Below are positions 1 to 64,000 of a DNA stretch of 64,000 bases, in pieces. Within the stretch, counting starts at the first letter, position 1. The number at the start of each line of letters is the position of its first letter. A program made the translations under genes and the position numbers. The stretch is taken from positions 1-64,000 of the forward strand of contig JAHJVW010000052.1 of assembly GCA_018828585.1 (NCBI GenBank). Direction: 5' to 3'. This DNA is from Bacteroidota bacterium (GTDB lineage Bacteria; Bacteroidota; Bacteroidia; Sphingobacteriales; Sphingobacteriaceae). The notes beneath the pieces were generated by a model that saw only the letters and a list, made by a program, of their open reading frames with translations, was not told where the DNA came from and did no database searches.

Positions 1-1
1 T

Positions 2-904
2 TTAATTTCTAATATTAATTTGTCTGCCTGGAAGAGAATCTGGAGCTAATCCTGACTTTAATATGATTCTTTGTCCTAATTCTCCTGCTAAGAATGAGGC
101 AAAACCTGTGCCTAATCCTGCTCTTCCTTGACAATTTATTAAATATAACTCTCTAATTAAAGCATAATTTCCAATTTTCAAATTACTTTGTGTTGGTTTT
201 TGATAACTTCCATCAGGTTGCTGAACAGCAATAATTTTAACTTTTTCAACCTCCTCGCTAATATCTGGAGTCGGTCTTTTTAACCAAGCTACACTAACAA
301 TACCAATAGCATTTGGGTGTTCAACAATATATTTAATTACTTCTTTGTTAGTTTTTAAAGCATAGATGTTTTTTGGAAACTTATTAACGCCAGCAAGATT
401 CATTAAGTATTCAACAGTACTAGATTTTGGATTATCAAAAACAAATGTTTTGTTTTTTTGAGATTTTCCTGACAAAGCAGATTTAATCGTTTCTAAAGTG
501 ATTGTTGTATCCTTCCCAGTTTGACCTGTAATTAAGGCAACCCCATCAATGGCAAATTTAGTGGACCTTATCACTACTTTACGATCTTCATAAAATTTAG
601 CCTCATCCTTGGTTAAAGTCCTAGGCATGATGGCTACTTGTATACTGTCTTCCAAAAAAAGTTTTAAAAGCTCTTGCTGCGGTTTATAAATGAGCTCAAT
701 TTTTGCCCTTTTATAATTCTTAGAAAATATTTCATATTCATCATCAACGATAGGATACAAAGATTCATCTACCAACATTTTAGCATGACCATAAGTAACA
801 TGATCAACTTCTTTTCCGCTTTTAGTAGCTTGGTTACAAGCAGCAAAACTAAAAATTGATAAAAGTGTCGTTAAATAAATGTATAATCTTGCCTTTTCAA
901 TCAT
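2..904 (-). CDS. PstS-like phosphate/substrate-binding lipoprotein
   Basis: ORF with lipoprotein-like N-terminus (LLSIFSFAACNQ) and a PstS-type periplasmic binding fold pattern; last gene of the Ton operon. Confidence 0.7.
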   Translation of the reverse strand: MIEKARLYIYLTTLLSIFSFAACNQATKSGKEVDHVTYGHAKMLVDESLYPIVDDEYEIFSKNYKRAKIELIYKPQQELLKLFLEDSIQVAIMPRTLTKDEAKFYEDRKVVIRSTKFAIDGVALITGQTGKDTTITLETIKSALSGKSQKNKTFVFDNPKSSTVEYLMNLAGVNKFPKNIYALKTNKEVIKYIVEHPNAIGIVSVAWLKRPTPDISEEVEKVKIIAVQQPDGSYQKPTQSNLKIGNYALIRELYLINCQGRAGLGTGFASFLAGELGQRIILKSGLAPDSLPGRQINIRN

Positions 905-1130
905 TCTGATGATTAATTAATCTAATAAATCTGAAAAAAGAGTAAACAATTAATAATAATCCGAAAGCTATTTTCCATAGGTTACTTACTCCGTAAAACC
1001 ATGGGAATTTATCCCAAAAAATTACTGTTAAACCCAAGAATAAATAAAGAGCAAGCATCACTACCCCTAAAATGAGCAGAAATCGCTTTGTGGGCGATTT
1101 CTGTCTGTCTTTAAATTTTTGATATGCCAT
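897..1130 (-). CDS. small two-TM membrane protein
   Basis: 77 aa ORF with two hydrophobic segments; overlaps the start of the PstS-like gene by 8 nt and lies in the same operon. Confidence 0.6.
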   Translation of the reverse strand: MAYQKFKDRQKSPTKRFLLILGVVMLALYLFLGLTVIFWDKFPWFYGVSNLWKIAFGLLLIVYSFFRFIRLINHQND

Positions 1131-1138
1131 TAACCGAC

Positions 1139-1954
1139 TTATTGTTGAAGTTGGAAGAAGATTGGAATAGTATAAGATACACGAACATTCCTACCGTTTT
1201 GTACCCCGGGATTCCATTTAGGAGAACTTTTTAAAACCCTTACGGCTTCTTCATCGCAGCCACCACCAATTCCTCTAACAACTTTAATATCTGTTAGAGA
1301 ACCGTCTTTCTCTACAACGAAATTACAGAATACTCTTCCTTGAATTCCATTGTCACGAGCGATTGGCGGATATCTTAAATTTTTACTTAAGAATTTACCA
1401 AACTGCTCAAGACCTCCTGGAAAGGTAGGTAAAACCTCTACGTTTGTAAAAATTTGGTTGGTGTCCTCAGTTTTTTCCTGATTTACCGGTCCATCACCAA
1501 CGGGTGTGTTGATGATGATATCAGCGTTAGGATCACCTTTGATTGTCTTTTCTCCTGGATCAGCTTTTTTAAGCTCCTCAACCGTTGGTGGTTCTTCAAC
1601 TACCTCATTATCTGGTTTTACAACCGGAGGTGGAAATTTCACCTGATCCACTTTTGGTGGGGGTGGTTCTACAGGCGGCGGAGGAGGAGGAGTATTCTTG
1701 TCTACTGGTGGCGGTGCAGCAAGCACTACCTCAGTTTGCTTAAGTTTATCATTTTGATCCGGAACAAATCCTGATAAAAATTTAATGATTAAAGGAGCAG
1801 CTATTGCTATTGAAAACAGCAAGCATCCGATTATTACAGCTTTATTGGTAGTGTTGTTATTTTCTTTACGGAGCTGATAAGCACCATAATCTTTATTTCT
1901 ACCCTTAAAAACTATATCAATCCAGTCCTGATTTAAGATGTCCAGTTTAGACAT
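1139..1954 (-). CDS. tonB: TonB-family energy transducer
   Basis: N-terminal TM, Pro-rich linker (PPPPPPVEPPPP), C-terminal TonB domain (YPPIARDNGIQGRVFCNFVVEKDGSLTDIKVVRGIGGGCDEEAVRVLKSSPKWNPG). Confidence 0.92.
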   Translation of the reverse strand: MSKLDILNQDWIDIVFKGRNKDYGAYQLRKENNNTTNKAVIIGCLLFSIAIAAPLIIKFLSGFVPDQNDKLKQTEVVLAAPPPVDKNTPPPPPPVEPPPPKVDQVKFPPPVVKPDNEVVEEPPTVEELKKADPGEKTIKGDPNADIIINTPVGDGPVNQEKTEDTNQIFTNVEVLPTFPGGLEQFGKFLSKNLRYPPIARDNGIQGRVFCNFVVEKDGSLTDIKVVRGIGGGCDEEAVRVLKSSPKWNPGVQNGRNVRVSYTIPIFFQLQQ

Positions 1955-2017
1955 GAGTTTTTGTTTTAATTAGTTAGTTTCTTATTAAACCTGTTTGTTT
2001 GGTGTTGTTATTCCTTA

Positions 2018-2572
2018 TTATTGATATGCACCGTTATCTTTTAATAAATTAATCTCAGCAGGTTCAATTTTAGGTACGATACCATAAGATGGAACTTCTG
2101 CTATTTTTAATTCATCGAGTATGTCGACAAAATTCTTATAATTAGACTTGTCTGTGGGCTTTATAATCACCATCAATCCTTTTTTAGGATCACCAGTTGT
2201 AGCAACAACTTTCTGATTAGCTTCGATAAACGATTTTCTAATTCCATCTTTACCAAAGTTATCTACATTTGGCGGATTATCTCCTGCCACACCCATATAC
2301 CACACAATTTTGTTATTTGATCCTAAAAGCAAAGTCATTGTTCGTGATGCTTTAACATCAAGCTGCTGATCAGGATTTTTATCATTTTTATCAGGCATGA
2401 ACATATCCATCGCCTGAGGTTTAGCTAGGGTAGTAGTCAGCATGAAGAAGGTAATCAAAAGAAAAGCCAAATCTACCATTGCAGTTAAATCTACTCTGGT
2501 CGACATTTTCTTACTTCTTACTTTCTTCCCGCCTTTCTTATTACCCCCGCCGGAGGTATCTAATTCTGCCAT
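2018..2572 (-). CDS. exbD: ExbD/TolR-family biopolymer transport protein
   Basis: VDLTAMVDLAFLLITFFMLTTTL motif typical of ExbD. Confidence 0.92.
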   Translation of the reverse strand: MAELDTSGGGNKKGGKKVRSKKMSTRVDLTAMVDLAFLLITFFMLTTTLAKPQAMDMFMPDKNDKNPDQQLDVKASRTMTLLLGSNNKIVWYMGVAGDNPPNVDNFGKDGIRKSFIEANQKVVATTGDPKKGLMVIIKPTDKSNYKNFVDILDELKIAEVPSYGIVPKIEPAEINLLKDNGAYQ

Positions 2573-2584
2573 ATCCTTGTTTTA

Positions 2585-3196
2585 TTAATTCTTAGCTTCT
2601 AACGAAGTGATTAAACTAAATTTGTTAATATTTTGATCCTGCAAAATGTCTATGACTTTTCTGATTTCTGGATATTTCTCTTTTGAGTCTCCTTTTATAG
2701 AAAATCTTAAATCTACATTGTGTAGTTCTTTAGTAGCATATCTAGCTTGTAATATCCATTGCTTTAGCTCGTTATTCGCACCAGAATCAGCAGGAATCCC
2801 TGGCTGATTGATTTTCATTCTTTCGGTGTTATCCAAAGCAATGAATTGCTTTAAATTAGCGATCGGAACTCCAAAATTTTCAATTACAGAGAAACGTTTC
2901 TTTTCTTCAGGAGTGAAAGTAATATTATACTGTTCTCCAATACGCTCTAAAGTATTCATTCTTACATCCTGTCCAACAACTCCAAAAAATATCTTTCCTT
3001 GCCCTACGGTAAGAGTGGATATATCTGTATCAGGCTGTTTCATTGTCACTGTTGAAGAAGGAGTATCTACTTTCAGTGCCTCAGGTTGCCTTGCAGTTGC
3101 CGTTAAGATAAAGAAAGTAAGCAACAAGAAAGCTACATCACACATAGCGGTCATGTCGGTAACTGTACTTTTTCTTTTAATTTTTACTTTTGGCAT
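2585..3196 (-). CDS. exbD: ExbD/TolR-family biopolymer transport protein (second paralogue)
   Basis: VTDMTAMCDVAFLLLTFFILTAT motif; adjacent to the other exbD. Confidence 0.92.
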   Translation of the reverse strand: MPKVKIKRKSTVTDMTAMCDVAFLLLTFFILTATARQPEALKVDTPSSTVTMKQPDTDISTLTVGQGKIFFGVVGQDVRMNTLERIGEQYNITFTPEEKKRFSVIENFGVPIANLKQFIALDNTERMKINQPGIPADSGANNELKQWILQARYATKELHNVDLRFSIKGDSKEKYPEIRKVIDILQDQNINKFSLITSLEAKN

Positions 3197-3271
3197 TTGA
3201 TTAAATTTATATGATTAGTATTTAATTAATTATACAGACGATTTTAAAACGCCTTTCTACTAATCGTTATT

Positions 3272-4099
3272 TTATTTATGAGTAGCTGCGTAAGTTTGTA
3301 CAATTGAGAATCCAGCTTCATCAATTGAATAGGTTAAACTATCAATTTTAGAAGTGAAGAAATTGTAAGAAAGAACTGCAAATAATGATGTTGAAATTCC
3401 GGTAGCTGTGTTAATTAAAGCTTCAGAAATACCACTCGCTAATTGAGCTTGATCTGGAGCTCCAGCTGTTGCTAAACCCGCGAAAGCTTTAATCATACCA
3501 GTTACTGTACCTAATAACCCACCTAAAGTACCTACTGATACTAATGTTGCTATAATAGTTAAGTTTTGCTCCAACATTGGCATTTCTAAAGCAGTTGCTT
3601 CTTCAATGTCTTTTTGGATGGCTAAACATTTTTGTTCAGTATCCATAACTGTATCTGTTTCAACTTCTTTGTATTTTAATAATCCAGATTTAATTACAGC
3701 TGCTACAGAGCCTTTTTGCTTATCGCACTCACTAATTGCGCCATCTACATTATTAGAGGTCAACATGCTTTGTACTTTTCTTACGAAAGCATCTACGTTT
3801 CCAGAACCTGCCGCTTTGTTAATTACAAAGAAACGCTCAATAGAGAACACAAGTACCATTAAGAACATAGACATTAAGAAAGGTACGATGTAACCACCTC
3901 TGTATACCATTCCGAAATAGTTGCCTGGGAGTGGGTGACCAGTTGGATCTCCGTTTTCAAAGTTTGTGGGACTTCCCATTACAAATAAAAATAATAACCA
4001 TCCGATTGCAAGACAGAATAAGATAGCTAATCCTGCGAAAATACCTGAACCCTTTGAGTTCTCATTTTTAGCCGTGGTAGGTTTTGGTGCGTTTGCCAT
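3272..4099 (-). CDS. exbB: MotA/TolQ/ExbB proton channel family protein
   Basis: ExbB core: TLVSVGTLGGLLGTVTGMIKAFAGL...SEALINTATGI. Confidence 0.93.
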   Translation of the reverse strand: MANAPKPTTAKNENSKGSGIFAGLAILFCLAIGWLLFLFVMGSPTNFENGDPTGHPLPGNYFGMVYRGGYIVPFLMSMFLMVLVFSIERFFVINKAAGSGNVDAFVRKVQSMLTSNNVDGAISECDKQKGSVAAVIKSGLLKYKEVETDTVMDTEQKCLAIQKDIEEATALEMPMLEQNLTIIATLVSVGTLGGLLGTVTGMIKAFAGLATAGAPDQAQLASGISEALINTATGISTSLFAVLSYNFFTSKIDSLTYSIDEAGFSIVQTYAATHK

Positions 4100-4279
4100 T
4101 GTTTTTTAGTTTTTAGTTTTTGTGTTTAATTAATGTGTGTTTAAAAATTGAAGTTGTAAAAATGCGAATAACAAATTTATGATTTATACTTTAAGATCAA
4201 ATTTTTTGTGCATTTCGTTAGCTTTTCATGGTGTTCATTGATTTTACGGAAAAAATCAGCGCTATTTAAACGCTATCGA

Positions 4280-4307
4280 AAAAAAAATTGTCCTGTCGGG
4301 GACAATT
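4280..4307 (-). terminator. intrinsic terminator downstream of pckA
   Basis: AATTGTCC-tgtcgg-GGACAATT hairpin flanked by an A run (U tract when read on the minus strand). Confidence 0.65.
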
Positions 4308-4377
4308 CTTTTACAATAAAAACTAATTTATATCTAAAAAACAAATTTAAGTCAGTTATTTTTTAGTTATTTAATTG

Positions 4378-5976
4378 TTACACGGGAAGAGATAAAAGAC
4401 TTTTTAGCTCAATTGACATGACAGACTCGTATTGTTGAAGGTGTTTATTAAAGGAATTCATTAAATCATGCGCTTTACTGTCGTACAAATGCTCGCTATC
4501 CCATGTTTCTCTTGGGTTTAGGATATTAGAAGGAACTCCCACACATGCCGAAGGCATTTGCAAATCAAAAATTGGATGTTTAATAAATTCACCTCGATTT
4601 AAAGATTCGTTTAACGCTGCACTAATTATAGATCTGGTGTAAGACAGTTTTATTCTTTTGCCTACGCCATATGCTCCACCTGTCCAACCTGTATTTACTA
4701 ACCAAACATTTACTCCATACTTTTCAATCTTCTCTCCTAATAGTTCTGCGTAAGTCTGTGGATGTAATGGTAAAAAAGCTTTTCCAAAACAAGCAGAAAA
4801 AGTAGCTTGAGGTTCGTTAATTCCCGTTTCGGTGCCAGCAACTTTCGCAGTATAACCTACAATAAAATAAAACATCGCTTGTGCTTTTGTTAATTTAGAA
4901 ATCGGAGGTAAAACACCAAAAGCATCTGCAGTTAAAAAGAAAATATTTTTTGGAACATTACCTACAGAAGGTGAAATAGCATTTTTAATATAATTAATTG
5001 GATATGCCACTCGCGTGTTCTCTGTTTTTTTGGTGTCTGAAAAATCTACCTCACGCCCATTTTCAATAAAATTGATGTTTTCTAGTAACGACCCAAATTT
5101 AATGGCATTATAGATTTCAGGTTCTTTTTCGGGAGTTAAATCAACACATTTTGCATAACAACCTCCTTCAAAATTAAAAACAGAGTTTTCTCCCCAACCA
5201 TGTTCATCATCACCTATTAATAACCTATCGGGATCAGCCGAAAGTGTAGTTTTACCTGTTCCTGATAATCCAAAAAATATAGCTGTATCATCATTTATAC
5301 CAATATTTGCGGAGCAATGCATGGGTAAAACATGATGTTGAACAGGTAATAAGAAATTTAATACAGAGAATATACCTTTCTTTATTTCTCCGGTATATGC
5401 CGTTCCACCAATTAAAATTATTTTTTTGGTGAAATTTAGAATAGAGAAATTTGATTGTCTGGTTCCATCTGTTTCTGGATCTGCCATAAAACCAGGAGCA
5501 GCAATAATAGTCCAGTCTTCATGTCCTTGACCCAATGAGTCTTCAGGTCTTAAAAATAAATGGTGCGCAAATAGATTTTGAAAAGCATGTTCTGTTATTA
5601 CTTTAATATTGATGCGATACTTTTCATCGGCGCATGCCATACCTTCTCTAACAAATATTTCGTTTTTAGAGTTTAGGTAGGAAATCACTTTGCGCTCTAA
5701 TTGGTCAAACTTTTGGCCACTAAATGCAATATTTATATCTCCCCAATAAACTTTTTCGTGTGTAATATCATCGTCTACGATAAATCTGTCTTTAGGAGAC
5801 CGACCAGTAAAAGTACCCGTATCAACTGCTAAAGCTCCGCTATTAGCTAACTTTCCTTCTCCTCTTTGAATGGCTTTCTCAACTAGCTCGGATACACTGA
5901 GTTGATGATTGATGACTAAATTTTTTGAAAACTGAAAATCAACAAGATTAGGTTCTTGTATTTTTGTTCTAATCAT
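4378..5976 (-). CDS. pckA: phosphoenolpyruvate carboxykinase (ATP)
   Basis: FTGRSPKDRFIV, IFFGLSGTGKTTLSADPDRLLIGDDEHGW, full-length 532 aa. Confidence 0.97.
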   Translation of the reverse strand: MIRTKIQEPNLVDFQFSKNLVINHQLSVSELVEKAIQRGEGKLANSGALAVDTGTFTGRSPKDRFIVDDDITHEKVYWGDINIAFSGQKFDQLERKVISYLNSKNEIFVREGMACADEKYRINIKVITEHAFQNLFAHHLFLRPEDSLGQGHEDWTIIAAPGFMADPETDGTRQSNFSILNFTKKIILIGGTAYTGEIKKGIFSVLNFLLPVQHHVLPMHCSANIGINDDTAIFFGLSGTGKTTLSADPDRLLIGDDEHGWGENSVFNFEGGCYAKCVDLTPEKEPEIYNAIKFGSLLENINFIENGREVDFSDTKKTENTRVAYPINYIKNAISPSVGNVPKNIFFLTADAFGVLPPISKLTKAQAMFYFIVGYTAKVAGTETGINEPQATFSACFGKAFLPLHPQTYAELLGEKIEKYGVNVWLVNTGWTGGAYGVGKRIKLSYTRSIISAALNESLNRGEFIKHPIFDLQMPSACVGVPSNILNPRETWDSEHLYDSKAHDLMNSFNKHLQQYESVMSIELKSLLSLPV

Positions 5977-6120
5977 AAAATATAATTGGTTAGAGCAAAA
6001 CTAAGTAGAATTAAAATAAAAAATGAAATTTAAATCACTAAAAATCAGCTAATTGTATACTATACACTAAGCGCTAAAAGCTTCATTATCAATTAAAAAA
6101 ATGATATAACTTAGTGTAAA

Positions 6121-6480
6121 TTAGCCTCCTATCTTTTTCACTTTATATCCTTCATTTATTAAGATTTCAATGATTTTTGTTCTAAAATCTCCTTGGATCA
6201 AAATATCACCATCTTTAACACTACCACCAACTCCACATTTAGATTTCAGCATTTTTCCAAGGGCTTTTAAGTCATCATCATCTCCAATAAAGCCAGTAAT
6301 TAAAGTAACTGCCTTTCCCGCTCGTTGCTTTTTGTCTAATTGAACTCTTAAATCTTGTTTTGATGGGACTAAGGTGTCTTCATGCTCTTCACTAAAGTTT
6401 GAAATTTGTTCATCAGGATTGGTTGAAAAAACTATACCATCAAAACTGTTAAATTTCTTTGACCGCTTTTCTTTACTCAT
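6121..6480 (-). CDS. SUI1/eIF1-family translation factor (YciH-like)
   Basis: KQRAGKAVTLITGFIGDDDDLKALGKMLKSKCGVGGSVKDGDILIQGDFRTKIIEIL matches the SUI1 domain. Confidence 0.9.
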   Translation of the reverse strand: MSKEKRSKKFNSFDGIVFSTNPDEQISNFSEEHEDTLVPSKQDLRVQLDKKQRAGKAVTLITGFIGDDDDLKALGKMLKSKCGVGGSVKDGDILIQGDFRTKIIEILINEGYKVKKIGG

Positions 6481-7932
6481 TTATTTAATTTTTGTAAACT
6501 TTACTTCTACTCTTCTATTAAGAGATCTGCCTTCATCTGTCTCGTTTGAGGAAGCTGGAAGTAAATATGCCTTGCTAATAATATTGATGTTTTTTAAATC
6601 TGGTATAATGGATTTTAAACAGTTCGCAACTGTTTCACTTCTTTTTAGAGATAAATCAAGATTATAATTTAAACTCCCTTTATTATCAGTATGACCAATA
6701 ACTGCCACTCCATAACCTTTCCCTAAATTTTTATAGGCTTTTGCTAACTCATAAATCTTTTGTGTTTCTGTTTGATTAGGAGTTGCTACATCAAAATCAA
6801 AATAAATGATATGAGTTGATTCCTGAGTATCTGTGCTTATATGATTAGACTCTAATTTATCCAAGGAGAGGTTTTTCTCTAAATTCTGATTTGGGATAGA
6901 AACCAAATCCTCTAATTTAGCGCCTTCCATAATTTTTTGAATGTCTATCTGCTGTGAAAAATCTGGATAATTTATAAAGCCTGGCTGTTTTTCATCTTTA
7001 ACAGTAGTTAAGCTACCTTTCTCTAAAAATACACCAGAATCATAAATGTTATCTGAGACATCAGAAATAATAATTTTAAGATGATACCGCTTGTATGGCT
7101 CTACATAAGTTTGCGCAACCAATTTTGTGGTGATGCCGTCAAACTGTAGATTATTGTATAACTTTTGGTTTAGCTTTTTAATCAAATTCTCATCTGGTTC
7201 AATGACCTGAGAAATGGGATTAAAAATTTCATCCTTAGGTGTAAAAAACTTTTTAATGGCATATAAAATCTCACCAACCCTTGTTCTATAGATCTCTTGT
7301 TCTTCCATATTTGGATCTTCTCTATTCATTGTCTTTAATCTAAAAGGATTATTATCAATGTAATAGATAGAATCGGTTTTAAAATTCACGGTATTAATAC
7401 TCACTGGTGTATTCTTCTCTGGAATAAGCGCAATATTTTTAGATTCTTTACCGTCTGAAACTATAAAGGCAAAAACATCATTAAAAGCCGATCCTACATA
7501 TTCGGGATATTCGTCGGAACCAAATTGATAGTTAAATGAAATACTATTATTATAAGGCACAAAATCAAATTCTATATAGTTGACATCGAACAGATTACCC
7601 TTTTCTATTTTTTGTAAATCTTCATCCTTTTCGGGTGTTCCTGTCAAATTAAAGCCAGTACTTAAATTAAACTGATCATTTAAACCTCCAATTCTTCTTA
7701 CATCGCCCGTAGAAAGCACTAAACCATCATTAATCTGCAATATCCCGTTGCTATTAAATATACCTGCCGCTTCTTTTGCAGGGAAATGTGTTTTAATGTG
7801 ACCTACAACTACGCCTTGACCAATAAAATTATTTTTAACCCATTGGTCCACATTTGTCAACTCAACTCTGATTTGAGCATAACCTAGACCACAAAAAAAC
7901 ATGGAAAATAACAGTGTATAAAACTTTTTCAT
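6481..7932 (-). CDS. choice-of-anchor L / OmpA-like C-terminal domain protein
   Basis: N-terminal signal; FDFVPYNNSISFNYQFGSDEYPEYVGSAFNDVFAFIVS resembles choice-of-anchor L; C-terminal IYFDFDVATPN...IGHTDNKGSLNYNLDLSLKRSETV is OmpA-like. Confidence 0.8.
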   Translation of the reverse strand: MKKFYTLLFSMFFCGLGYAQIRVELTNVDQWVKNNFIGQGVVVGHIKTHFPAKEAAGIFNSNGILQINDGLVLSTGDVRRIGGLNDQFNLSTGFNLTGTPEKDEDLQKIEKGNLFDVNYIEFDFVPYNNSISFNYQFGSDEYPEYVGSAFNDVFAFIVSDGKESKNIALIPEKNTPVSINTVNFKTDSIYYIDNNPFRLKTMNREDPNMEEQEIYRTRVGEILYAIKKFFTPKDEIFNPISQVIEPDENLIKKLNQKLYNNLQFDGITTKLVAQTYVEPYKRYHLKIIISDVSDNIYDSGVFLEKGSLTTVKDEKQPGFINYPDFSQQIDIQKIMEGAKLEDLVSIPNQNLEKNLSLDKLESNHISTDTQESTHIIYFDFDVATPNQTETQKIYELAKAYKNLGKGYGVAVIGHTDNKGSLNYNLDLSLKRSETVANCLKSIIPDLKNINIISKAYLLPASSNETDEGRSLNRRVEVKFTKIK

Positions 7933-7982
7933 CTTGATAAATTTAGGCCTGAAATTAACAATGAATTTAAGAAAATTAATCC

Positions 7983-8855
7983 TTAAATAATCAAATTAAG
8001 AGACAGATGTTTTATCCCAACGGAAATTACCTCCCCCATTTGTTGCGGCTCTCCGTCTAAATGTACTGGTCCGGCTTTTGATCTTTTGATTAAAATTTCT
8101 TTTCCCTTTACTATTCTTACGAATTTTGAGCCATCTGCGGATTTTGAAAACATACGATAACCTAAGGAGGGGAAAATATACATTGGAAAAGGTTTAATTA
8201 GACATACGTCTAGTAAACCATCTTGAACGGAAGCAGTGGGGGATACATGTGCATTATTTCCATATTGAGAAGAGTTAGCAATACTTAGCATAAAGCATTC
8301 TTGTTCAAATAATTGTCCGTCTACATCGATTTGGTAATCATCCGGCTTATATTTTGATATCTCGTTTAGTGTGGTCTTGATATATCCACCAAATCCTCTA
8401 TTTTTATCTTTTGCGAATAAAGAACTGATATGAGCATCAAAACCCAAACCCGCCATATTAAAAAATTTCTTGCCATTTAAAATCCCTGTATCTATTTGAA
8501 TAATTTTTAGGCCATTTAACCTTTCTATTGCGTCACTATTTTTAAGCGGTATTTTCAATGTTCTGGCTAATCCATTTCCAGACCCACATGGGATAATCCC
8601 CATCAATTTCCCCGATGATTCCATAACAGAAGCTACTTCATTAATAGTTCCATCACCACCTACAGCAACAACGATGTCAAACTGATTTTTCAAGCTATCT
8701 TCGGTCAATTTTCTTGCATGTCCAATGTATTCTGAAAATATAATTTCTGCCTTAAAAATTCCATGATCTAAGTATTTATCAATTAAATTAGGGAAAAAAG
8801 CCTTGTTTAAACCTCCAGAAATTGGATTTACAATAAAAAGTATCTTCTTCTTCAA
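7983..8855 (-). CDS. diacylglycerol/lipid kinase family protein (YegS-like)
   Basis: FIVNPISGG, VAVGGDGTINEV, GIIPCGSGNGLARTL motifs. Confidence 0.93.
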   Translation of the reverse strand: MKKKILFIVNPISGGLNKAFFPNLIDKYLDHGIFKAEIIFSEYIGHARKLTEDSLKNQFDIVVAVGGDGTINEVASVMESSGKLMGIIPCGSGNGLARTLKIPLKNSDAIERLNGLKIIQIDTGILNGKKFFNMAGLGFDAHISSLFAKDKNRGFGGYIKTTLNEISKYKPDDYQIDVDGQLFEQECFMLSIANSSQYGNNAHVSPTASVQDGLLDVCLIKPFPMYIFPSLGYRMFSKSADGSKFVRIVKGKEILIKRSKAGPVHLDGEPQQMGEVISVGIKHLSLNLII

Positions 8856-8917
8856 AAATTATATAATTAAAATCTATGCAAAGTAATTCTAATTTTTCCA
8901 GAAATTAAAAATTGTTA

Positions 8918-8925
8918 TACCTTTG
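8918..8925 (+). promoter_or_regulatory. Bacteroidota -7 promoter element (TACCTTTG)
   Basis: Match to TAnnTTTG, about 10 nt before the riboswitch 5' end. Confidence 0.55.
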
Positions 8926-8934
8926 CAATTGTTA

Positions 8935-8985
8935 ATGTGGAAAGATTTGTTACGATTGCAACCACGTAAAAAAATTGCTAAAGCT
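8935..8985 (+). ncRNA. SAM-II-like riboswitch upstream of metK
   Basis: P1 ATGTGG (8935-8940)/CCACGT (8962-8967); loop AAAGATTTGTTACGATTGCAA and 3' AAAAATTGCTAAAGC match the recalled SAM-II pattern (GAUUU..UUGCA..CGU..GCUAAA); directly precedes metK. Confidence 0.8.
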
Positions 8986-9052
8986 TTTCTTTTATTTTGC
9001 ATCTTCTCAATCTTTCCGAATTCAAGAAAATAATTTAAAAATTATATTTATT

Positions 9053-10306
9053 ATGTCTTATTTATTTACGTCAGAATCTGTTTCTGAAGGTCACCCAGAT
9101 AAGGTTGCTGACCAAATTTCAGATGCTTTAATTGATAATTTTTTAGCATTTGATAAAAACTCAAAAGTTGCTTGCGAAACGTTAGTAACCACTGGTCAGG
9201 TAGTTTTAGCTGGAGAGGTTAAATCTTCAACTTACCTTGATGTGCAAAAAATTGCCAGAGATGTAATTAAGAAAATTGGCTACACCAAATCAGAATACAT
9301 GTTTGAAGCGAATTCTTGCGGTATTTTATCTGCCATTCACGACCAATCTCAAGATATTAACCAAGGTGTGGATCGATCAAATCCAGAAGAGCAGGGTGCG
9401 GGTGACCAAGGAATGATGTTTGGCTATGCAACTAACGAAACCGACAATTATATGCCTCTAGCGTTAGATTTGGCACATAAATTATTGATCGAACTAGCTG
9501 CGATACGTCGTGAAAACAAAGAAATCACCTATTTAAGACCTGATGCAAAATCTCAGGTAACTATTGAATATAATGATCAACACCAACCTGTTAGAATAGA
9601 CAGTATTGTGATTTCGACACAGCATGATGATTTTGATGTAGAAGCAACAATGTTGGCTAAAATCAAAAGTGATATCATTAGTATTTTGATTCCAAGAGTT
9701 AAGGCAGCAATTAAGCCAGAACTACAAAAATTATTTAACGACCAAATTAAATATCACATTAACCCAACTGGGAAATTTGTAATTGGTGGTCCACATGGAG
9801 ATACGGGTTTAACAGGAAGAAAGATTATTGTTGATACTTATGGCGGTAAAGGTGCTCACGGTGGTGGTGCTTTTTCTGGAAAAGATCCATCAAAAGTAGA
9901 CCGTTCTGCAGCTTATGCAACACGTCATATCGCAAAAAACTTAGTTGCAGCTGGTGTTGCTGATGAAGTTTTAGTTCAGGTTTCTTATGCTATTGGTGTT
10001 GCCGAACCTTGTGGTATTTTCGTCGATACTAAAGGAACTGCAAAAGTTGGTCTCACCGATGGTGAGATTGCGAAAAAAGTGGAGTTAATTTTTGATATGC
10101 GTCCTTATTTTATTGAGCAACGTTTGAAATTAAGAAATCCTATTTATTCTGAAACTGCAGCTTACGGACACATGGGACGTGTTAATGAAGTGGTTAAGAA
10201 AACTTTCCATGGTGCAAACGGAGAAGAGAAGACTTTAGAAGTAGAATTATTTACTTGGGAGAAGTTAGACTTTGTAGATAAAGTGAAAGCTGAATTTGGC
10301 TTATAA
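9053..10306 (+). CDS. metK: S-adenosylmethionine synthetase
   Basis: [47 protein letters not shown]; the listed TTG start at 8975 lies inside the riboswitch, so ATG 9053 is preferred. Confidence 0.97.
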
Positions 10307-10325
10307 CCCAAATTTATAAATAGTT

Positions 10326-10365
10326 AAAATGGCTGGGTTCTTAAATTTAAGAACCCAGCCATTTT
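10326..10365. terminator. bidirectional intrinsic terminator between metK and the convergent NTPase gene
   Basis: 40 bp perfect palindrome AAAATGGCTGGGTTCTTAAATTTAAGAACCCAGCCATTTT. Confidence 0.85.
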
Positions 10366-10856
10366 TATTTTGTAAAGTAGTTATAGCCGACAAACTCTAC
10401 ATCCTGAAAAGAATATTTAGCCACTACCTCTCCCAATAAATTTTCTCTAACAATAATTAAGAAAGTAGTCTCAGGAGAAGAAATTGAGAATTTATTCAAA
10501 ATATCACTTAAAGCTGGTTCCAAACCAGCGTTTTCTAGCTCTAGTTTTCCAATTTCATCAATAACTACAAGTTTTGGAGGATTTAAAAGCGCTTGATTTA
10601 AAATAGCAATTGCTCGCTCAAAACCAGCTTTTAAAAATACGAATCTTCCTACTGCTATAATGTGATTTTGATCAAGATCATCTGTCTCCAAGTCATACAA
10701 TTTCATTTCGGAGATATCCAACAGCTTTCGCTTTTCACCAATATCTGGTGTTAATATTCCACCTACACTTTCTTGATCTTTAATCCATGTAAGCACCCTA
10801 CTGGTTTTTCCAGATTGGATGGAATCGGAAAAAATAATTACTTTATTTTTAATCAT
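10365..10856 (-). CDS. THEP1-like nucleoside-triphosphatase (NTPase_1 family)
   Basis: Walker A-like SDSIQSGKTSRV, Walker B LVVIDEIGKLEL. Confidence 0.75.
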   Translation of the reverse strand: MIKNKVIIFSDSIQSGKTSRVLTWIKDQESVGGILTPDIGEKRKLLDISEMKLYDLETDDLDQNHIIAVGRFVFLKAGFERAIAILNQALLNPPKLVVIDEIGKLELENAGLEPALSDILNKFSISSPETTFLIIVRENLLGEVVAKYSFQDVEFVGYNYFTK

Positions 10857-11835
10857 CTTTTAAACTCAGAGCCATTAAATTGAATACAAACTCTTTATAA
10901 ACTTTAATGCCTTTCACTTCTTTTCTAGCCATAGCAAAAGCAGGTTTAATTTTACTTTTTGTGATAGAAAGTAAAGAAAAAATATTTGAAAAATCTTCAC
11001 GATAATTGTTCCGCTGCTTATCAAATAGCCGTTTTAAACCCTTCCTTAAAAAGGGATTAATTAACCACCAAATAAAAAGAATAATCAAAGTACGATAGAA
11101 GCTTTTAAGAAATATCTCAGAATGCGTTATTAAAGCTAATAGATAAACTCCTGAAATTATTAAAAGAGGCCCGACTATTTTTTTGAGATAGCTACTCTTT
11201 TTTAATGGAATTTTATCGATAGCGATTGATTCATCGTTCTCAAATTTAAATTGTCTTTTACTTAGATTTTCGGGAAGATGATTACTCAAATAACCTATAT
11301 ATATTGCCCAAGAAAAATAAATTAGCAAATAAAATCCCATTATAACCGAACTAAAGCTGCTTATATCCATATTTAAATTTTTGAAAATTCCTTTTGAAAA
11401 ATCATCAAAAGCTTGGAAAAAAGATGCCCCTAGGAAAATCCACAAGACCAATAACTTTTGAATCGCCGTTTCCATTAAGCTAAAAATAGCGTGTAAATAA
11501 GTTGCATAGGCTTGTTTACGGATTATTTTAAAAATAATTGCTCCGCTAAGACCTTGAAAAGCTACCGCTAAATAAGCAAACGGCGGGCTTTGTGGACTCA
11601 CTGCTGCTTTAATTAGTAAAACCAAAAAAGTGGCCTTTAATATATTTTGGAAAGGATTTTTACTATAGAATGCAATGAGTTTAATAATTAAAATAGCAAA
11701 AGCAGCGAGAAAAAAACCCGAAAATGGAATCTGAAATGTATGTAAAATTCCACCTAACCCTGATTCACTTAAAGCCCATAGTGCCGTAAGTTTATCGATA
11801 TTTCTTAGATTAGCCGTAGGTTTTATTGTTTCCAA
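10849..11835 (-). CDS. uncharacterised multi-TM membrane protein
   Basis: Several hydrophobic helices; overlaps the NTPase gene by 8 nt. Confidence 0.65.
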   Translation of the reverse strand: METIKPTANLRNIDKLTALWALSESGLGGILHTFQIPFSGFFLAAFAILIIKLIAFYSKNPFQNILKATFLVLLIKAAVSPQSPPFAYLAVAFQGLSGAIIFKIIRKQAYATYLHAIFSLMETAIQKLLVLWIFLGASFFQAFDDFSKGIFKNLNMDISSFSSVIMGFYLLIYFSWAIYIGYLSNHLPENLSKRQFKFENDESIAIDKIPLKKSSYLKKIVGPLLIISGVYLLALITHSEIFLKSFYRTLIILFIWWLINPFLRKGLKRLFDKQRNNYREDFSNIFSLLSITKSKIKPAFAMARKEVKGIKVYKEFVFNLMALSLKDD

Positions 11836-11939
11836 AAATTGGATGAGTTTTTGTTAAAAGTAGTATAAATAATTTCTAAAATAAATACATCCTAGAGTAA
11901 TATACGAAACCCATTAATTCTAAAAAACTTTTCTAACAG

Positions 11940-12686
11940 ATGGAAAATAACAAACAAATAAATTTCTTATCCATAGACATTGGCGGCTCACACATTAAGG
12001 CAACCGTTTTAAATCCTGATGGGGAGATGCAATTTGACTACAAGAAAGTTGAGACGCCAGAAAAAGCTAATCCAAAAAATCTTATCGCGGCCATCAAGGC
12101 TTTAGTGAAAGGCTACCCGCCTTATGATAAAATATCTGTAGGATTCCCTGGCTATGTAAAAGATGGCGTAATTTTTACTGCTCCAAATTTAGATAATGCT
12201 GCTTGGAAAAATTTCAACTTAAGCAAAGCTTTAGGAAACGAACTAAAAAAACCAGTTAGATTAGTCAATGATGCAGATTTACAAGGTTTGGCCGTAATAA
12301 GTCGTAAAGGTTTGGAAATGGTGATTACTTTGGGTACAGGTTTCGGAACTGCCTTATTTATGGATGGCAAACTACTTCCACATTTAGAATTGGCACATCT
12401 TCCAGTTAGGAAAGGAAAGGATTATGATGCTTTTATTGGAGACAAAGCATTGTTGAAAGACGGCGAAGAGAAGTGGAATAAGAAGATGAAAGAAGTTTTG
12501 AAAACCTTCAAAACAGTAATTAATTATGACAGACTTTATCTAAGTGGTGGAAATGCAAAAAAAATCAGCTTTAAGCTAGATGATAATATTAAAATTGTGA
12601 GCAATAAAGACGGAATAAAAGGAGGCGCATTTTTATGGGATGCTGAGGATGATTATTGTGTAAAATCTGTAAATCCGGATGCTTAA
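11940..12686 (+). CDS. ROK-family sugar kinase resembling polyphosphate glucokinase
   Basis: SIDIGGSHIKATVLNPDG, VNDADLQGLA, LGTGFGTALFMDGKLLPHLELAH; lacks the typical ROK Cys zinc motif. Confidence 0.75.
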   Translation: MENNKQINFLSIDIGGSHIKATVLNPDGEMQFDYKKVETPEKANPKNLIAAIKALVKGYPPYDKISVGFPGYVKDGVIFTAPNLDNAAWKNFNLSKALGNELKKPVRLVNDADLQGLAVISRKGLEMVITLGTGFGTALFMDGKLLPHLELAHLPVRKGKDYDAFIGDKALLKDGEEKWNKKMKEVLKTFKTVINYDRLYLSGGNAKKISFKLDDNIKIVSNKDGIKGGAFLWDAEDDYCVKSVNPDA

Positions 12687-12724
12687 GCGGCAATTTATTT
12701 TATAATTTTTAAAAAAATAATTTA

Positions 12725-14125
12725 ATGATTGATCAAAACGTTTTCGGGATGATAGGACTTGGCACCATGGGTAGAAATCTACTGTTAAACATGGCCGATC
12801 ATGGTTTTAAAGTTACTGGTTATGACAAAAGTGAAGAACAAGTAAAATTTCTAAATCAAGAAGGTAAGGATACAAACACTACTGGAACAATCGATTTAAA
12901 ATCCTTTATATCAAGTTTAAAAACGCCAAGAGCAATCATGATGCTGGTGCCTGCTGGTAAAATTGTTGACGCAGTAATTCAAGATTTAATCCCTCTTTTA
13001 GATAAAGGTGATTTAATTATTGACGGTGGAAACTCTCATTTTACTGATACGGAGCAACGCTTTTCTTTTCTAAGGGAAAAAGGAATTCATTTTTTTGGGA
13101 TGGGAATATCAGGCGGCGAAAAAGGCGCTAGATTTGGACCAAGTATGATGCCTGGGGGTGATGAAAAAGCTTATGATGTTGTAAAACCAATTTTAGAAGC
13201 AGTTTCCGCAAAGGTAAATAACGACCCTTGTGTCACTTATATAGGCCCTGGAGCATCTGGCCATTTTGTAAAAATGGTTCATAACGGTATTGAATATGCA
13301 TTAATGCAATTAATTGCCGAAGCGTATGAATTGATGCAAACAGGTTTAAAAATGACAGATGTAGAAATAGGTGACGTGTTTAAGACTTGGAACAATGGGC
13401 GTTTACAATCCTATTTAATGGAGATTACTTCAGACATTTTTCAATTTAAAGCTCCAGGGGATCAAAAAATCTTAATCAATTATATCAAAGACGAAGCTAA
13501 AGCAAAAGGAACTGGTAAATGGACATCTCAAGAAGCGATGGATTTACAAGCAGCGACTAATTGTATAGACACTGCGGTGGCCATGCGAGATTTATCTAAA
13601 CAGAAAAAATGGAGGCTGGCTGCTGATAAAATTTACGGAGATGCAAGAGCTATTGACATAAATAGAGAAAGTTTCTTGAAAGATTTAGAAGCAGCAATGT
13701 ATTTTGCAAGTGCAGTAATTTATGCGCAGGGAATGGAAATGCTTTATAAAGCTTCAGAAGAACTAAATTATCATTTAAATTTAGCGGATTGCGCTAAAAT
13801 CTGGAGAGGCGGCTGTATCATTAGAGCAGCGTTTTTAGAAGATATATATCAAGCTTTTCAGAACAAGGAGCTTCAACATCTTTTATTGGATGCTGCCGTT
13901 TCATCAAAAATAAAAGCGACACACGCAAATGCTAGAAATATTATAGCAGAAGCCGTAAGGTCACAAATTTCTTTACCTGTTTTTTCAGCTGCTTTAAGCT
14001 ATTTTGATAGTTTTAAAACCAAGAGAATGCCATCAAATTTAATTCAGGCACAAAGAGATTATTTTGGTGCACATACTTATGAAAGAACTGATAAAGAAGG
14101 CATCTTTCATACACAATGGAATTAA
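12725..14125 (+). CDS. gnd: 6-phosphogluconate dehydrogenase (decarboxylating)
   Basis: FGMIGLGTMGRNLLLNMADHG, IIDGGNSHFTDTEQR, GISGGEKGARFGPSMMPGG. Confidence 0.96.
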   Translation: MIDQNVFGMIGLGTMGRNLLLNMADHGFKVTGYDKSEEQVKFLNQEGKDTNTTGTIDLKSFISSLKTPRAIMMLVPAGKIVDAVIQDLIPLLDKGDLIIDGGNSHFTDTEQRFSFLREKGIHFFGMGISGGEKGARFGPSMMPGGDEKAYDVVKPILEAVSAKVNNDPCVTYIGPGASGHFVKMVHNGIEYALMQLIAEAYELMQTGLKMTDVEIGDVFKTWNNGRLQSYLMEITSDIFQFKAPGDQKILINYIKDEAKAKGTGKWTSQEAMDLQAATNCIDTAVAMRDLSKQKKWRLAADKIYGDARAIDINRESFLKDLEAAMYFASAVIYAQGMEMLYKASEELNYHLNLADCAKIWRGGCIIRAAFLEDIYQAFQNKELQHLLLDAAVSSKIKATHANARNIIAEAVRSQISLPVFSAALSYFDSFKTKRMPSNLIQAQRDYFGAHTYERTDKEGIFHTQWN

Positions 14126-14164
14126 AATTAAGAAAACTAAAAATCAACTTTATCAAATCGTAAA

Positions 14165-15685
14165 ATGAAAACTAATGTAAAACCCAGGCCAACCATATTC
14201 ATGATTTTCGGTGGTACCGGTGACTTAGCTGCTCGAAAATTAATTCCTGCTTTGTTTAATTTGTTTTTAGAGAAATACATGCCGAAGGAATTTGCAATTA
14301 TTGGCTTGGGACGTACATCTTATACTGATGAAAGTTTTATAAAAACTTTATTAGAAGGCGTAAATAAATATTCTAGAAGTGGCAAAGCCGATAAAGACAA
14401 ATGGAAAGAATTTTCTAGTCGTATTTCTTATCTGACTTCCGATGTGAACGACGAAAAAGACTACAAGAAAATGAGTGACATTATTGAAAAATGTGAAAAC
14501 GACTGGTCAGAACCGCCTGTAATTATCCATTATTTGGCTGTTGCACCTAAGTTTTTTCCAATAATTGCAAGTAATCTGGCAAAAGTTAAACTCGCAGATA
14601 ATACAGATAGAACTAGAATTGTAGTTGAAAAACCTTTCGGACATGATTTGGCCTCTGCTAAAGAATTGAACATTTTATTGAAATCAATTTTTGATGAAAC
14701 CCAGATTTATCGTATCGACCATTATTTAGGAAAAGAAACCGTACAAAACATGTTAGCTTTCCGTTTTGCTAATGCGCTTTTTGAGCCTATTTGGAATAGG
14801 AATTATATTGAACATGTACAGATTTCGGTTACCGAAGATATTGGTGTAGAAGATCGAGGTGGTTATTATGATGGCTCAGGTGCTCTACGCGATATGGTTC
14901 AAAACCATATTTTGCAAGTTTTGTGCTTGGTTGCTATGGAGCCACCAGTTAATTTTGATGCCGAAGAAATCAGAAATAGAAAAGTGGACGTTTTAAGGGC
15001 CATGAGACCTTTTGCGAACGAAGAAATTAGATTCAATACCGTTCGTGGGCAATACGGCGATGGCTGGGTGCAAGGCGAAAAGGTAGAGGGTTACCGTGAA
15101 GAAAACGGCGTTGACCCTGAATCAAATACTGAAACTTTTGCAGCCTTAAAATTCTTTATCGATAACTGGAGGTGGCAAAATGTACCTTTCTATGTAAGAA
15201 CAGGTAAAAGAATGCACCAAAAATCTTCTATCATTAGCATACAATTTAAAGATGTTCCGCACTTAATATTTCCTTCGCAATCATCAGAAAGTTGGCAGCA
15301 AAATAGGCTCATCATCAGCATACAGCCAGAAATGAGTATCCGTTTGCAGGTACAAGCTAAAAGACCTGGTTTAGATATGACTTTAAACCCTGTTGATATG
15401 GTTTTCAATTATGACGGTACTTACGAAAATGAGACCCCAGAAGCCTATGAAACCTTATTGCTAGATGCCATGAAAGGTGATCAAACTTTGTTTATGCGTG
15501 GCGATCAAGTAGAGACTGCTTGGGATTTACTAATGCCCGTTTTAGAAAATTGGGAATCTAGAAAAAGTATCAGTTTCCCTAATTATTCATCAGATAGTTG
15601 GGGACCAGAAACTGCAGAAGCATTGATTGCAAAAGATGGCTTCCATTGGTTTACTTTACCTATTAAAAAAGGAGAAAAAAAATGA
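14165..15685 (+). CDS. zwf: glucose-6-phosphate dehydrogenase
   Basis: IFGGTGDLAARKLIPALF, RIDHYLGKETVQN. Confidence 0.97.
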   Translation: MKTNVKPRPTIFMIFGGTGDLAARKLIPALFNLFLEKYMPKEFAIIGLGRTSYTDESFIKTLLEGVNKYSRSGKADKDKWKEFSSRISYLTSDVNDEKDYKKMSDIIEKCENDWSEPPVIIHYLAVAPKFFPIIASNLAKVKLADNTDRTRIVVEKPFGHDLASAKELNILLKSIFDETQIYRIDHYLGKETVQNMLAFRFANALFEPIWNRNYIEHVQISVTEDIGVEDRGGYYDGSGALRDMVQNHILQVLCLVAMEPPVNFDAEEIRNRKVDVLRAMRPFANEEIRFNTVRGQYGDGWVQGEKVEGYREENGVDPESNTETFAALKFFIDNWRWQNVPFYVRTGKRMHQKSSIISIQFKDVPHLIFPSQSSESWQQNRLIISIQPEMSIRLQVQAKRPGLDMTLNPVDMVFNYDGTYENETPEAYETLLLDAMKGDQTLFMRGDQVETAWDLLMPVLENWESRKSISFPNYSSDSWGPETAEALIAKDGFHWFTLPIKKGEKK

Positions 15686-16407
15686 AGTTGAATGTTTTTA
15701 ATAGTCCTGATTTAGTGATTAAAAACCTAGCTAATTTCTTTGTGAAATTGGCCAATGAAGCTATTCATGATCATCAATATTTTTTTGTAGCGCTCTCGGG
15801 TGGTAATTCCCCAAAAAAACTCCATCAGCTTTTAGCTTCTGATGAATATAAAAATCAGGTAGATTGGACCAAGGTTTTATTCTTTTTTAGTGATGAGCGA
15901 TATGTGCCTCAAGATCATCCGGATAGCAATTATTTGATGGCAAAAGAAACCCTTTTAGACCCATTGAACATTCCCGAGGAGCAAGTTTGTAAAATAGATA
16001 CCAGTTTAGATCCTGCTTCGGCAGCACAAGATTATGAGCGTTGCATTTGCAAACATTTTAAAGAACAACCCATTTTTGATTTGATTCTTCTAGGTTTGGG
16101 TGATGATGCGCATACCGCTTCCATTTTCCCTCAAACCTCTTTGGTTTGGATAGATGAAGAACTGGTGAAAGAAGTTTATCTAAAAGATAAACAAGTCTAT
16201 CGCATTAGTTTTACGGCTCCGTTAATCAATCAAGCTAAAAATGTTGCGTTTCTTACTTTTGGAACTAATAAAGCGAATGCCATAAAGGCAGTTTTAGAAG
16301 GTGAAAGAAATGTGGCTCAATATCCTGCACAATTGATTAAGCCTGCAAACGGCACTTTGAGCTGGTTTGTAGATGATGATGCAGTTTCTTTATTAGATAA
16401 GAAGTAA
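15682..16407 (+). CDS. pgl: 6-phosphogluconolactonase
   Basis: ALSGGNSPKKLHQLL, FFFSDERYVPQDHPDSNY, LGLGDDAHTASIFP; 4-nt overlap with zwf. Confidence 0.95.
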   Translation: MKLNVFNSPDLVIKNLANFFVKLANEAIHDHQYFFVALSGGNSPKKLHQLLASDEYKNQVDWTKVLFFFSDERYVPQDHPDSNYLMAKETLLDPLNIPEEQVCKIDTSLDPASAAQDYERCICKHFKEQPIFDLILLGLGDDAHTASIFPQTSLVWIDEELVKEVYLKDKQVYRISFTAPLINQAKNVAFLTFGTNKANAIKAVLEGERNVAQYPAQLIKPANGTLSWFVDDDAVSLLDKK

Positions 16408-16517
16408 TCCATTTTTAAATAAATGAATTTTAAGAGCTTGTGAAATTCACAGGCTTTTTTTGTTTCAATGTGACATAAATCATTCTCTAAATCAAAACAA
16501 TTTTCCTTATTTGCATC

Positions 16518-17165
16518 ATGAGCAATCATATTGAAAAAACCATCCAATTTGTTAAAGAAGAACTCCAGAATGCTGAAGCTGGCCATGATTGGTGGCATAT
16601 AGAACGCGTTTGGAAAACTGCTAAAAACATTGCTAAAGAAGAGAATGTCAATTTAGAAGTAGTAGAATTTGCTGCATTATTGCATGATATTGCTGATGCT
16701 AAATTTCATGATGGTGATGAAGAAATTGGCCCAAGAATAGCAGGCGAGTTCTTAAACTCTATAATGGTTAATGATTCAACAATAATACATGTTCAACAGA
16801 TTATTAGAAACATGTCTTTCAAAAGTAGTTTGGGGAAATTAAACTTTACTTCTCCCGAAATGTTAGTAGTACAAGATGCTGATAGGTTAGATGCCATTGG
16901 AGCCATTGGTATAGCTAGAGCCTTTACTTATGGAGGTTTTAAAAATCGGGAATTGTATAATCCCAAAATAAAACCCGATATTAATATCAGTAAAGAAGCT
17001 TATAAAAAAAGTACAGCGCCAACTATTAACCACTTTTACGAGAAGTTACTTTTGCTTAAAGATAAAATGAACACCACCACTGGTAAAAAAATTGCTGCGC
17101 AAAGACATGAATTTATGGAGCAATACCTCCAACAATTTTATGCCGAGTGGAACGGAGAAAAGTAA
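16518..17165 (+). CDS. HD-domain phosphohydrolase
   Basis: HDWWHIERVW, LLHDIADAKF, QDADRLDAIGAIGIAR. Confidence 0.92.
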   Translation: MSNHIEKTIQFVKEELQNAEAGHDWWHIERVWKTAKNIAKEENVNLEVVEFAALLHDIADAKFHDGDEEIGPRIAGEFLNSIMVNDSTIIHVQQIIRNMSFKSSLGKLNFTSPEMLVVQDADRLDAIGAIGIARAFTYGGFKNRELYNPKIKPDINISKEAYKKSTAPTINHFYEKLLLLKDKMNTTTGKKIAAQRHEFMEQYLQQFYAEWNGEK

Positions 17166-17166
17166 T

Positions 17167-17628
17167 ATGAAGAATTCTTTTTTTTATTTTGGATATGGGA
17201 GTAGCCTAAATTTAGCGTTAATAGAATTTAGGATTAATGAACCTGTAATTTCTTTCGAAAAAGGGAAATTGAAAAATTATGCTTTAAGATTTAATAGACA
17301 AAACCCTGATGGAACTGCAAGAGCTAACTTAATTGCTGCAAAAGGAGAATATACGCTTGGGATCATCTATGAATTACCAAAAACCAAATTTGAGTTATTA
17401 AGCCAAACGGAACCCTTTTATAACTTAATTGAAACTGATATTGAAACTGATAATGGTGTAAAAAAAGCTTTTACATTCATGTGTCCTAAATTGGCAGAAA
17501 GTCTTTTTCCCCAAGAAAGTTATTTAAAAGTTATTTTAGAAGGTGCCGAATTGCATCATTTTCCAATAGAATACATTGAGCTGATTAAAAATTTAGCTCA
17601 AGCAAAAAAGCAAAGCCACGAGAAATAA
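17167..17628 (+). CDS. gamma-glutamylcyclotransferase-like protein
   Basis: FFYFGYGSSLN; internal ATG at 17167 preferred over listed start 17092, which overlaps the upstream gene. Confidence 0.8.
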   Translation: MKNSFFYFGYGSSLNLALIEFRINEPVISFEKGKLKNYALRFNRQNPDGTARANLIAAKGEYTLGIIYELPKTKFELLSQTEPFYNLIETDIETDNGVKKAFTFMCPKLAESLFPQESYLKVILEGAELHHFPIEYIELIKNLAQAKKQSHEK

Positions 17629-18467
17629 ATTAACATTGCCGAGCTGCTAATCAAAGTCATTCGCATCATATTTTTAAAATTCGCTGCTGTTTGATCTTTC
17701 CAAACTGCTGTAAGCCAAAAAACAAAAAAAACTATTACTGGTAATCCACAAGCAATAAAAATCCAGAAATTTTTATGATTATGATTATTTTTCCAGTAAA
17801 TAAACATTAAAACTGTTCCGAATAAAAACAATAATCCCGAGAATATAAAAGATCCCTTATAACCTAGTTTCATACTTAGGGTCTTATCTCCTCTTCTGCC
17901 ATCTTCTTCATGCTGATATATTTGCGTAAGTGGATAGGTTGCCCCAATTAAACAGGAACAAATTAATCCTGCCAGAAAGACATCGCCTGAAAAGCCAAAA
18001 TTAAAATTTGAAATAGCAAAGAAGCTCATGTAATAAATAAATGCTCCTTGGAATATAAAAACTACTAAAAAACTGATAATTGCATACTTTTTTAGTCTTA
18101 CAGAGGGATGACTGTAAGCTTTGGATAAAAAATTATAAAAAATTACTCCTACACAAAACTGCCAATTAACAAATAGTGCCAATAAAACCCCAAACCATTC
18201 TAAAGAAACCGAGGTGAGGTATAAAGCGTAATTAACTTTGGGTGGATTTTTGATAAGAGCTATACTACCTTCGTCTTTATCAAAATAACTATTGTAGCCA
18301 TTACTTGCGGGATAGGTAAAAAGATGTAAAACAATAAAAACCACAATTGCATTCGCTATGTTAAGCTGGGGAACAGTTGCTACGGCAAATAGAAAAACGG
18401 GCAGCAAAAAAAGAGAAAATGGCAAACGCAAATGGAGAAAAACAGATTTAACATTGGGGTTTGCCAT
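17598..18467 (-). CDS. UbiA-family prenyltransferase
   Basis: Multi-TM; Asp-rich motifs NGYNSYFDKDEGS and YQHEEDGRRGDKTLSMKLG. Confidence 0.85.
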   Translation of the reverse strand: MANPNVKSVFLHLRLPFSLFLLPVFLFAVATVPQLNIANAIVVFIVLHLFTYPASNGYNSYFDKDEGSIALIKNPPKVNYALYLTSVSLEWFGVLLALFVNWQFCVGVIFYNFLSKAYSHPSVRLKKYAIISFLVVFIFQGAFIYYMSFFAISNFNFGFSGDVFLAGLICSCLIGATYPLTQIYQHEEDGRRGDKTLSMKLGYKGSFIFSGLLFLFGTVLMFIYWKNNHNHKNFWIFIACGLPVIVFFVFWLTAVWKDQTAANFKNMMRMTLISSSAMLIYFSWLCFFA

Positions 18468-18512
18468 AAACGGTTAAAATATTAAACACTAAATTTAAAA
18501 AAACAAAAGCAG

Positions 18513-19619
18513 ATGAGTAGCATTATTTCGGCAATTGGTACCAGCAATCCTGAGAATCGTTTTTCTCAAGAGCAAATCTTTCATTTTATGAAGGATGCAC
18601 ACCAGCTGGATGCTCCAAGCGCTCGTCGATTAGAAAAACTATACCAAGTTTCGGGAATTGATTTTCGTCATTCGGTGTTAAACGATTTTGGAAAGATTAG
18701 AGGAGAATATGATTTTTTTGGAAACGGTTTAGGCTTAGAGCCTTTTCCGTCTACCTCACTTCGTGGAGATATTTTCCAATTTAAAGCTTTAGATTTAAGT
18801 ACTCATGCGATTGAGAATTGTCTTAATCAAATTAAAGGCTTTGATAAAACCAACATATCGCATTTAATTACAGTGAGTTGTACTGGGATGTATGCACCTG
18901 GCTTAGATATAGAAATTGTAGAAAAACTAGGTTTAAACCCAAATACCGAGCGGACTTGTATCAATTTTATGGGCTGCTATGGAGCGTTTAACGCATTAAA
19001 GGTTGCAGACTATATTTGTAGGGCAGAGCCAAATTCGAACGTATTAATTGTTGACGTTGAATTATGTACTTTGCATTTTCAGCGGGAAAACACTCTAGAT
19101 AATTGGTTGTCAAACTCTCTATTTGCTGATGGGGCTTCTGCAGTTTTGGTGCAAAATGAAGAATTCGCCACGGAAAAACTATTTAAAATAGATTCCTTTT
19201 ATACCGAAGTGGTTACCGAAGCTAAAAACGAAATGGCATGGAAAATTGGTAATCATGGTTTCGAAATGCAGTTGACTAATAAGGTATCTAAGCAAATCAA
19301 ATCAGGCATAAAAAATATATCGGAGAAATTGTTGAAAAAGGCAAATCTGGCTTTAGACGAAATCGGTTCTTTTGCTATACATCCAGGGGGAAGAAAAATA
19401 TTAGAGGTTTGTGATGAAGTTTTTCAATTAACAAATGCTCAAAATGAACATGCTTATACCGTTCTAAAAAACTTTGGTAACATGTCTTCAACGACTATTC
19501 TGTTTGTTTTAGACGAATTAAGCAAAAAATTAAAACTTAAAAACAACAACGAAAAAGTCATGAGTTTTGCCTTTGGTCCGGGATTAACTTTCGAAAGCAT
19601 GGTGTTAACTTATGCCTGA
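18513..19619 (+). CDS. type III polyketide synthase (chalcone/stilbene synthase family)
   Basis: Thiolase-fold ORF with Cys (NFMGCYGAFNALK), His (AIHPGGRKILE), Asn (KNFGNMSSTTILFVL) catalytic positions conserved. Confidence 0.92.
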   Translation: MSSIISAIGTSNPENRFSQEQIFHFMKDAHQLDAPSARRLEKLYQVSGIDFRHSVLNDFGKIRGEYDFFGNGLGLEPFPSTSLRGDIFQFKALDLSTHAIENCLNQIKGFDKTNISHLITVSCTGMYAPGLDIEIVEKLGLNPNTERTCINFMGCYGAFNALKVADYICRAEPNSNVLIVDVELCTLHFQRENTLDNWLSNSLFADGASAVLVQNEEFATEKLFKIDSFYTEVVTEAKNEMAWKIGNHGFEMQLTNKVSKQIKSGIKNISEKLLKKANLALDEIGSFAIHPGGRKILEVCDEVFQLTNAQNEHAYTVLKNFGNMSSTTILFVLDELSKKLKLKNNNEKVMSFAFGPGLTFESMVLTYA

Positions 19620-20307
19620 TTTTAGCAAACGCAGCAGCGAAGATGAAATCATGGATGACTTTGGGCTTTCTCACGAAGAATTAAATCCAGTTTTAAAAGA
19701 ACTCGATGTCATCAACAAATTACTCGGGGGTTTTTCTGTTTTTTTTGATGCCTTTAATAAAGTAAAAGTCAAATCCAAAGATTCCATTTCGGATTGGGGA
19801 TGCGGTAGTGGTGATACCTTTCAAGTACTTCAAAAGCAATTCGATAAGCAGAAAATCTATCCAACATATGTTGGAGTAGATGCTACGCCAGCAACCATAG
19901 AATATGCAAGTAAACAATTTGAAGGAAATTCAAAGGTGAGTTTTATTTTAAAAGACGTTTTAAAAGATGAGTTTAATGAAAATGAGTTTGATTTTGTGAT
20001 TAGCAGTTTATTTACACATCATTTTGAGGATGAGAAATGGTCGATATTGATAAAGAAAATGATGCATTCGTCTAAAAAAGCAGTTATCATTAATGACCTT
20101 CATCGTCATCCTTTGGCTTATTATTCTATTGGAATCTTAACACAGCTTTTCTCTAAATCACCCATGGTGAAACATGATAGCAAGGTTTCTGTAATGCGAA
20201 GCTTTAAAAAAAAGGAACTTGAAACGTTACTCGAAAAAGCAGGAGCAAAAAATTATACCATTAAATGGATGTGGGCTTTTAGGTGGCAAGTGATTATTTA
20301 TAAATGA
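19612..20307 (+). CDS. SAM-dependent methyltransferase
   Basis: SDWGCGSGDTFQVL, VGVDATPATIEYA, FVISSLFTHHFED; overlaps the PKS gene by 8 nt. Confidence 0.88.
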   Translation: MPDFSKRSSEDEIMDDFGLSHEELNPVLKELDVINKLLGGFSVFFDAFNKVKVKSKDSISDWGCGSGDTFQVLQKQFDKQKIYPTYVGVDATPATIEYASKQFEGNSKVSFILKDVLKDEFNENEFDFVISSLFTHHFEDEKWSILIKKMMHSSKKAVIINDLHRHPLAYYSIGILTQLFSKSPMVKHDSKVSVMRSFKKKELETLLEKAGAKNYTIKWMWAFRWQVIIYK

Positions 20308-21431
20308 ATGCAAAACCAAATATTGTAATTATTGGAGGAGGCTTGGCTGGTTTAATCAATGCAATTGTTTTGGCTAAAGCAGGTTTTGAAGTCAAAGTTA
20401 TCGAACGCAAAAGCTATCCATTTCATAAAGTTTGTGGCGAATACATCAGTAACGAAGTTTTACCATTTCTTAAAACTTTAGGATTAAATCCCGAGGATTG
20501 GGACGCTTCAAAAATATCGAATTTAAAAATAAGTGCCCCAAATGGTAAGTCATTATCTGCAAAATTAGATTTAGGTGCATTCGGCATTAGCCGTTACCAA
20601 TTAGATTTTGAATGTTACCAATTGGCAAAATCTTTAGGCGTTAATTTTTTGCTCAACACTAAAGTTTTAGACGTTTCATTTTTGGATGAAAAATTTGAAA
20701 TTGAAACCCCGACTCAAAAAATAAAAGCCGATTTAATCATTGGCGCTTTTGGAAAAAGATCTAATCTAGATCAAAAACTTAATCGTAAATTTTTCTATCA
20801 ACGCAGTCCCTATTTAGGCGTCAAATATCATATCCAAACTGATTTTCCAAAAAATTTAATTCAGCTAGACAATTTCGAAGGTGGTTATTGTGGGATCAGT
20901 AAAATTGAAAAGGATTTCTATTGTTTGTGCTATTTGGCCGAAAACAAACACCTAAAAAATTATGGTTCTATCCCAGTAATGGAAGAAAACATTCTTTATC
21001 AGAATCCGCTTCTTAAAAATATTTTTAAACAATCTCATTTTTTGTGGAAACAACCCGAAACGATTAATGAGATTTCTTTTGAACAAAAGTCATTAATAGA
21101 AAATCACATTTTAATGTGTGGAGATACCGCTGGAATGATTGCACCACTATGTGGAAACGGAATGGCCATAGCCATACATTCGGCTAAAATTTTAGCCGAA
21201 GAGATTATTGAGCAATGCTCAGAGGGAATTAATCCTAAAAAAAGAGCAACGCTCGAAAATCGATATCAACAAAAATGGCATCGGGAATTTGCTTTGCGTC
21301 TAAAAATCGGACGAGGGATTCAAAATATTTTCGGTAATAAAATTTTGACTTCACTCGCTGTTTCTTCCTTGCGGAAATTTCCATCTTTGACTCAAAAAAT
21401 CATTCGAAAAACTCACGGTAAACCATTTTAA
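20304..21431 (+). CDS. FAD-dependent oxidoreductase (geranylgeranyl reductase / PHBH-like superfamily)
   Basis: IVIIGGGLAGLINAIVLAKAG, KVCGEYIS, LMCGDTAGMIAPLCGNGMAIAIHSA; 4-nt overlap with methyltransferase. Confidence 0.88.
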   Translation: MNAKPNIVIIGGGLAGLINAIVLAKAGFEVKVIERKSYPFHKVCGEYISNEVLPFLKTLGLNPEDWDASKISNLKISAPNGKSLSAKLDLGAFGISRYQLDFECYQLAKSLGVNFLLNTKVLDVSFLDEKFEIETPTQKIKADLIIGAFGKRSNLDQKLNRKFFYQRSPYLGVKYHIQTDFPKNLIQLDNFEGGYCGISKIEKDFYCLCYLAENKHLKNYGSIPVMEENILYQNPLLKNIFKQSHFLWKQPETINEISFEQKSLIENHILMCGDTAGMIAPLCGNGMAIAIHSAKILAEEIIEQCSEGINPKKRATLENRYQQKWHREFALRLKIGRGIQNIFGNKILTSLAVSSLRKFPSLTQKIIRKTHGKPF

Positions 21432-21451
21432 AAAAATATTTATCTTGCAGA

Positions 21452-22528
21452 ATGAAATTACGGACCTTAGTTTTCTTAAATGCATTTGCTGTTGGGATCT
21501 CCATTGGTTGCGTAAACTTATATTTTCAACACAATTGGTACTGGTTTTTAATTTCTCTCAGTGTTGCCACTGTTGTAAGTTATTTCGTTTTCTATTATTT
21601 GATAGAAAAATATGTCTACTCTAAAATTAAAATCATCTATAAAATGATACACAGTTTAAAACTAGGCAGAGATTTAAAAGATGCTTTAGGTGAATACGTA
21701 AGTCCTGATCCAATTAATGATGTAGAACAAGAAGTAAAAGAGTGGGCAAGAGACAAAAAATCAGAGATTGACGATTTAAAGAAACAAGAGAAATTCCGTC
21801 GTGAATTTTTATCAAATATTTCACACGAATTTAAAACTCCTCTTTTTGCGATTGAAGGTTATGTGGAAGCTTTACAAGACGGGGGATTAGAAGACCCAGA
21901 AACAGCAAAAAATTTCTTAAATAAAGTTTCTAAAAATGTAGATCGCTTATCTTTTTTAATAAAAGATTTAAATGAAATATCTAAACTAGAAAGCGGTGAA
22001 ATTCCCATCAATTATCAAAAGTTTGAGCTGACCTCCTTAGTAAAGGAAGTGATGGAGTCCTTAGAGTTGAAGGCAAAAAAATATAAAATCAACTTGGCAT
22101 TTAAAGATAAATATGATGTGCCAACTTGGGTTGAAGCTGATAGAGAAAAGATAAGACAGGTTTTAGTGAACTTGATAGACAATTCTTTCAAATACGGAAA
22201 AGAAAATGGGACCACTTCAATCACCATATTTCAGCTCCATGATCAATATTTAATAGAAATAACAGATGATGGAATAGGTATTGAAGAACAATGTTTACCA
22301 AGATTATTTGAGCGCTTTTACCGTACTGACACCAGCCGTTCTAGACAAATTGGAGGCTCAGGACTGGGTTTAGCTATTGTGAAACATATTGTTGAAGCTC
22401 ATGATCAAACCATTAATGTAAGAAGTACCTCTGGTATAGGATCTACTTTTGGGTTTACATTAAAACGATGTAAAGATGCCCGCATAAATATTCCTTTAAT
22501 TAATACCAACCCAATACTTAAAACTTAA
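21452..22528 (+). CDS. sensor histidine kinase (PhoR-like)
   Basis: FLSNISHEFKTPLFAIEGYVEAL, VLVNLIDNSFKYG, GGSGLGLAIVKHIVEAH. Confidence 0.92.
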   Translation: MKLRTLVFLNAFAVGISIGCVNLYFQHNWYWFLISLSVATVVSYFVFYYLIEKYVYSKIKIIYKMIHSLKLGRDLKDALGEYVSPDPINDVEQEVKEWARDKKSEIDDLKKQEKFRREFLSNISHEFKTPLFAIEGYVEALQDGGLEDPETAKNFLNKVSKNVDRLSFLIKDLNEISKLESGEIPINYQKFELTSLVKEVMESLELKAKKYKINLAFKDKYDVPTWVEADREKIRQVLVNLIDNSFKYGKENGTTSITIFQLHDQYLIEITDDGIGIEEQCLPRLFERFYRTDTSRSRQIGGSGLGLAIVKHIVEAHDQTINVRSTSGIGSTFGFTLKRCKDARINIPLINTNPILKT

Positions 22529-22541
22529 CACTATATTAACA
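22525..22541 (+). promoter_or_regulatory. Pho-box-like direct repeat TTAACA-ctata-TTAACA
   Basis: Two exact TTAACA hexamers with 11-bp period, followed by a -7-like TAGTTTTG at 22551-22558. Confidence 0.6.
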
Positions 22542-22550
22542 TAGGGATAG

Positions 22551-22558
22551 TAGTTTTG
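22551..22558 (+). promoter_or_regulatory. Bacteroidota -7 element (TAGTTTTG) upstream of DUF47-Pit
   Basis: TAnnTTTG match 23 nt before the ATG. Confidence 0.55.
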
Positions 22559-22581
22559 CAGTCTAAAACTATTGATTAGTA

Positions 22582-23223
22582 ATGAACAATATATTCTCTT
22601 ATTTCATCCCAAAAGACAGAAAATTTTTTCCTCTTTTTGAAAGTGCCAGTTCCAATTTAGTAGAAATGTCTGTAATGCTTAAGAAGCTTGTTAACACAGA
22701 TGATTTAGCAGCCAGAGAGCCTTTACATAAGGAAATAGAACAGTTAGAGCATAAAGGTGACGAGATCACTCATCAAATCTATTTAGAATTAGGTAAAACT
22801 TTCATTACTCCGTTTGATAGAGAGGATATACATACCCTTGCTACTGCGTTGGATGATGTTGCTGACTACATGCATGGTAGTTCTAATCGTATTTTGCTTT
22901 ATAATGTATTCGACATGACAGAGCCTATCAAAAAATTAGCTGAGTTAGTAGCTCAGAGCTGTGTTGACGTGGATAAAGCAATTAAAGAACTGAAAAACCT
23001 TAAGAACATTCGAGTTATTACTGATTCTTGTGTGAGAATTAATAGCATCGAAAATCAGGCTGATTACGTATTTGACAAAGCTATTGGCGATTTATTCGAT
23101 TTTGAAGAAGACGCTAAAGTAATTATGAAGTATAAAGAAGTATTAAATGGCTTAGAAACAGCCACAGATATGTGCGAAGATGTTGCCAATGTTTTAGAAA
23201 CCATATTGGTAAAAAACGCATAA
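22582..23223 (+). CDS. DUF47 / PhoU-like phosphate transport regulator
   Basis: HKGDEITHQIYLELGKTFITPFDREDIHTLATALDDVADY. Confidence 0.93.
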   Translation: MNNIFSYFIPKDRKFFPLFESASSNLVEMSVMLKKLVNTDDLAAREPLHKEIEQLEHKGDEITHQIYLELGKTFITPFDREDIHTLATALDDVADYMHGSSNRILLYNVFDMTEPIKKLAELVAQSCVDVDKAIKELKNLKNIRVITDSCVRINSIENQADYVFDKAIGDLFDFEEDAKVIMKYKEVLNGLETATDMCEDVANVLETILVKNA

Positions 23224-23244
23224 ACCTAAAAAAATCTTGTTATA

Positions 23245-24255
23245 ATGGTTACTACACTCCTTATCATTGTTATCATCTTGGCAATTTGCTTTGATTTTAT
23301 CAATGGTTTTCACGATGCTGCCAACTCTATTGCTACCATTGTATCAACCAAAGTTTTAAGCCCTTTTCAGGCAGTACTTTGGGCAGCATTATTCAATTTT
23401 GCTGCTTACTTTTGGTTTACAGATCATGGTGTCGCTGGAACTGTACAAAAATTGGTTAATCCAAACTATGTCACACTAGAGGTTATTTTGTCTGCATTAT
23501 TAGCTGCAATATCTTGGAATTTATTGACTTGGTGGTACGGGATACCATCTAGTTCTTCCCATACCTTAATTGGTGGTTTTGCAGGAGCGGGTATGGCACA
23601 TGCAATTTTTATGGGAGATTCAGCATTAATCGCTGTTAATCTTCCCTCCATTTTAAAAGTCGTTGCTTTTATTGTATTAGCACCTATAATAGGAATGATT
23701 ATCGCCATTGTTATTAACTTGATTATTATTAATATCTCTAAAAATGCAAGACCTTCCGTTGCAGAAAAATGGTTTAAAAGGCTTCAATTAGTTTCATCAG
23801 CAGCATTAAGTTTTACTCATGGTGGTAACGATGCCCAAAAAGTAATGGGAATTATATTTGCTGCATTAATTGCAAACAACGTAGTTGCTCCAGGCTCTCC
23901 AATGCCAGAATGGATTCCAATAGCCTGTTTTACTGCCATTGCACTAGGTACGATGAGTGGCGGATGGAAAATTGTTAAAACGATGGGTACAAAAATCACT
24001 AAAGTAACTGCTTTAGAAGGGGTAAGTGCCGAAACCGCAGGTGCGATAACTTTAGGAATAACAGAGCATTTTGGTATTCCAGTTTCTACTACACATACTA
24101 TAACAGGTTCTATTATTGGAGTTGGATTAACAAAAAGAGTTTCTGCTGTGAGGTGGGGAGTTACTTATAGCCTAGTTTGGGCATGGATTTTAACCATTCC
24201 AGTTTCAGCTGTTTTGGCAGGTATTGTTTACTCGATTGTCCGCCTAATTTTGTAA
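23245..24255 (+). CDS. pit: inorganic phosphate transporter (Pit family)
   Basis: FDFINGFHDAANSIATIVSTKVL, GIPSSSSHTLIGG, SFTHGGNDAQKVMGII. Confidence 0.95.
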   Translation: MVTTLLIIVIILAICFDFINGFHDAANSIATIVSTKVLSPFQAVLWAALFNFAAYFWFTDHGVAGTVQKLVNPNYVTLEVILSALLAAISWNLLTWWYGIPSSSSHTLIGGFAGAGMAHAIFMGDSALIAVNLPSILKVVAFIVLAPIIGMIIAIVINLIIINISKNARPSVAEKWFKRLQLVSSAALSFTHGGNDAQKVMGIIFAALIANNVVAPGSPMPEWIPIACFTAIALGTMSGGWKIVKTMGTKITKVTALEGVSAETAGAITLGITEHFGIPVSTTHTITGSIIGVGLTKRVSAVRWGVTYSLVWAWILTIPVSAVLAGIVYSIVRLIL

Positions 24256-24270
24256 GCTGTTATCGCTTTA

Positions 24271-24316
24271 AAAAAAAGAAGGTCTTTCTGCAAAAGCAGA
24301 AAGACCTTCTTTTTTT
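24271..24316. terminator. bidirectional intrinsic terminator
   Basis: AAAAAAAGAAGGTCTTTCTGC-aaaa-GCAGAAAGACCTTCTTTTTTT, 21-bp perfect arms between convergent genes. Confidence 0.92.
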
Positions 24317-24317
24317 A

Positions 24318-26660
24318 TTATTTTGAAGGCTTCAACTCATTAATCTGTACTTGTGGCATCAATACAGGATGAACTTTTTCTACCGTTAATTCTTTTGCCA
24401 ATTCAAAAGACTTACGTTGCTTCATATTCATTGAAGAAGCACCAATTTTTATTTCATACTTTCCAGCTTCTGCCACCCATGCGCTTTTTTCAGAATCAAA
24501 AGAGGCTAGGTCTTTAGCGCTTAAAGTGAACGTTATTGTCTGTTTTTCTTTAGGTTGAAGTAATTTTGTTTTAGCAAAACCTTTTAACTCCTCCGTTGGC
24601 TTTATTAATTCATGAGCTGGGGCTGACAAGTATAACTGTACTACCTCTTTCCCTGCTTTTTTACCACTATTGGTGATATCAATTGTCGCTGCTATACTTC
24701 CGTTAAAGTTTGGACTGTTTAATTTGAGATTGCTGTAAGTAAAGTTCGAATAACTTAAACCGTAACCAAATTCATAAGCTGGTTTCACATTAAAAGTATT
24801 GTTATAACGATAACCTACAAAAATTCCTTCGTTATAAGTTACTTCTGAAGGATGGCCCATAGAAAAGCCTCCAATACCCTTTACCTCGTCATCAGATAGA
24901 TTTCTACCTGGGAAATATTTAGCACTTGGTACTGCCTGATAACTAGTAGGAAAAGTAACAGCCAATTTACCTGATGGGTTTACTTTCCCACTTAGAATAT
25001 CAGCGATAGCATTTCCTGCTTCTTGCCCACCTTGCCAAGCTAATAAAATAGCATCTGCATCTTCTCTCCATGAAACCACGTCCATTACTCCTCCTGTATT
25101 TAAAATTACAACAAGCTTTTTGTTTTGAGCATGGAATGCAATGGATACCTGATGAATTAATGCTTTCTCGGCATCACTTAAATAATAATCATTTTCTACT
25201 TTTCTATCCTGAAATTCGCCTGAATTTCTGCCAATCGTAATGAATGCGACATCACTACTCAACGCCTTTTGTTTCAATAAGTCTTCTTGAATAGTCATTT
25301 CAGATATAGGAGTCGGCAATTCAAAAAAGAATTTTTTAGGGGGTTGTTTTGCTTTTTCTGCTTTGATAAATGCCGAGTAGCTACCTGATAAATCTTCATC
25401 CACATGATAACCTGCATTTTTTAAACCATCAACCAAAGAAATAGTGTATGCCTCATTCACATCTCCACTACCAGTTCCTCCAGAAATAAAATCGTAAGAA
25501 GTGTTTCCAAATGCTGCTATATTTTTGATTTGATGCATTGGTAAGGTTTGATTTAAATTTTTTAGAAGCACCATACCATCCGCTGCTGCATTTCTTGCAA
25601 TAATCGCATGTGCTTTCAGATCTGGATGATTTGTAAATGGATATTTTTTAAAAGTTGGTGACGATAATATGAGATTGGCTAATCTAACAGCATTTTCATC
25701 AATGATACTAACAGATAAAAATCCATCTTTTATAGCTGCTAAAATATCAGCAACCTGCTTGGATGTTCCCGGCATTAAAAGATCATTTCCAGCTCTCATT
25801 TGCTCAACGGCATTGTCTCCCCCAAACCAATCTGTCATCACCAAGCCTTTAAATCCCCATTCTTTACGAAGAATGGTAGTGAGTAAATCGTATTCCTGAG
25901 AAGTATAAGTACCATTTAATTTATTATAAGAACTCATCACTGTCCATGGTTGTGATTTCTTCACAGCAATTTCAAAACCTTTTAAATAGATTTCTCGCAA
26001 AGCTCTTTCACTTATAATGGTATTTACCAAGTTTCTGTTGGTCTCTTGATTGTTAGCTACAAAATGCTTTAAGGAAGTGCCAACACCATTAGATTCTATT
26101 CCATTAATCATTGCAGCTGCAATATTTCCTACAACTAAAGGATCTTCTGAATAATATTCAAAATTTCTTCCTCCTAAAGGATTTCTTTGGATATTGATGG
26201 CTGGGGCTAATAAAACGTCTACACCGTATTCTTTAACTTCACTACCCATAGCTTGGCCCACTTTTTTTACCAATGTAGTGTCCCATGATGAAGCCAATAA
26301 ACTTCCGATTGGAAACGCCGTACAATAAAAAGTTTTATCGGGCTGGCTTTTTCTCACTGGTTGTATTCTTAATCCGGCTGGTCCGTCTGCCAACACAATA
26401 GTTGGTAAATTTAGTCTCGGGATAGCAAAAGTTGTACCCGCGGCACCTTCCACCAAATCCTGAGTTTGGCCTACAGTTGGGCCATTATTCAAATCAATAC
26501 CAGGTAGTTTCATCCCTTTACCTACTAAAAATTTTACTTTTTCATCTAAAGTCATTTTAGAGACTAAGGCTTTTGCTTTGCTTAAGTTCTGGTTTTGGGC
26601 AAAAGCTCCAAAACCCATTTGAATAAAAATAAATATTGGGAGTAATTTTTTCATTTTCAA
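24318..26660 (-). CDS. glycoside hydrolase family 3 (beta-glucosidase-like), secreted
   Basis: GH3 core: LAPAINIQRNPLGGRNFEYYSEDPLVVGNIA, KHFVANNQETNR, VMTDWFGG. Confidence 0.94.
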   Translation of the reverse strand: MKMKKLLPIFIFIQMGFGAFAQNQNLSKAKALVSKMTLDEKVKFLVGKGMKLPGIDLNNGPTVGQTQDLVEGAAGTTFAIPRLNLPTIVLADGPAGLRIQPVRKSQPDKTFYCTAFPIGSLLASSWDTTLVKKVGQAMGSEVKEYGVDVLLAPAINIQRNPLGGRNFEYYSEDPLVVGNIAAAMINGIESNGVGTSLKHFVANNQETNRNLVNTIISERALREIYLKGFEIAVKKSQPWTVMSSYNKLNGTYTSQEYDLLTTILRKEWGFKGLVMTDWFGGDNAVEQMRAGNDLLMPGTSKQVADILAAIKDGFLSVSIIDENAVRLANLILSSPTFKKYPFTNHPDLKAHAIIARNAAADGMVLLKNLNQTLPMHQIKNIAAFGNTSYDFISGGTGSGDVNEAYTISLVDGLKNAGYHVDEDLSGSYSAFIKAEKAKQPPKKFFFELPTPISEMTIQEDLLKQKALSSDVAFITIGRNSGEFQDRKVENDYYLSDAEKALIHQVSIAFHAQNKKLVVILNTGGVMDVVSWREDADAILLAWQGGQEAGNAIADILSGKVNPSGKLAVTFPTSYQAVPSAKYFPGRNLSDDEVKGIGGFSMGHPSEVTYNEGIFVGYRYNNTFNVKPAYEFGYGLSYSNFTYSNLKLNSPNFNGSIAATIDITNSGKKAGKEVVQLYLSAPAHELIKPTEELKGFAKTKLLQPKEKQTITFTLSAKDLASFDSEKSAWVAEAGKYEIKIGASSMNMKQRKSFELAKELTVEKVHPVLMPQVQINELKPSK

Positions 26661-26669
26661 TAATTTAGG

Positions 26670-26702
26670 TTTATCATTATGTTATAATGACACAATGATA
26701 AA
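26670..26702. promoter_or_regulatory. candidate operator between GH3 and the NUDIX-HTH regulator
   Basis: TTTATCATT(26670-26678)/AATGATAAA(26694-26702) perfect 9-bp arms; nested TCATTAT-GTT-ATAATGA (26674-26690). Confidence 0.6.
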
Positions 26703-26762
26703 TAAAACATTTAAAATTTCATATTTATTTTTTTTTGCCTTTGGTACTATTAGTTTTGCTTA

Positions 26763-27536
26763 ATGGATTTAAGGAATAGGATATCATCTCATTATCAAAA
26801 TGGCCAAGAAATATATTTGAGAAATATTTCTATAGACTGCGTTATTTTTGGTTTTCATGAAAACGAGCTGAAAGTATTATTGCTACATACGCTTTATTCT
26901 AATTTGTGGGCTTTACCCGGAGGCTTCATCCTAAAAGAAGAACATATGGATGATGCAGCAGATAGAATATTGTTAGATCGTACAGGTCTCGATAATATTT
27001 ATTTGCAGCAGTTTCATGTATTTAGCAAACCAGAAAGATCGACAAAAGAAATCAATCAGAAATTTTTGAAAAACTTAGGATTGGAACTTGAGGAAAGTTG
27101 GATGTTTGAGCGCTTTGTAACTGTTGGTTACAATGCTTTAGTAGATTTTAACAAGGTAAAAAAATTAGAGTCTGATATTTTTTCATCTAAATGCGAATGG
27201 TTTAATATAGATTCGCTGCCTGATATGCATTTAGATCATCAAGAAATAATTAATACAGCCTTGGAAAAAATGCAACTAGACCTAAATTATCATCCTATTG
27301 GCTATAATTTATTACCCGAAAAATTTACCATGCCAGAGCTTCAGAAGTTGTATGAAACTGTCTTAAATAAGAAATTAGATCGAAGGAACTTTCAAAGAAA
27401 AATAATCGGAGCAAAAATTCTTAAACGACTAGAAGAAACTAAAAAAGGGGTCGCCCATAAAGCACCACATTATTACAAATTTGATCTGAAGAATTATCAA
27501 ACAGCATTAAAAGTAGGACTAGGGTTTGACTTATAA
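26763..27536 (+). CDS. NUDIX-domain transcriptional regulator (NrtR/AraR-like, C-terminal wHTH)
   Basis: N-terminal NUDIX (LWALPGGFILKEEHMDDAADRIL) plus C-terminal FTMPELQKLYETVLNKKLDRRNFQRKI winged-HTH pattern. Confidence 0.85.
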   Translation: MDLRNRISSHYQNGQEIYLRNISIDCVIFGFHENELKVLLLHTLYSNLWALPGGFILKEEHMDDAADRILLDRTGLDNIYLQQFHVFSKPERSTKEINQKFLKNLGLELEESWMFERFVTVGYNALVDFNKVKKLESDIFSSKCEWFNIDSLPDMHLDHQEIINTALEKMQLDLNYHPIGYNLLPEKFTMPELQKLYETVLNKKLDRRNFQRKIIGAKILKRLEETKKGVAHKAPHYYKFDLKNYQTALKVGLGFDL

Positions 27537-27566
27537 TAAGCTTTATTTAATTATTTGACATCAAAT

Positions 27567-28298
27567 CTATTTCACTTTTAAATTATTGATTGCAACTTCT
27601 GAGAGTTTAATCAATCTGTCTTCTTCAAATAATTTACCGTAATCTTCTAAAGGTAATGTTTCACCAGGTTTAGAAGTTAGATTATCATAATCTTGGATTT
27701 TAATTTCCCCATCTTTATTGATGGTCCTTACTGATCTAAAACGAATGCCTCCTTCACTGTAAGCGAAGAAATCCATGCTATGATCAACTTGGTCAAACCA
27801 AAAATAAAATGTGTCATCAAAATGATCTCCACCTTGCGATTTCTTAAATTTCACCTTAATCTCATCGTAACTTTTACCATTTACCATTACGCTTTTTAAA
27901 TAATCTTTTTCTACCGCAGGATCGTTTAATTTTAATGGCAATAACACAAAATAGGCTACCGAATTAACTGATTGGGAATATTTTAAAGAGTCTTTCTCCG
28001 TTTGTGGAACCACCAAACCATTCACTTCTCTCACAAAACCATGATTAGATAATTGATCTTTTACTTTCCCTAATGAATCGTCTGTAAAGGTACGCTCATA
28101 AAAATAATCGCCTTTTTTGAGCTGAATTTGATAGTGATATTGCCTAAAGTCGAAATTCATTGTTTTATTGTCCAACTTATCCATCCCATAAAAAGCGATA
28201 GATTGATTTACAATTTTATCAGCTTTATGTTCAGAGCTACAAGATGTAAATCCTAAAAAACTAATCAGAGTAATTAGAAAAAAATGTTGCTTTTGCAT
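27567..28298 (-). CDS. secreted lipoprotein, DUF6503-like
   Basis: Lipobox LISFLGFTSCSSE; family assignment from recall only. Confidence 0.55.
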   Translation of the reverse strand: MQKQHFFLITLISFLGFTSCSSEHKADKIVNQSIAFYGMDKLDNKTMNFDFRQYHYQIQLKKGDYFYERTFTDDSLGKVKDQLSNHGFVREVNGLVVPQTEKDSLKYSQSVNSVAYFVLLPLKLNDPAVEKDYLKSVMVNGKSYDEIKVKFKKSQGGDHFDDTFYFWFDQVDHSMDFFAYSEGGIRFRSVRTINKDGEIKIQDYDNLTSKPGETLPLEDYGKLFEEDRLIKLSEVAINNLKVK

Positions 28299-28435
28299 AG
28301 GTTGAAATTAAGGTAGATTTTTAGCTTTTAAAAATTTAATATTTGAGTAGCGTAATTTTTAAGTTTCATCTCATTGTCTGCCCATTAAATTATTAACTTG
28401 CTTTGTCAATTAATCAACATCACAAATCAATTTAC

Positions 28436-30862
28436 ATGAAATTCAGAAGCCTTATCTTCGTTCTACTTTTTTTTACGCTCATAACCAAAGCTCAAACCTC
28501 GCCTCAATTAAATTCATCCGAAATTTTACAGGGAATAAAAAAGTTAAACGTAACCGGAAGTGTGTTGTACATTGCCGCACATCCAGATGATGAAAACACC
28601 AGGTTACTAGCTTATTTATCTAAAGAAAAAGGCTATAAAACTGGTTATTTAGCTTTAACCAGAGGAGATGGTGGGCAAAATTTGATAGGTAACGAGCAAA
28701 GTGAAGATTTAGGCTTGATTAGAACACAAGAGCTTTTAGCCGCCCGAAGAAATGATGGTGCTTTACAATTCTTTACTCGAGCAAATGATTTTGGTTTCTC
28801 CAAAACGCCAGAAGAAACTTTTAAAATATGGAATAAAGATTCTATACTTTCGGATGTCGTTTATATCATTAGAAAGTTTAGACCTGACGTGATCATCACC
28901 CGTTTTCCGCCCGACGAAAGAGCTGGACATGGACATCATGCTGCTTCTTCCATTTTAGCACAGGAAGCTTTTGACGCAGCTGCCAATCCAAATAAATTTC
29001 CCGAGCAATTGAAAGAAGTGAGCGTTTGGCAAGCCAAAAGAATACTTTGGAATAATTATAATTTTGGTGGAAACGATAATACCTCTAACGATCAATTGAA
29101 AATTGACGTGGGTGTTTACAATCCTCTATTAGGTAAAAGTTACGGAGAAATTGCAGCAGAAAGTCGTTCTATGCATAAAAGTCAGGGATTTGGAAGTAGT
29201 AAACAACGCGGAAGTGCAATTGAATATTTCTCTGTTTGGAAAGGTGTCTTGCCCAAAGGGGATTTAATGGAAGGCATCAAAACAGATTGGACAAGATTTG
29301 ATAAAACAACAGATATTCAGCACTTAATAAGCAATTTGAAATCTGATTTTCAAGCAGATCAACCAGAAAAAAGTATTCCCGTTTTATTGAGTTTATATCG
29401 CTCATTTGACCTTTCAAATGCCGATCCTATTTATCAAACAAAAACCAAAGAAGTAAAAGATTTGATTTTAGCTTGCAGCGGAACTTGGTTCGAAGCTTAC
29501 GCAGAAAAACCCGCTGTTGCGATAAATACGTCTTATAAAGTAAGAGTGGATGCCATCAGCCAACTAAAAGATGTGTCTATTACTATCAAAAGATTAGGTA
29601 AGAGCACCGTTTTGGCCGCTAATCAATTACAAACAATTGATGGCTCAATCACCTCCGAAGAGATCAGCCAACCTTATTGGCTAAAGAATGCTCATGAAGT
29701 GGGTATGTATAAAATTGGTGATCAAAATAATTTAAATTATCCAGAAGGAATGCCAGCACAATCAATTGATTTCTTGGTTAATATTAATGACGTTAATCTT
29801 TCGTTTACTCGTCCGATAGTTTATAAATATACTGACCAAGTTAGAGGCGAAGTATATCAGCCATTAGCGATTACACCTCCCGTAACTATCAATCTAGATT
29901 CAAAAGCTTTTATTTTTAATGGTGCTGAAACCAAAAACATTACACTTAAACTCAAAACTTTTAAAGATGATTCAAAAGGAACTTTAAGCTTGGCATTACC
30001 AAAAGGATGGACAGCTTCTCCATCAACCTTTAATTTTGATTTGAAGAAATATGGTGAAGAAATAACTGTAGCTTTCAAAATATCAGCGCAAGCCAATGCA
30101 ACTAACGGAGATTTAAAAGCCTCACTAATAATAGATGGTAAAACCTATTCTAAAGGCATAAAAATTATCGCTTATGAGCACATTCCAACCATCACCTATT
30201 TTCCATCTGCGGAAGCTAAACTGGTAAAGCTAGATCTTAAAACTACCGCAAAAAATATTGGTTATATCATGGGTGCGGGAGATTTAGTCCCTGATATGCT
30301 GAAAGAAATTGGATTAAATGTGACCATGCTTTCTGAAAATGAAATTATGAACGGTGATTTATCTAAATACGATGCAATTATAGCCGGTGTAAGAACTTAT
30401 AATGTGAACGACAGAATTGCCTTTGAGCAGCCTAAACTCCTAAAGTATGTGGAGAGCGGTGGAGTTTACTTAGTACAATATAATGTGAATCGTCCATTGA
30501 TGATGGACCAAATTGGACCTTATCCGTTTGTCATCAGCAGAGATCGTGTGACTGAAGAAGATGCAACGGTCAACTTTATAAAACCTGAGAGCAAAGCATT
30601 GAATTATCCCAACAAAATCACTGCTAAAGATTTTGAAAATTGGATTCAAGAACGTGGGATTTATTTCGCCCAAAGCGTAGACCCACATTATGAAAAGCCT
30701 TTAAGTATGAAAGACACAGGCGAAAAAGAATCTGATGGCTCCTTATTAATCGCTAACTATGGAAAAGGTAAGTATGTGTACACTGGTTTAGATTTTTTTA
30801 GAGAATTGCCTGCTGGTGTTCCAGGAGCTTATCGCTTATTGATGAATTTGATTTCTAAATAG
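28436..30862 (+). CDS. PIG-L/LmbE-family deacetylase with C-terminal ThuA-like region, secreted
   Basis: YIAAHPDDENTRLLAYLSKEKG, RPDVIITRFPPDERAGHGHHAASS; ATG 28436 starts a signal peptide. Confidence 0.88.
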   Translation: MKFRSLIFVLLFFTLITKAQTSPQLNSSEILQGIKKLNVTGSVLYIAAHPDDENTRLLAYLSKEKGYKTGYLALTRGDGGQNLIGNEQSEDLGLIRTQELLAARRNDGALQFFTRANDFGFSKTPEETFKIWNKDSILSDVVYIIRKFRPDVIITRFPPDERAGHGHHAASSILAQEAFDAAANPNKFPEQLKEVSVWQAKRILWNNYNFGGNDNTSNDQLKIDVGVYNPLLGKSYGEIAAESRSMHKSQGFGSSKQRGSAIEYFSVWKGVLPKGDLMEGIKTDWTRFDKTTDIQHLISNLKSDFQADQPEKSIPVLLSLYRSFDLSNADPIYQTKTKEVKDLILACSGTWFEAYAEKPAVAINTSYKVRVDAISQLKDVSITIKRLGKSTVLAANQLQTIDGSITSEEISQPYWLKNAHEVGMYKIGDQNNLNYPEGMPAQSIDFLVNINDVNLSFTRPIVYKYTDQVRGEVYQPLAITPPVTINLDSKAFIFNGAETKNITLKLKTFKDDSKGTLSLALPKGWTASPSTFNFDLKKYGEEITVAFKISAQANATNGDLKASLIIDGKTYSKGIKIIAYEHIPTITYFPSAEAKLVKLDLKTTAKNIGYIMGAGDLVPDMLKEIGLNVTMLSENEIMNGDLSKYDAIIAGVRTYNVNDRIAFEQPKLLKYVESGGVYLVQYNVNRPLMMDQIGPYPFVISRDRVTEEDATVNFIKPESKALNYPNKITAKDFENWIQERGIYFAQSVDPHYEKPLSMKDTGEKESDGSLLIANYGKGKYVYTGLDFFRELPAGVPGAYRLLMNLISK

Positions 30863-30892
30863 TTTATTTTTACTTTTAACAAAAACTACTTT

Positions 30893-31165
30893 ATGAAAAC
30901 TAAAATCATTGGTATTTCCTTAATCACCATATCTATATTATTAACCATTGCATTAATTCTTAATTTGAATTTTATTTTTAACTCGGTAAATCATAATATT
31001 GATAGTGTCTTAAAAATTCGAAGTCTAGGATTTCAGGCTGGTCATTCAGTAGGATATTTCATTGGCTATAATTTTAAATTATTAATTGGGCTTCTATTTA
31101 TTTTAGGAATCTTTGCTTTTGGAATTAAAATATTAAAACAATCACAAATTCAAAATAATAACTAA
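30893..31165 (+). CDS. small membrane protein
   Basis: 90 aa ORF with two TM-like segments. Confidence 0.5.
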   Translation: MKTKIIGISLITISILLTIALILNLNFIFNSVNHNIDSVLKIRSLGFQAGHSVGYFIGYNFKLLIGLLFILGIFAFGIKILKQSQIQNNN

Positions 31166-31300
31166 ACCCAAATTCAGTGAGATATTACTTCAAGTAATAA
31201 AATATTTTTAAAATTACTCGAAGTTGTTTAGGGTGTAAGTACCGATTGTTAATGAATTTGATATCAAAATAATTACTAGAGCTAATTATAGTTTTAATTC

Positions 31301-32425
31301 ATGAAATTTAAGATCAGTTACACTGCAAACGCCAGAAAATATGCTTTTAGACATCCTCTAATTAGTGCTGTGCTGATGCAAACTACTTTCTGGATTCTTT
31401 CTTTTCTTTTACTTAGTTACATTCTACACTTTGCTTCTTTAGGATTTAGCGTAATATATGACGTTAAGATCCCTAGCTCCATTAAACCCATTATAGTCAT
31501 CTCCCTATTAATGGGCTTTTTTTATGGTTTTGTTTTAGGGTTTTCAGACTTTTTCTTTTATCGAAAATGGTTTAAGGGGAAATCTACGGGCTCATTAATT
31601 TTATTAAAAAGTATTTTTTATTTTTTGGTGATGATTTTTATGTTCGTTCTTGTAAAGGAAATTATCTGGCAAAGATTTTTATTGCCAAACTACTTTATAA
31701 ATACCAATTTTCGTCTTCCAGAAAAAGCATGGGGTTTCTACTTTAAAATGACTTTAGTTTATGTCTTCTTCATGAGCATTGTCATCAGTTTTATTATTCA
31801 GGTTAATACAAAATTTGGTCCTGGCGTATTAATTCCTCTTTTATTGGGTCGATACGCAAATCCTAAACAAGAAGAAAGAGTGTTTATTTTTTTGGATTTA
31901 AAGTCTTCCACCACTCACGCAGAAAAATTAGGCCATGTTAAATACAGTAAATTAATTAGAGACTGTTTTTTAAAAATCAATTATTTATCAGTTACTTATG
32001 GTGCAGAAATTTACCAATATGTAGGTGATGAAGTTGTATTGAGCTGGCCTACAAAAGGATTAGAAGATACAGCTACTTGCCTAGATTTTTACTTTGCTTG
32101 CAAAGATGACTTTTTAAATAGAAAGGCTTATTATGTTAAGAAATACGGGGTTTTCCCAGAATTTAAAGCGGGTTTACATTATGGGTTAGTAACTGCCGTT
32201 GAGGTGGGAGATGTAAAAAGAGAAATTGCTTTTCATGGTGATACTTTAAATGTTACTGCAAGGATACAAGCGAAATGTAACGAGTTAGATGCTGATTTGA
32301 TTATTTCTGAAGACTTGAAAGACACGATAAAAAACAAACATTATTTTCAGTTCGAATCGAAAGGATTGGTACCGTTGAAGGGCAGAAAGCAAAAAATTTG
32401 TATTTATACGGTATGCAAGTCTTAA
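31301..32425 (+). CDS. membrane adenylate/guanylate cyclase (class III)
   Basis: N-terminal TM domain; cyclase core VFIFLDLKSSTTHAEKLGH, YQYVGDEVVLSWP, HYGLVTAVEVGDVKREIAFHGDTLNVTARIQ. Confidence 0.9.
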   Translation: MKFKISYTANARKYAFRHPLISAVLMQTTFWILSFLLLSYILHFASLGFSVIYDVKIPSSIKPIIVISLLMGFFYGFVLGFSDFFFYRKWFKGKSTGSLILLKSIFYFLVMIFMFVLVKEIIWQRFLLPNYFINTNFRLPEKAWGFYFKMTLVYVFFMSIVISFIIQVNTKFGPGVLIPLLLGRYANPKQEERVFIFLDLKSSTTHAEKLGHVKYSKLIRDCFLKINYLSVTYGAEIYQYVGDEVVLSWPTKGLEDTATCLDFYFACKDDFLNRKAYYVKKYGVFPEFKAGLHYGLVTAVEVGDVKREIAFHGDTLNVTARIQAKCNELDADLIISEDLKDTIKNKHYFQFESKGLVPLKGRKQKICIYTVCKS

Positions 32426-32625
32426 AAAAACTTTAATTGAGCTAGTATTTATCGTTATCCGAGTTAAACCACCATTAATAAAATAATTACTATCTGTTGT
32501 TAATACTCTTTTTTAAATCTACTGTTAATTTTTTGTTGTCATTCTTTTAATACCCACTAATTAATTACTCATTTTTTTTATCTTCTTGATTATTCCCTTA
32601 AATTTGATCCACATATTAAAATCAC

Positions 32626-32808
32626 ATGGAAGAACAATTCGATTATCAAGATTATAACTGGTTATATTATTTAATAGGTCTAGTTTTTGGTGCAATAACT
32701 GGCTGGGCAATTGAAGGTCATATCATTATTGGTGCAATTTTAGGCTTATTAACTGGCGGACTTTTCCAGTTCCTGATTAACAAGAGCCGTGGAGAGCAAG
32801 AAGCCTAA
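32626..32808 (+). CDS. small Gly-rich membrane protein
   Basis: 60 aa ORF with two TM-like segments; TAAATTTG -7-like element at 32599-32606. Confidence 0.6.
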   Translation: MEEQFDYQDYNWLYYLIGLVFGAITGWAIEGHIIIGAILGLLTGGLFQFLINKSRGEQEA

Positions 32809-32920
32809 TCAAGAGCTTCCTCCATTCATCAAAAGCTGGAGCCAGTTTTACATTATTGTAATCTGTTGGCTAGCTCTGCTCATTTTTCTTTTTAACCTCG
32901 TCACTAATCATTTTTCATGA
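32789..32920 (+). CDS. 43-aa single-TM small protein (absent from the supplied ORF track)
   Basis: GTG-started frame MESKKPNQELPPFIKSWSQFYIIVICWLALLIFLFNLVTNHFS*; overlaps the upstream gene and ends in ATGA overlap with the symporter start. Confidence 0.65.
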   Translation: MESKKPNQELPPFIKSWSQFYIIVICWLALLIFLFNLVTNHFS

Positions 32921-34614
32921 GTGCAATAGACTGGATAGTACTTAGTTGTACCATTTTGTTTATTGTGGCTTACGGCATTTATAAAAGTCGTGGGCAAAAA
33001 AATATCGATGGCTATTTATTAGGCGACCGCTCTATGCCATGGTACAGTGTTGGTCTTTCTGTAATGGCCACACAAGCCAGTGCCATCACTTTTCTTTCGG
33101 CTCCAGGATTGGCTTATTCAGACGGGATGCGTTTCGTTCAGTTTTATTTTGGCTTGCCATTGGCAATGATCATCCTGTGCATCACCTTTGTACCCATCTA
33201 TCATAAGCTTAAAGTATATACTGCCTATGAGTTTTTAGAGCAACGTTTCGATTTAAAAACTAGAGCGCTCACCGCATTCCTATTTTTAATTCAACGAGGT
33301 TTATCAACCGGAATCACCATTTATGCGCCTTCCATCATTCTCTCCACCATATTAAATATCGACACCACATATACCACTTTGTTTATCGGCAGTATAGTAG
33401 TTTTATACACCGTTTATGGCGGCACTAAAGCCGTTTCTTATACACAAATGTTGCAAATGAGCATCATTTTCTGTGGTCTTTTCTTAGCTGGATTTATGGT
33501 GGTTCAATTACTACCAGATAGCGTAGGTTTTACCCGAGCATTAGATATCGCTGGTAAAATGGATAAAATGAATGTCATTGATTGGCATTTTGATATGGAT
33601 AACAAATACACTGTTTGGACTGGTATTATCGGTGGATTGTTTCTGCAATTATCTTATTTCGGGACAGATCAATCTCAAGTTGGGCGTTATTTAACCGGAA
33701 GTTCTGTTGGGCAAAGCCGGATGGGTTTGCTGATGAATGCCATGCTAAAAATCCCCATGCAGTTTATGATTTTACTGATAGGAATTTTAGTTTTTGCCTT
33801 TTACCAATACCAAAAACCACCTGTTTTCTTCAACACCTACGAAGTCAATAAAATCGAAAATTCCAGTTTCAAAGCTGAGTTTAAAGAAAGAGAAAAGGAT
33901 TTTGATTTGGCTTTCGCCAATAAAAAAGAAAAAGTGATTGCTTTAGAAACTGCGCTCGACAATAAAAAAAATGTTGTCGAAGCGAGTGCTGCGGTAAAGG
34001 CAGCGAACAAAAATCTACAAGAAAAACGAGCGAATGCTTTAGCTGTTATGAAGAAAAACGATGCCAATGCAGATTTGGATGATACCAATTATGTTTTCCT
34101 TCGCTTTGTTACGCAGTATTTACCCAAAGGATTAATTGGTTTACTCATTGCCATAGTTTGTATGGCTTCTATGGGTTCTACTGCCAGTGCTTTAAATTCT
34201 TTGGCTTCTACCACTTCCGTGGATATTTACAAAAGACTCATCAATAAATCCGGAACAGATTTACGTTACCTCAACATCAGTAAAATTACCACTTTCTTTT
34301 GGGGAGTAGTAAGTATCGGGATGGCACTATATGCCAGCAAATTAGGCAATTTGTTGGAAGCTGTAAACATCTTAGGTTCGCTATTTTACGGGACCATTCT
34401 GGGTGTTTTCTTGGTTGCTTTTTATGTAAAATCAGTGGGTGGTAAAGCAGTTTTTTATGCCGCCCTGTTAACCGAAGTTTTCGTCTTCATTGCCTACAAA
34501 TTTAACTGGATGGCTTATTTATGGCTCAATCTTTTTGGTTGCGCTTTGGTGATTGGGTTTGGGTTGGTGTTGGAGAAAGTTTTTGGGAGGAAAACTGCCG
34601 ATGATAGAGCTTAA
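32917..34614 (+). CDS. sodium:solute symporter (SSS family) with an internal charged insertion
   Basis: MPWYSVGLSVMATQASAITFLSAPGLAYSDG, IVCMASMGSTASALNSLASTTSVDIYKR. Confidence 0.93.
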   Translation: MSAIDWIVLSCTILFIVAYGIYKSRGQKNIDGYLLGDRSMPWYSVGLSVMATQASAITFLSAPGLAYSDGMRFVQFYFGLPLAMIILCITFVPIYHKLKVYTAYEFLEQRFDLKTRALTAFLFLIQRGLSTGITIYAPSIILSTILNIDTTYTTLFIGSIVVLYTVYGGTKAVSYTQMLQMSIIFCGLFLAGFMVVQLLPDSVGFTRALDIAGKMDKMNVIDWHFDMDNKYTVWTGIIGGLFLQLSYFGTDQSQVGRYLTGSSVGQSRMGLLMNAMLKIPMQFMILLIGILVFAFYQYQKPPVFFNTYEVNKIENSSFKAEFKEREKDFDLAFANKKEKVIALETALDNKKNVVEASAAVKAANKNLQEKRANALAVMKKNDANADLDDTNYVFLRFVTQYLPKGLIGLLIAIVCMASMGSTASALNSLASTTSVDIYKRLINKSGTDLRYLNISKITTFFWGVVSIGMALYASKLGNLLEAVNILGSLFYGTILGVFLVAFYVKSVGGKAVFYAALLTEVFVFIAYKFNWMAYLWLNLFGCALVIGFGLVLEKVFGRKTADDRA

Positions 34615-34638
34615 AAACACATTTCCTCTTGCGAATAG

Positions 34639-34684
34639 ACGTCCAATTGGACGTTAACAGAAACGGTCTGTGAAAACACTGACC
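34639..34684. repeat. tandem inverted repeats in the convergent intergenic region
   Basis: 16-bp perfect palindrome ACGTCCAATTGGACGT (34639-34654), then GGTCTGTG-aaaa-CACTGACC (34665-34684, one mismatch). Confidence 0.5.
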
Positions 34685-34719
34685 ATCATTTTGAAGTTGA
34701 AATGTTTTTTTATAAATAG

Positions 34720-35664
34720 TTACTGCTGCTGTTGAAATTCCATAAATTTTCTATAAGAGTTTACGGGAGCATCGTGTTCACTAATATCAGCATCATCAGA
34801 AAGAAGAGGAATTGGATCGTTTTCGTAAGAAACACTCACTTTTACCTCTAATTTATGCTTTGAAGTTCCCTTGTACGTTCCTTTGACTGGGCTACAATCA
34901 ACAAAATTTCTACCTACAGCAAGTCGAACGTGGGTATCATCAACCAAACAATTATTAGTTGGATCCAAACCTAACCAACCGTAATCCGGCAAGTAAGCTT
35001 CTACCCAAGCATGGGTTGCTCCTTCGCCACGCATTCCGTTTTTATTTGGGCAAATATAACCACTCACATATCGGGCTGGAATATCCATGTAACGCAGCAT
35101 CACTAAAAGGATGTGTGCAAAATCCTGACAAACGCCAGATTTCAATTTCCAAATTTCATCCACTGTGGTTTCTACCGTCGTAATACCTTTAATATATTTG
35201 AAGTTTTTATAGACATAGTCGCACAAATATTTTGCGACTTCAAAAGGTGTGTTTTTTTCTCTTTGACTTGGATTAATTACAGTCAAAATTTCTTCCTGAG
35301 TTTTAAAATTTTCCTGCTTCAAAAAATTAATATACGGAACTTGAGTTGCTAGATATTTTAATGAATTCCATTGATCTTGCAAAAACATGCTGGTATCAGG
35401 CATTGATCTTTTTTTTACGTTTACTATAATTATAGACTCAATTTTCAAAAGGTTATGAGATTCGGGATGGGTAAAAGTCCCTACCTCATTTCCATAATAA
35501 TCAGTAAAAACATCTATTAAAGGGTCTCCGGTGATTTTTAACTGATGCTCTACCACTTCCTGAAACTTATCCTTAATTGGGAAAAGCATAATCTGGTTGG
35601 CACTATCATACACCGTACTTTCATAAGTATAAGTGGTGGTATGATGTACGGTAAATTTTGGCAT
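34720..35664 (-). CDS. transglutaminase-like domain protein
   Basis: KSGVCQDFAHILLVMLRYMDIPARYVSGY ... THAWVEAYLPDYGWLGLDPTN. Confidence 0.93.
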   Translation of the reverse strand: MPKFTVHHTTTYTYESTVYDSANQIMLFPIKDKFQEVVEHQLKITGDPLIDVFTDYYGNEVGTFTHPESHNLLKIESIIIVNVKKRSMPDTSMFLQDQWNSLKYLATQVPYINFLKQENFKTQEEILTVINPSQREKNTPFEVAKYLCDYVYKNFKYIKGITTVETTVDEIWKLKSGVCQDFAHILLVMLRYMDIPARYVSGYICPNKNGMRGEGATHAWVEAYLPDYGWLGLDPTNNCLVDDTHVRLAVGRNFVDCSPVKGTYKGTSKHKLEVKVSVSYENDPIPLLSDDADISEHDAPVNSYRKFMEFQQQQ

Positions 35665-35682
35665 GTAAAGTTTTTTGCTTAA

Positions 35683-36618
35683 TTAATTAAAGGCGAAATA
35701 ATAATGATTTAATGCATTACCAATTGCTAAAAGCTCTTGTTTTATTTGGTGAAGATATTCTTTTAACCCTACCTCTTCCAAATCTTTTATGTCAGAATAT
35801 TTAATATGACTTTCTAATTTTCCAATCATAAAGCTCAAAGCTTTATAAGATTCGCTGTTTGTGTCACTTTTTAATGTTTCGAAAGATTGTTTCAAGCGTC
35901 TTATCGAATAGGTAATTGAACGTGGAAAATGTTCATTCCAAACAATTTGATGTAGAATGTTTCTAGAGTCTAAAGCGGATCGATAACTTTTCAAAAAAAG
36001 CTCATATCCTGATATAGAAAGCAATAAATATTTCCAATAAGTGGGGTCAGATCTTTCTTCTAGCGAGTAATTGAGCTCACTAAATTTCACATTTAAAATA
36101 TCTACTGATTGTATAGCCCTTTCTAGGTATTTACCAATATTCATAAAATAGTAACCCTTATTTCGAGCCATGGTAATCTCGCAGGTGCCATAATAATGCA
36201 TCCCTTGCTGTACCAAATCATCAATAACAGAAACTGGATCATCGTTTTGAAGTGCCGGAGATAATGGGCTTTGTCGCACTTTATGGTAATAATCATTTAA
36301 GCATTGCCATAATTCCTTAGTTACATTATCCTGAACAGAGCGAGCATTTTCTCGTGATTTACTCACCAAATTAAAAACTGAATTTTTATTAAACTTGTCG
36401 GTAACCATAAATTGCAAGGCTTTACGGCCTTCGTATTTAATAGTCTCAATTTCAGAAGGTTCCATCTCACTAAAAATCAATAGAACAGGTCGCCAACTAA
36501 ATTGATCAAACTCATCCTGAGAATATGCATAATTTACCCTCAGCAATCTGAGGATACCATCGCAGCGCTCCATGTACCTCGACATCCAGTATAAAGAATT
36601 TGCTACTCTACTTAACAT
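35683..36618 (-). CDS. alpha-E domain protein (DUF403)
   Basis: MLSRVANSLYWMSRYMERCDGILRLLRVN is the alpha-E signature. Confidence 0.93.
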   Translation of the reverse strand: MLSRVANSLYWMSRYMERCDGILRLLRVNYAYSQDEFDQFSWRPVLLIFSEMEPSEIETIKYEGRKALQFMVTDKFNKNSVFNLVSKSRENARSVQDNVTKELWQCLNDYYHKVRQSPLSPALQNDDPVSVIDDLVQQGMHYYGTCEITMARNKGYYFMNIGKYLERAIQSVDILNVKFSELNYSLEERSDPTYWKYLLLSISGYELFLKSYRSALDSRNILHQIVWNEHFPRSITYSIRRLKQSFETLKSDTNSESYKALSFMIGKLESHIKYSDIKDLEEVGLKEYLHQIKQELLAIGNALNHYYFAFN

Positions 36619-36665
36619 ATATTTCTTAATTTTTTATCTAACTATGAACAATAGACCATGAACTA

Positions 36666-38114
36666 TTAACTATTTAAAACCCAAGTATCTTTACTTCCCC
36701 CGCCTTGTGAGGAATTTACCACTAGCGAACCTTCTTTTAACGCAACCCGAGTTAAGCCTCCTGGTACAATTTCAATTCCGGATGGACCAAATAACGCAAA
36801 TGGCCTTAAATCTATCCGTCGTGGTTGTAGTTTTCCATCAATATAACATGGTGCTGCAGAAAGACTAATAATTGGTTGAGCAATAAAAGATCTGGGATCT
36901 TCTAGAACCACTTTTTTATAATCTTCGATTTCTTGTTCTGTTGCTGCATTACCTATAATCATTCCGTAACCGCCAGATGCATTGGTTTTTTTGATCACCA
37001 TTTTATCTATATGATCAAAAACATGTTTTCTTTCAGATACGTCATCCATTTTGTAGGTGGGTACGTTCTTTAAAATAGGCTCTTCATTTAAATAATATTT
37101 AATCATATCTGGCACATAGATATAAATAGCTTTATCGTCAGCTACGCCATTACCTGGCGCATTTACTATCGCTACATGTCCCTTTCTATAGGCCGACATT
37201 AAGCCGGCAACGCCTAACATACTTCCTGCATGAAACACCAAAGGATCTAAATATTCGTCATCAACCCTACGATAGATGACATCGACCCTTTGTAAACCTT
37301 CTGTCGTTTTCATAAAAACACGATGGTTCTCTACAACCAAATCTCGTCCTTCTACCAGTTCGATTCCCATTAAACGAGCTAAGGTGGAATGCTCAAAATA
37401 TGCCGAGTTATAAATCCCCGGTGTAAGCATCACAATATTGGGATTAGAATTATGACGAGGGGAAAGTGCAGCTAAATTTTTATAAAGTAATTGTGGATAA
37501 TTAGTAACCGTTCTTACCGCATTTTGAGGTAATAAATCAGGGAAAATTCGTTTGGTGATTTCCCTATTCTCTAACATATAGGAAACCCCAGAAGGCGTCC
37601 TCAGATTATCTTCCAAAACATAGAATGTTCCATCTGCATCTCTGATAATATCAATTCCAGAAATATGAACAAAGATATCATGAGGTACTTTTAAATTATG
37701 CATTTCTCGCAAATAATGTTCGCAAGAGTAAATCATGTCAATCGGAACAATTTTATCTTTCAGGATAAATTGATTGGAATAAACATCATTTAGAAAATGA
37801 TTTAATGCTTTTAAACGCTGTTTGATTCCGCTCTCTATATATGCCCATTCAGCAGCAGTAATAATACGCGGTATGATATCAAATGGAAAAATTTTTTCTA
37901 TCCCTTCTTCACCAGAATATACAGTAAAAGTTACCCCTTGACTCATGAATAATCTTCGAGCCATCTCCTCTTTTTTAGATAATTCTTCGGCAGGATAGTT
38001 CTTTAAAAAATTATGTAGTTTTTGATAAGGAGGTCTGATCGTATTTCCAGAATACATTTCATCGTAAAAATCCTTACTCTCCGGATAGTTATTAAAAATT
38101 TCAGAAGCATCCAT
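36666..38114 (-). CDS. circularly permuted ATP-grasp family protein
   Basis: YVLEDNLRTPSGVSYMLENRE, VIKKTNASGGYGMIIG, RRIDLRPFALFG. Confidence 0.92.
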   Translation of the reverse strand: MDASEIFNNYPESKDFYDEMYSGNTIRPPYQKLHNFLKNYPAEELSKKEEMARRLFMSQGVTFTVYSGEEGIEKIFPFDIIPRIITAAEWAYIESGIKQRLKALNHFLNDVYSNQFILKDKIVPIDMIYSCEHYLREMHNLKVPHDIFVHISGIDIIRDADGTFYVLEDNLRTPSGVSYMLENREITKRIFPDLLPQNAVRTVTNYPQLLYKNLAALSPRHNSNPNIVMLTPGIYNSAYFEHSTLARLMGIELVEGRDLVVENHRVFMKTTEGLQRVDVIYRRVDDEYLDPLVFHAGSMLGVAGLMSAYRKGHVAIVNAPGNGVADDKAIYIYVPDMIKYYLNEEPILKNVPTYKMDDVSERKHVFDHIDKMVIKKTNASGGYGMIIGNAATEQEIEDYKKVVLEDPRSFIAQPIISLSAAPCYIDGKLQPRRIDLRPFALFGPSGIEIVPGGLTRVALKEGSLVVNSSQGGGSKDTWVLNS

Positions 38115-38430
38115 TTGAGAACATTGTTTATTGAGTGATTTTTAAATTTTTTTCATAAGTTATATAATATTTACTTAATAAGAAGCAAACATTTACTGTT
38201 TCTTTATATAATGCGTTAATTTATTTTAAATTATTCAATATAAGCCTAATTTATTTATTCCGTTAAATCAAAACAACGTACCGTTTAAACGGGCAAAGAT
38301 ATTAGAGTACACAATCGGGCTATATTTATGATGAAGATATATCTATGTGTGAAAAACTTCATGTTTTGGGAAAACCTTTAATATAAAAAGGTTAGAATCG
38401 AAAAGATTCAAAAAATTTCTATCTAAGAAA

Positions 38431-38468
38431 CGAGAAAAGCCTCTGGAAAATTCAAGAGGCTTTTCTCG
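38431..38468. terminator. bidirectional intrinsic terminator
   Basis: CGAGAAAAGCCTCT-ggaaaattca-AGAGGCTTTTCTCG. Confidence 0.8.
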
Positions 38469-38483
38469 TATTAAAATTTTTTC

Positions 38484-39332
38484 TTATTTCTTAGCTTGAT
38501 TAATCACCGCTTGGTTTAATCTTACATATTCATCATTATTACTTTCCTTAGCTAGTTTCGCTCCCTCGGTTGCTGTAGCTAAAGCTGCGGCTTTATCACC
38601 CATTTTTAATTGAATTCTTGCTTTCCACAATGTGTAATAAGTAGCCTTCATATCACTTTTCTCTAAAATATTAGCCCATTCTAAAGCTTTTGACAAATCT
38701 TTATCATGCTCATAGTAATATTGCATAGCTGCATAGTAAGGTTTCTTATCTCCTTGCATAGCTTTATCAATATTTGCCATTACTTGAGTATCCTCATCCA
38801 CAGTCATAGGAATTACTATTTCAGTTTTCTCCCATATCAAATTTAAGTTCATAGACTCTTCTTTTACATTGGTAAAAAGGATGGTAAAAGTCTCAATAGG
38901 AGCTTTAGTATTTATAGCTTTCACGCTAAATCTCAACAAATCATCAGCTTGCTTATAATCATAAGCACCCCATTGGTTGGCTGTCTTATTAATGATTACT
39001 GTCCATTCTTTTTCTCCTGGAATAGTGAACAAACCATATTTACCCGCTGGAACTAATTTTCCACCTAAAGAAACTTCATTAGAAAATTCTATTGTGGTAG
39101 CTTCATTTGCACCCGTTCTCCATACTGCTCCATAAGGTTCTAGACCACCAAAAATTTTACGCCCTTTGGTATTAGGGCGGCTATAAGTAACCGTAACTTT
39201 TCCTAATCCAAAATCCTGTACAATAGTTTGTCCCGAACTTGGCCTTGGTGTTATTGGGGCTTGCGCACTAACTGATTGGATACTGAATAATATTGCCGTC
39301 AAAAAGGCAAATGATTTAACAATTAACTTCAT
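38484..39332 (-). CDS. DUF2911 domain protein, secreted
   Basis: Signal peptide; VTYSRPNTKGRKIFGGLEPYGAVWRTGANEATTIEFSNEV ... GKYGLFTIPGEKEWTVIIN. Confidence 0.85.
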   Translation of the reverse strand: MKLIVKSFAFLTAILFSIQSVSAQAPITPRPSSGQTIVQDFGLGKVTVTYSRPNTKGRKIFGGLEPYGAVWRTGANEATTIEFSNEVSLGGKLVPAGKYGLFTIPGEKEWTVIINKTANQWGAYDYKQADDLLRFSVKAINTKAPIETFTILFTNVKEESMNLNLIWEKTEIVIPMTVDEDTQVMANIDKAMQGDKKPYYAAMQYYYEHDKDLSKALEWANILEKSDMKATYYTLWKARIQLKMGDKAAALATATEGAKLAKESNNDEYVRLNQAVINQAKK

Positions 39333-39429
39333 GATTTATAACTTTTTGATAAAAAAATTTCTATAAATATAAGTATAAAAAAACCCTGCCAATAATTCAG
39401 CAGAGTCTTAAACCTAAACTAACTAACAA

Positions 39430-39897
39430 TTAAACCATTATTAATGGTTTATCTTTAACTTCATTAATAGAAATGTGCTTAATTAATTCATCTTCTAATA
39501 AATTAATCCAAGCCTTTAAATAAATAATTACATCTTTTTTGAAGTTGTGTTTTAAATATCTTTTTTCCTTTGGTAAAATTTTTAATACTTCGGGATCTGA
39601 TAATCTTTCTAAGTGCGAGAGGTCTTCTCTGGTAAAACCAAAAGCTAACATTTCGTTAATAATATGGTCAATAGGAAGGCCACTTGTTGGGCAATAATCA
39701 ATTAATTGCTCATTCCAATCGCCGTGTCTTCGCATAGCGGATTTATGAATTTCTGCTTTATCTAAACTAGTAATCACTTGAGCCAAGTTGCCACAATTGC
39801 AGCTACCCATATGCCCCCATTGATAGGTACTACTTTTCTCTAACCGGGTAATGGTTTTTTGAATTGCGCCTATTACTTGAACTGAAGCTTTTGCCAT
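39430..39897 (-). CDS. conserved hypothetical protein
   Basis: 155 aa ORF with Cys motif MGSCNCGNLAQVIT; no family assigned. Confidence 0.6.
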   Translation of the reverse strand: MAKASVQVIGAIQKTITRLEKSSTYQWGHMGSCNCGNLAQVITSLDKAEIHKSAMRRHGDWNEQLIDYCPTSGLPIDHIINEMLAFGFTREDLSHLERLSDPEVLKILPKEKRYLKHNFKKDVIIYLKAWINLLEDELIKHISINEVKDKPLIMV

Positions 39898-39942
39898 ATA
39901 ATAATAACAATGAGTTTTTTAAAAAGTTTAGCTCTTAAATAA

Positions 39943-39976
39943 AAAAATCTCGATGCAAATTTGCATCGAGATTTTT
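39943..39976. terminator. intrinsic terminator downstream of the sigma/anti-sigma operon
   Basis: 34-bp perfect palindrome AAAAATCTCGATGCAAATTTGCATCGAGATTTTT. Confidence 0.85.
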
Positions 39977-39994
39977 ATCGTCGCTTAAAGAAGT

Positions 39995-40489
39995 TTAAGC
40001 TAATCTTTTTCTTAAATATTTATCCATCAGCATTAGAGCTGCAATGGTGTCAAACATTAAAAAACCATATAAAATAAAATTTTTAGATGCTGATGATAGA
40101 TTAATCTGACTTGTAAACTGATCTAAATTTAATTTTACTGGAAGCGTTGTAGATAATGACCAATCTATTCCTTTAAATACTATGGTCAAACATACCAAAA
40201 GCAGCACCCCAAACACGGCAGATATACCGTAGATAATTCTTTTATCAACCATGGCTTTCGCTGATAGTGGCTTGATCTGAAAAGCAACCTTATCCATCAC
40301 CTTGTTGGTGAAAGACATTGATGGCTCATCCAGCTCTATCAACTGAATATCCTTTTGAATAGCCAACAACTCCTGATATTTATCTTGATAAACAGGATCA
40401 TTAGCAATTAATTGCGAGATGGCCTCTTGCTCTTCTAAAGAGCTAAGACCATCTATATAATCCCAAATTCCTTCTTCTACCGTGTTCAT
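39995..40489 (-). CDS. anti-sigma factor-like single-pass membrane protein
   Basis: N-terminal DYIDGLSSLEEQEAISQLIANDPVYQDKYQEL pattern, TM segments; 4-nt overlap with the sigma gene. Confidence 0.75.
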   Translation of the reverse strand: MNTVEEGIWDYIDGLSSLEEQEAISQLIANDPVYQDKYQELLAIQKDIQLIELDEPSMSFTNKVMDKVAFQIKPLSAKAMVDKRIIYGISAVFGVLLLVCLTIVFKGIDWSLSTTLPVKLNLDQFTSQINLSSASKNFILYGFLMFDTIAALMLMDKYLRKRLA

Positions 40490-41064
40490 ATCAAATCTTT
40501 TACTTCTCCACCTAAAATAATTTCAAGTTGATTTTTCAACCTTTGTCTAGCCCTATGTAATTTAACCTTTATTGTATTTGCCTCCATTCCCATTATTTGG
40601 GATATTTCTTCTAATGATTGTTCTCCTAGATAAAACAGATTAATAATCGTAGCATCATCAGGTAATAAATTTTCTATCGCTTTATTAACGTAAAAGCTTC
40701 TTGATTTTCGTTCAACACTTAAATCATCTGCCAATCCGTAGCTTTCTAATTGAATAGCAGTTCCTTCATCATCTATAGAACTGACATCTAATCTCTTCTT
40801 ACGAAGATAAGTCATCGACGTGTTGTAAACAATAGTGTACAACCAAGTGCTAAATTTTGCTGTTCTTTGATAACTTGATAAAGAACGATAAGCTTTTACA
40901 AATGTATCTTGTGCTACTTCCTCAGCATCCTCGCGGCTACGAGTAAAACGCAAAGCTAAAGTAAAAACATAACGCTGATTCCTTTTCACCAATTCTGCAT
41001 AAGCCGATTGATTACCTGCCAGTACCGCATCTATAATTTCTATATCAGAATTCTTATTTTGCAT
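40486..41064 (-). CDS. ECF-type RNA polymerase sigma factor
   Basis: FTLALRFTRSREDAEEVAQDTFVKAYRSL, FSTWLYTIVYNTSMTYLRKKR, LGEQSLEEISQIMGMEANTIKVKLHRARQRLK; listed start 41067 is TTG, ATG at 41064 preferred. Confidence 0.94.
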   Translation of the reverse strand: MQNKNSDIEIIDAVLAGNQSAYAELVKRNQRYVFTLALRFTRSREDAEEVAQDTFVKAYRSLSSYQRTAKFSTWLYTIVYNTSMTYLRKKRLDVSSIDDEGTAIQLESYGLADDLSVERKSRSFYVNKAIENLLPDDATIINLFYLGEQSLEEISQIMGMEANTIKVKLHRARQRLKNQLEIILGGEVKDLI

Positions 41065-41073
41065 CAATGCCTT

Positions 41074-41106
41074 TATGACTACTACAGTTAGTTTTAGGTT
41101 ACACTA
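41074..41106 (-). promoter_or_regulatory. putative ECF promoter for the sigma operon
   Basis: Minus strand: TAGTGTAACCT (41106-41096) - N16 - GTCATA (41079-41074), 10 nt before the sigma ATG. Confidence 0.75.
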
Positions 41107-41249
41107 TTCTGCTAATTAAAGATAATTATTTTTTAGTCGTTGTTGATGGATGGAGTTTACGGTCTATCGCTTTTCAAAAAACAGTATACCATTAAGAAAA
41201 GATACCGTTTCAATCCTCAATAGAAAATCATTTCAAAAAAATTCTACTC

Positions 41250-41282
41250 TAGTGTAACCTGTTTAAAAATGAGGTAGTCATA
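41250..41282 (+). promoter_or_regulatory. putative ECF promoter for the DUF6249-like gene
   Basis: Plus strand: TAGTGTAACCT (41250-41260) - N16 - GTCATA (41277-41282); same boxes and spacing as the divergent copy. Confidence 0.75.
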
Positions 41283-41340
41283 GCTTACAAATCAGATGTA
41301 CTGATTACAAAAGATAGTTTAACAATTAAATTTTTATAAA

Positions 41341-41712
41341 ATGGATCAAAATAGCGTAGTTTTTAGTGTACCCATAGTAATGTTCATCTGTACCGCAGCG
41401 GTAATTTTTGGATTGAGGTACATGTCCAATAAGGAAAGAATGGCCATGATTGAAAAAGGCTTAGACCCTGGAGTTAAAAAAAGCCAACCACAACCTTATA
41501 CGGTATTAAAATGGGGTTTATTATTAATAGGTGCCGGCTTAGGACTATTCTTAGCCTTTACTTTAGACCATACCATATTTAAAGTAACGGCAGATGAGTG
41601 GGGAAATAACGATCGCAATGTGCCTATCTATTTCTCATTGATCTCCATCTTTGGGGGGTTGGGTTTATTTACTTCTTATCTTATCGAAAAGAAAGAAACC
41701 TTGAATAAATAG
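41341..41712 (+). CDS. DUF6249-like membrane protein
   Basis: FGLRYMSNKERMAMIEKGLDP pattern with three TM segments. Confidence 0.65.
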   Translation: MDQNSVVFSVPIVMFICTAAVIFGLRYMSNKERMAMIEKGLDPGVKKSQPQPYTVLKWGLLLIGAGLGLFLAFTLDHTIFKVTADEWGNNDRNVPIYFSLISIFGGLGLFTSYLIEKKETLNK

Positions 41713-41729
41713 TTTAGCGTAGAACTAAT

Positions 41730-41765
41730 AAAAAATGCTCCCCAAAACTAGAGGAGCATTTTTTA
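41730..41765. terminator. bidirectional terminator
   Basis: AAAAATGCTCC ... GGAGCATTTTTT between convergent genes. Confidence 0.8.
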
Positions 41766-42191
41766 TTTAATGACTGCCGAAACAACTGCAACAGTTAGCC
41801 GACTGATACAGGTCATTTTTCCTGCATCGTTATATAATTTAATATCCCAAATATGGGTTTTACCTCCAATATGAATGGGCGTACAAATTCCCGTAACCCA
41901 GCCTTCTTTGATAGGGCGTAAATGATTAGCATTCACTTCTAAACCCACACCCATGTTTCTCTCTGGGTTTAAAACCATATTACTAGCCACACTCCCTAAA
42001 GTTTCTGTTAATACGACAGAAGCACCACCATGTAAGATTCCAAATGGTTGATGCGTTCTTTCGTCAACGGGCATTCTTCCTTTAATGTAATCATCTCCAA
42101 TTTCAGTAAATTCAATACCTAATAGCGCACCGATATGATTTTTTGGTCTACCGTTTAGTTCTGCTAAATCGGGTTTAGAAAACCAGATCAT
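41763..42191 (-). CDS. hotdog-fold thioesterase (PaaI-like)
   Basis: GRMPVDERTHQPFGILHGGASVVLTETLGS. Confidence 0.92.
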   Translation of the reverse strand: MIWFSKPDLAELNGRPKNHIGALLGIEFTEIGDDYIKGRMPVDERTHQPFGILHGGASVVLTETLGSVASNMVLNPERNMGVGLEVNANHLRPIKEGWVTGICTPIHIGGKTHIWDIKLYNDAGKMTCISRLTVAVVSAVIK

Positions 42192-42709
42192 TTCTTTAAG
42201 TATTTTTCTTTTAGAATATTGAAATGATGCTCGATATGTCCGTAGATAATAAAAAGCAAGGCACCTGCAGAAACTACATTTCCATTTGCTGTTCCTTTCT
42301 TTCTCATATCATCGTCTGTTAAACATTTAAAGAAAAATAAATTTGCCTGACGTAACATCACCAATTCATCTACCAAATCTTCGTAAGAATATTTATCAAT
42401 ATCAGTGTTTGCAACAATTAAATCTTGGTCGTAACCTGGCAAATCAGTTTGATCATTTCTGGCAATACGCATTGCCCGGTAAGTCATTACTCTTTCTGTA
42501 TCAATTAAATGAGAAATCACCTGTTTCACTGTCCACTTACCATCTGCGTAAGCGTAATCATATTTCTTTTCAGGGATATCTGCTAAAAAATCGTCAATAG
42601 CATTTAGCTGTGATTTTAACCTTTTTAAAATCGGTTGATTTCCGGCTGAGGCTAATTGGATATATCCTTCGTAAAATGGATTGTATTCGTTAGTTAAGGG
42701 TTGGTACAT
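42188..42709 (-). CDS. DinB-family protein
   Basis: KWTVKQVISHLIDTERVMTYRAMRIAR ... HIEHHFNILKEKYL. Confidence 0.88.
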   Translation of the reverse strand: MYQPLTNEYNPFYEGYIQLASAGNQPILKRLKSQLNAIDDFLADIPEKKYDYAYADGKWTVKQVISHLIDTERVMTYRAMRIARNDQTDLPGYDQDLIVANTDIDKYSYEDLVDELVMLRQANLFFFKCLTDDDMRKKGTANGNVVSAGALLFIIYGHIEHHFNILKEKYLKK

Positions 42710-43898
42710 AATTCAAGCTACTTTTAATAATTATTCTGAAAGTGGTTCCTTTTCCAATTTCAGATTCTTTTACAAATATTTGTCCTCTATGATAATTTTC
42801 TATAATCCTTTTGGTAAGAGAAAGTCCTAAGCCCCAGCCCCTTTTACGCGTTGTAAATCCAGGCTGAAAAATAGCGTCAAATTTAGAACGAGGGATACCC
42901 TTACCAGAGTCGGTAATATCTACAAATATCTGCTCTTTCACAATATTTTCTTCAATATTGATAGAAATTTGACCTTCGCCTTCAATAGCATTCACTGCGT
43001 TTTTTAGAATATTCTCTATCACCCAATCAAACAATGGAATGTTTAAAAATGCTTCTTGATGTTCATCTCCACTGATGCTGAATTGTATTTTATCACTTAC
43101 TCTAACTTTAAAGTAATCTACATATTCGGTTACTACCTGATGAACAGAATGGCGAGTAAGAACTGGCTTTGAACCGATTTTGGAAAACCGATCTGCCACA
43201 ATTTCTAATCGCTTCACATCATTCTCCATCTGTAATATGAGGGGATCTTGCTCCGCATTAAACTTATCTTTCAATAATTCTGTCCAGGCCATTAATGATG
43301 AAATGGGTGTTCCCAATTGGTGCGCCGTTTCTTTGGCTAAGCCGACCCAAACCTGATTTTGCTCGGAACGCCGGGCCGAACTAAAGGAGTAGTAAGCAAT
43401 AAATAGAAAAGCTGCAATTACGGTTAGTTGAATATAGGGAAAGATCCTGAGCTGTGTGAGTAAATCACTATCTTTATAATAGACCTTGTAATAACTTGGT
43501 TTTCCTTCAAAGTCTATTAAAATGGGTTCATGTTGGGCTTTCATTCTCTTTAACTCTCGAAGAAAATATTTTGGGTCATATACTTTATCTGATTCTACTT
43601 TATAGTAAGTCTTAGTAGAATCTAGAGCAGTATACATCATAATAGAATCCTTTTCATTGGTGACAATTACGGAAACAGTTAAGCTATCTCTTACTGTAAA
43701 AAGATAGTTCATCATTTCATCGTTATCAGTATTGAAAAGCTTTTTAAAACTCTGGCTCCAAATCTCTGCTCGGGTACGCTCAGATTTTGAAATCCCTGTT
43801 ACCAAAAAATCGGTGTACCATAAGGATGATGAGGCAATAACTACTGCAAAAAAGAGCAAAAGATATTTCCAGCGGCGTTTTTTTTCGTAAGGATTCAT
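42690..43898 (-). CDS. sensor histidine kinase
   Basis: GLAKETAHQLGTPISSLMAWTELL, NILKNAVNAIEG, GLGLSLTKRIIENYH. Confidence 0.93.
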   Translation of the reverse strand: MNPYEKKRRWKYLLLFFAVVIASSSLWYTDFLVTGISKSERTRAEIWSQSFKKLFNTDNDEMMNYLFTVRDSLTVSVIVTNEKDSIMMYTALDSTKTYYKVESDKVYDPKYFLRELKRMKAQHEPILIDFEGKPSYYKVYYKDSDLLTQLRIFPYIQLTVIAAFLFIAYYSFSSARRSEQNQVWVGLAKETAHQLGTPISSLMAWTELLKDKFNAEQDPLILQMENDVKRLEIVADRFSKIGSKPVLTRHSVHQVVTEYVDYFKVRVSDKIQFSISGDEHQEAFLNIPLFDWVIENILKNAVNAIEGEGQISINIEENIVKEQIFVDITDSGKGIPRSKFDAIFQPGFTTRKRGWGLGLSLTKRIIENYHRGQIFVKESEIGKGTTFRIIIKSSLNYVPTLN

Positions 43899-43976
43899 AA
43901 AGAAAGCAAATTACAAAAAAACAGCAGCGAAATTAATCTACTGCTGTTAATATTTTGGAAACGTAAGAAATGAATT

Positions 43977-44882
43977 TTAATTTCCTCCTATAATCACTGG
44001 ATTTTTACCGCTTCCCATAATAATTACTTTAGCATTTGCCGAAGTTGCGATTGCTTGTTGTGCTTTTATAGCTTCGTACTGAAGTTGCTTATCAGATAAT
44101 CCGGTAGAAAGTATTTTTTGATAATCAGCAATACCTTGCGCCTCAATTCTTTTACGTTCTGCTTCTTGTTTTTCTTTCTGAAGTACAAATGTCATCTTTT
44201 GTGCGTCTTGTTCTGCATTAATTTTAGACTCAATACTTGCCTTCACTGATGCCGGGAGCGACACATTTCTAATCAACAATTGTTGCAATTGCAACCCTCT
44301 TTTAGCAAAACTTTTCTCTATAGTATTATAAATCTTATTTTGAAATTCATCTCTTTTAGTAGAATAAAGTGCTACTGCGTCATAAGAAACTGCATTGTCT
44401 CTTATGGCCGTTCTTGCCACTGGACGAACAATTTTATCTAAATAATCAGGACCAATTTCCTTTAAAATATTGGGTGCTTCGGAACTTTTAACATTAAAAA
44501 GTACCGAAAGATCAATCACCACTTCTAACCCATCAGCAGTTAAAATTCTGATGGCATCGTCTCCTTTTATAGCTCCTTCAGCATGATCAGCAGACATCGT
44601 ATAAGTTTGTGTCTTTACATCAAAACTGGTTACTTCTACCAGCGGATTTACAAAATTTAAACCACTGTAAAGCACAGTATTATCTACCTTACCAAATAAC
44701 GATTTAACGCCTACTTGCCCTGCTTCAATCGTTTTAAAACAAGAGGTTAACACCCCAATAACAATGATAACTGGTCCAACAATGTATAATAATTTACCAA
44801 CTTTTTCTGTTTGTGGCTGGCCCTGTTTATTGATCACAAAACCCAACACAAACGCAATAACACCAATTACAATAAACACCAT
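43977..44882 (-). CDS. SPFH/prohibitin-family protein
   Basis: CFKTIEAGQVGVKSLFGKV ... VRPVARTAIRDNAVSYDAVALYSTKRDEFQNKI. Confidence 0.92.
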   Translation of the reverse strand: MVFIVIGVIAFVLGFVINKQGQPQTEKVGKLLYIVGPVIIVIGVLTSCFKTIEAGQVGVKSLFGKVDNTVLYSGLNFVNPLVEVTSFDVKTQTYTMSADHAEGAIKGDDAIRILTADGLEVVIDLSVLFNVKSSEAPNILKEIGPDYLDKIVRPVARTAIRDNAVSYDAVALYSTKRDEFQNKIYNTIEKSFAKRGLQLQQLLIRNVSLPASVKASIESKINAEQDAQKMTFVLQKEKQEAERKRIEAQGIADYQKILSTGLSDKQLQYEAIKAQQAIATSANAKVIIMGSGKNPVIIGGN

Positions 44883-44902
44883 AGTTAATTTTCTTTAAAT
44901 AA

Positions 44903-45130
44903 TTATTTTTTCCTTTTATTCTTTTGTTTGACATTCATTTCGGCTTTTTGTTTCATTTCTTCCCGAACTGATTTTGTGTGTTTTATTTTATAGAACACAC
45001 TTAAGCCAAATGCTGAAGCGCATAAGATAGGTATAAAATAATTGCCGCCTTTATAGCCGTAGTAGCCTACAATGACAGATGCAAAAATCATTACATTAAG
45101 AATGGTACCGAAGACAACATGTTTTACCAT
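44903..45130 (-). CDS. small membrane protein
   Basis: 75 aa, two TM segments, basic C-terminus. Confidence 0.55.
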   Translation of the reverse strand: MVKHVVFGTILNVMIFASVIVGYYGYKGGNYFIPILCASAFGLSVFYKIKHTKSVREEMKQKAEMNVKQKNKRKK

Positions 45131-45135
45131 TACAA

Positions 45136-45453
45136 TTAATAAACTTGCATTTCAGGATCCATTTCTGCTTTCCAAGCCAAAATTCCACCTTTAAGATTAT
45201 ACAGATTGGTATAGCCTAAGGTTTGCTCTAATTGGTTTAATGCCGCTGCGCTTCTTGCGCCACTGCGACATTGCATGATTACAGGCTTATCTTTTGAGAT
45301 TTTATCCGCCTCAACCAAAATACCTGCTAATGGAATATTCTCTCCATTGAGGTTCGACATTTCATATTCAAAAGGCTCACGAACATCAATTAACTGAAAA
45401 TCCTTACCTTCTTCTTTCCATTGTTTCAATTCTGAAACTGTAACTTCTTTCAT
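45136..45453 (-). CDS. rhodanese-like protein
   Basis: MKEVTVSELKQWKEEGKDFQLIDVREPFEYEMSNL, VIMQCRSGARSAAAL; inner ATG preferred. Confidence 0.9.
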   Translation of the reverse strand: MKEVTVSELKQWKEEGKDFQLIDVREPFEYEMSNLNGENIPLAGILVEADKISKDKPVIMQCRSGARSAAALNQLEQTLGYTNLYNLKGGILAWKAEMDPEMQVY

Positions 45454-45640
45454 GCTGATATATTTTTTATCAAAGTTAAAAAATATAATGAGCTTGTGCA
45501 TCTCGTAAATTCTAAAGTGATCTCAGTGGCATTCAAATAGAAAATATTCAATGTAACATTTAAACAGGTATACAACTCTTACACAAATATGAATTATGAT
45601 TTATTTCCGTTCTTTATGGAATAATAATTGAATGCACTGA

Positions 45641-46750
45641 TTGATGAAAAAAATTACTGATTTCTTTTGGTTCTGTTCGGGAGCATACGTTGATACACTC
45701 AAGGAATATCCTACAGAACATAATAAGTATGTAGGAATTGGTGCTACCATTTTTTTTACCGCATTATTCGCTACTTTATCCGGCGGTTATGCCATGTATT
45801 TTGTGTTCTCTGGTAGTACAGCTGCTGTTGTTTTCGCCATTGTTTTTGGACTGATTTGGGGTTTAGCCATTTTTAATATGGACCGCTATATTGTGGCTAG
45901 TATTAAGAAAACCGGAAGTACCAATCATCAGATTCTTCAAGCTATGCCGCGTATTTTATTGGCAATTATGATTGGGGTCGTAATTTCACGTCCCTTAGAA
46001 TTAAAGATTTTCGATAAAGAAATCCGCCAGAAATTAAAGACCAGTTACCTCAATGGACAGCGAGCAAAAATAGATACTTTAAATAAAGCATTCACCAATA
46101 AATACAACCTAGAATTAGCTAAAGTTCAGGATTTAAAAACCGAAAAAGATTCTCTCGAAAAAGACATCAATCGTTCCAGATACATTCTTAATCAAGAAGT
46201 ATTTGGTGATAAAACCAACCAAACTAGCGGAATTACCGGATATGGAACTTACGCCAAACAAAAAGAAACGGTGGTTAACCAAAAAATAGAACGATTAAAT
46301 CAGGTTAGAAGCGATTTATCCCAAATGGACAAAATCATCGATACCCGAAAAGAGATTGAAGGTTTAAATTCAACCAAATTATTTAATGAAACTCAATTAG
46401 ACAGTTTATCAAACGTAGCTGGTTTTGCTGATAGAAATTATGCTTTGGGTCAACTGTCTTTTAATCCGGATGGAAGCAGAGACGTAGATACTTATTTGGC
46501 AATTTCATTCATTTCATTTCTTTTTATTTTACTCGAGTGTTTGCCTGTTTTTGTAAAACTGATGTCGGATAAAGGGCCTTATGATGTGGCTTTAGCCGAT
46601 GTTGAAGAAGTAGCTGTCTATCAAAGTGGTAAATACAAAGATCACCATATCATAGTTACAGATAATATCCAAGACACAAAAAATGATGTTGAAATTGAAA
46701 AACATAAGATTTTAATCCATCGAAATGCGAAAAAAAATTTGGAGGAATAA
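45641..46750 (+). CDS. DUF4407 membrane protein
   Basis: FFWFCSGAYVDTLKEYPTEHNKYVGIGATIFFTA ... IFNMDRYIV. Confidence 0.85.
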   Translation: MMKKITDFFWFCSGAYVDTLKEYPTEHNKYVGIGATIFFTALFATLSGGYAMYFVFSGSTAAVVFAIVFGLIWGLAIFNMDRYIVASIKKTGSTNHQILQAMPRILLAIMIGVVISRPLELKIFDKEIRQKLKTSYLNGQRAKIDTLNKAFTNKYNLELAKVQDLKTEKDSLEKDINRSRYILNQEVFGDKTNQTSGITGYGTYAKQKETVVNQKIERLNQVRSDLSQMDKIIDTRKEIEGLNSTKLFNETQLDSLSNVAGFADRNYALGQLSFNPDGSRDVDTYLAISFISFLFILLECLPVFVKLMSDKGPYDVALADVEEVAVYQSGKYKDHHIIVTDNIQDTKNDVEIEKHKILIHRNAKKNLEE

Positions 46751-46835
46751 TTTATTAAACCCGTCTCATTTTCGTTAAAATCTTCAATTAAGCTAGAAAA
46801 ATCTTAATTTCATTTTTTTAAATCCAAATTAAATC

Positions 46836-48659
46836 ATGAAGAAGTTTTACCTCTTAGCCCTTTTTGTATCCGCTACTCAAATACTATTTGCACAAAACGA
46901 AATCGAATACACCTTGTCTTTTGAAAATGCCGCTCATCACGAGGCGTTTATTAGCATGACAATTCCTAAAGTACCTGCTGGTGCTTTTCTATTAAGAATG
47001 AGTCGATCATCTCCTGGTAGATATGCCACTCATGAATTCGGAAAAAATGTTTACGATATTCATGCCTATAACCAAGATGGAGCAGAGATTGATATTCATC
47101 AAATCGAAGGTGATGTTTATGAAATCCCAAAGCATCAAGAAAAAATAAAAGTCACTTATATACTTTATGGAAATTTAGTGGACGGAACTTATGCCGCCAT
47201 TGATACGCGTCATGCGCATTTGAATATCCCTGCAAGTTTTATGTGGGCGCCAACCATGCAGCAAACACCCATTAAAGTAAAATTTATTTTACCCGATAGC
47301 TGGAAAGTTGCCACGCAATTAAAGCCAGAAAACGGATTTTATAAGGCTCCTAATCTTCAATATTTTATGGATAGCCCAATTGAGTTATCTAATTATAGAA
47401 CAAGTGCATGGGAGGTTACCAATCCTGACGGGTTAAAGCAATCTTTGGGTATAGTTTTTCATGGCGAAAATTCAGATTTAGCTTACGCCGATTTTGAATC
47501 TAAAGTGAAAGAAATTGTTAAAGAAGAGCAAGCTGTCTATGGTGAACTTCCAAAATATGATCATGGTCAATATCGCTTTTTGATTGATGTTTTGTCAGCT
47601 AATAATGGCGACGGAATGGAACATCGTAATTCTACAATCATTACCAATTCGGGTGAAAACTTAGATCAATCTGAAGATGATGTTTTAAGCACCGTTGCAC
47701 ATGAGTATTTCCACTCTTGGAATGTAGAGCGCATTCGTCCCAAAACGATAGAACCATTCAACTTCGAAAAAGCGAATATGAGCGACGGACTTTGGTTTGC
47801 AGAAGGTTTTACACAGTATTATGGAAATTTGGCATTAGAAAGAGCTGGCATTAAAACTATGAAAGAGTTTATTACTACTCAAGGTGCTTATTTAAATTCA
47901 GTTTTAAACTCGCCAGGAGCAAATAAATATTCACCAATCTTCATGAGCCAAAGAGCAGTTTTTGTTGACGCAGGTGTTGCTATTGATCAAAACAATAATA
48001 GTAACATTTTTAGCTCTTACTATATTTATGGTGATATAACTGCCTTAGCTTTAGACCTTACTTTACGCCATCAGTTTGGTTTGAGTTTAGATGATTACAT
48101 GAGAGCTGTATGGAAAGCACACGGGAAAACCGAGATTGCTTATCATATAGAAGATTTAGAAAAAATATTAGGAGAAGTAACCCGAAGCGCTGACTTCGCT
48201 AAGGATTTCTTTAAAAGATATATTTACGATGCCGAAAAAGCCGATTATGAAAAGTTGTTTGAAAATGCAGGTTTTATATTTCAAAGAGCTAAAGCCAATG
48301 AAGCTTGGATGGGGGATGTTAGATTGAAAAATGAAGACGGTAAAGTTGTTATTTCATCAGCCGCCATAAAAGGAACACCCCTATACATAGCGGGTTTAGA
48401 TGCTGGTGATGCGATTACACAATTAAATGACACCAAAATCACAAGTGCAAAAGATATTTCTGAATTTTTAAAAAGCCAAAAACCTGGTGATATCGTAAAA
48501 GTAAGTTACGAACATTATGGCGCTATCTCAACAGCAAATCTTAAACTGAATAACAACCCTACAATTAATGTAATTTCTTTTGAAGATGGAGGAAAAGAAA
48601 TTACACCTCTAATAGAAAAATTTAGAAAAGACTGGTTATCATCAAAAGCTAAAGACTAA
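46836..48659 (+). CDS. M61 (glycyl aminopeptidase-like) peptidase with PDZ domain
   Basis: VAHEYFHSWNVERIRPKTIEPF, GLWFAEGFTQYYG; C-terminal PDZ. Confidence 0.93.
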   Translation: MKKFYLLALFVSATQILFAQNEIEYTLSFENAAHHEAFISMTIPKVPAGAFLLRMSRSSPGRYATHEFGKNVYDIHAYNQDGAEIDIHQIEGDVYEIPKHQEKIKVTYILYGNLVDGTYAAIDTRHAHLNIPASFMWAPTMQQTPIKVKFILPDSWKVATQLKPENGFYKAPNLQYFMDSPIELSNYRTSAWEVTNPDGLKQSLGIVFHGENSDLAYADFESKVKEIVKEEQAVYGELPKYDHGQYRFLIDVLSANNGDGMEHRNSTIITNSGENLDQSEDDVLSTVAHEYFHSWNVERIRPKTIEPFNFEKANMSDGLWFAEGFTQYYGNLALERAGIKTMKEFITTQGAYLNSVLNSPGANKYSPIFMSQRAVFVDAGVAIDQNNNSNIFSSYYIYGDITALALDLTLRHQFGLSLDDYMRAVWKAHGKTEIAYHIEDLEKILGEVTRSADFAKDFFKRYIYDAEKADYEKLFENAGFIFQRAKANEAWMGDVRLKNEDGKVVISSAAIKGTPLYIAGLDAGDAITQLNDTKITSAKDISEFLKSQKPGDIVKVSYEHYGAISTANLKLNNNPTINVISFEDGGKEITPLIEKFRKDWLSSKAKD

Positions 48660-48663
48660 AAAC

Positions 48664-49959
48664 ATGAAAAAAAATCAAATATTAAGTGTCGGCTTAATGC
48701 TATTTGCTGTGCAAACAACTTGGGCACAAATAAATGTGCCTAACATTAAAGAAGCAGATGTTAGCCGAATCATCAAAACATTATCAGCTGATGATATGAA
48801 GGGCAGAAGCGCTTTAAAGCCAGAAGATATTGGCAAAGCTGCCGACTTTATTTCGACAGCATTTAAAAATGCTGGACTTAAACATTTTGGTGATTTAAAA
48901 ACTTATCGCCAAAGTTTTGATCTTACTCAAACAAAGTTTATCGGTGGTAAACTGATGATTAATAGTTCAGAAGTTGACCCAGAAAATTATGTGCTTTCTT
49001 CAACCCAAAAAGAAATCAAATGGACTGTTTTACCTAAAGTAGAAACTGTTGGAAAAGACGATAATTTTCTCGCCAAGTTTCAGGGATATTTGCAAAGCGA
49101 TAATGATTTAATAATCGTGGTTGATCCATCTCAGTCCGCTTCATTTAAAAGAGTAAAATCATTTTTGGGTAGAGGAAGCAGAGGAATTGGCTCAAATAAA
49201 TCATCTTCCAAATTATTTATATTGGGAAATGAAGAAGTGAAAAGTATAGATGCTAGCTTCACAAATTCCATTAGCACTGTTCCTTTATTTAATGTGGTGG
49301 GTGTTTTACCAGGCAAGTCAAAACCAAACGAATATGTGGTTTTTTCAGGTCATTATGATCATTTAGGAATCATCAAAGCTGTAAATCAAGATTCTATTGC
49401 CAACGGTGCTGATGATGATGCATCAGGAACAACTGCAGTAATTGAACTGGCGAAATACTTTGCTCAGAAAAAAGATAATGAACGAACCATTATTTTTGTC
49501 GCTTTTACAGCCGAAGAAATTGGCGGCTATGGCTCTCAATATTTCTCCAAGCAATTAAATCCTGATGAGGTAGTCGCCATGTTCAATATCGAAATGATAG
49601 GTAAAGAATCAAAATTTGGAAAAAATAACGCTTTCATTACTGGTTATGAACGTTCTGATTTTGGTAAAATCCTGCAAAAGAATTTAGAAGGAACTGATTT
49701 TAAATTCTATCCAGATCCATATCCAAAACAAAATCTTTTCTTTCGCTCTGATAACGCGACATTGGCTCGTTTAGGTGTTCCAGCACATACCATTTCATCC
49801 GATCAGATTGATACCGATAAATTATATCATTCGGTTGATGATGAATTTGAGACCATGGATATTGGAAATATTACAGAAATTATAAAAGCAATCGCTATGA
49901 GTGCTACTTCAATTGTTGAAGGAAAAGCAACGCCAAGCAGAGTCACAGGTGTAGAATAA
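48664..49959 (+). CDS. M28-family metallopeptidase
   Basis: YVVFSGHYDHLGI, ANGADDDASGTTAVIELAKYF, FVAFTAEEIGGYGSQYF. Confidence 0.93.
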   Translation: MKKNQILSVGLMLFAVQTTWAQINVPNIKEADVSRIIKTLSADDMKGRSALKPEDIGKAADFISTAFKNAGLKHFGDLKTYRQSFDLTQTKFIGGKLMINSSEVDPENYVLSSTQKEIKWTVLPKVETVGKDDNFLAKFQGYLQSDNDLIIVVDPSQSASFKRVKSFLGRGSRGIGSNKSSSKLFILGNEEVKSIDASFTNSISTVPLFNVVGVLPGKSKPNEYVVFSGHYDHLGIIKAVNQDSIANGADDDASGTTAVIELAKYFAQKKDNERTIIFVAFTAEEIGGYGSQYFSKQLNPDEVVAMFNIEMIGKESKFGKNNAFITGYERSDFGKILQKNLEGTDFKFYPDPYPKQNLFFRSDNATLARLGVPAHTISSDQIDTDKLYHSVDDEFETMDIGNITEIIKAIAMSATSIVEGKATPSRVTGVE

Positions 49960-49978
49960 TAAATCTAAATCAATCAAA

Positions 49979-52147
49979 ATGAAACAAAACTTTAAACTTA
50001 AATTTTTACTCAGCACATTATTAGTTTTCATTTTCTCAGGTGTTTATGCGCAATGGGGTCAAGGTACTTATTGGTCTGCTGATGGAAATAAAATTATGCG
50101 GGTTGAAGATGGCAATATCGTACAGGTAGATGCTATGGATGCCTCTAAAACTTCTGTTTTAATCTCAAAAGAAATGCTTACTCCTAAAGGTGAAAAACCT
50201 TTAAATGTGGTAAGATTTGCTTTCGCAGATGGTAATCAAAAAGTATTAATCAATACTAACACTAAAAAAGTTTGGCGTTATGATACCAGAGGGGATTCTT
50301 GGGTTTACGATTTACAAGCTAAAACTTTAAAACAAGTTGGGAAAGATAAACCAGAATCATCATTAATGTTTGCGAAATTTTCTCCTGATGCTAAAAAAGT
50401 AGCTTATGTGAGCGAACATAATTTATATGTGGAAGATTTAGCAAGTGGGGAAACTAAAGCTTTAACAACCGATGGAACACTACGTTTGATTAATGGAACT
50501 TTTGATTGGGTTTATGAAGAAGAATTAGATTGTCGCGATGGCTTTCGTTGGTCACCAGACAGCAAATCTATTGCTTACTGGCAAATTGATGCCCGAAAAA
50601 TCAAAAACTATTTAATGCTAAACACGACCGATTCTTTATATCCTTTTACCGTTCCTGTTGAGTATCCTGTAGTAGGTCAAGATCCTAGTTCTTGTAAAGT
50701 GGGTATAGTTGATATTTCAACCGCAAAAACTAAGTGGATGAATGTTCCTGGTGATGCAGTGCAACATTATATTCCCAGAATGGAATGGGCAAATAACTCA
50801 ACACAGTTAATTATTCAGCAATTGAATAGAAGACAAAATGAAAGCAAAATCATGTTGTTGAATGCTGCTGATGGTAGTGCAAAAACCATTTATAGCGAAA
50901 CCGACAAAGCATGGGTGGATGCAAAAGCTGAAGCTACTGGTTGGACTTGGATTGATGGCGGTAAGAAATTCATTTGGTTGAGTGAGAAAGATGGATGGAG
51001 ACATATTTATGCAATTGGATTAGATGGAAAAGAAACACTTTTAACCAAAGACGCTTTCGATGCCATCGAACTAAACTTAGTGGACGAAAAAGGTGGAAAT
51101 CTATATTTCATGGCATCGCCAGATAATGCAACTCAAAAATATTTATATAGGGTGAGCATCAAAGGTGGTAATGCGGTTAAAGTAACACCAACTGACGAAG
51201 CCGGAACTCATAGTTATGATATTTCTCCTAATGGAAAATTAGCTTTTCATGTTTATTCAAGCTCAATTATAGCCCCTCTAAGCGATGTAGTTTCTTTACC
51301 AAATCATAAAAGATTAAGTGGTGGAGAAGTTGATAAGAGATACGATAGCCTAGTAATTCCAAAAGTCGAATTCTTCAAAGTTAAAACCGAAGATGGAATT
51401 GAAATGGACGGTTGGATGATCAAACCAAAAGATTTTGACCCAAAAAAGAAATATCCAGTGGTATTTTATGTATACGGGGAACCCGCATCACAAACGGTAG
51501 TAGATAGATTTGGTACAGGCTTTAACAGATTATATACTGGCGATATGGCGAACGATGGCTATATTTATATGTCTGTAGATGGTCGTGGCTCTCCAGCGCC
51601 AAAAGGACGCGAATGGCGTAAATCTATTTATCATAAAATAGGTGATATCAATATTCGTGATCAGGCAATGGCAGCAAAAGAAATCTTGAAATGGGATTAT
51701 GTAGATAAAGACCGTGTTGCTGTTTGGGGATGGAGCGGTGGTGGCTCATCAACCCTTAACTTATTAATGCAATATCCAGAAATTTATAAAACAGGAATTT
51801 CTATTGCTGCGGTAGATAATCAGTTAAATTATGATAACATTTATCAGGAGCGTTACATGGGTTTATTGCCAGAAGACAAACACTATTTTGTAGATAATTC
51901 ACCGTTGGCACATGCAAAAAACCTACAGGGTAATTTACTGCTAATTCATGGTACGGGCGATGACAATGTTCACTATAACAATGCTGAACAAATGATTAAT
52001 CAATTAATCAAATACGGAAAAACTTTCCAGATGATGAGTTATCCAAACCGTACCCATGGAATTTACGAAGGCGAAGGCACAAGCAAACATTTAGCTTTAA
52101 CCTACACCAAATTCTTAAAAGAAAATTGTCCTCCCGGAGGAAAATAA
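49979..52147 (+). CDS. S9-family peptidase (dipeptidyl peptidase IV-like)
   Basis: VAVWGWSGGGSSTLNLLMQYP active-site Ser, LLIHGTGDDNVHYNN, SYPNRTHGIYEG. Confidence 0.94.
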   Translation: MKQNFKLKFLLSTLLVFIFSGVYAQWGQGTYWSADGNKIMRVEDGNIVQVDAMDASKTSVLISKEMLTPKGEKPLNVVRFAFADGNQKVLINTNTKKVWRYDTRGDSWVYDLQAKTLKQVGKDKPESSLMFAKFSPDAKKVAYVSEHNLYVEDLASGETKALTTDGTLRLINGTFDWVYEEELDCRDGFRWSPDSKSIAYWQIDARKIKNYLMLNTTDSLYPFTVPVEYPVVGQDPSSCKVGIVDISTAKTKWMNVPGDAVQHYIPRMEWANNSTQLIIQQLNRRQNESKIMLLNAADGSAKTIYSETDKAWVDAKAEATGWTWIDGGKKFIWLSEKDGWRHIYAIGLDGKETLLTKDAFDAIELNLVDEKGGNLYFMASPDNATQKYLYRVSIKGGNAVKVTPTDEAGTHSYDISPNGKLAFHVYSSSIIAPLSDVVSLPNHKRLSGGEVDKRYDSLVIPKVEFFKVKTEDGIEMDGWMIKPKDFDPKKKYPVVFYVYGEPASQTVVDRFGTGFNRLYTGDMANDGYIYMSVDGRGSPAPKGREWRKSIYHKIGDINIRDQAMAAKEILKWDYVDKDRVAVWGWSGGGSSTLNLLMQYPEIYKTGISIAAVDNQLNYDNIYQERYMGLLPEDKHYFVDNSPLAHAKNLQGNLLLIHGTGDDNVHYNNAEQMINQLIKYGKTFQMMSYPNRTHGIYEGEGTSKHLALTYTKFLKENCPPGGK

Positions 52148-52159
52148 TATCATATTTAT

Positions 52160-52186
52160 AAAAGCGGCTTTCGAGTCGCTTTTTTT
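52160..52186 (+). terminator. intrinsic terminator after the peptidase run
   Basis: AAAAGCGGCT-ttcg-AGTCGCTTTTTTT. Confidence 0.75.
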
Positions 52187-52226
52187 GTTTTGGGTGTTTT
52201 AACGGGCTTTACACTATATCTTTTTT

Positions 52227-52255
52227 GTCATCCCAAGCTGAGCCGAAGGGCGCAC
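52227..52255. repeat. possible remnant of a dispersed Bacteroidota intergenic repeat
   Basis: GTCATCCCAAGCTGAGCCGAAGGGCGCAC resembles the recalled GTCAT-CCGAGC--AGTCGAAGG intergenic repeat. Confidence 0.35.
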
Positions 52256-52387
52256 AAAAAAGGATGCCGCTACAATCCCTAACACAGCATATCAACTCAA
52301 TTTTTCTCTCTTTGTTTCTTCCTCCTCAACTAATCAAAACCTTTAGGAATAATAATTGCTATTTTAGGATAACCAAAAATAAATCGC

Positions 52388-53749
52388 ATGTCAGATATAT
52401 TTTCAAAAATTAAAAATGGATATAAGTTATTTAAAAATATAGATTTTGCTCAGCTAGAAGCCATTTCAAAAAAGGTGGATTTACAGGAAATGATGAATGC
52501 ATTTAGTCATTTGGATGAAGGTCAATTGCAAGGCCTCAAAAAAATGATGAAAGGAACTGCAAAAAAGCAAAAAGACCTTCCCATCATTAATGGTGATTTC
52601 TATGATTTATCCTCTTCCCTTTCTGATGAAGACCGAATTTTACAATTAAAAGTTAGGGGATTTTTAGAAAAGGAAATTAAACCTATCGTAAATGATTATT
52701 GGCTTAAAGCTGAGTTTCCTTATGAGATTATTCCAAAAATGGCTGAATTGAACATTTGTGGTTTAACCTATGAAGGTTACGGTTGTCCCAATCGCTCATT
52801 TTTAATGGAAGGAATCATCGCTGCCGAAATGGGGCGAGTTGACGCTTCTATTGCAACATTTTTTGGTGTTCAAAGTGGTTTGGCTATGGGCTCAATTTAC
52901 ATCTGTGGTTCTGACGAGCAAAAAGAAAAATGGTTACCTAAAATGCAAAAAATGGAACTTATTGGCTCATTTGGTCTAACTGAACCCGAAGTTGGTTCTG
53001 CAGCGGCTGGTGGCTTAACAACAACCGCAAAAAGGAATGGAAACACCTGGATATTAAATGGTCAAAAGAAATGGATTGGTAATGCCACTTTTGCTGATGT
53101 CAATATAGTTTGGGCCAGAGATTTAGAAGATAACCAGGTGAAAGGTTTTGTCATTGAGAAAGGAAATCCAGGATTTTCTGTAGAGAAGATTAAGGATAAA
53201 ATGGCCTTGCGTATTGTCCAAAACGGATTAATTACCTTAACCAATTGTGAAGTAAAAGAAGAAAACAGATTACAAAATTGCAACTCTTTTAAAGACGTTG
53301 CAAAAGTTTTGCAAATGACCCGAGCTGGCGTAGCTTGGATGGCTGTTGGCGTTGCCCGAGGTGCGTATGAGAGTGCCTTAAAATACACCAGAACTCGTAA
53401 ACAATTCAGTAAACCAATCGCATCTTTCCAGTTGATACAAAATCATTTGGTAGAAATGCTTTCAAATGTTACAGCTATGCAAACCATGGTTTTCCAGCTT
53501 TCTAAATTGCAAGATCAAGGAAAATTGACTGATGAACACGCATCACTCGCAAAAGTATTCTGTACTTTAAGAACAAGGGATGTAGTAAGCAAAGCTCGTG
53601 AAGTGATGGGTGGTAATGGTATTTTATTAGAATATGATGTTGCTCGCTTTGTAGCAGATGCCGAAGCTATTTATTCGTACGAAGGAACAAAAGAAATCAA
53701 TTCATTAATAGTGGGAAGAGCAATAACAGGTTTTAGTGCTTTTGTTTAG
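52388..53749 (+). CDS. acyl-CoA dehydrogenase (glutaryl-CoA dehydrogenase-like)
   Basis: FGLTEPEVGSAAAGGLTTTAKR, NGQKKWIGNATFADVNIVWAR, YTRTRKQFSKPIASFQL, SYEGTKEINSLIVGRAITG. Confidence 0.93.
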   Translation: MSDIFSKIKNGYKLFKNIDFAQLEAISKKVDLQEMMNAFSHLDEGQLQGLKKMMKGTAKKQKDLPIINGDFYDLSSSLSDEDRILQLKVRGFLEKEIKPIVNDYWLKAEFPYEIIPKMAELNICGLTYEGYGCPNRSFLMEGIIAAEMGRVDASIATFFGVQSGLAMGSIYICGSDEQKEKWLPKMQKMELIGSFGLTEPEVGSAAAGGLTTTAKRNGNTWILNGQKKWIGNATFADVNIVWARDLEDNQVKGFVIEKGNPGFSVEKIKDKMALRIVQNGLITLTNCEVKEENRLQNCNSFKDVAKVLQMTRAGVAWMAVGVARGAYESALKYTRTRKQFSKPIASFQLIQNHLVEMLSNVTAMQTMVFQLSKLQDQGKLTDEHASLAKVFCTLRTRDVVSKAREVMGGNGILLEYDVARFVADAEAIYSYEGTKEINSLIVGRAITGFSAFV

Positions 53750-53753
53750 AATT

Positions 53754-53780
53754 AAAAAAGCGGCTGAATCGCCGCTTTCT
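53754..53780. terminator. intrinsic terminator between convergent genes
   Basis: AAAAAGCGGC-tgaatc-GCCGCTTTCTT. Confidence 0.75.
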
Positions 53781-53790
53781 TAATTTAGGT

Positions 53791-54222
53791 TTAGAATGGC
53801 AGATCGTTTTCCGAATCATCCAGAGAATAATCATCCGATTTAGTGGTGCTCTCTCCAGAAGATTCACTGCCAGTAGAGCCGCCTTCAAAATCACTTTTTC
53901 TACCTAACATGGTGAAGTTTTCGGCAACTACTTCTGTACTATATTTTTTATGCCCTTCCTTATCTTCAAAAGAACGGGTTCTTAATTTTCCTTCAATATA
54001 TACCAATTTACCCTTTTGTAAATACTTTGCCGCTACATCTGCCAAACCTCTCCACATTACAATATTATGCCATTCAGTTTGCTCAATACGCTTACCGTCT
54101 TTGTTATAAGTTTCAGATGTTGCTAAAGGGAAACTAGCAACGGTTACGTTTCCATCCAAATGTCTCACCTCAGGATCTTTCCCTAGATGACCTACTAAAA
54201 TAACTTTGTTAATTCCTGACAT
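53791..54222 (-). CDS. ssb: single-stranded DNA-binding protein
   Basis: INKVILVGHLGKDPEVRHLDGN; acidic tail SLDDSENDLPF. Confidence 0.96.
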   Translation of the reverse strand: MSGINKVILVGHLGKDPEVRHLDGNVTVASFPLATSETYNKDGKRIEQTEWHNIVMWRGLADVAAKYLQKGKLVYIEGKLRTRSFEDKEGHKKYSTEVVAENFTMLGRKSDFEGGSTGSESSGESTTKSDDYSLDDSENDLPF

Positions 54223-54242
54223 ATCTATAGGCTAATTTTTAT

Positions 54243-55292
54243 TCAATTTAGGAATTTTTTCACGAAGTCAAAAATTAATTTAGGCTGTCCATATTGGTCC
54301 AATTCATCGATTTTAACCCAAAACCAGTCATTTTTAGATAAAAATTCTTCATTAACTTTATCAACATGAACAAAACGAGCAAATAACCGCTGGTGTGTTA
54401 AGATGTGCTTAATCTCATCAGATATGGAATGAATCACACAATCAGTATTAAACCATGCCTTAAAATCAGGATGAATCATTAATTCATTTACTGAAGTTCT
54501 TTCCGCAAATTCAATCGATGGTAAATCATTTAAACCAGCCCAAATATCTGAATTTATTCTCCTCTTCATCAGTATTTGATTATTCTTCATCACCAAAAAG
54601 AAATAAAAAACCCGTTCTCTGATTTTAAGTTTTTTCAACTTTACTGGCAAAACATTCACTTTACTCTGCTCAAAAGCAAAGCAAGAATCATTAAAAGGAC
54701 AAAGCTCACAGCTAGGATTTTTGGGCTTGCATTGTAAAGCTCCAAATTCAATCATTGCTTGATTATGTTCTCCAGCATTTTCATGATCCAGCACTTCATC
54801 TGCTAAAGCTTGAAATTCTTTTTTCCCAATTGTAGAATTGATGGGTGTATCTACTCCAAAATATCTCGAGAGAAATCTATACACATTACCATCAACCACC
54901 GCTTTGGCTTCGTTTGATGAAAATGATGAAATAGCCGATGCAGTGTATTCTCCAATACCAACCAATTTAATCAAATCTTCATAGCGCTCTGGAAATTTCC
55001 CTGAATGTTCTACAACTACTTTACGAGCCGTCTTCAACATATTTCGTCCGCGGGAATAATAGCCTAGTCCCTGCCACAATCTTAAAATTTCATCTTCACT
55101 GGCTGCTGCAAAACTTTTTACATCAGGATAAGCGTCAACAAATCTTAAATAATAAGGCATTCCTTGATCTACCCTAGTTTGTTGAAGGATAATTTCTGAC
55201 AACCAAATAAGATAAGCGTCGTTTGTATTTCTCCAAGGCAGTTCTCTCTTATTCTTTCTATACCAGCCAATTAGCCGTTGAGAAAAGGTCAT
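54243..55292 (-). CDS. mutY: A/G-specific adenine glycosylase
   Basis: ELPWRNTNDAYLIWLSEIILQQTRVDQG, GIGEYTASAI, CKPKNPSCELCPFNDSC Fe-S motif. Confidence 0.96.
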   Translation of the reverse strand: MTFSQRLIGWYRKNKRELPWRNTNDAYLIWLSEIILQQTRVDQGMPYYLRFVDAYPDVKSFAAASEDEILRLWQGLGYYSRGRNMLKTARKVVVEHSGKFPERYEDLIKLVGIGEYTASAISSFSSNEAKAVVDGNVYRFLSRYFGVDTPINSTIGKKEFQALADEVLDHENAGEHNQAMIEFGALQCKPKNPSCELCPFNDSCFAFEQSKVNVLPVKLKKLKIRERVFYFFLVMKNNQILMKRRINSDIWAGLNDLPSIEFAERTSVNELMIHPDFKAWFNTDCVIHSISDEIKHILTHQRLFARFVHVDKVNEEFLSKNDWFWVKIDELDQYGQPKLIFDFVKKFLN

Positions 55293-55461
55293 AAATTAAT
55301 CTTAATATTGTAAAAATAAATGAGTCAAATCGCTTAAAGCTTGTAAGATAGGCGATTGTTGCAAAAAAAACCTAATTAATTTCCCAATTACAACTAAAAG
55401 CAATACTTTTGCAACCCCAAATCTTTTGATAGCAAAACAATAATAAAAGAAAATATAGAAA

Positions 55462-55761
55462 ATGACAAAGGCAGAAATTATTGCAGAAATCGCAAGTAAA
55501 ACCGGAATTGAGAAAGTAGATGTACAGGAAACTGTTGAAGCATTCTTTAAAGTAGTGAAGAGCTCGATGGTGAGTGGAGAAAACGTTTACGTTAGAGGTT
55601 TTGGTAGTTTTGTAGTGAAGAAAAGAGCGAAGAAAACAGCCAGAAATATTTCAAAAAATACTGCCATCATTATTCCAGAGCATTTTGTACCAAGCTTCAA
55701 ACCGGCAAAAGTTTTTGTTGATAAAGTAAAAACCGGCAACAAAAACGGAATTAAAGCTTAA
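55462..55761 (+). CDS. HU/IHF-family DNA-binding protein
   Basis: MTKAEIIAEIASKTGIEKVDVQETVEAFFKVV; VRGFGSFVVKKRAKKTARNISKNT; TACTTTTG -7-like element at 55404-55411. Confidence 0.94.
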   Translation: MTKAEIIAEIASKTGIEKVDVQETVEAFFKVVKSSMVSGENVYVRGFGSFVVKKRAKKTARNISKNTAIIIPEHFVPSFKPAKVFVDKVKTGNKNGIKA

Positions 55762-55766
55762 TTATC

Positions 55767-56615
55767 ATGCTAAAATCTAAACAATATATATTAATTGGTT
55801 CAGTAGGATTACTGATGGTAGTGTTGTATAGTTTAGATATTAAAGGCTTAGTCAAACCAAAGGAAAATCGCGGAATGCAAACTACTGCAACAGCAGGAGA
55901 GCAACCCGCAGCTCTTGTTTCAGAAACTAGTGTCTCTACTTTTGCAAAACAATCAATTAATGCCAGCCTTGCTGCTGATATTGAAAAATTAGAGGCTCAA
56001 TTGAAAAATACTTCTGGTTCTGACGCCGTTAAAATTCAAGAAGAAATTGCTAAAAAATGGGACGATGTAAATCAACCAGCTCCAGCTGCTTTTGCTTACG
56101 AGGCAATTGCTGAAGTACAACCAACTTATGAAAACTGGCTGATTGCTGGCGATCGGTTTACCGATGGTTACCAAAATTTTAGAGACACCACAGCTACTGC
56201 GGGCTTGTTGAATAAAGCAATAAATGCCTATAACAAAGCTTTAGAGATTAATCCAAAAAGCTTAGATGCAAAAACTGGATTAGGGACTGCATATGTTAAA
56301 GGAACACAAAATCCAATGCAAGGTATTCAATTGTTATTGGGCGTTGTGAAGGAAGATCCTAAAAATGTTAGAGCAAACATGAATTTAGGATTATTCTCTA
56401 TGAAATCTGGTCAGTTTCAAAAAGCTGTGGATAGATTTAAAACAGTAAACGAAGTAAAACCATCTCCAGAAGCATGGTTTTATTTAGCTACTAGCTACGA
56501 AAACTTAGGACAAAAACCTGAAGCAATTTTAGCCTATCAAAAAGCTAAAGAATTAGCTGCAGATCCAAGTCTTACACAATTTGTAGACAATAAAATAAAA
56601 GAACTAAATAAATAA
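55767..56615 (+). CDS. TPR-repeat protein
   Basis: AINAYNKALEINPKSLDAKTGLGTAYVKG and following TPR units. Confidence 0.85.
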   Translation: MLKSKQYILIGSVGLLMVVLYSLDIKGLVKPKENRGMQTTATAGEQPAALVSETSVSTFAKQSINASLAADIEKLEAQLKNTSGSDAVKIQEEIAKKWDDVNQPAPAAFAYEAIAEVQPTYENWLIAGDRFTDGYQNFRDTTATAGLLNKAINAYNKALEINPKSLDAKTGLGTAYVKGTQNPMQGIQLLLGVVKEDPKNVRANMNLGLFSMKSGQFQKAVDRFKTVNEVKPSPEAWFYLATSYENLGQKPEAILAYQKAKELAADPSLTQFVDNKIKELNK

Positions 56616-56640
56616 TAAAAACATTTAAAATTTAAAAGTT

Positions 56641-56730
56641 ATGCCAAGCGGTAAGAAAAGAAAAAGACATAAAATGGCCACCCATAAGCGTAAAAAACGC
56701 TTAAGAAAAAACAGACATAAGAAAAAATAA
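56641..56730 (+). CDS. 29-aa highly basic AURKAIP1/COX24 (mS38-like) small protein (absent from the supplied ORF track)
   Basis: Direct translation MPSGKKRKRHKMATHKRKKRLRKNRHKKK*. Confidence 0.85.
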   Translation: MPSGKKRKRHKMATHKRKKRLRKNRHKKK

Positions 56731-56949
56731 GCTAGTTTTTTAGTATTTATTTTGGGTGTTTATTCTTTTTGAAAAGGATAAGCACTTTCTTATTTTAGTA
56801 TTTTTATATGTTTAAAACTTACTCTTTTAAGTTTTCTAAGCAAATATGATTTTAATCATTTACGCTTACGATTCATAAAACAATGTGAGTTGCATATATT
56901 CTTCTGTTGATTAAAAAGATTTAATCATCTTTTTCTAAAAAAGTAGCTG

Positions 56950-58500
56950 TTGGTAAAGGAATTAATCATTAATTCAACCCCCAGTGGGGTTACTATTGCA
57001 TTACTGCAAGACAAGCAACTCGTAGAACTTAACAAAGAGCAAATCAACAACAGCTATGCTGTTGGAGATATTTACTTGGGTCGTATTAAAAAAATAATGC
57101 CCGGTCTAAACGCTGCTTTTGTTGATGTTGGTTATGAGAAAGATGCTTTTTTGCATTACTTAGACCTTGGTCCGCAAGTGCAATCCTTGCTTAAATTAAG
57201 CAAGCAAGTAAAAGGTGGTTCTTATAAAGATCATCTTTTGGATCATTTCAAAAGAGAACCGGATATTGATAAGGCTGGAAAAATTTCAGGCCTACTCAAT
57301 AAAAATCAATTATTACCTGTTCAAATTGCTAAAGAACCTATTTCTACAAAAGGTCCGCGTTTAAGTTCCGACTTATCTATTGCTGGAAGATTTGTAGTCT
57401 TAGTCCCTTTTTCTGATGTCATTTCTATCTCGAAGAAAATCAGAAGCAATACCGAAAGAACTCGTTTAAAGAAGATTGTTGAAGGCATCAAACCCAAAAA
57501 CTTTGGGGTGATTATTAGAACTGTATCTGAGAAAAAAGGCGTTACAGAAATCCAAAAGGATTTATACGATTTGATTTCGAAATGGGAAACCTTTATGAAG
57601 AAACTTCCAGGCACCGAACCTTCTAAAAGAATTTTAGGTGAAATGGGAAGGACTTCTACCATTTTAAGAGATATTTTAAACGCAGATTTCACCAATATAT
57701 ACGTCGACGATCAATCCATCTATGAAGAAATCAAATCTTATGTTCATGAGATTTCACCAGAGTTAGAAAAAATTGTTAAGATTTATAAAGGTAAAGAACC
57801 CATTTTTGATCATTTCGGTATCGAAAAGCAAATTAAAGGATCATTTGGTAAAACAGTAAATCTTGCTGGTGGTGCTTATTTGGTGGTAGAACATACCGAA
57901 GCTTTACACGTAATTGATGTAAACAGCGGGAACAGAAACGCTAGTCCCGAAAATCAGGAAGAAAATGCCTTTATGGTAAATAAAGAGGCTGCTAAAGAAA
58001 TTGCCCGACAGTTGCGTTTACGCGATATGGGCGGAATCGTTGTGGTCGATTTTATTGATATGCATAAGGCTCCAAATCGCAAAGATTTGTTCGATTATCT
58101 GAAATCAGAAATGAATCATGATCGAGCTAAACATACCATTTTGCCGCCAAGTAAATTTGGTTTGGTACAAATCACTCGTCAAAGGGTAAGACCTGAGATG
58201 AATATCATTACCAATGAAAAGTGTCCTGCTTGCGACGGAACTGGAGAAATAAAAGCAAGTATTGTTTTAATGGATGACATCACCAGTAATTTGGATTATA
58301 TTTTGAATGAACAAGCCGAAAAAGGAATTACACTTTGTGTTCACCCTTATATCGAGGCTTATATCAAAAAAGGAATCATTAACCAGCAATGGAAATGGTT
58401 TTTCAAATACAACCAATGGATTAAGGTAAAGGCTATTTCGAGCTATTACCTCACAGAATTCCACTTCTTGAGTAGCAAAGAGGAAGAAATAAAATTATAA
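56950..58500 (+). CDS. rng: Rne/Rng-family ribonuclease (RNase G-like)
   Basis: S1 region GDIYLGRIKKIMPGLNAAFVDVGYEKDAFLHY; VIDVNSGNRNAS; DMGGIVVVDFIDM; TTG start. Confidence 0.95.
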   Translation: MVKELIINSTPSGVTIALLQDKQLVELNKEQINNSYAVGDIYLGRIKKIMPGLNAAFVDVGYEKDAFLHYLDLGPQVQSLLKLSKQVKGGSYKDHLLDHFKREPDIDKAGKISGLLNKNQLLPVQIAKEPISTKGPRLSSDLSIAGRFVVLVPFSDVISISKKIRSNTERTRLKKIVEGIKPKNFGVIIRTVSEKKGVTEIQKDLYDLISKWETFMKKLPGTEPSKRILGEMGRTSTILRDILNADFTNIYVDDQSIYEEIKSYVHEISPELEKIVKIYKGKEPIFDHFGIEKQIKGSFGKTVNLAGGAYLVVEHTEALHVIDVNSGNRNASPENQEENAFMVNKEAAKEIARQLRLRDMGGIVVVDFIDMHKAPNRKDLFDYLKSEMNHDRAKHTILPPSKFGLVQITRQRVRPEMNIITNEKCPACDGTGEIKASIVLMDDITSNLDYILNEQAEKGITLCVHPYIEAYIKKGIINQQWKWFFKYNQWIKVKAISSYYLTEFHFLSSKEEEIKL

Positions 58501-58504
58501 GATA

Positions 58505-58536
58505 AAGTCTCTGGTAAATTATCAGAGACTTTTTTA
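58505..58536 (+). terminator. intrinsic terminator after rng
   Basis: AAGTCTCTG-gtaaattat-CAGAGACTTTTTT. Confidence 0.8.
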
Positions 58537-58632
58537 TTTCTGCTGCTGTCCCGTTAAAAACATAATTCCTAATTTCACTTGCAAACCAAATTTTAAAAAT
58601 CGTACTTCGTAAATCTAAAATCCAAAATCAAA

Positions 58633-60012
58633 TTGGCTAAAACTAAAACTTCTCATTTCTGTCAAAGTTGTGGTTACGAATCTGCAAAATGGTTAGGTAA
58701 ATGCCCTTCTTGCCAGCAATGGAATACTTTTGTAGAAGAAGTAGTTGAAAAGGGAAACAGCAGTGCCCCAGATTGGAAATCAGCAAGTACCAGTTTAACC
58801 CGAGCCAACAAACCAGCTCGAGTACAGGAAATAGTTTATTCAGAAGATCATCGTTTGGTAACACCAGACAAAGAATTAAACCGAGTTTTAGGCGGTGGAA
58901 TTGTTGGCGGATCTTTGGTATTGATTGGCGGAGAGCCAGGAATTGGTAAATCAACCCTGATGTTACAATTGGCTTTAACGATTCCAAAACTCAAAATTTT
59001 ATATGTTTCTGGCGAGGAAAGTGAGCAACAAATTAAGCTGAGAGCAGAAAGAATTTTACCCAATCCGGTTTCTGATTGTTATATCCTTACTGAAACTTCT
59101 ACCCAAAATATCTTTAAACAAATAGAAATTTTAGAACCTAGTTTGGTGATTATCGATTCTATCCAAACGCTCCATTCGGCTCATATAGAATCTACACCTG
59201 GAAGTGTTTCACAAGTTCGTGAATGTACTGCCGAACTGCTTCGTTTTGCGAAAGAAACCTCTACACCTGTATTTTTGATCGGCCACATTACCAAAGATGG
59301 TATGATTGCTGGACCAAAAATTTTAGAGCACATGGTGGATACTGTTTTACAGTTTGAAGGGGATAGGCATCATGTTTACCGAATTTTAAGGGCTATCAAA
59401 AACCGTTTTGGCGCAGCTTCAGAATTAGGAATTTATGAAATGCAGGGAAGTGGTCTAAGAGAAGTTTCCAATCCATCTGAGATTTTACTTTCGCAACGTG
59501 AAGAAGCCTTAAGTGGGGTCACGATATCTGCTACAATGGAAGGCCTTCGGCCGATGTTGATAGAAACTCAAGCATTGGTGAGTACCTCGCCTTATGGAAC
59601 CCCACAACGTTCTGCAACTGGTTTTGATACCAAAAGAATGAACATGCTTTTAGCTGTTTTGGAAAAACGTTGTGGCTTCAAATTAGGTGCAAAAGATGTT
59701 TTCTTAAATATAGCAGGTGGAATTAGGGTAGAAGATCCCAGTATTGATTTAGGTTTAATTGCCGCTATTATCTCTTCGCATGAAGATATGCCTGTTTCTT
59801 ATAAAGTTTGCTTTGCCGCCGAAGTTGGTCTATCTGGTGAGATACGAGCCGTTACCCGCATTGAACAACGTATTGCAGAAGCTCAAAAACTAGGTTTCGA
59901 GCAAATCTTCATTTCTAAATACAACAAAAAAGGACTCGACCTTAAAAAGTTCAATATCGAAATTAAAACTGTCTCAAAAGTAGAAGAGGTTTTTAATCTG
60001 CTTTTCGGCTAA
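58633..60012 (+). CDS. radA: DNA repair protein RadA
   Basis: FCQSCGYESAKWLGKCPSCQQWNTF zinc finger, GGEPGIGKSTLMLQ Walker A, KNRFG motif; TTG start. Confidence 0.96.
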   Translation: MAKTKTSHFCQSCGYESAKWLGKCPSCQQWNTFVEEVVEKGNSSAPDWKSASTSLTRANKPARVQEIVYSEDHRLVTPDKELNRVLGGGIVGGSLVLIGGEPGIGKSTLMLQLALTIPKLKILYVSGEESEQQIKLRAERILPNPVSDCYILTETSTQNIFKQIEILEPSLVIIDSIQTLHSAHIESTPGSVSQVRECTAELLRFAKETSTPVFLIGHITKDGMIAGPKILEHMVDTVLQFEGDRHHVYRILRAIKNRFGAASELGIYEMQGSGLREVSNPSEILLSQREEALSGVTISATMEGLRPMLIETQALVSTSPYGTPQRSATGFDTKRMNMLLAVLEKRCGFKLGAKDVFLNIAGGIRVEDPSIDLGLIAAIISSHEDMPVSYKVCFAAEVGLSGEIRAVTRIEQRIAEAQKLGFEQIFISKYNKKGLDLKKFNIEIKTVSKVEEVFNLLFG

Positions 60013-60088
60013 TTCCACTCCTTAAAATAAAAACCTATAATCTTAAAACCTTTCTCTTCTCCTCTTGTTAAAACATGATATTTAGAGG

Positions 60089-60107
60089 TAATCAATCGTT
60101 TGATTAA
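60089..60107. promoter_or_regulatory. TetR-type operator, copy 1
   Basis: TAATCAATCGTTTGATTAA; palindromic TAATCAA-tcgt-TTGATTA. Confidence 0.75.
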
Positions 60108-60162
60108 CTTTTTATTGCTGATTATCAAATTGTTATGGAAATTTAGATTTGTATGACAATGA

Positions 60163-60182
60163 TTAATCAATCGTTTGATTAA
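60163..60182. promoter_or_regulatory. TetR-type operator, copy 2
   Basis: TTAATCAATCGTTTGATTAA; 8-bp perfect arms; overlaps a -7-like TAATTTTG (60180-60187). Confidence 0.8.
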
Positions 60183-60195
60183 TTTTGCGGCTGTT

Positions 60196-60834
60196 ATGAC
60201 AGAAGAAAAACAAGATAAGAAAGACCATATCATCGAAGTTGCCGAAAAGCTTTTCTCAGAAATGGGATTTGATGGTGCTTCTACTCGTCACATCGCACAA
60301 GATGCGAATGTAAATATGGCTATGCTCAATTATTATTTTGGCGGAAAAGAGGGTTTATATTTGGCGGTTTTTGAGAAAAGATTTAGTGCGTCAAAACTCC
60401 AGCTTCAATCATTGAATAATGAAAATATTTCCTCTTTTGAAAAAATTAATAAATGCATAGAGAGTTATGCGGATAAAATGATGGCAAATTCTTGCTTTCA
60501 AAAAATCATTTACAGAGAGATGAGTCTTTCTCAAAGATCATCGGTAACAGATAAGATTATTCAAATGCTATCAGAGAATACCTCTGAAATAAAAAAAATT
60601 CTGCTAGATGGAATAGCAAATGGAAGTTTTGAAAATGTTGATGTTGAAATGCTGATTGCAACCATGTTTGGCACTAAATCATACCTCATTAACTCGTCTC
60701 AGATGGCTTCTTTTCTTATTGGGAAAGATACTACCGATCCTAAAATTTTGAATGAAGAAGTAAAACCTAGGTTGAAAGACCACATGAAAAAAATGTTCAA
60801 AGCTTATTTAACAAAACACAATGAAGAAAATTAA
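60196..60834 (+). CDS. TetR/AcrR-family transcriptional regulator
   Basis: IIEVAEKLFSEMGFDGASTRHIAQDANVNMAMLNYYFGGKEGLYLAVFE; ATG 60196 preferred over TTG 60175, which lies within the operator. Confidence 0.93.
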   Translation: MTEEKQDKKDHIIEVAEKLFSEMGFDGASTRHIAQDANVNMAMLNYYFGGKEGLYLAVFEKRFSASKLQLQSLNNENISSFEKINKCIESYADKMMANSCFQKIIYREMSLSQRSSVTDKIIQMLSENTSEIKKILLDGIANGSFENVDVEMLIATMFGTKSYLINSSQMASFLIGKDTTDPKILNEEVKPRLKDHMKKMFKAYLTKHNEEN

Positions 60835-60877
60835 TAATACGATAGCTACACTAAGTTTCCGAAGCGGAATAAGGATT

Positions 60878-62191
60878 ATGAAGAACTACGTTATCATGTT
60901 TTTATTCCTTTTTATTCCATTTATAAATTATGCACAAGAAGTTAAAGTTTTAAGCCTTAATGATGCGATTTCTTTAAGTTTAGCAAATAGCAAAACGCTT
61001 CAATTATCCAAATCTAAAGTTGATCAAGCTGTTTCAGTATATAATCAAACTTTAGATAAAGCACTACCCAATGCAAAAGCAAGTGCAATTTATAACCACG
61101 TGGAAATTCCGGCAAATGTGTTGGACTTGGGTACTGGCAATCCCATTAGATTACCTTCTAGTGCTGATGCTTATTTGGGAACGTTATCTATTCAGGAATT
61201 AATTTTTGCAGGTAATAAATTGAAATATGCCAAAGAAAGCACTGATTTACTAAAGAAAATTGCTGAGTTAGATGTAGAAAAGGATAAAGATGATATCACC
61301 CTCGATATTGTTAACTCTTACCTAAACCTCTATAAACTAGAAGCAAGTAAAGAAGTTATTACTCAAAATTTAAATGCTCTTGACAGTCAGCTAAAACAAA
61401 CTCGAAGATTTTTTGATCAAGGCTTAGTAACTAAAAATGATGTTTTACGCTTACAATTACAACGTTCGAATATAGAATTGACTGGTTTGGATTTAGACCG
61501 TAATGAAAACATTGTAAACTATAACCTAAATATTCTTCTAGGTTTTAATGGTACTACTAAAATTAAAACAACTCCTTTAATCATCAATCCGAAAGATAAT
61601 TTAACTTTTAGTGCTTGTGTGGACAGTGCTTTAACTAACCGCAAAGAACTACAGCAAATAGACTTTAGAACCGATGTTGCCGAAAAAAATATTTTATCGC
61701 TTAAAGCGGATAAACTCCCAACATTAGGTGCAGGTGTAAGCGCCTATTATGTGAACCCAAGCGGAAAATTTATTCCTAACAATAATCAATTCATCACACC
61801 TATCAGTTTAGGATTAACACTTTCTTGGAATATCAGCACTTTATGGACGAATAAAAACAAAGTTGCAGAGGCTACTATCAAAAAAACAGAAACTAGTATC
61901 ACCAAAAACATCTTAATCGATAATATTAAAATGGATGTTAATCGCAGTTACGAAAATTATATCCAGTCTTTAAATAGAATCAAAGTAATCAATACTTCTA
62001 TTGCCCAGGCAACCGAAAATGACAAGATTGTTCAATCGAAATACGAAAATAACATCTCTCCTATTACTGATAGAATTGATGCAAATACTCAATTATTTCA
62101 AACAAAAATAAACTTAGAAATAGCTAAAACTGAGGCTCAGATTGCTTATTACAATTTACTAAAGTCAGCTGGATTAGAATTAAATCGTTAA
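60878..62191 (+). CDS. TolC-family outer membrane efflux protein
   Basis: Signal peptide, tandem coiled-coil TolC repeats (KTLQLSKSKVDQAVSVYNQTLDKALPNAKASA...); ATG 60878 starts the signal peptide, 60821 is the alternative. Confidence 0.9.
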   Translation: MKNYVIMFLFLFIPFINYAQEVKVLSLNDAISLSLANSKTLQLSKSKVDQAVSVYNQTLDKALPNAKASAIYNHVEIPANVLDLGTGNPIRLPSSADAYLGTLSIQELIFAGNKLKYAKESTDLLKKIAELDVEKDKDDITLDIVNSYLNLYKLEASKEVITQNLNALDSQLKQTRRFFDQGLVTKNDVLRLQLQRSNIELTGLDLDRNENIVNYNLNILLGFNGTTKIKTTPLIINPKDNLTFSACVDSALTNRKELQQIDFRTDVAEKNILSLKADKLPTLGAGVSAYYVNPSGKFIPNNNQFITPISLGLTLSWNISTLWTNKNKVAEATIKKTETSITKNILIDNIKMDVNRSYENYIQSLNRIKVINTSIAQATENDKIVQSKYENNISPITDRIDANTQLFQTKINLEIAKTEAQIAYYNLLKSAGLELNR

Positions 62192-62211
62192 ACCCAAAGC
62201 AAATAAAAATA

Positions 62212-63258
62212 ATGGAAAACAATACTCAACCCAAATCAAAATCAAAAAAAGTAATCCCAATTATTCTTGGGATGATAATATTGATAGGTGGATTTTTTGG
62301 AATCAAAGAATATATCTATTACAGCAAACATATAGATACTGACGACGCACAAATTGATGCAGACATTAGCCCTGTTGTTTCCAGAATAGGTGGTTACGTC
62401 GATTCAATTTATTTCGAAGAGAATCAACATGTATCTAACGGACAATTATTAGTGAAACTTGATGACCGCGATTTCAAAATTAGATTAGAACAAGCACAAG
62501 CTGGAAAACAATCTGCATTGGCAAATGTGAATGTAAGTGAAAGTGTGGTAAATTCTACATCGGCAAATATCGGAACCGCCAAAGCAAATGTTGACGCGGC
62601 AGAAGCTAGAGCAAATAAAGCTGCTAAAGATTTTGCTCGTTATCAAAACCTAATAAAAGATGGTTCTATTACTCAGCAATCTTTTGATCAGGCTAAAGCC
62701 GAAAAGGAAGCTTCACAAGCCCTACTGGTTGCGGCAAAAAACCAATATCAGGCAGCTTTAAAGCAAGTAGGTACCAGTCAATCACAAGTTGCAGCTGCCA
62801 ATACAAATATTGCATCTAGAGGAGCTGATATTGATTTTGCCAAACTTCAATTATCATATGCTCATATCAATGCCCCATCAGGAGGAATTGTATCAAACAA
62901 AAACATTCAAATTGGTCAATTAATACAACCCGGTCAGTCTTTGTTTGCCATTGTTAACGATAATAGTTTATACGTAAAAGCTAATTTTAAAGAAACTCAA
63001 TTAGAGAAATTAAAAGAAGGACAACTAGTTGACATAGAAGTTGATGCCTTTCCTGATGTAAAGCTTGAAGGACATATTTATAATTTCGCTCCGGCTACTG
63101 GTGCAAAATTCTCATTGTTGCCCCCTGACAATGCAACAGGAAATTACGTAAAAGTAATTCAAAGAATACCAGTAAAAATAAAGCTTGAAAATAATAAAAT
63201 ATTAGAAAAACTACGTCCAGGAATGAGCGTGAAAGTTTCTGTTCACGTTGCAGAATAA
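62212..63258 (+). CDS. HlyD/EmrA-family membrane fusion protein
   Basis: YYSKHIDTDDAQIDADISPVVSRIGGYVDSIYFEENQHVSNGQLLVKLDDRDF, YAHINAPSGGIVSNKNIQIGQLIQPGQSLF. Confidence 0.94.
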   Translation: MENNTQPKSKSKKVIPIILGMIILIGGFFGIKEYIYYSKHIDTDDAQIDADISPVVSRIGGYVDSIYFEENQHVSNGQLLVKLDDRDFKIRLEQAQAGKQSALANVNVSESVVNSTSANIGTAKANVDAAEARANKAAKDFARYQNLIKDGSITQQSFDQAKAEKEASQALLVAAKNQYQAALKQVGTSQSQVAAANTNIASRGADIDFAKLQLSYAHINAPSGGIVSNKNIQIGQLIQPGQSLFAIVNDNSLYVKANFKETQLEKLKEGQLVDIEVDAFPDVKLEGHIYNFAPATGAKFSLLPPDNATGNYVKVIQRIPVKIKLENNKILEKLRPGMSVKVSVHVAE

Positions 63259-63264
63259 CAAATC

Positions 63265-64000
63265 ATGGCAGAAAAGGGTTTAAAAAAGTGGGTGATTACC
63301 TTAACCGTAATTACAGCGGCACTTTTAGAATTAATAGATACCACTATTGTAAATGTTTCCCTTCCGCAAATACAGGGAAATCTAGGTGCAACTTTAGAAG
63401 ATATTGCTTGGATTACCACTGGCTACGCAGTTGCGAATGTCATCATATTACCGATGTCGGGTTGGTTAGGTGAAACTTTTGGTAGAAAAAATTATTTCAT
63501 TTTTTCTATTGTGATTTTTACTATCGCTTCTTTTCTTTGTGGTAATTCTACCACTTTAGAAGAGCTCATCATGTTCAGAATTTTACAGGGCTTAGCAGGT
63601 GGTGGATTAATTTCAACAGGACAAGCTATTTTATTAGAAACATGGCCTCCAGAAGAAGTGGGTATTGCAACTGCCATGTTTGGTTTGGGAGCAGTTGTAG
63701 GGCCTACTTTAGGACCGACAATTGGAGGTTACATTACGGAGCATTTCTCATGGCCATTCATATTTTACGTAAATATACCGATAGGGATTATCGCAACTTT
63801 TGCTGCCTATCTGGTGATTAGGGAAACACCCAAAGCACCTAAAGGTAGGCCTATAGATTGGTGGGGGATTATTCTTTTAGCATTAACTGTTGGTAGTTTA
63901 CAAACTGTTTTAGAAAAAGGTGAAAGTGAAGATTGGTTTGCAGCATCCTATATTTTAGTGTTGACAGTAGTCGCAGTTCTGGGATTCTTTCTTTTTATCT
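63265..64000 (+). CDS. DHA2-family MFS drug transporter (EmrB/QacA-like), truncated by window end
   Basis: Open frame from ATG 63265: MAEKGLKKWVITLTVITAALLELIDTTIVNVSLPQIQGNLGATLEDIAWITTGYAVANVIILPMSGWLGE...; missing from the ORF track because it has no stop in the window. Confidence 0.93.
   Translation, partial: MAEKGLKKWVITLTVITAALLELIDTTIVNVSLPQIQGNLGATLEDIAWITTGYAVANVIILPMSGWLGETFGRKNYFIFSIVIFTIASFLCGNSTTLEELIMFRILQGLAGGGLISTGQAILLETWPPEEVGIATAMFGLGAVVGPTLGPTIGGYITEHFSWPFIFYVNIPIGIIATFAAYLVIRETPKAPKGRPIDWWGIILLALTVGSLQTVLEKGESEDWFAASYILVLTVVAVLGFFLFI

Follow-up and report, generated by a model that had tools for sequence, protein, structure and literature searches.

Our data support the conclusion that four adjacent genes of a Pedobacter-like bacterium, encoding a type III polyketide synthase (PKS), a methyltransferase (MT), an FAD-dependent oxidoreductase, and a membrane protein of the UbiA superfamily, constitute one biosynthetic unit and are not chance neighbors. 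We cautiously favor the view that they encode a four-enzyme phenolic-lipid pathway, in which an alkylresorcinol would be made, methylated, oxidized, and prenylated by the UbiA-family enzyme. The product is most likely a methylated, possibly oxidized, and probably prenylated alkylresorcinol lipid. A sequence-only reading of the locus had proposed a prenylated alkyl-phenol or quinone pathway; its view of a single unit with a co-conserved UbiA stands, whereas the core of the cluster has already been described and the prenyltransferase and quinone steps are qualified below.

Locus layout and the three core enzymes

The features lie in a window of 64,000 nucleotides, which is the whole stretch of DNA that was analyzed:

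17598..18467, minus strand: UbiA-superfamily membrane protein of a distinct Bacteroidota clade, 289 aa (Pfam, AlphaFold fold, motifs)
18468..18512, no strand: intergenic gap that separates UbiA from the divergent PKS gene, 45 nt
18513..19619, plus strand: type III polyketide synthase, 368 aa (Cys155-His290-Asn323)
19612..20307, plus strand: class I SAM-dependent methyltransferase, 231 aa, 8-nt overlap with the PKS
20304..21431, plus strand: FAD-dependent oxidoreductase of the KVCGEYIS type, 375 aa, 4-nt overlap with the MT

All four open reading frames are intact, and the coordinates, the 45-nt divergence, and both overlaps given in the sequence-only reading were correct to the base. The PKS/MT overlap reads ATGCCTGA and the MT/FAD overlap ATGA; with first-ATG starts, 8 nt was the most frequent PKS/MT spacing in the 14 loci fetched from relatives. 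Promoter scans of the 45-nt gap for sigma-70 and TAnnTTTG sequences found no match inside it.

The PKS is a type III polyketide synthase, with matches to Chal_sti_synt_N (PF00195, 89.5 bits) and Chal_sti_synt_C (PF02797, 82.1 bits; cut-off, 27) and a triad of C155 (FMGCYG), H290 (HPGG), and N323 (GNMSS). The alignment of 109 PKS sequences, in which these residues are invariant, confirmed the conserved Cys-His-Asn reported earlier. It is the only chalcone-synthase-type PKS gene in the genome. Its ring product is most likely an alkylresorcinol built from a fatty acyl starter. We regard it as unlikely that the PKS instead forms an alpha-pyrone or some scaffold other than a resorcinol for the other three enzymes to modify. 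Such a product would fit the presence of PKS18, a long-chain pyrone synthase, and Steely1 among the relatives with solved structures that are closest in sequence. Against it, resorcinol-like phenols are natural acceptors of UbiA-type aromatic prenyl transfer. The combination of an MT with a KVCG-type FAD protein also fits alkylresorcinol operons (PMC10896814, PMC8086630).

The MT matched Methyltransf_25 (52.2 bits; cut-off, 27), and the FAD enzyme matched FAD_binding_3 (46.6 bits; cut-off, 22), within the superfamily of aromatic hydroxylases, geranylgeranyl reductases, and halogenases. The FAD enzyme carries GGGLAG and GDTAG; the position of the DG motif of class A flavin monooxygenases reads AFGKRS, so the protein lacks the DG signature that class A hydroxylases have. 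A halogenase was ruled out, as WxWxIP is missing. The score against the geranylgeranyl reductase family TIGR02032 was 105 bits, under the curated cut-off of 158.8, and among the curated NCBIfam families none was matched above its own cut-off. Because the DG motif is lacking and the reductase score is below its cut-off, the oxidation to a quinone that had been suggested for this locus is not established. The lack of a DG motif or an NCBIfam family counts against the proposed pathway.

Co-occurrence of UbiA and PKS genes

In raw genome counts that ignore kinship, with the mixed-presence genera g1, g2, g15, and g20 serving as informal contrasts, 53 of the 151 family genomes carried both UbiA and the PKS clade, 3 the PKS only, 0 UbiA only, and 95 neither. 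In the phylum sample, UbiA was accompanied by the PKS clade in 26/26 cases, unlinked ones included. The sequence-only reading had named a UbiA not co-conserved with the PKS as grounds for refutation; with 53/53 in the family and 26/26 in the phylum sample, that refutation fails. Both genes were present though unlinked in eight genomes (G055, G020, G528, G311, G221, G303, G291, and G335), and the gene set was kept together in at least four rearranged orders across several families. One genome (G097) is without PKS, UbiA, and FAD genes, all of which its congeners retain, and genomes with only the other Bacteroidota type III PKS clade (G013) have no UbiA. A plasmid search with UbiA returned no match. 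About one-third of the sampled family genomes carry the cluster, as do several other Bacteroidota families.

Whole-genome co-occurrence, unlinked cases included, rejects UbiA as a chance neighbor. Since UbiA was never found without the PKS and the PKS was occasionally found without UbiA, the target of UbiA is probably the PKS product. We consider it improbable that the locus is a plain hierridin-type pathway for a methylated alkylresorcinol, with UbiA as a hitchhiker in an unrelated role, e.g., as a second lipoquinone enzyme. Such a role would accord with the PKS-MT-FAD cores without UbiA nearby in Deinococcus, Paludisphaera, Methylobacterium, and Psychrobacter plasmids and with the three PKS-positive family genomes missing UbiA, which also count against the proposed pathway. 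It is opposed by the restriction of UbiA to PKS-positive genomes even when unlinked and by the other UbiA-family genes in the genome, which cover housekeeping roles.

In 27 relatives, mostly Mucilaginibacter, a gene of YceI, a polyisoprenoid-binding family, lies directly 5′ of the PKS gene, which counts in favor of the phenolic-lipid pathway. A link to phosphate signaling through the downstream PhoR-like kinase became less likely, as genomes without the cluster have this kinase (and, where observed, DUF47-PiT) too.

Comparison with described clusters

PKS-MT-FAD modules are known from the hidABC hierridin clusters of cyanobacteria and the MT-FAD-T3PKS operon of Planctomycetota (PMC8086630, PMC10896814), which, like the locus, have an MT, an FAD oxidoreductase, and a type III PKS per operon. 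BLASTP comparison with the Paludisphaera operon gave 35% identity for the PKS (E 9e-81), 24% for the MT (E 1e-21), and 22% for the FAD protein (E 8e-20), the last of which has the KVCG signature in common with its Paludisphaera counterpart. Judged by homology to this operon, the locus appears to be of the hidABC type, and the homology of all three proteins counts in favor of a phenolic-lipid pathway. The order at the locus, PKS-MT-FAD, differs from the commoner MT-FAD-PKS order of the hidABC and planctomycete operons but fits the second cyanobacterial order, hidC-hidA-hidB (PMC8086630). UbiA is near-obligatory at the Bacteroidota loci, whereas it is not part of the hidABC or planctomycete operons; one cyanobacterial cluster has been noted with a prenyltransferase (PMC8086630). 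The planctomycete operon-type PKSs make pentadecyl- and heptadecylresorcinols, and the tailoring genes of G. maris add one methyl (PMC10896814). The ring type at our locus is extrapolated, as the PKS shares only 35% identity with its planctomycete counterpart.

In the agq cluster, a UbiA-family protein reportedly accompanies a type III PKS and a methyltransferase. Its products in Actinoplanes missouriensis are alkyl-O-dihydrogeranyl-methoxyhydroquinones (Awakawa 2011, doi 10.1002/cbic.201000628, as cited in PMC10896814), which are prenylated methoxy-hydroquinone lipids. The related los cluster of Micromonospora lists, like the locus, a type III PKS, a methyltransferase, and a UbiA-family protein in its gene table, with a redox gene annotated as an acyl-CoA dehydrogenase where the locus has an FAD monooxygenase-like protein (PMC7587189). 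Both clusters belong to a different phylum and are set beside the locus by description only. In the plant cannabigerolic-acid route, olivetol synthase is followed by a UbiA-type prenyltransferase, so that, in unrelated organisms, a type III PKS makes an alkylresorcinol-type scaffold for a UbiA-type aromatic prenyltransferase. The srsABC operon of Streptomyces griseus, again likened by description, follows the same logic of PKS, methyltransferase, and flavin enzyme as the locus; to our knowledge, it contains no UbiA. The srsABC work is cited in PMC7587189.

The idea that the locus is an undescribed system is therefore only partly upheld: PKS-MT-FAD is the widespread hidABC/planctomycete module, and a type III PKS with UbiA is found in agq and los. 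What looks new is the near-obligate, phylum-wide pairing of the PKS with a distinct UbiA clade bearing invariant NSxxDxD and QxxxD motifs. In the open literature searched, we found no described Bacteroidota cluster of the T3PKS-MT-FAD-UbiA kind and no assigned product for the four-gene pathway.

The UbiA protein and the proposed pathway

The Pfam match (PF01040, 66.7 bits; cut-off, 34.2) and the predicted fold place the membrane protein in the UbiA superfamily: the best PDB folds for its AlphaFold model (pLDDT 95.5) were UbiA enzymes, with TM scores of 0.62 to 0.67 to 4tq4, 7bpu, and 6m31. The first motif reads N59-S60-Y-F-D63-K-D65-E-G67 instead of the canonical NDxxDxxxD, with the Asn and central Asp kept, the second position invariantly Ser, and position 67, Gly here, being G, D, E, or K among relatives; the second reads Q185xxxD189 instead of DxxxD. 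R14, N59, D63, Y118-S119, K126, and D189 are retained, and Y118-S119, R14, R124, and K126 are invariant, as equivalents of AfUbiA Y139-S140, R22, and K146 in a mapping by motif and a weak chlorophyll synthase alignment, with residue roles from PMC4106721. Every orthologue has Gln where AfUbiA has D198, a position at which mutation of EcMenA causes complete or near-complete loss of function (PMC4106721); this counts against a prenylating pathway.

The protein might not be an ordinary prenyltransferase, and might instead transfer a non-prenyl group from a diphosphate to the PKS product, or only bind or move that product in the membrane. We regard this as a less likely alternative: S60 and Q185 replace motif aspartates in 84/84 aligned sequences, a sister clade in family f24 likewise has NSxxDKD and QxxxD, and the structural matches include a membrane phosphoribosyltransferase (8j8j/8j8k), which uses another kind of donor. 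Against it stand the retained residues and chlorophyll synthase, an active prenyltransferase and the only, weak match (E 0.08) when the PDB was searched with a profile of the UbiA alignment; in that weak alignment, chlorophyll synthase has Ser at the Q185 column and Asp at the Q182 column. The altered motifs are not taken as proof of lost activity, since the principal Mg/diphosphate residues are still there and chlorophyll synthase likewise deviates at the Q185 column. With both aspartate motifs invariantly altered, the prenyltransferase label assigned earlier rests on the fold and the kept Asn, Asp, Arg, Lys, and Tyr residues.

For the favored phenolic-lipid pathway, we infer the starter, ring type, methyl position, flavoenzyme reaction, prenyl donor, and step order. 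Starting from a fatty acyl group, the PKS would extend the chain with malonyl-CoA and close the ring, most likely giving an alkylresorcinol; the MT would place a methyl on the ring or on a hydroxyl group; the FAD enzyme would oxidize, or less likely reduce, the product; and the UbiA-family enzyme would then add a prenyl group in the membrane. More tentatively, Bacteroidota may possess phylum-wide meroterpenoid-like membrane lipids, made from alkylresorcinols by a new NSxxDxD/QxxxD UbiA subfamily in which the metal site or the donor is changed. The pairing with the PKS gives a ready substrate for testing such a subfamily, and the cluster could be a source of bacterial enzymes for the production of prenylated resorcinols. 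Should the lipid prove to be a prenylated alkylresorcinol or quinone, common soil and freshwater bacteria would have a membrane component that has so far been overlooked.

Organization of the cluster and its neighborhood

The cluster consists of four genes, all intact open reading frames with Pfam matches above the cut-off.

17598-18467, minus strand, UbiA-family membrane protein
18513-19619, plus strand, type III polyketide synthase (PKS)
19612-20307, plus strand, methyltransferase (MT)
20304-21431, plus strand, FAD oxidoreductase

The spacing described in the sequence-only reading is exact, with a 45-nt gap between UbiA and PKS and overlaps of 8 nt (PKS/MT) and 4 nt (MT/FAD). The PKS catalytic triad (C155-H290-N323) does not vary across 109 aligned sequences, and this PKS is the only one of the chalcone-synthase type in the genome. 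Judged by sequence, the host is Pedobacter-like; in the closest record, a Pseudopedobacter MAG, the PKS is 98% identical to this one.

Genes for a PhoR/PnpS-like histidine kinase, a DUF47 protein, and a PiT phosphate transporter (21452-24315, plus strand) start 20 nt after the FAD gene with no terminator in between, and a strong terminator-like hairpin (24272-24315) ends this run. Since these three genes also occur in genomes without the cluster, any connection between phosphate and the lipid pathway is no more than a lead.

PKS relatives (98 to 49% identity) were compared from Sphingobacteriaceae, Cyclobacteriaceae, Hymenobacteraceae, and other Cytophagales. Inside the fetched stretches of 79 loci, the PKS has UbiA as a neighbor in 64, MT in 76, and FAD in 67. 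The gene orders include UbiA< PKS> MT> FAD>, UbiA< PKS> FAD> MT>, FAD> UbiA< PKS> MT>, and UbiA> PKS> MT> followed by FAD (interrupted by the end of the sequence piece), as well as FAD> PKS> MT> with no UbiA in the row. Because linkage persists through these rearranged orders, we argue that the genes form a functional unit. Two interrupted genes, a FAD gene split in two pieces (L072, a P. cryoconitis record, 9789-11037) and a UbiA with an in-frame TAA (G091:C1:3926-4771), are possibly decaying copies or assembly errors.

A YceI-family gene (PF04264) lies directly 5' of PKS in 27 relatives, mostly Mucilaginibacter: at locus L085, where the PKS is at 8001 and the gene stands between PKS and UbiA, and at 26 similar loci. 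Along with the lipid/isoprenoid-binding gene reported next to the PKS of 'Saltatorellus' (PMC10896814), this neighbor is a hint that the product is lipophilic.

Co-occurrence of PKS and UbiA

Of 151 genomes from the family, 56 have the PKS clade (counted at E < 1e-75, with one split gene added) and 53 have the window-type UbiA, and all 53 UbiA-positive genomes carry the PKS (Fisher p ~1e-37, kinship not corrected for). Three genomes (G090, G111, and G150) have PKS without UbiA. In a 396-genome phylum sample, strong UbiA matches outside family f24 occur in 26 genomes, and PKS is present in 26/26. Both genes are also present, though unlinked, in G055, G020, G528, G311, G221, G303, G291, and G335, and the set can be missing together, since G097, from the same genus as the window, lacks PKS, UbiA, and FAD. 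The window-type UbiA was not found in genomes with only the other Bacteroidota type III PKS clade, such as G013, which has its own FAD-MT-PKS operon. UbiA never occurs without PKS while PKS sometimes occurs without UbiA, and this one-way dependence suggests that UbiA acts downstream of PKS, on its product.

In PKS-positive genomes of family f24, a sister UbiA (mostly 120-163 bits) is encoded at a distance from the PKS operon; it adds little to the co-occurrence test, because nearly all listed f24 genomes have PKS. One f24 locus (L171:509-8866) has in a row a large histidine kinase, a MATE transporter, PKS, MT, and an oxidoreductase of the FAD_binding_3 type that differs from the window's, with the sister UbiA elsewhere in the genome. 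At L187:3220-6115, a second type III PKS clade of the same family as the window has its own FAD-MT-PKS operon and no UbiA; its FAD protein matches the window FAD family with 473 bits, and its PKS is only ~30% identical to that of the window.

Predicted properties of UbiA and the FAD protein

The UbiA fold is secure in the predicted model (pLDDT 95.5), whose PDB structural matches are UbiA enzymes. In AfUbiA, N68, D72, D198, and D202 are Mg ligands, R22 and K146 also bind diphosphate, and Y139 is shared by nearly all members of the family (PMC4106721). Aligned by motif, the UbiA of the window retains N59, D63, D189, R14, K126, and Y118-S119. The second residue of its motif 1 is Ser, and Q185 stands in place of AfUbiA D198, both invariant across 84 aligned sequences; the final residue of motif 1, G67 here, is variable among relatives, with Asp in some. 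Two UbiA-family paralogues in the same genome (L142 and L144) have Asp at the D198 place; L144 (G000:C91:3973-4488 region) is very divergent (34 bits to Pfam), with a DxxxD second motif and an odd first motif. Mutation of the equivalent place leaves EcMenA with little or no activity, and the D198A change weakens GPP binding by AfUbiA 45-fold (PMC4106721). Chlorophyll synthase also departs there, with Ser in the column aligned with Q185 (weak alignment). Taken together, the sequence places this putative enzyme in a distinct UbiA clade with a predicted altered metal site; it is probably still a prenyltransferase.

The FAD protein has the fold of the UbiH/3-hydroxybenzoate hydroxylase/PltA halogenase superfamily, with GxGxxG and GD motifs and a DG site that reads AFGKRS; the WxWxIP motif was not found in it. 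Hydroxylation is the leading guess for its predicted reaction. It could alternatively reduce an alkyl or prenyl chain; its match to the geranylgeranyl reductase family (105 bits) is below the cut-off of 158.8.

Related systems and the proposed product

The core module also occurs on plasmids of other bacteria: as PKS-MT-FAD in Deinococcus radiodurans, in the window's order and with overlaps (though with an FAD protein from another subfamily), as MT-FAD-PKS in Paludisphaera, and in other arrangements in Psychrobacter and Methylobacterium. No UbiA is present in the displayed region of these four plasmids. The Psychrobacter PKS (L145:6001-8824, with MT and FAD genes) is 46% identical to the window's, and a quick tree puts it within the Bacteroidota clade; horizontal transfer is likely.

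Planctomycete PKSs of the MT-FAD-PKS operon type produce pentadecyl- and heptadecylresorcinols, and the MT and FAD enzymes of Gimesia maris add a single methyl group, probably a C-methyl (PMC10896814); a C2-C7 aldol cyclization has been proposed for HidC (PMC8086630). Mainly on the basis of these planctomycete products and the proposed HidC cyclization, we propose by analogy an alkylresorcinol scaffold for the window cluster.

The closest known systems are the hidABC-type operons, which have the core in common with the window cluster but in which UbiA is not obligatory, and the actinobacterial agq and los clusters, which, compared by gene description, contain UbiA as the window does, although the los redox enzyme differs from the window FAD oxidoreductase. 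The core is hidABC-type and so is already described. The sequence-only reading is supported in part: the quinone formation and ordinary prenyl transfer that it suggested are candidate steps toward a putative product, and its view of the genes as a pathway unit in which UbiA is linked to the PKS holds, on both co-occurrence and linkage.

Follow-up and report, generated by a model that had tools for sequence, protein, structure and literature searches.

A predicted autoregulated ECF sigma factor circuit with a divergent DUF6249 membrane protein gene as its dedicated target in Bacteroidota

Autoregulation through a -35 element of the AAC type is an established pattern for ECF sigma factors such as SigW, the regulon of which is large, and sigma-E of E. 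coli reads a -35 element of the sequence GGAACTT; we know of no DUF6249 partner of sigma-E. Among the Bacteroidota, SM6 of F. psychrophilum comprises an ECF -10 element with a CGT box, and the sigma/anti-sigma pair THC0290_1774/1773 is one of its targets (PMC9723704). EcfO-Reo and CirYZ of Bacteroidales are autoinduced ECF/anti-sigma pairs connected with envelope or gut stress, and they have few targets (PMC9308784, PMC13114119). An autoregulated ECF sigma factor with an adjacent membrane anti-sigma factor and a small target set is a kind of system that is already well known.

In this article we describe a locus with these general features in which the gene divergent from the sigma factor codes for a protein of the DUF6249 family. 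The analysed DNA (hereafter the window) consists of positions 1-64,000, forward strand, of contig JAHJVW010000052.1 of the assembly GCA_018828585.1, which belongs to a Bacteroidota bacterium of the Sphingobacteriaceae.

The promoter pair and the flanking genes

A first-pass annotation of the window had proposed two divergent copies of an ECF-type promoter with equal 16-nt spacers in front of the sigma factor gene and its neighbour. Both copies were found, one on the minus and one on the plus strand, and the equality of the spacers was confirmed. The features of the locus are the following:

39995-40489, minus strand: membrane anti-sigma factor, 164 aa, overlapping the end of the sigma gene; its orthologue profile matches RsiW
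40486-41064, minus strand: ECF sigma factor, 192 aa (MQNKNSD...); Pfam Sigma70_r2 7e-19, Sigma70_r4_2 4e-12
41062-41073, minus strand: predicted transcription start zone and sigma ATG (41064-41062)
41074-41106, minus strand: ECF-type promoter of the sigma/anti-sigma operon; -35 TGTAACCT at 41103-41096, N16, -10 GTCATA at 41079-41074
41250-41282, plus strand: ECF-type promoter of the DUF6249 gene; -35 TGTAACCT at 41253-41260, N16, -10 GTCATA at 41277-41282
41287-41340, plus strand: predicted 5' leader of the DUF6249 mRNA, about 54 nt, with a hairpin AATCAG (41290-41295) / CTGATT (41301-41306)
41341-41712, plus strand: DUF6249 protein, 123 aa; Pfam DUF6249 (PF19762) 5.1e-23, 81.4 bits, cut-off 33

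The pattern TGTAACCT-N14..18-GTCATA occurs twice in the 64 kb, compared with a mean of 0.01 and a maximum of 1 in 100 dinucleotide shuffles, and the two perfect matches of TGTAAC-N18-GTCATA in the whole 3.58-Mb genome are the window pair only. The first-pass annotation regarded an 11-nt upstream box, TAGTGTAACCT, as part of a candidate recognition motif; it is indeed identical in the two copies (41106-41096 on the minus and 41250-41260 on the plus strand), but its extent was overstated. In the nearest relative (L037, sigma factor 90% identical) TGTAACC is preceded by TCC and AAC instead of the TAG of the window, and because the bases 5' of TGTAACC differ already there, the conserved -35 core is TGTAACC(T). 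Judged from this comparison, the identity of the two boxes over 11 nt owes partly to luck. The -10 consensus, derived from about 190 promoters, is GTwGTC(A/T)TA, where the final A is invariant.

The sigma factor can be assigned to the ECF type (group IV), being a short protein with regions 2 and 4 above the cut-offs, whose gene is adjoined by that of a cognate anti-sigma factor and whose own operon is preceded by an AAC-containing -35 and a GTC-type -10 element. It scores 103 bits against the NCBIfam model TIGR02937 for ECF sigma70 factors (cut-off 42.9) and matches SigW in the PDB (5wuq_A, 7.5e-23); it stays under the curated cut-off of the SigW equivalog NF007223 (120.7 vs 209 bits). The anti-sigma factor gave no match when its single sequence was compared to Pfam, and a profile of 41 orthologues matched RsiW (5wuq_C) over positions 9-75 with an E value of 7.1e-7. 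An N-terminal anti-sigma domain is followed by a predicted transmembrane helix at 82-106, and the structural model (pLDDT 80.9) contains a second hydrophobic helix at the C-terminus. The zinc-binding H-x3-C-x2-C motif, which marks the ZAS subgroup only, is absent from the window protein and present in the distant homologues L194 and L200. Because of the RsiW profile match and the predicted helix 82-106, the protein is classified, on sequence and model, as an anti-sigma factor of class I type without zinc ligands.

The minus-strand -10 element ends 9 nt ahead of the sigma ATG (41064), so that a transcription start 6-9 nt downstream of it would give a leaderless or nearly leaderless mRNA. The distance from the beginning of TGTAAC to the first sigma codon is 32-45 nt in 92/92 promoters, which would leave a predicted leader of about 0-5 nt, conserved across the relatives. 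The TTG at 41067, given by the mechanical ORF list, is a less likely sigma start than the ATG at 41064. Leaderless mRNAs make up 5.5% in F. psychrophilum and are a minority in the phylum (PMC9723704).

On the other side, the DUF6249 mRNA would carry a leader that begins with a hairpin. Such a 5'-terminal hairpin was found in 55 of the 72 Sphingobacteriaceae leaders, against 20 in shuffles (maximum 28 over 200), and the stems vary with the pairing kept (GAAC/GTTC, CACC/GGTG, GATC/GATC, AATCAG/CTGATT, TCGCC/GGCGA), which represents compensatory changes. It is absent in the Chitinophagaceae set, and the intergenic region had no match in an Rfam search. A stabilising stem-loop at the 5' end would be the simplest reading. 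The DUF6249 protein itself has three predicted membrane helices (model pLDDT 83.6), and across 168 sequences a charged segment, ERMAMIEKG.DP, is conserved between helices 1 and 2. A Foldseek comparison of the model to the PDB returned nothing under E 2, and its profile gave only weak membrane-helix matches among PDB sequences.

Not part of the first-pass annotation were the predicted lack or near-lack of a leader on the sigma mRNA, the 5' hairpin in the leader of DUF6249, and the likely lipoprotein target and phylum-wide spread described below.

Conservation and concerted change of the two promoters

The comparison with related genomes, which had been set beforehand as a refutation test, was run on 80 sigma orthologues from Pedobacter, Mucilaginibacter, Solitalea, Chitinophagaceae and others. 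In 75 of them the sigma gene is preceded by TGTAAC-N18-GTC, and in four of the five exceptions a one-base variant (CGTAACC or GGTAACC) takes its place. In the fifth, Pedobacter sp. BAL39 (L090), the DUF6249 gene lies directly ahead of the sigma gene on the same strand, and the sole motif precedes both. The proposal that the DUF6249-like gene is a target was likewise supported, as the motif precedes this gene in all 71 loci where it lies near the sigma gene. It is kept in all 17 cases where the start codons of DUF6249 and sigma are over 600 bp apart, and in one genome (G065), where the two genes are found on separate contigs, it is present at both. In Chitinophagaceae (L103, L105, L106, L107, L111-L114, L116) DUF6249 often has two tandem motif copies 66-102 bp apart.

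The two genes are also inherited together. Of 301 genomes of the family, 159 contain both, none the sigma orthologue alone, five DUF6249 alone and 137 neither (thresholds E <= 1e-55 for sigma and E <= 1e-5 for DUF6249), that is, the sigma orthologue is present in 159 and DUF6249 in 164; Fisher's test gives 8e-81, a statistic which ignores shared ancestry. Among the five genomes with DUF6249 alone, the two examined have a DUF6249 gene with the motif, and the other three have weak DUF6249 matches only.

In the phylum as a whole DUF6249 was detected in 85 of 297 sampled genomes, and nearly all the loci sampled outside the family have an ECF sigma gene within about 1.5 kb, usually divergent, with an anti-sigma gene after it. 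Concerted change was assessed outside the family, in those 55 divergent loci that had the oriented pattern xxxAAC-N16..19-GTC on each side. In 54 of these the dinucleotide preceding AAC (GT, GA or GC) was identical on the two sides, against 34.5 +/- 2.5 expected and a maximum of 44 in 20,000 permutations. The drifted -35 boxes shared by the two sides include TGAAACATTC in L194, GGAAACC in L204 and L259, CGAAAC in L196 and GCAACCTT in L200. A generic two-box score was also higher within loci than after permutation (14.75 vs 13.59, maximum 14.09 in 5,000); this test caught reversed windows as well, and the anchored, oriented test on the 55 loci is the one relied on. Because the two promoters drift together, it is simplest to suppose that the same factor reads both.

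Some further observations were made on these loci. In L192, L205 and L252 a -10 element of the type CATCCAAT or CATATAAT replaces GTCATA on both sides of the pair. Matches to DUF6249 also appeared in the control genomes of Caulobacter vibrioides and Bacteroides ihuae. L177 and L178 contain very high-scoring PF19762 domains in longer frames (about 250 aa) that were missed by the profile of the window's relatives and possibly represent another subfamily.

The recognition helix of the sigma factor varies with the promoter. At position 167 of region 4.2 (window numbering) all 52 sigma factors with TGTAAC promoters have V or I, while all 14 with xGAAAC promoters have T, A or N, and residues 163 and 170 also differ between the two groups. 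By alignment to the sigma-E/-35 complex, we take residues 167 and 170 to be DNA-contacting positions. The 14 sigma factors with xGAAAC promoters cluster in the tree, hence they do not stand for 14 independent events, and the way in which residue 167 appears to track the -35 change is support, not proof.

Additional sites and the extent of the regulon

The genome-wide motif scan that had been proposed for defining the regulon was run and returned two or three promoters. In 22 whole genomes TGTAACCT-N16-GTCW gave 63 matches and its reversed control 15, so that each genome has about two more than the control. TGTAACC-N17-GTCNNA has exactly three matches in the genome of the window, namely the promoter pair and a site before the gene of a secreted DUF2807 (GIN) lipoprotein, and G065 and G084 have exactly the same three strict sites. 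Another family of the same class was represented by eight genomes, and in each of them the strict motif of that lineage matched exactly twice (the pair), with no control matches.

The lipoprotein gene (L117:717-1482, contig C5 of the same genome; DUF2807 3.7e-40) has TGTAACCT-N16-GTCCAA 46 nt upstream. Many other sigma-positive members of the family (G138, G065, G084, G021, G056 and others) have the site too, at 41-50 nt, and in two genomes that lack the sigma factor the DUF2807 gene is preceded by a TGTAACC/GTC site whose spacer is shorter by one base. Judging by its site, the lipoprotein gene is probably a third, unlinked target.

A related class of sites, TGTAACA-N17..18-GTC, precedes the gene of a MacB-type permease in sigma-positive and sigma-negative genomes, and in seven genomes a site of this class lies 5' of an ABC ATPase gene; in the genome of the window such sites are found at L299:1462-1530 and L003:1456-1530 (contigs C117 and C11). 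The MacB-like permease and the ABC ATPase were considered as further targets and set aside, as the permease site persists without this sigma factor. Since the MacB-type site occurs also in genomes devoid of this factor, the class likely belongs to the regulon of another ECF factor that would control an exporter. Because the class shares the TGTAAC and GTC cores and occurs independently of this sigma factor, it may be that similar sites are read by related ECF factors of one cell. TGTAACA 172-212 nt 5' of TolC-like genes was also set aside, being inside a conserved coding stretch of the opposite strand.

T9SS genes would be among the targets in regulation of the PorX-PorY-SigP type, where the sigma factor is SigP of P. 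gingivalis or an orthologue; no T9SS gene was among the strict matches of the window's genome. In F. psychrophilum a broader ECF motif is reported in front of an ECF sigma/anti-sigma pair and also of T9SS genes (PMC9723704), so the regulon may extend to degenerate sites.

The proposed circuit and its relation to known systems

We regard it as highly probable that the locus constitutes an ECF sigma circuit which regulates itself and has a single dedicated target, the divergent DUF6249 gene, a confidence that applies to the circuit and not to the role of DUF6249. The sequence comparisons argue strongly for recognition of both promoters by the adjacent sigma factor. In the proposed mechanism the membrane anti-sigma factor (39995-40489) would hold the sigma factor until a signal releases it, and this signal would probably arise at the cell envelope, since an envelope location is predicted for the anti-sigma factor, for DUF6249 and for the lipoprotein. 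The free sigma factor with RNA polymerase would then read TGTAACC(T)-N16-GTCATA on both strands. From the minus copy the sigma and anti-sigma factors would be made from a nearly leaderless mRNA, thus positive feedback would be accompanied by the rebuilding of the brake; the plus copy would yield the inner-membrane protein DUF6249 from an mRNA with a 5' stem-loop, and in this genome a third, unlinked copy would drive the secreted DUF2807 (GIN) lipoprotein. DUF6249 is the obligatory partner of this sigma factor and most likely acts in the membrane, where it might either carry out the response as its effector or work with the anti-sigma factor in feedback. A more far-reaching and rather doubtful version of this model can also be formulated: the circuit would be a phylum-wide, essentially private loop, the ancient core regulon of which consists of its own operon and DUF6249; DUF6249 would be a second membrane-embedded regulator of sigma release rather than a downstream effector, and the helix and both promoters would have changed together several times with the pair left intact.

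Other explanations of the same data have to be weighed. That two AT-rich intergenic stretches resemble each other by chance could be argued from there being few sites in a single genome and from nothing more; the shuffles and the conservation in dozens of genomes speak against it, the latter has already refuted it, and its probability is practically nil. It is also very improbable that the sites are symmetrically placed operators of a DNA-binding regulator and not promoters. Two identical elements in opposite orientation are indeed often seen with divergent operators, but the element is non-palindromic, its two boxes have a fixed spacing and the GTC core typical of an ECF -10, it keeps a fixed distance of 32-45 nt to the sigma start codon, and it is single where the genes lie apart.

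The remaining alternatives accept the sites as real ECF promoters. They might be read by more than one of the cell's ECF sigma factors and represent a shared output instead of a private loop, as the presence of the TGTAACA class at the MacB-type permease gene with or without this sigma factor, its occurrence at the ABC ATPase gene in seven genomes, and the suggestion of one motif common to several ECF factors in F. psychrophilum (PMC9723704) would allow. We consider this unlikely, given that the sigma factor never occurs without DUF6249, that both promoters drift in concert, that the drift is linked to a recognition-helix residue of the adjacent sigma factor, and that in the MacB class another base follows TGTAAC. 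Alternatively, DUF6249 could be only the best-conserved member of a large regulon with degenerate sites, for example at secretion or envelope genes. SM6 of F. psychrophilum, which spans T9SS genes, band-7 proteins and a sigma/anti-sigma pair (PMC9723704), and the DUF2807 lipoprotein gene as an already third strict target are in agreement with such a regulon; the 2-3 strict sites per genome, near what the known targets explain (63 vs 15 in 22 genomes, exactly 2 in each of eight), are not, and it appears to us somewhat improbable.

The freely available journal papers searched contained neither the link between DUF6249 and the sigma factor, nor its fixity across the phylum, nor the concerted drift of the promoters, though the main ECF classification may list the neighbourhood; a literal text search for TGTAAC in papers found no occurrence. 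With the autoregulated circuit as the preferred reading, DUF6249, a family of unknown membrane proteins, gains a regulator of its own, through which its role can be tested, and for a Bacteroidota ECF group the promoter is defined and the core regulon is very small. Furthermore, the co-drifting promoters with the matching helix changes form a natural series for studying shifts of ECF specificity, and orthogonal promoter pairs are supplied for a phylum poor in genetic parts.

Compared to the previously described systems, SigW-RsiW of Bacillus subtilis (PDB 5wuq) is the best PDB sequence match for both proteins, and it likewise has an ECF sigma factor with the gene of a class I type anti-sigma factor just downstream. 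The window sigma factor is, however, below the NCBIfam SigW cut-off, its anti-sigma factor has no zinc-ligand motif, and unlike SigW it has 2-3 strict sites and DUF6249 as partner. With E. coli sigma-E (PDB 1or7) the locus shares the -35/-10 logic and the GTC core of the -10 element, but its -35 element is TGTAACC; the anti-sigma factor was not RseA-like in any test run here. SM6 of F. psychrophilum comes from the same phylum and also has an ECF -10 element, with a CGT box, and a sigma/anti-sigma pair as target, a likeness that leaves orthology aside; its reported targets include T9SS genes and DUF6249 is not mentioned (PMC9723704). For EcfO-Reo and CirYZ no DUF6249 is reported, the targets are NigD lipoproteins or a Spy chaperone, and Reo is a large envelope-spanning anti-sigma factor; nevertheless, like the locus described here, they are autoinduced ECF/anti-sigma pairs with a small target set.
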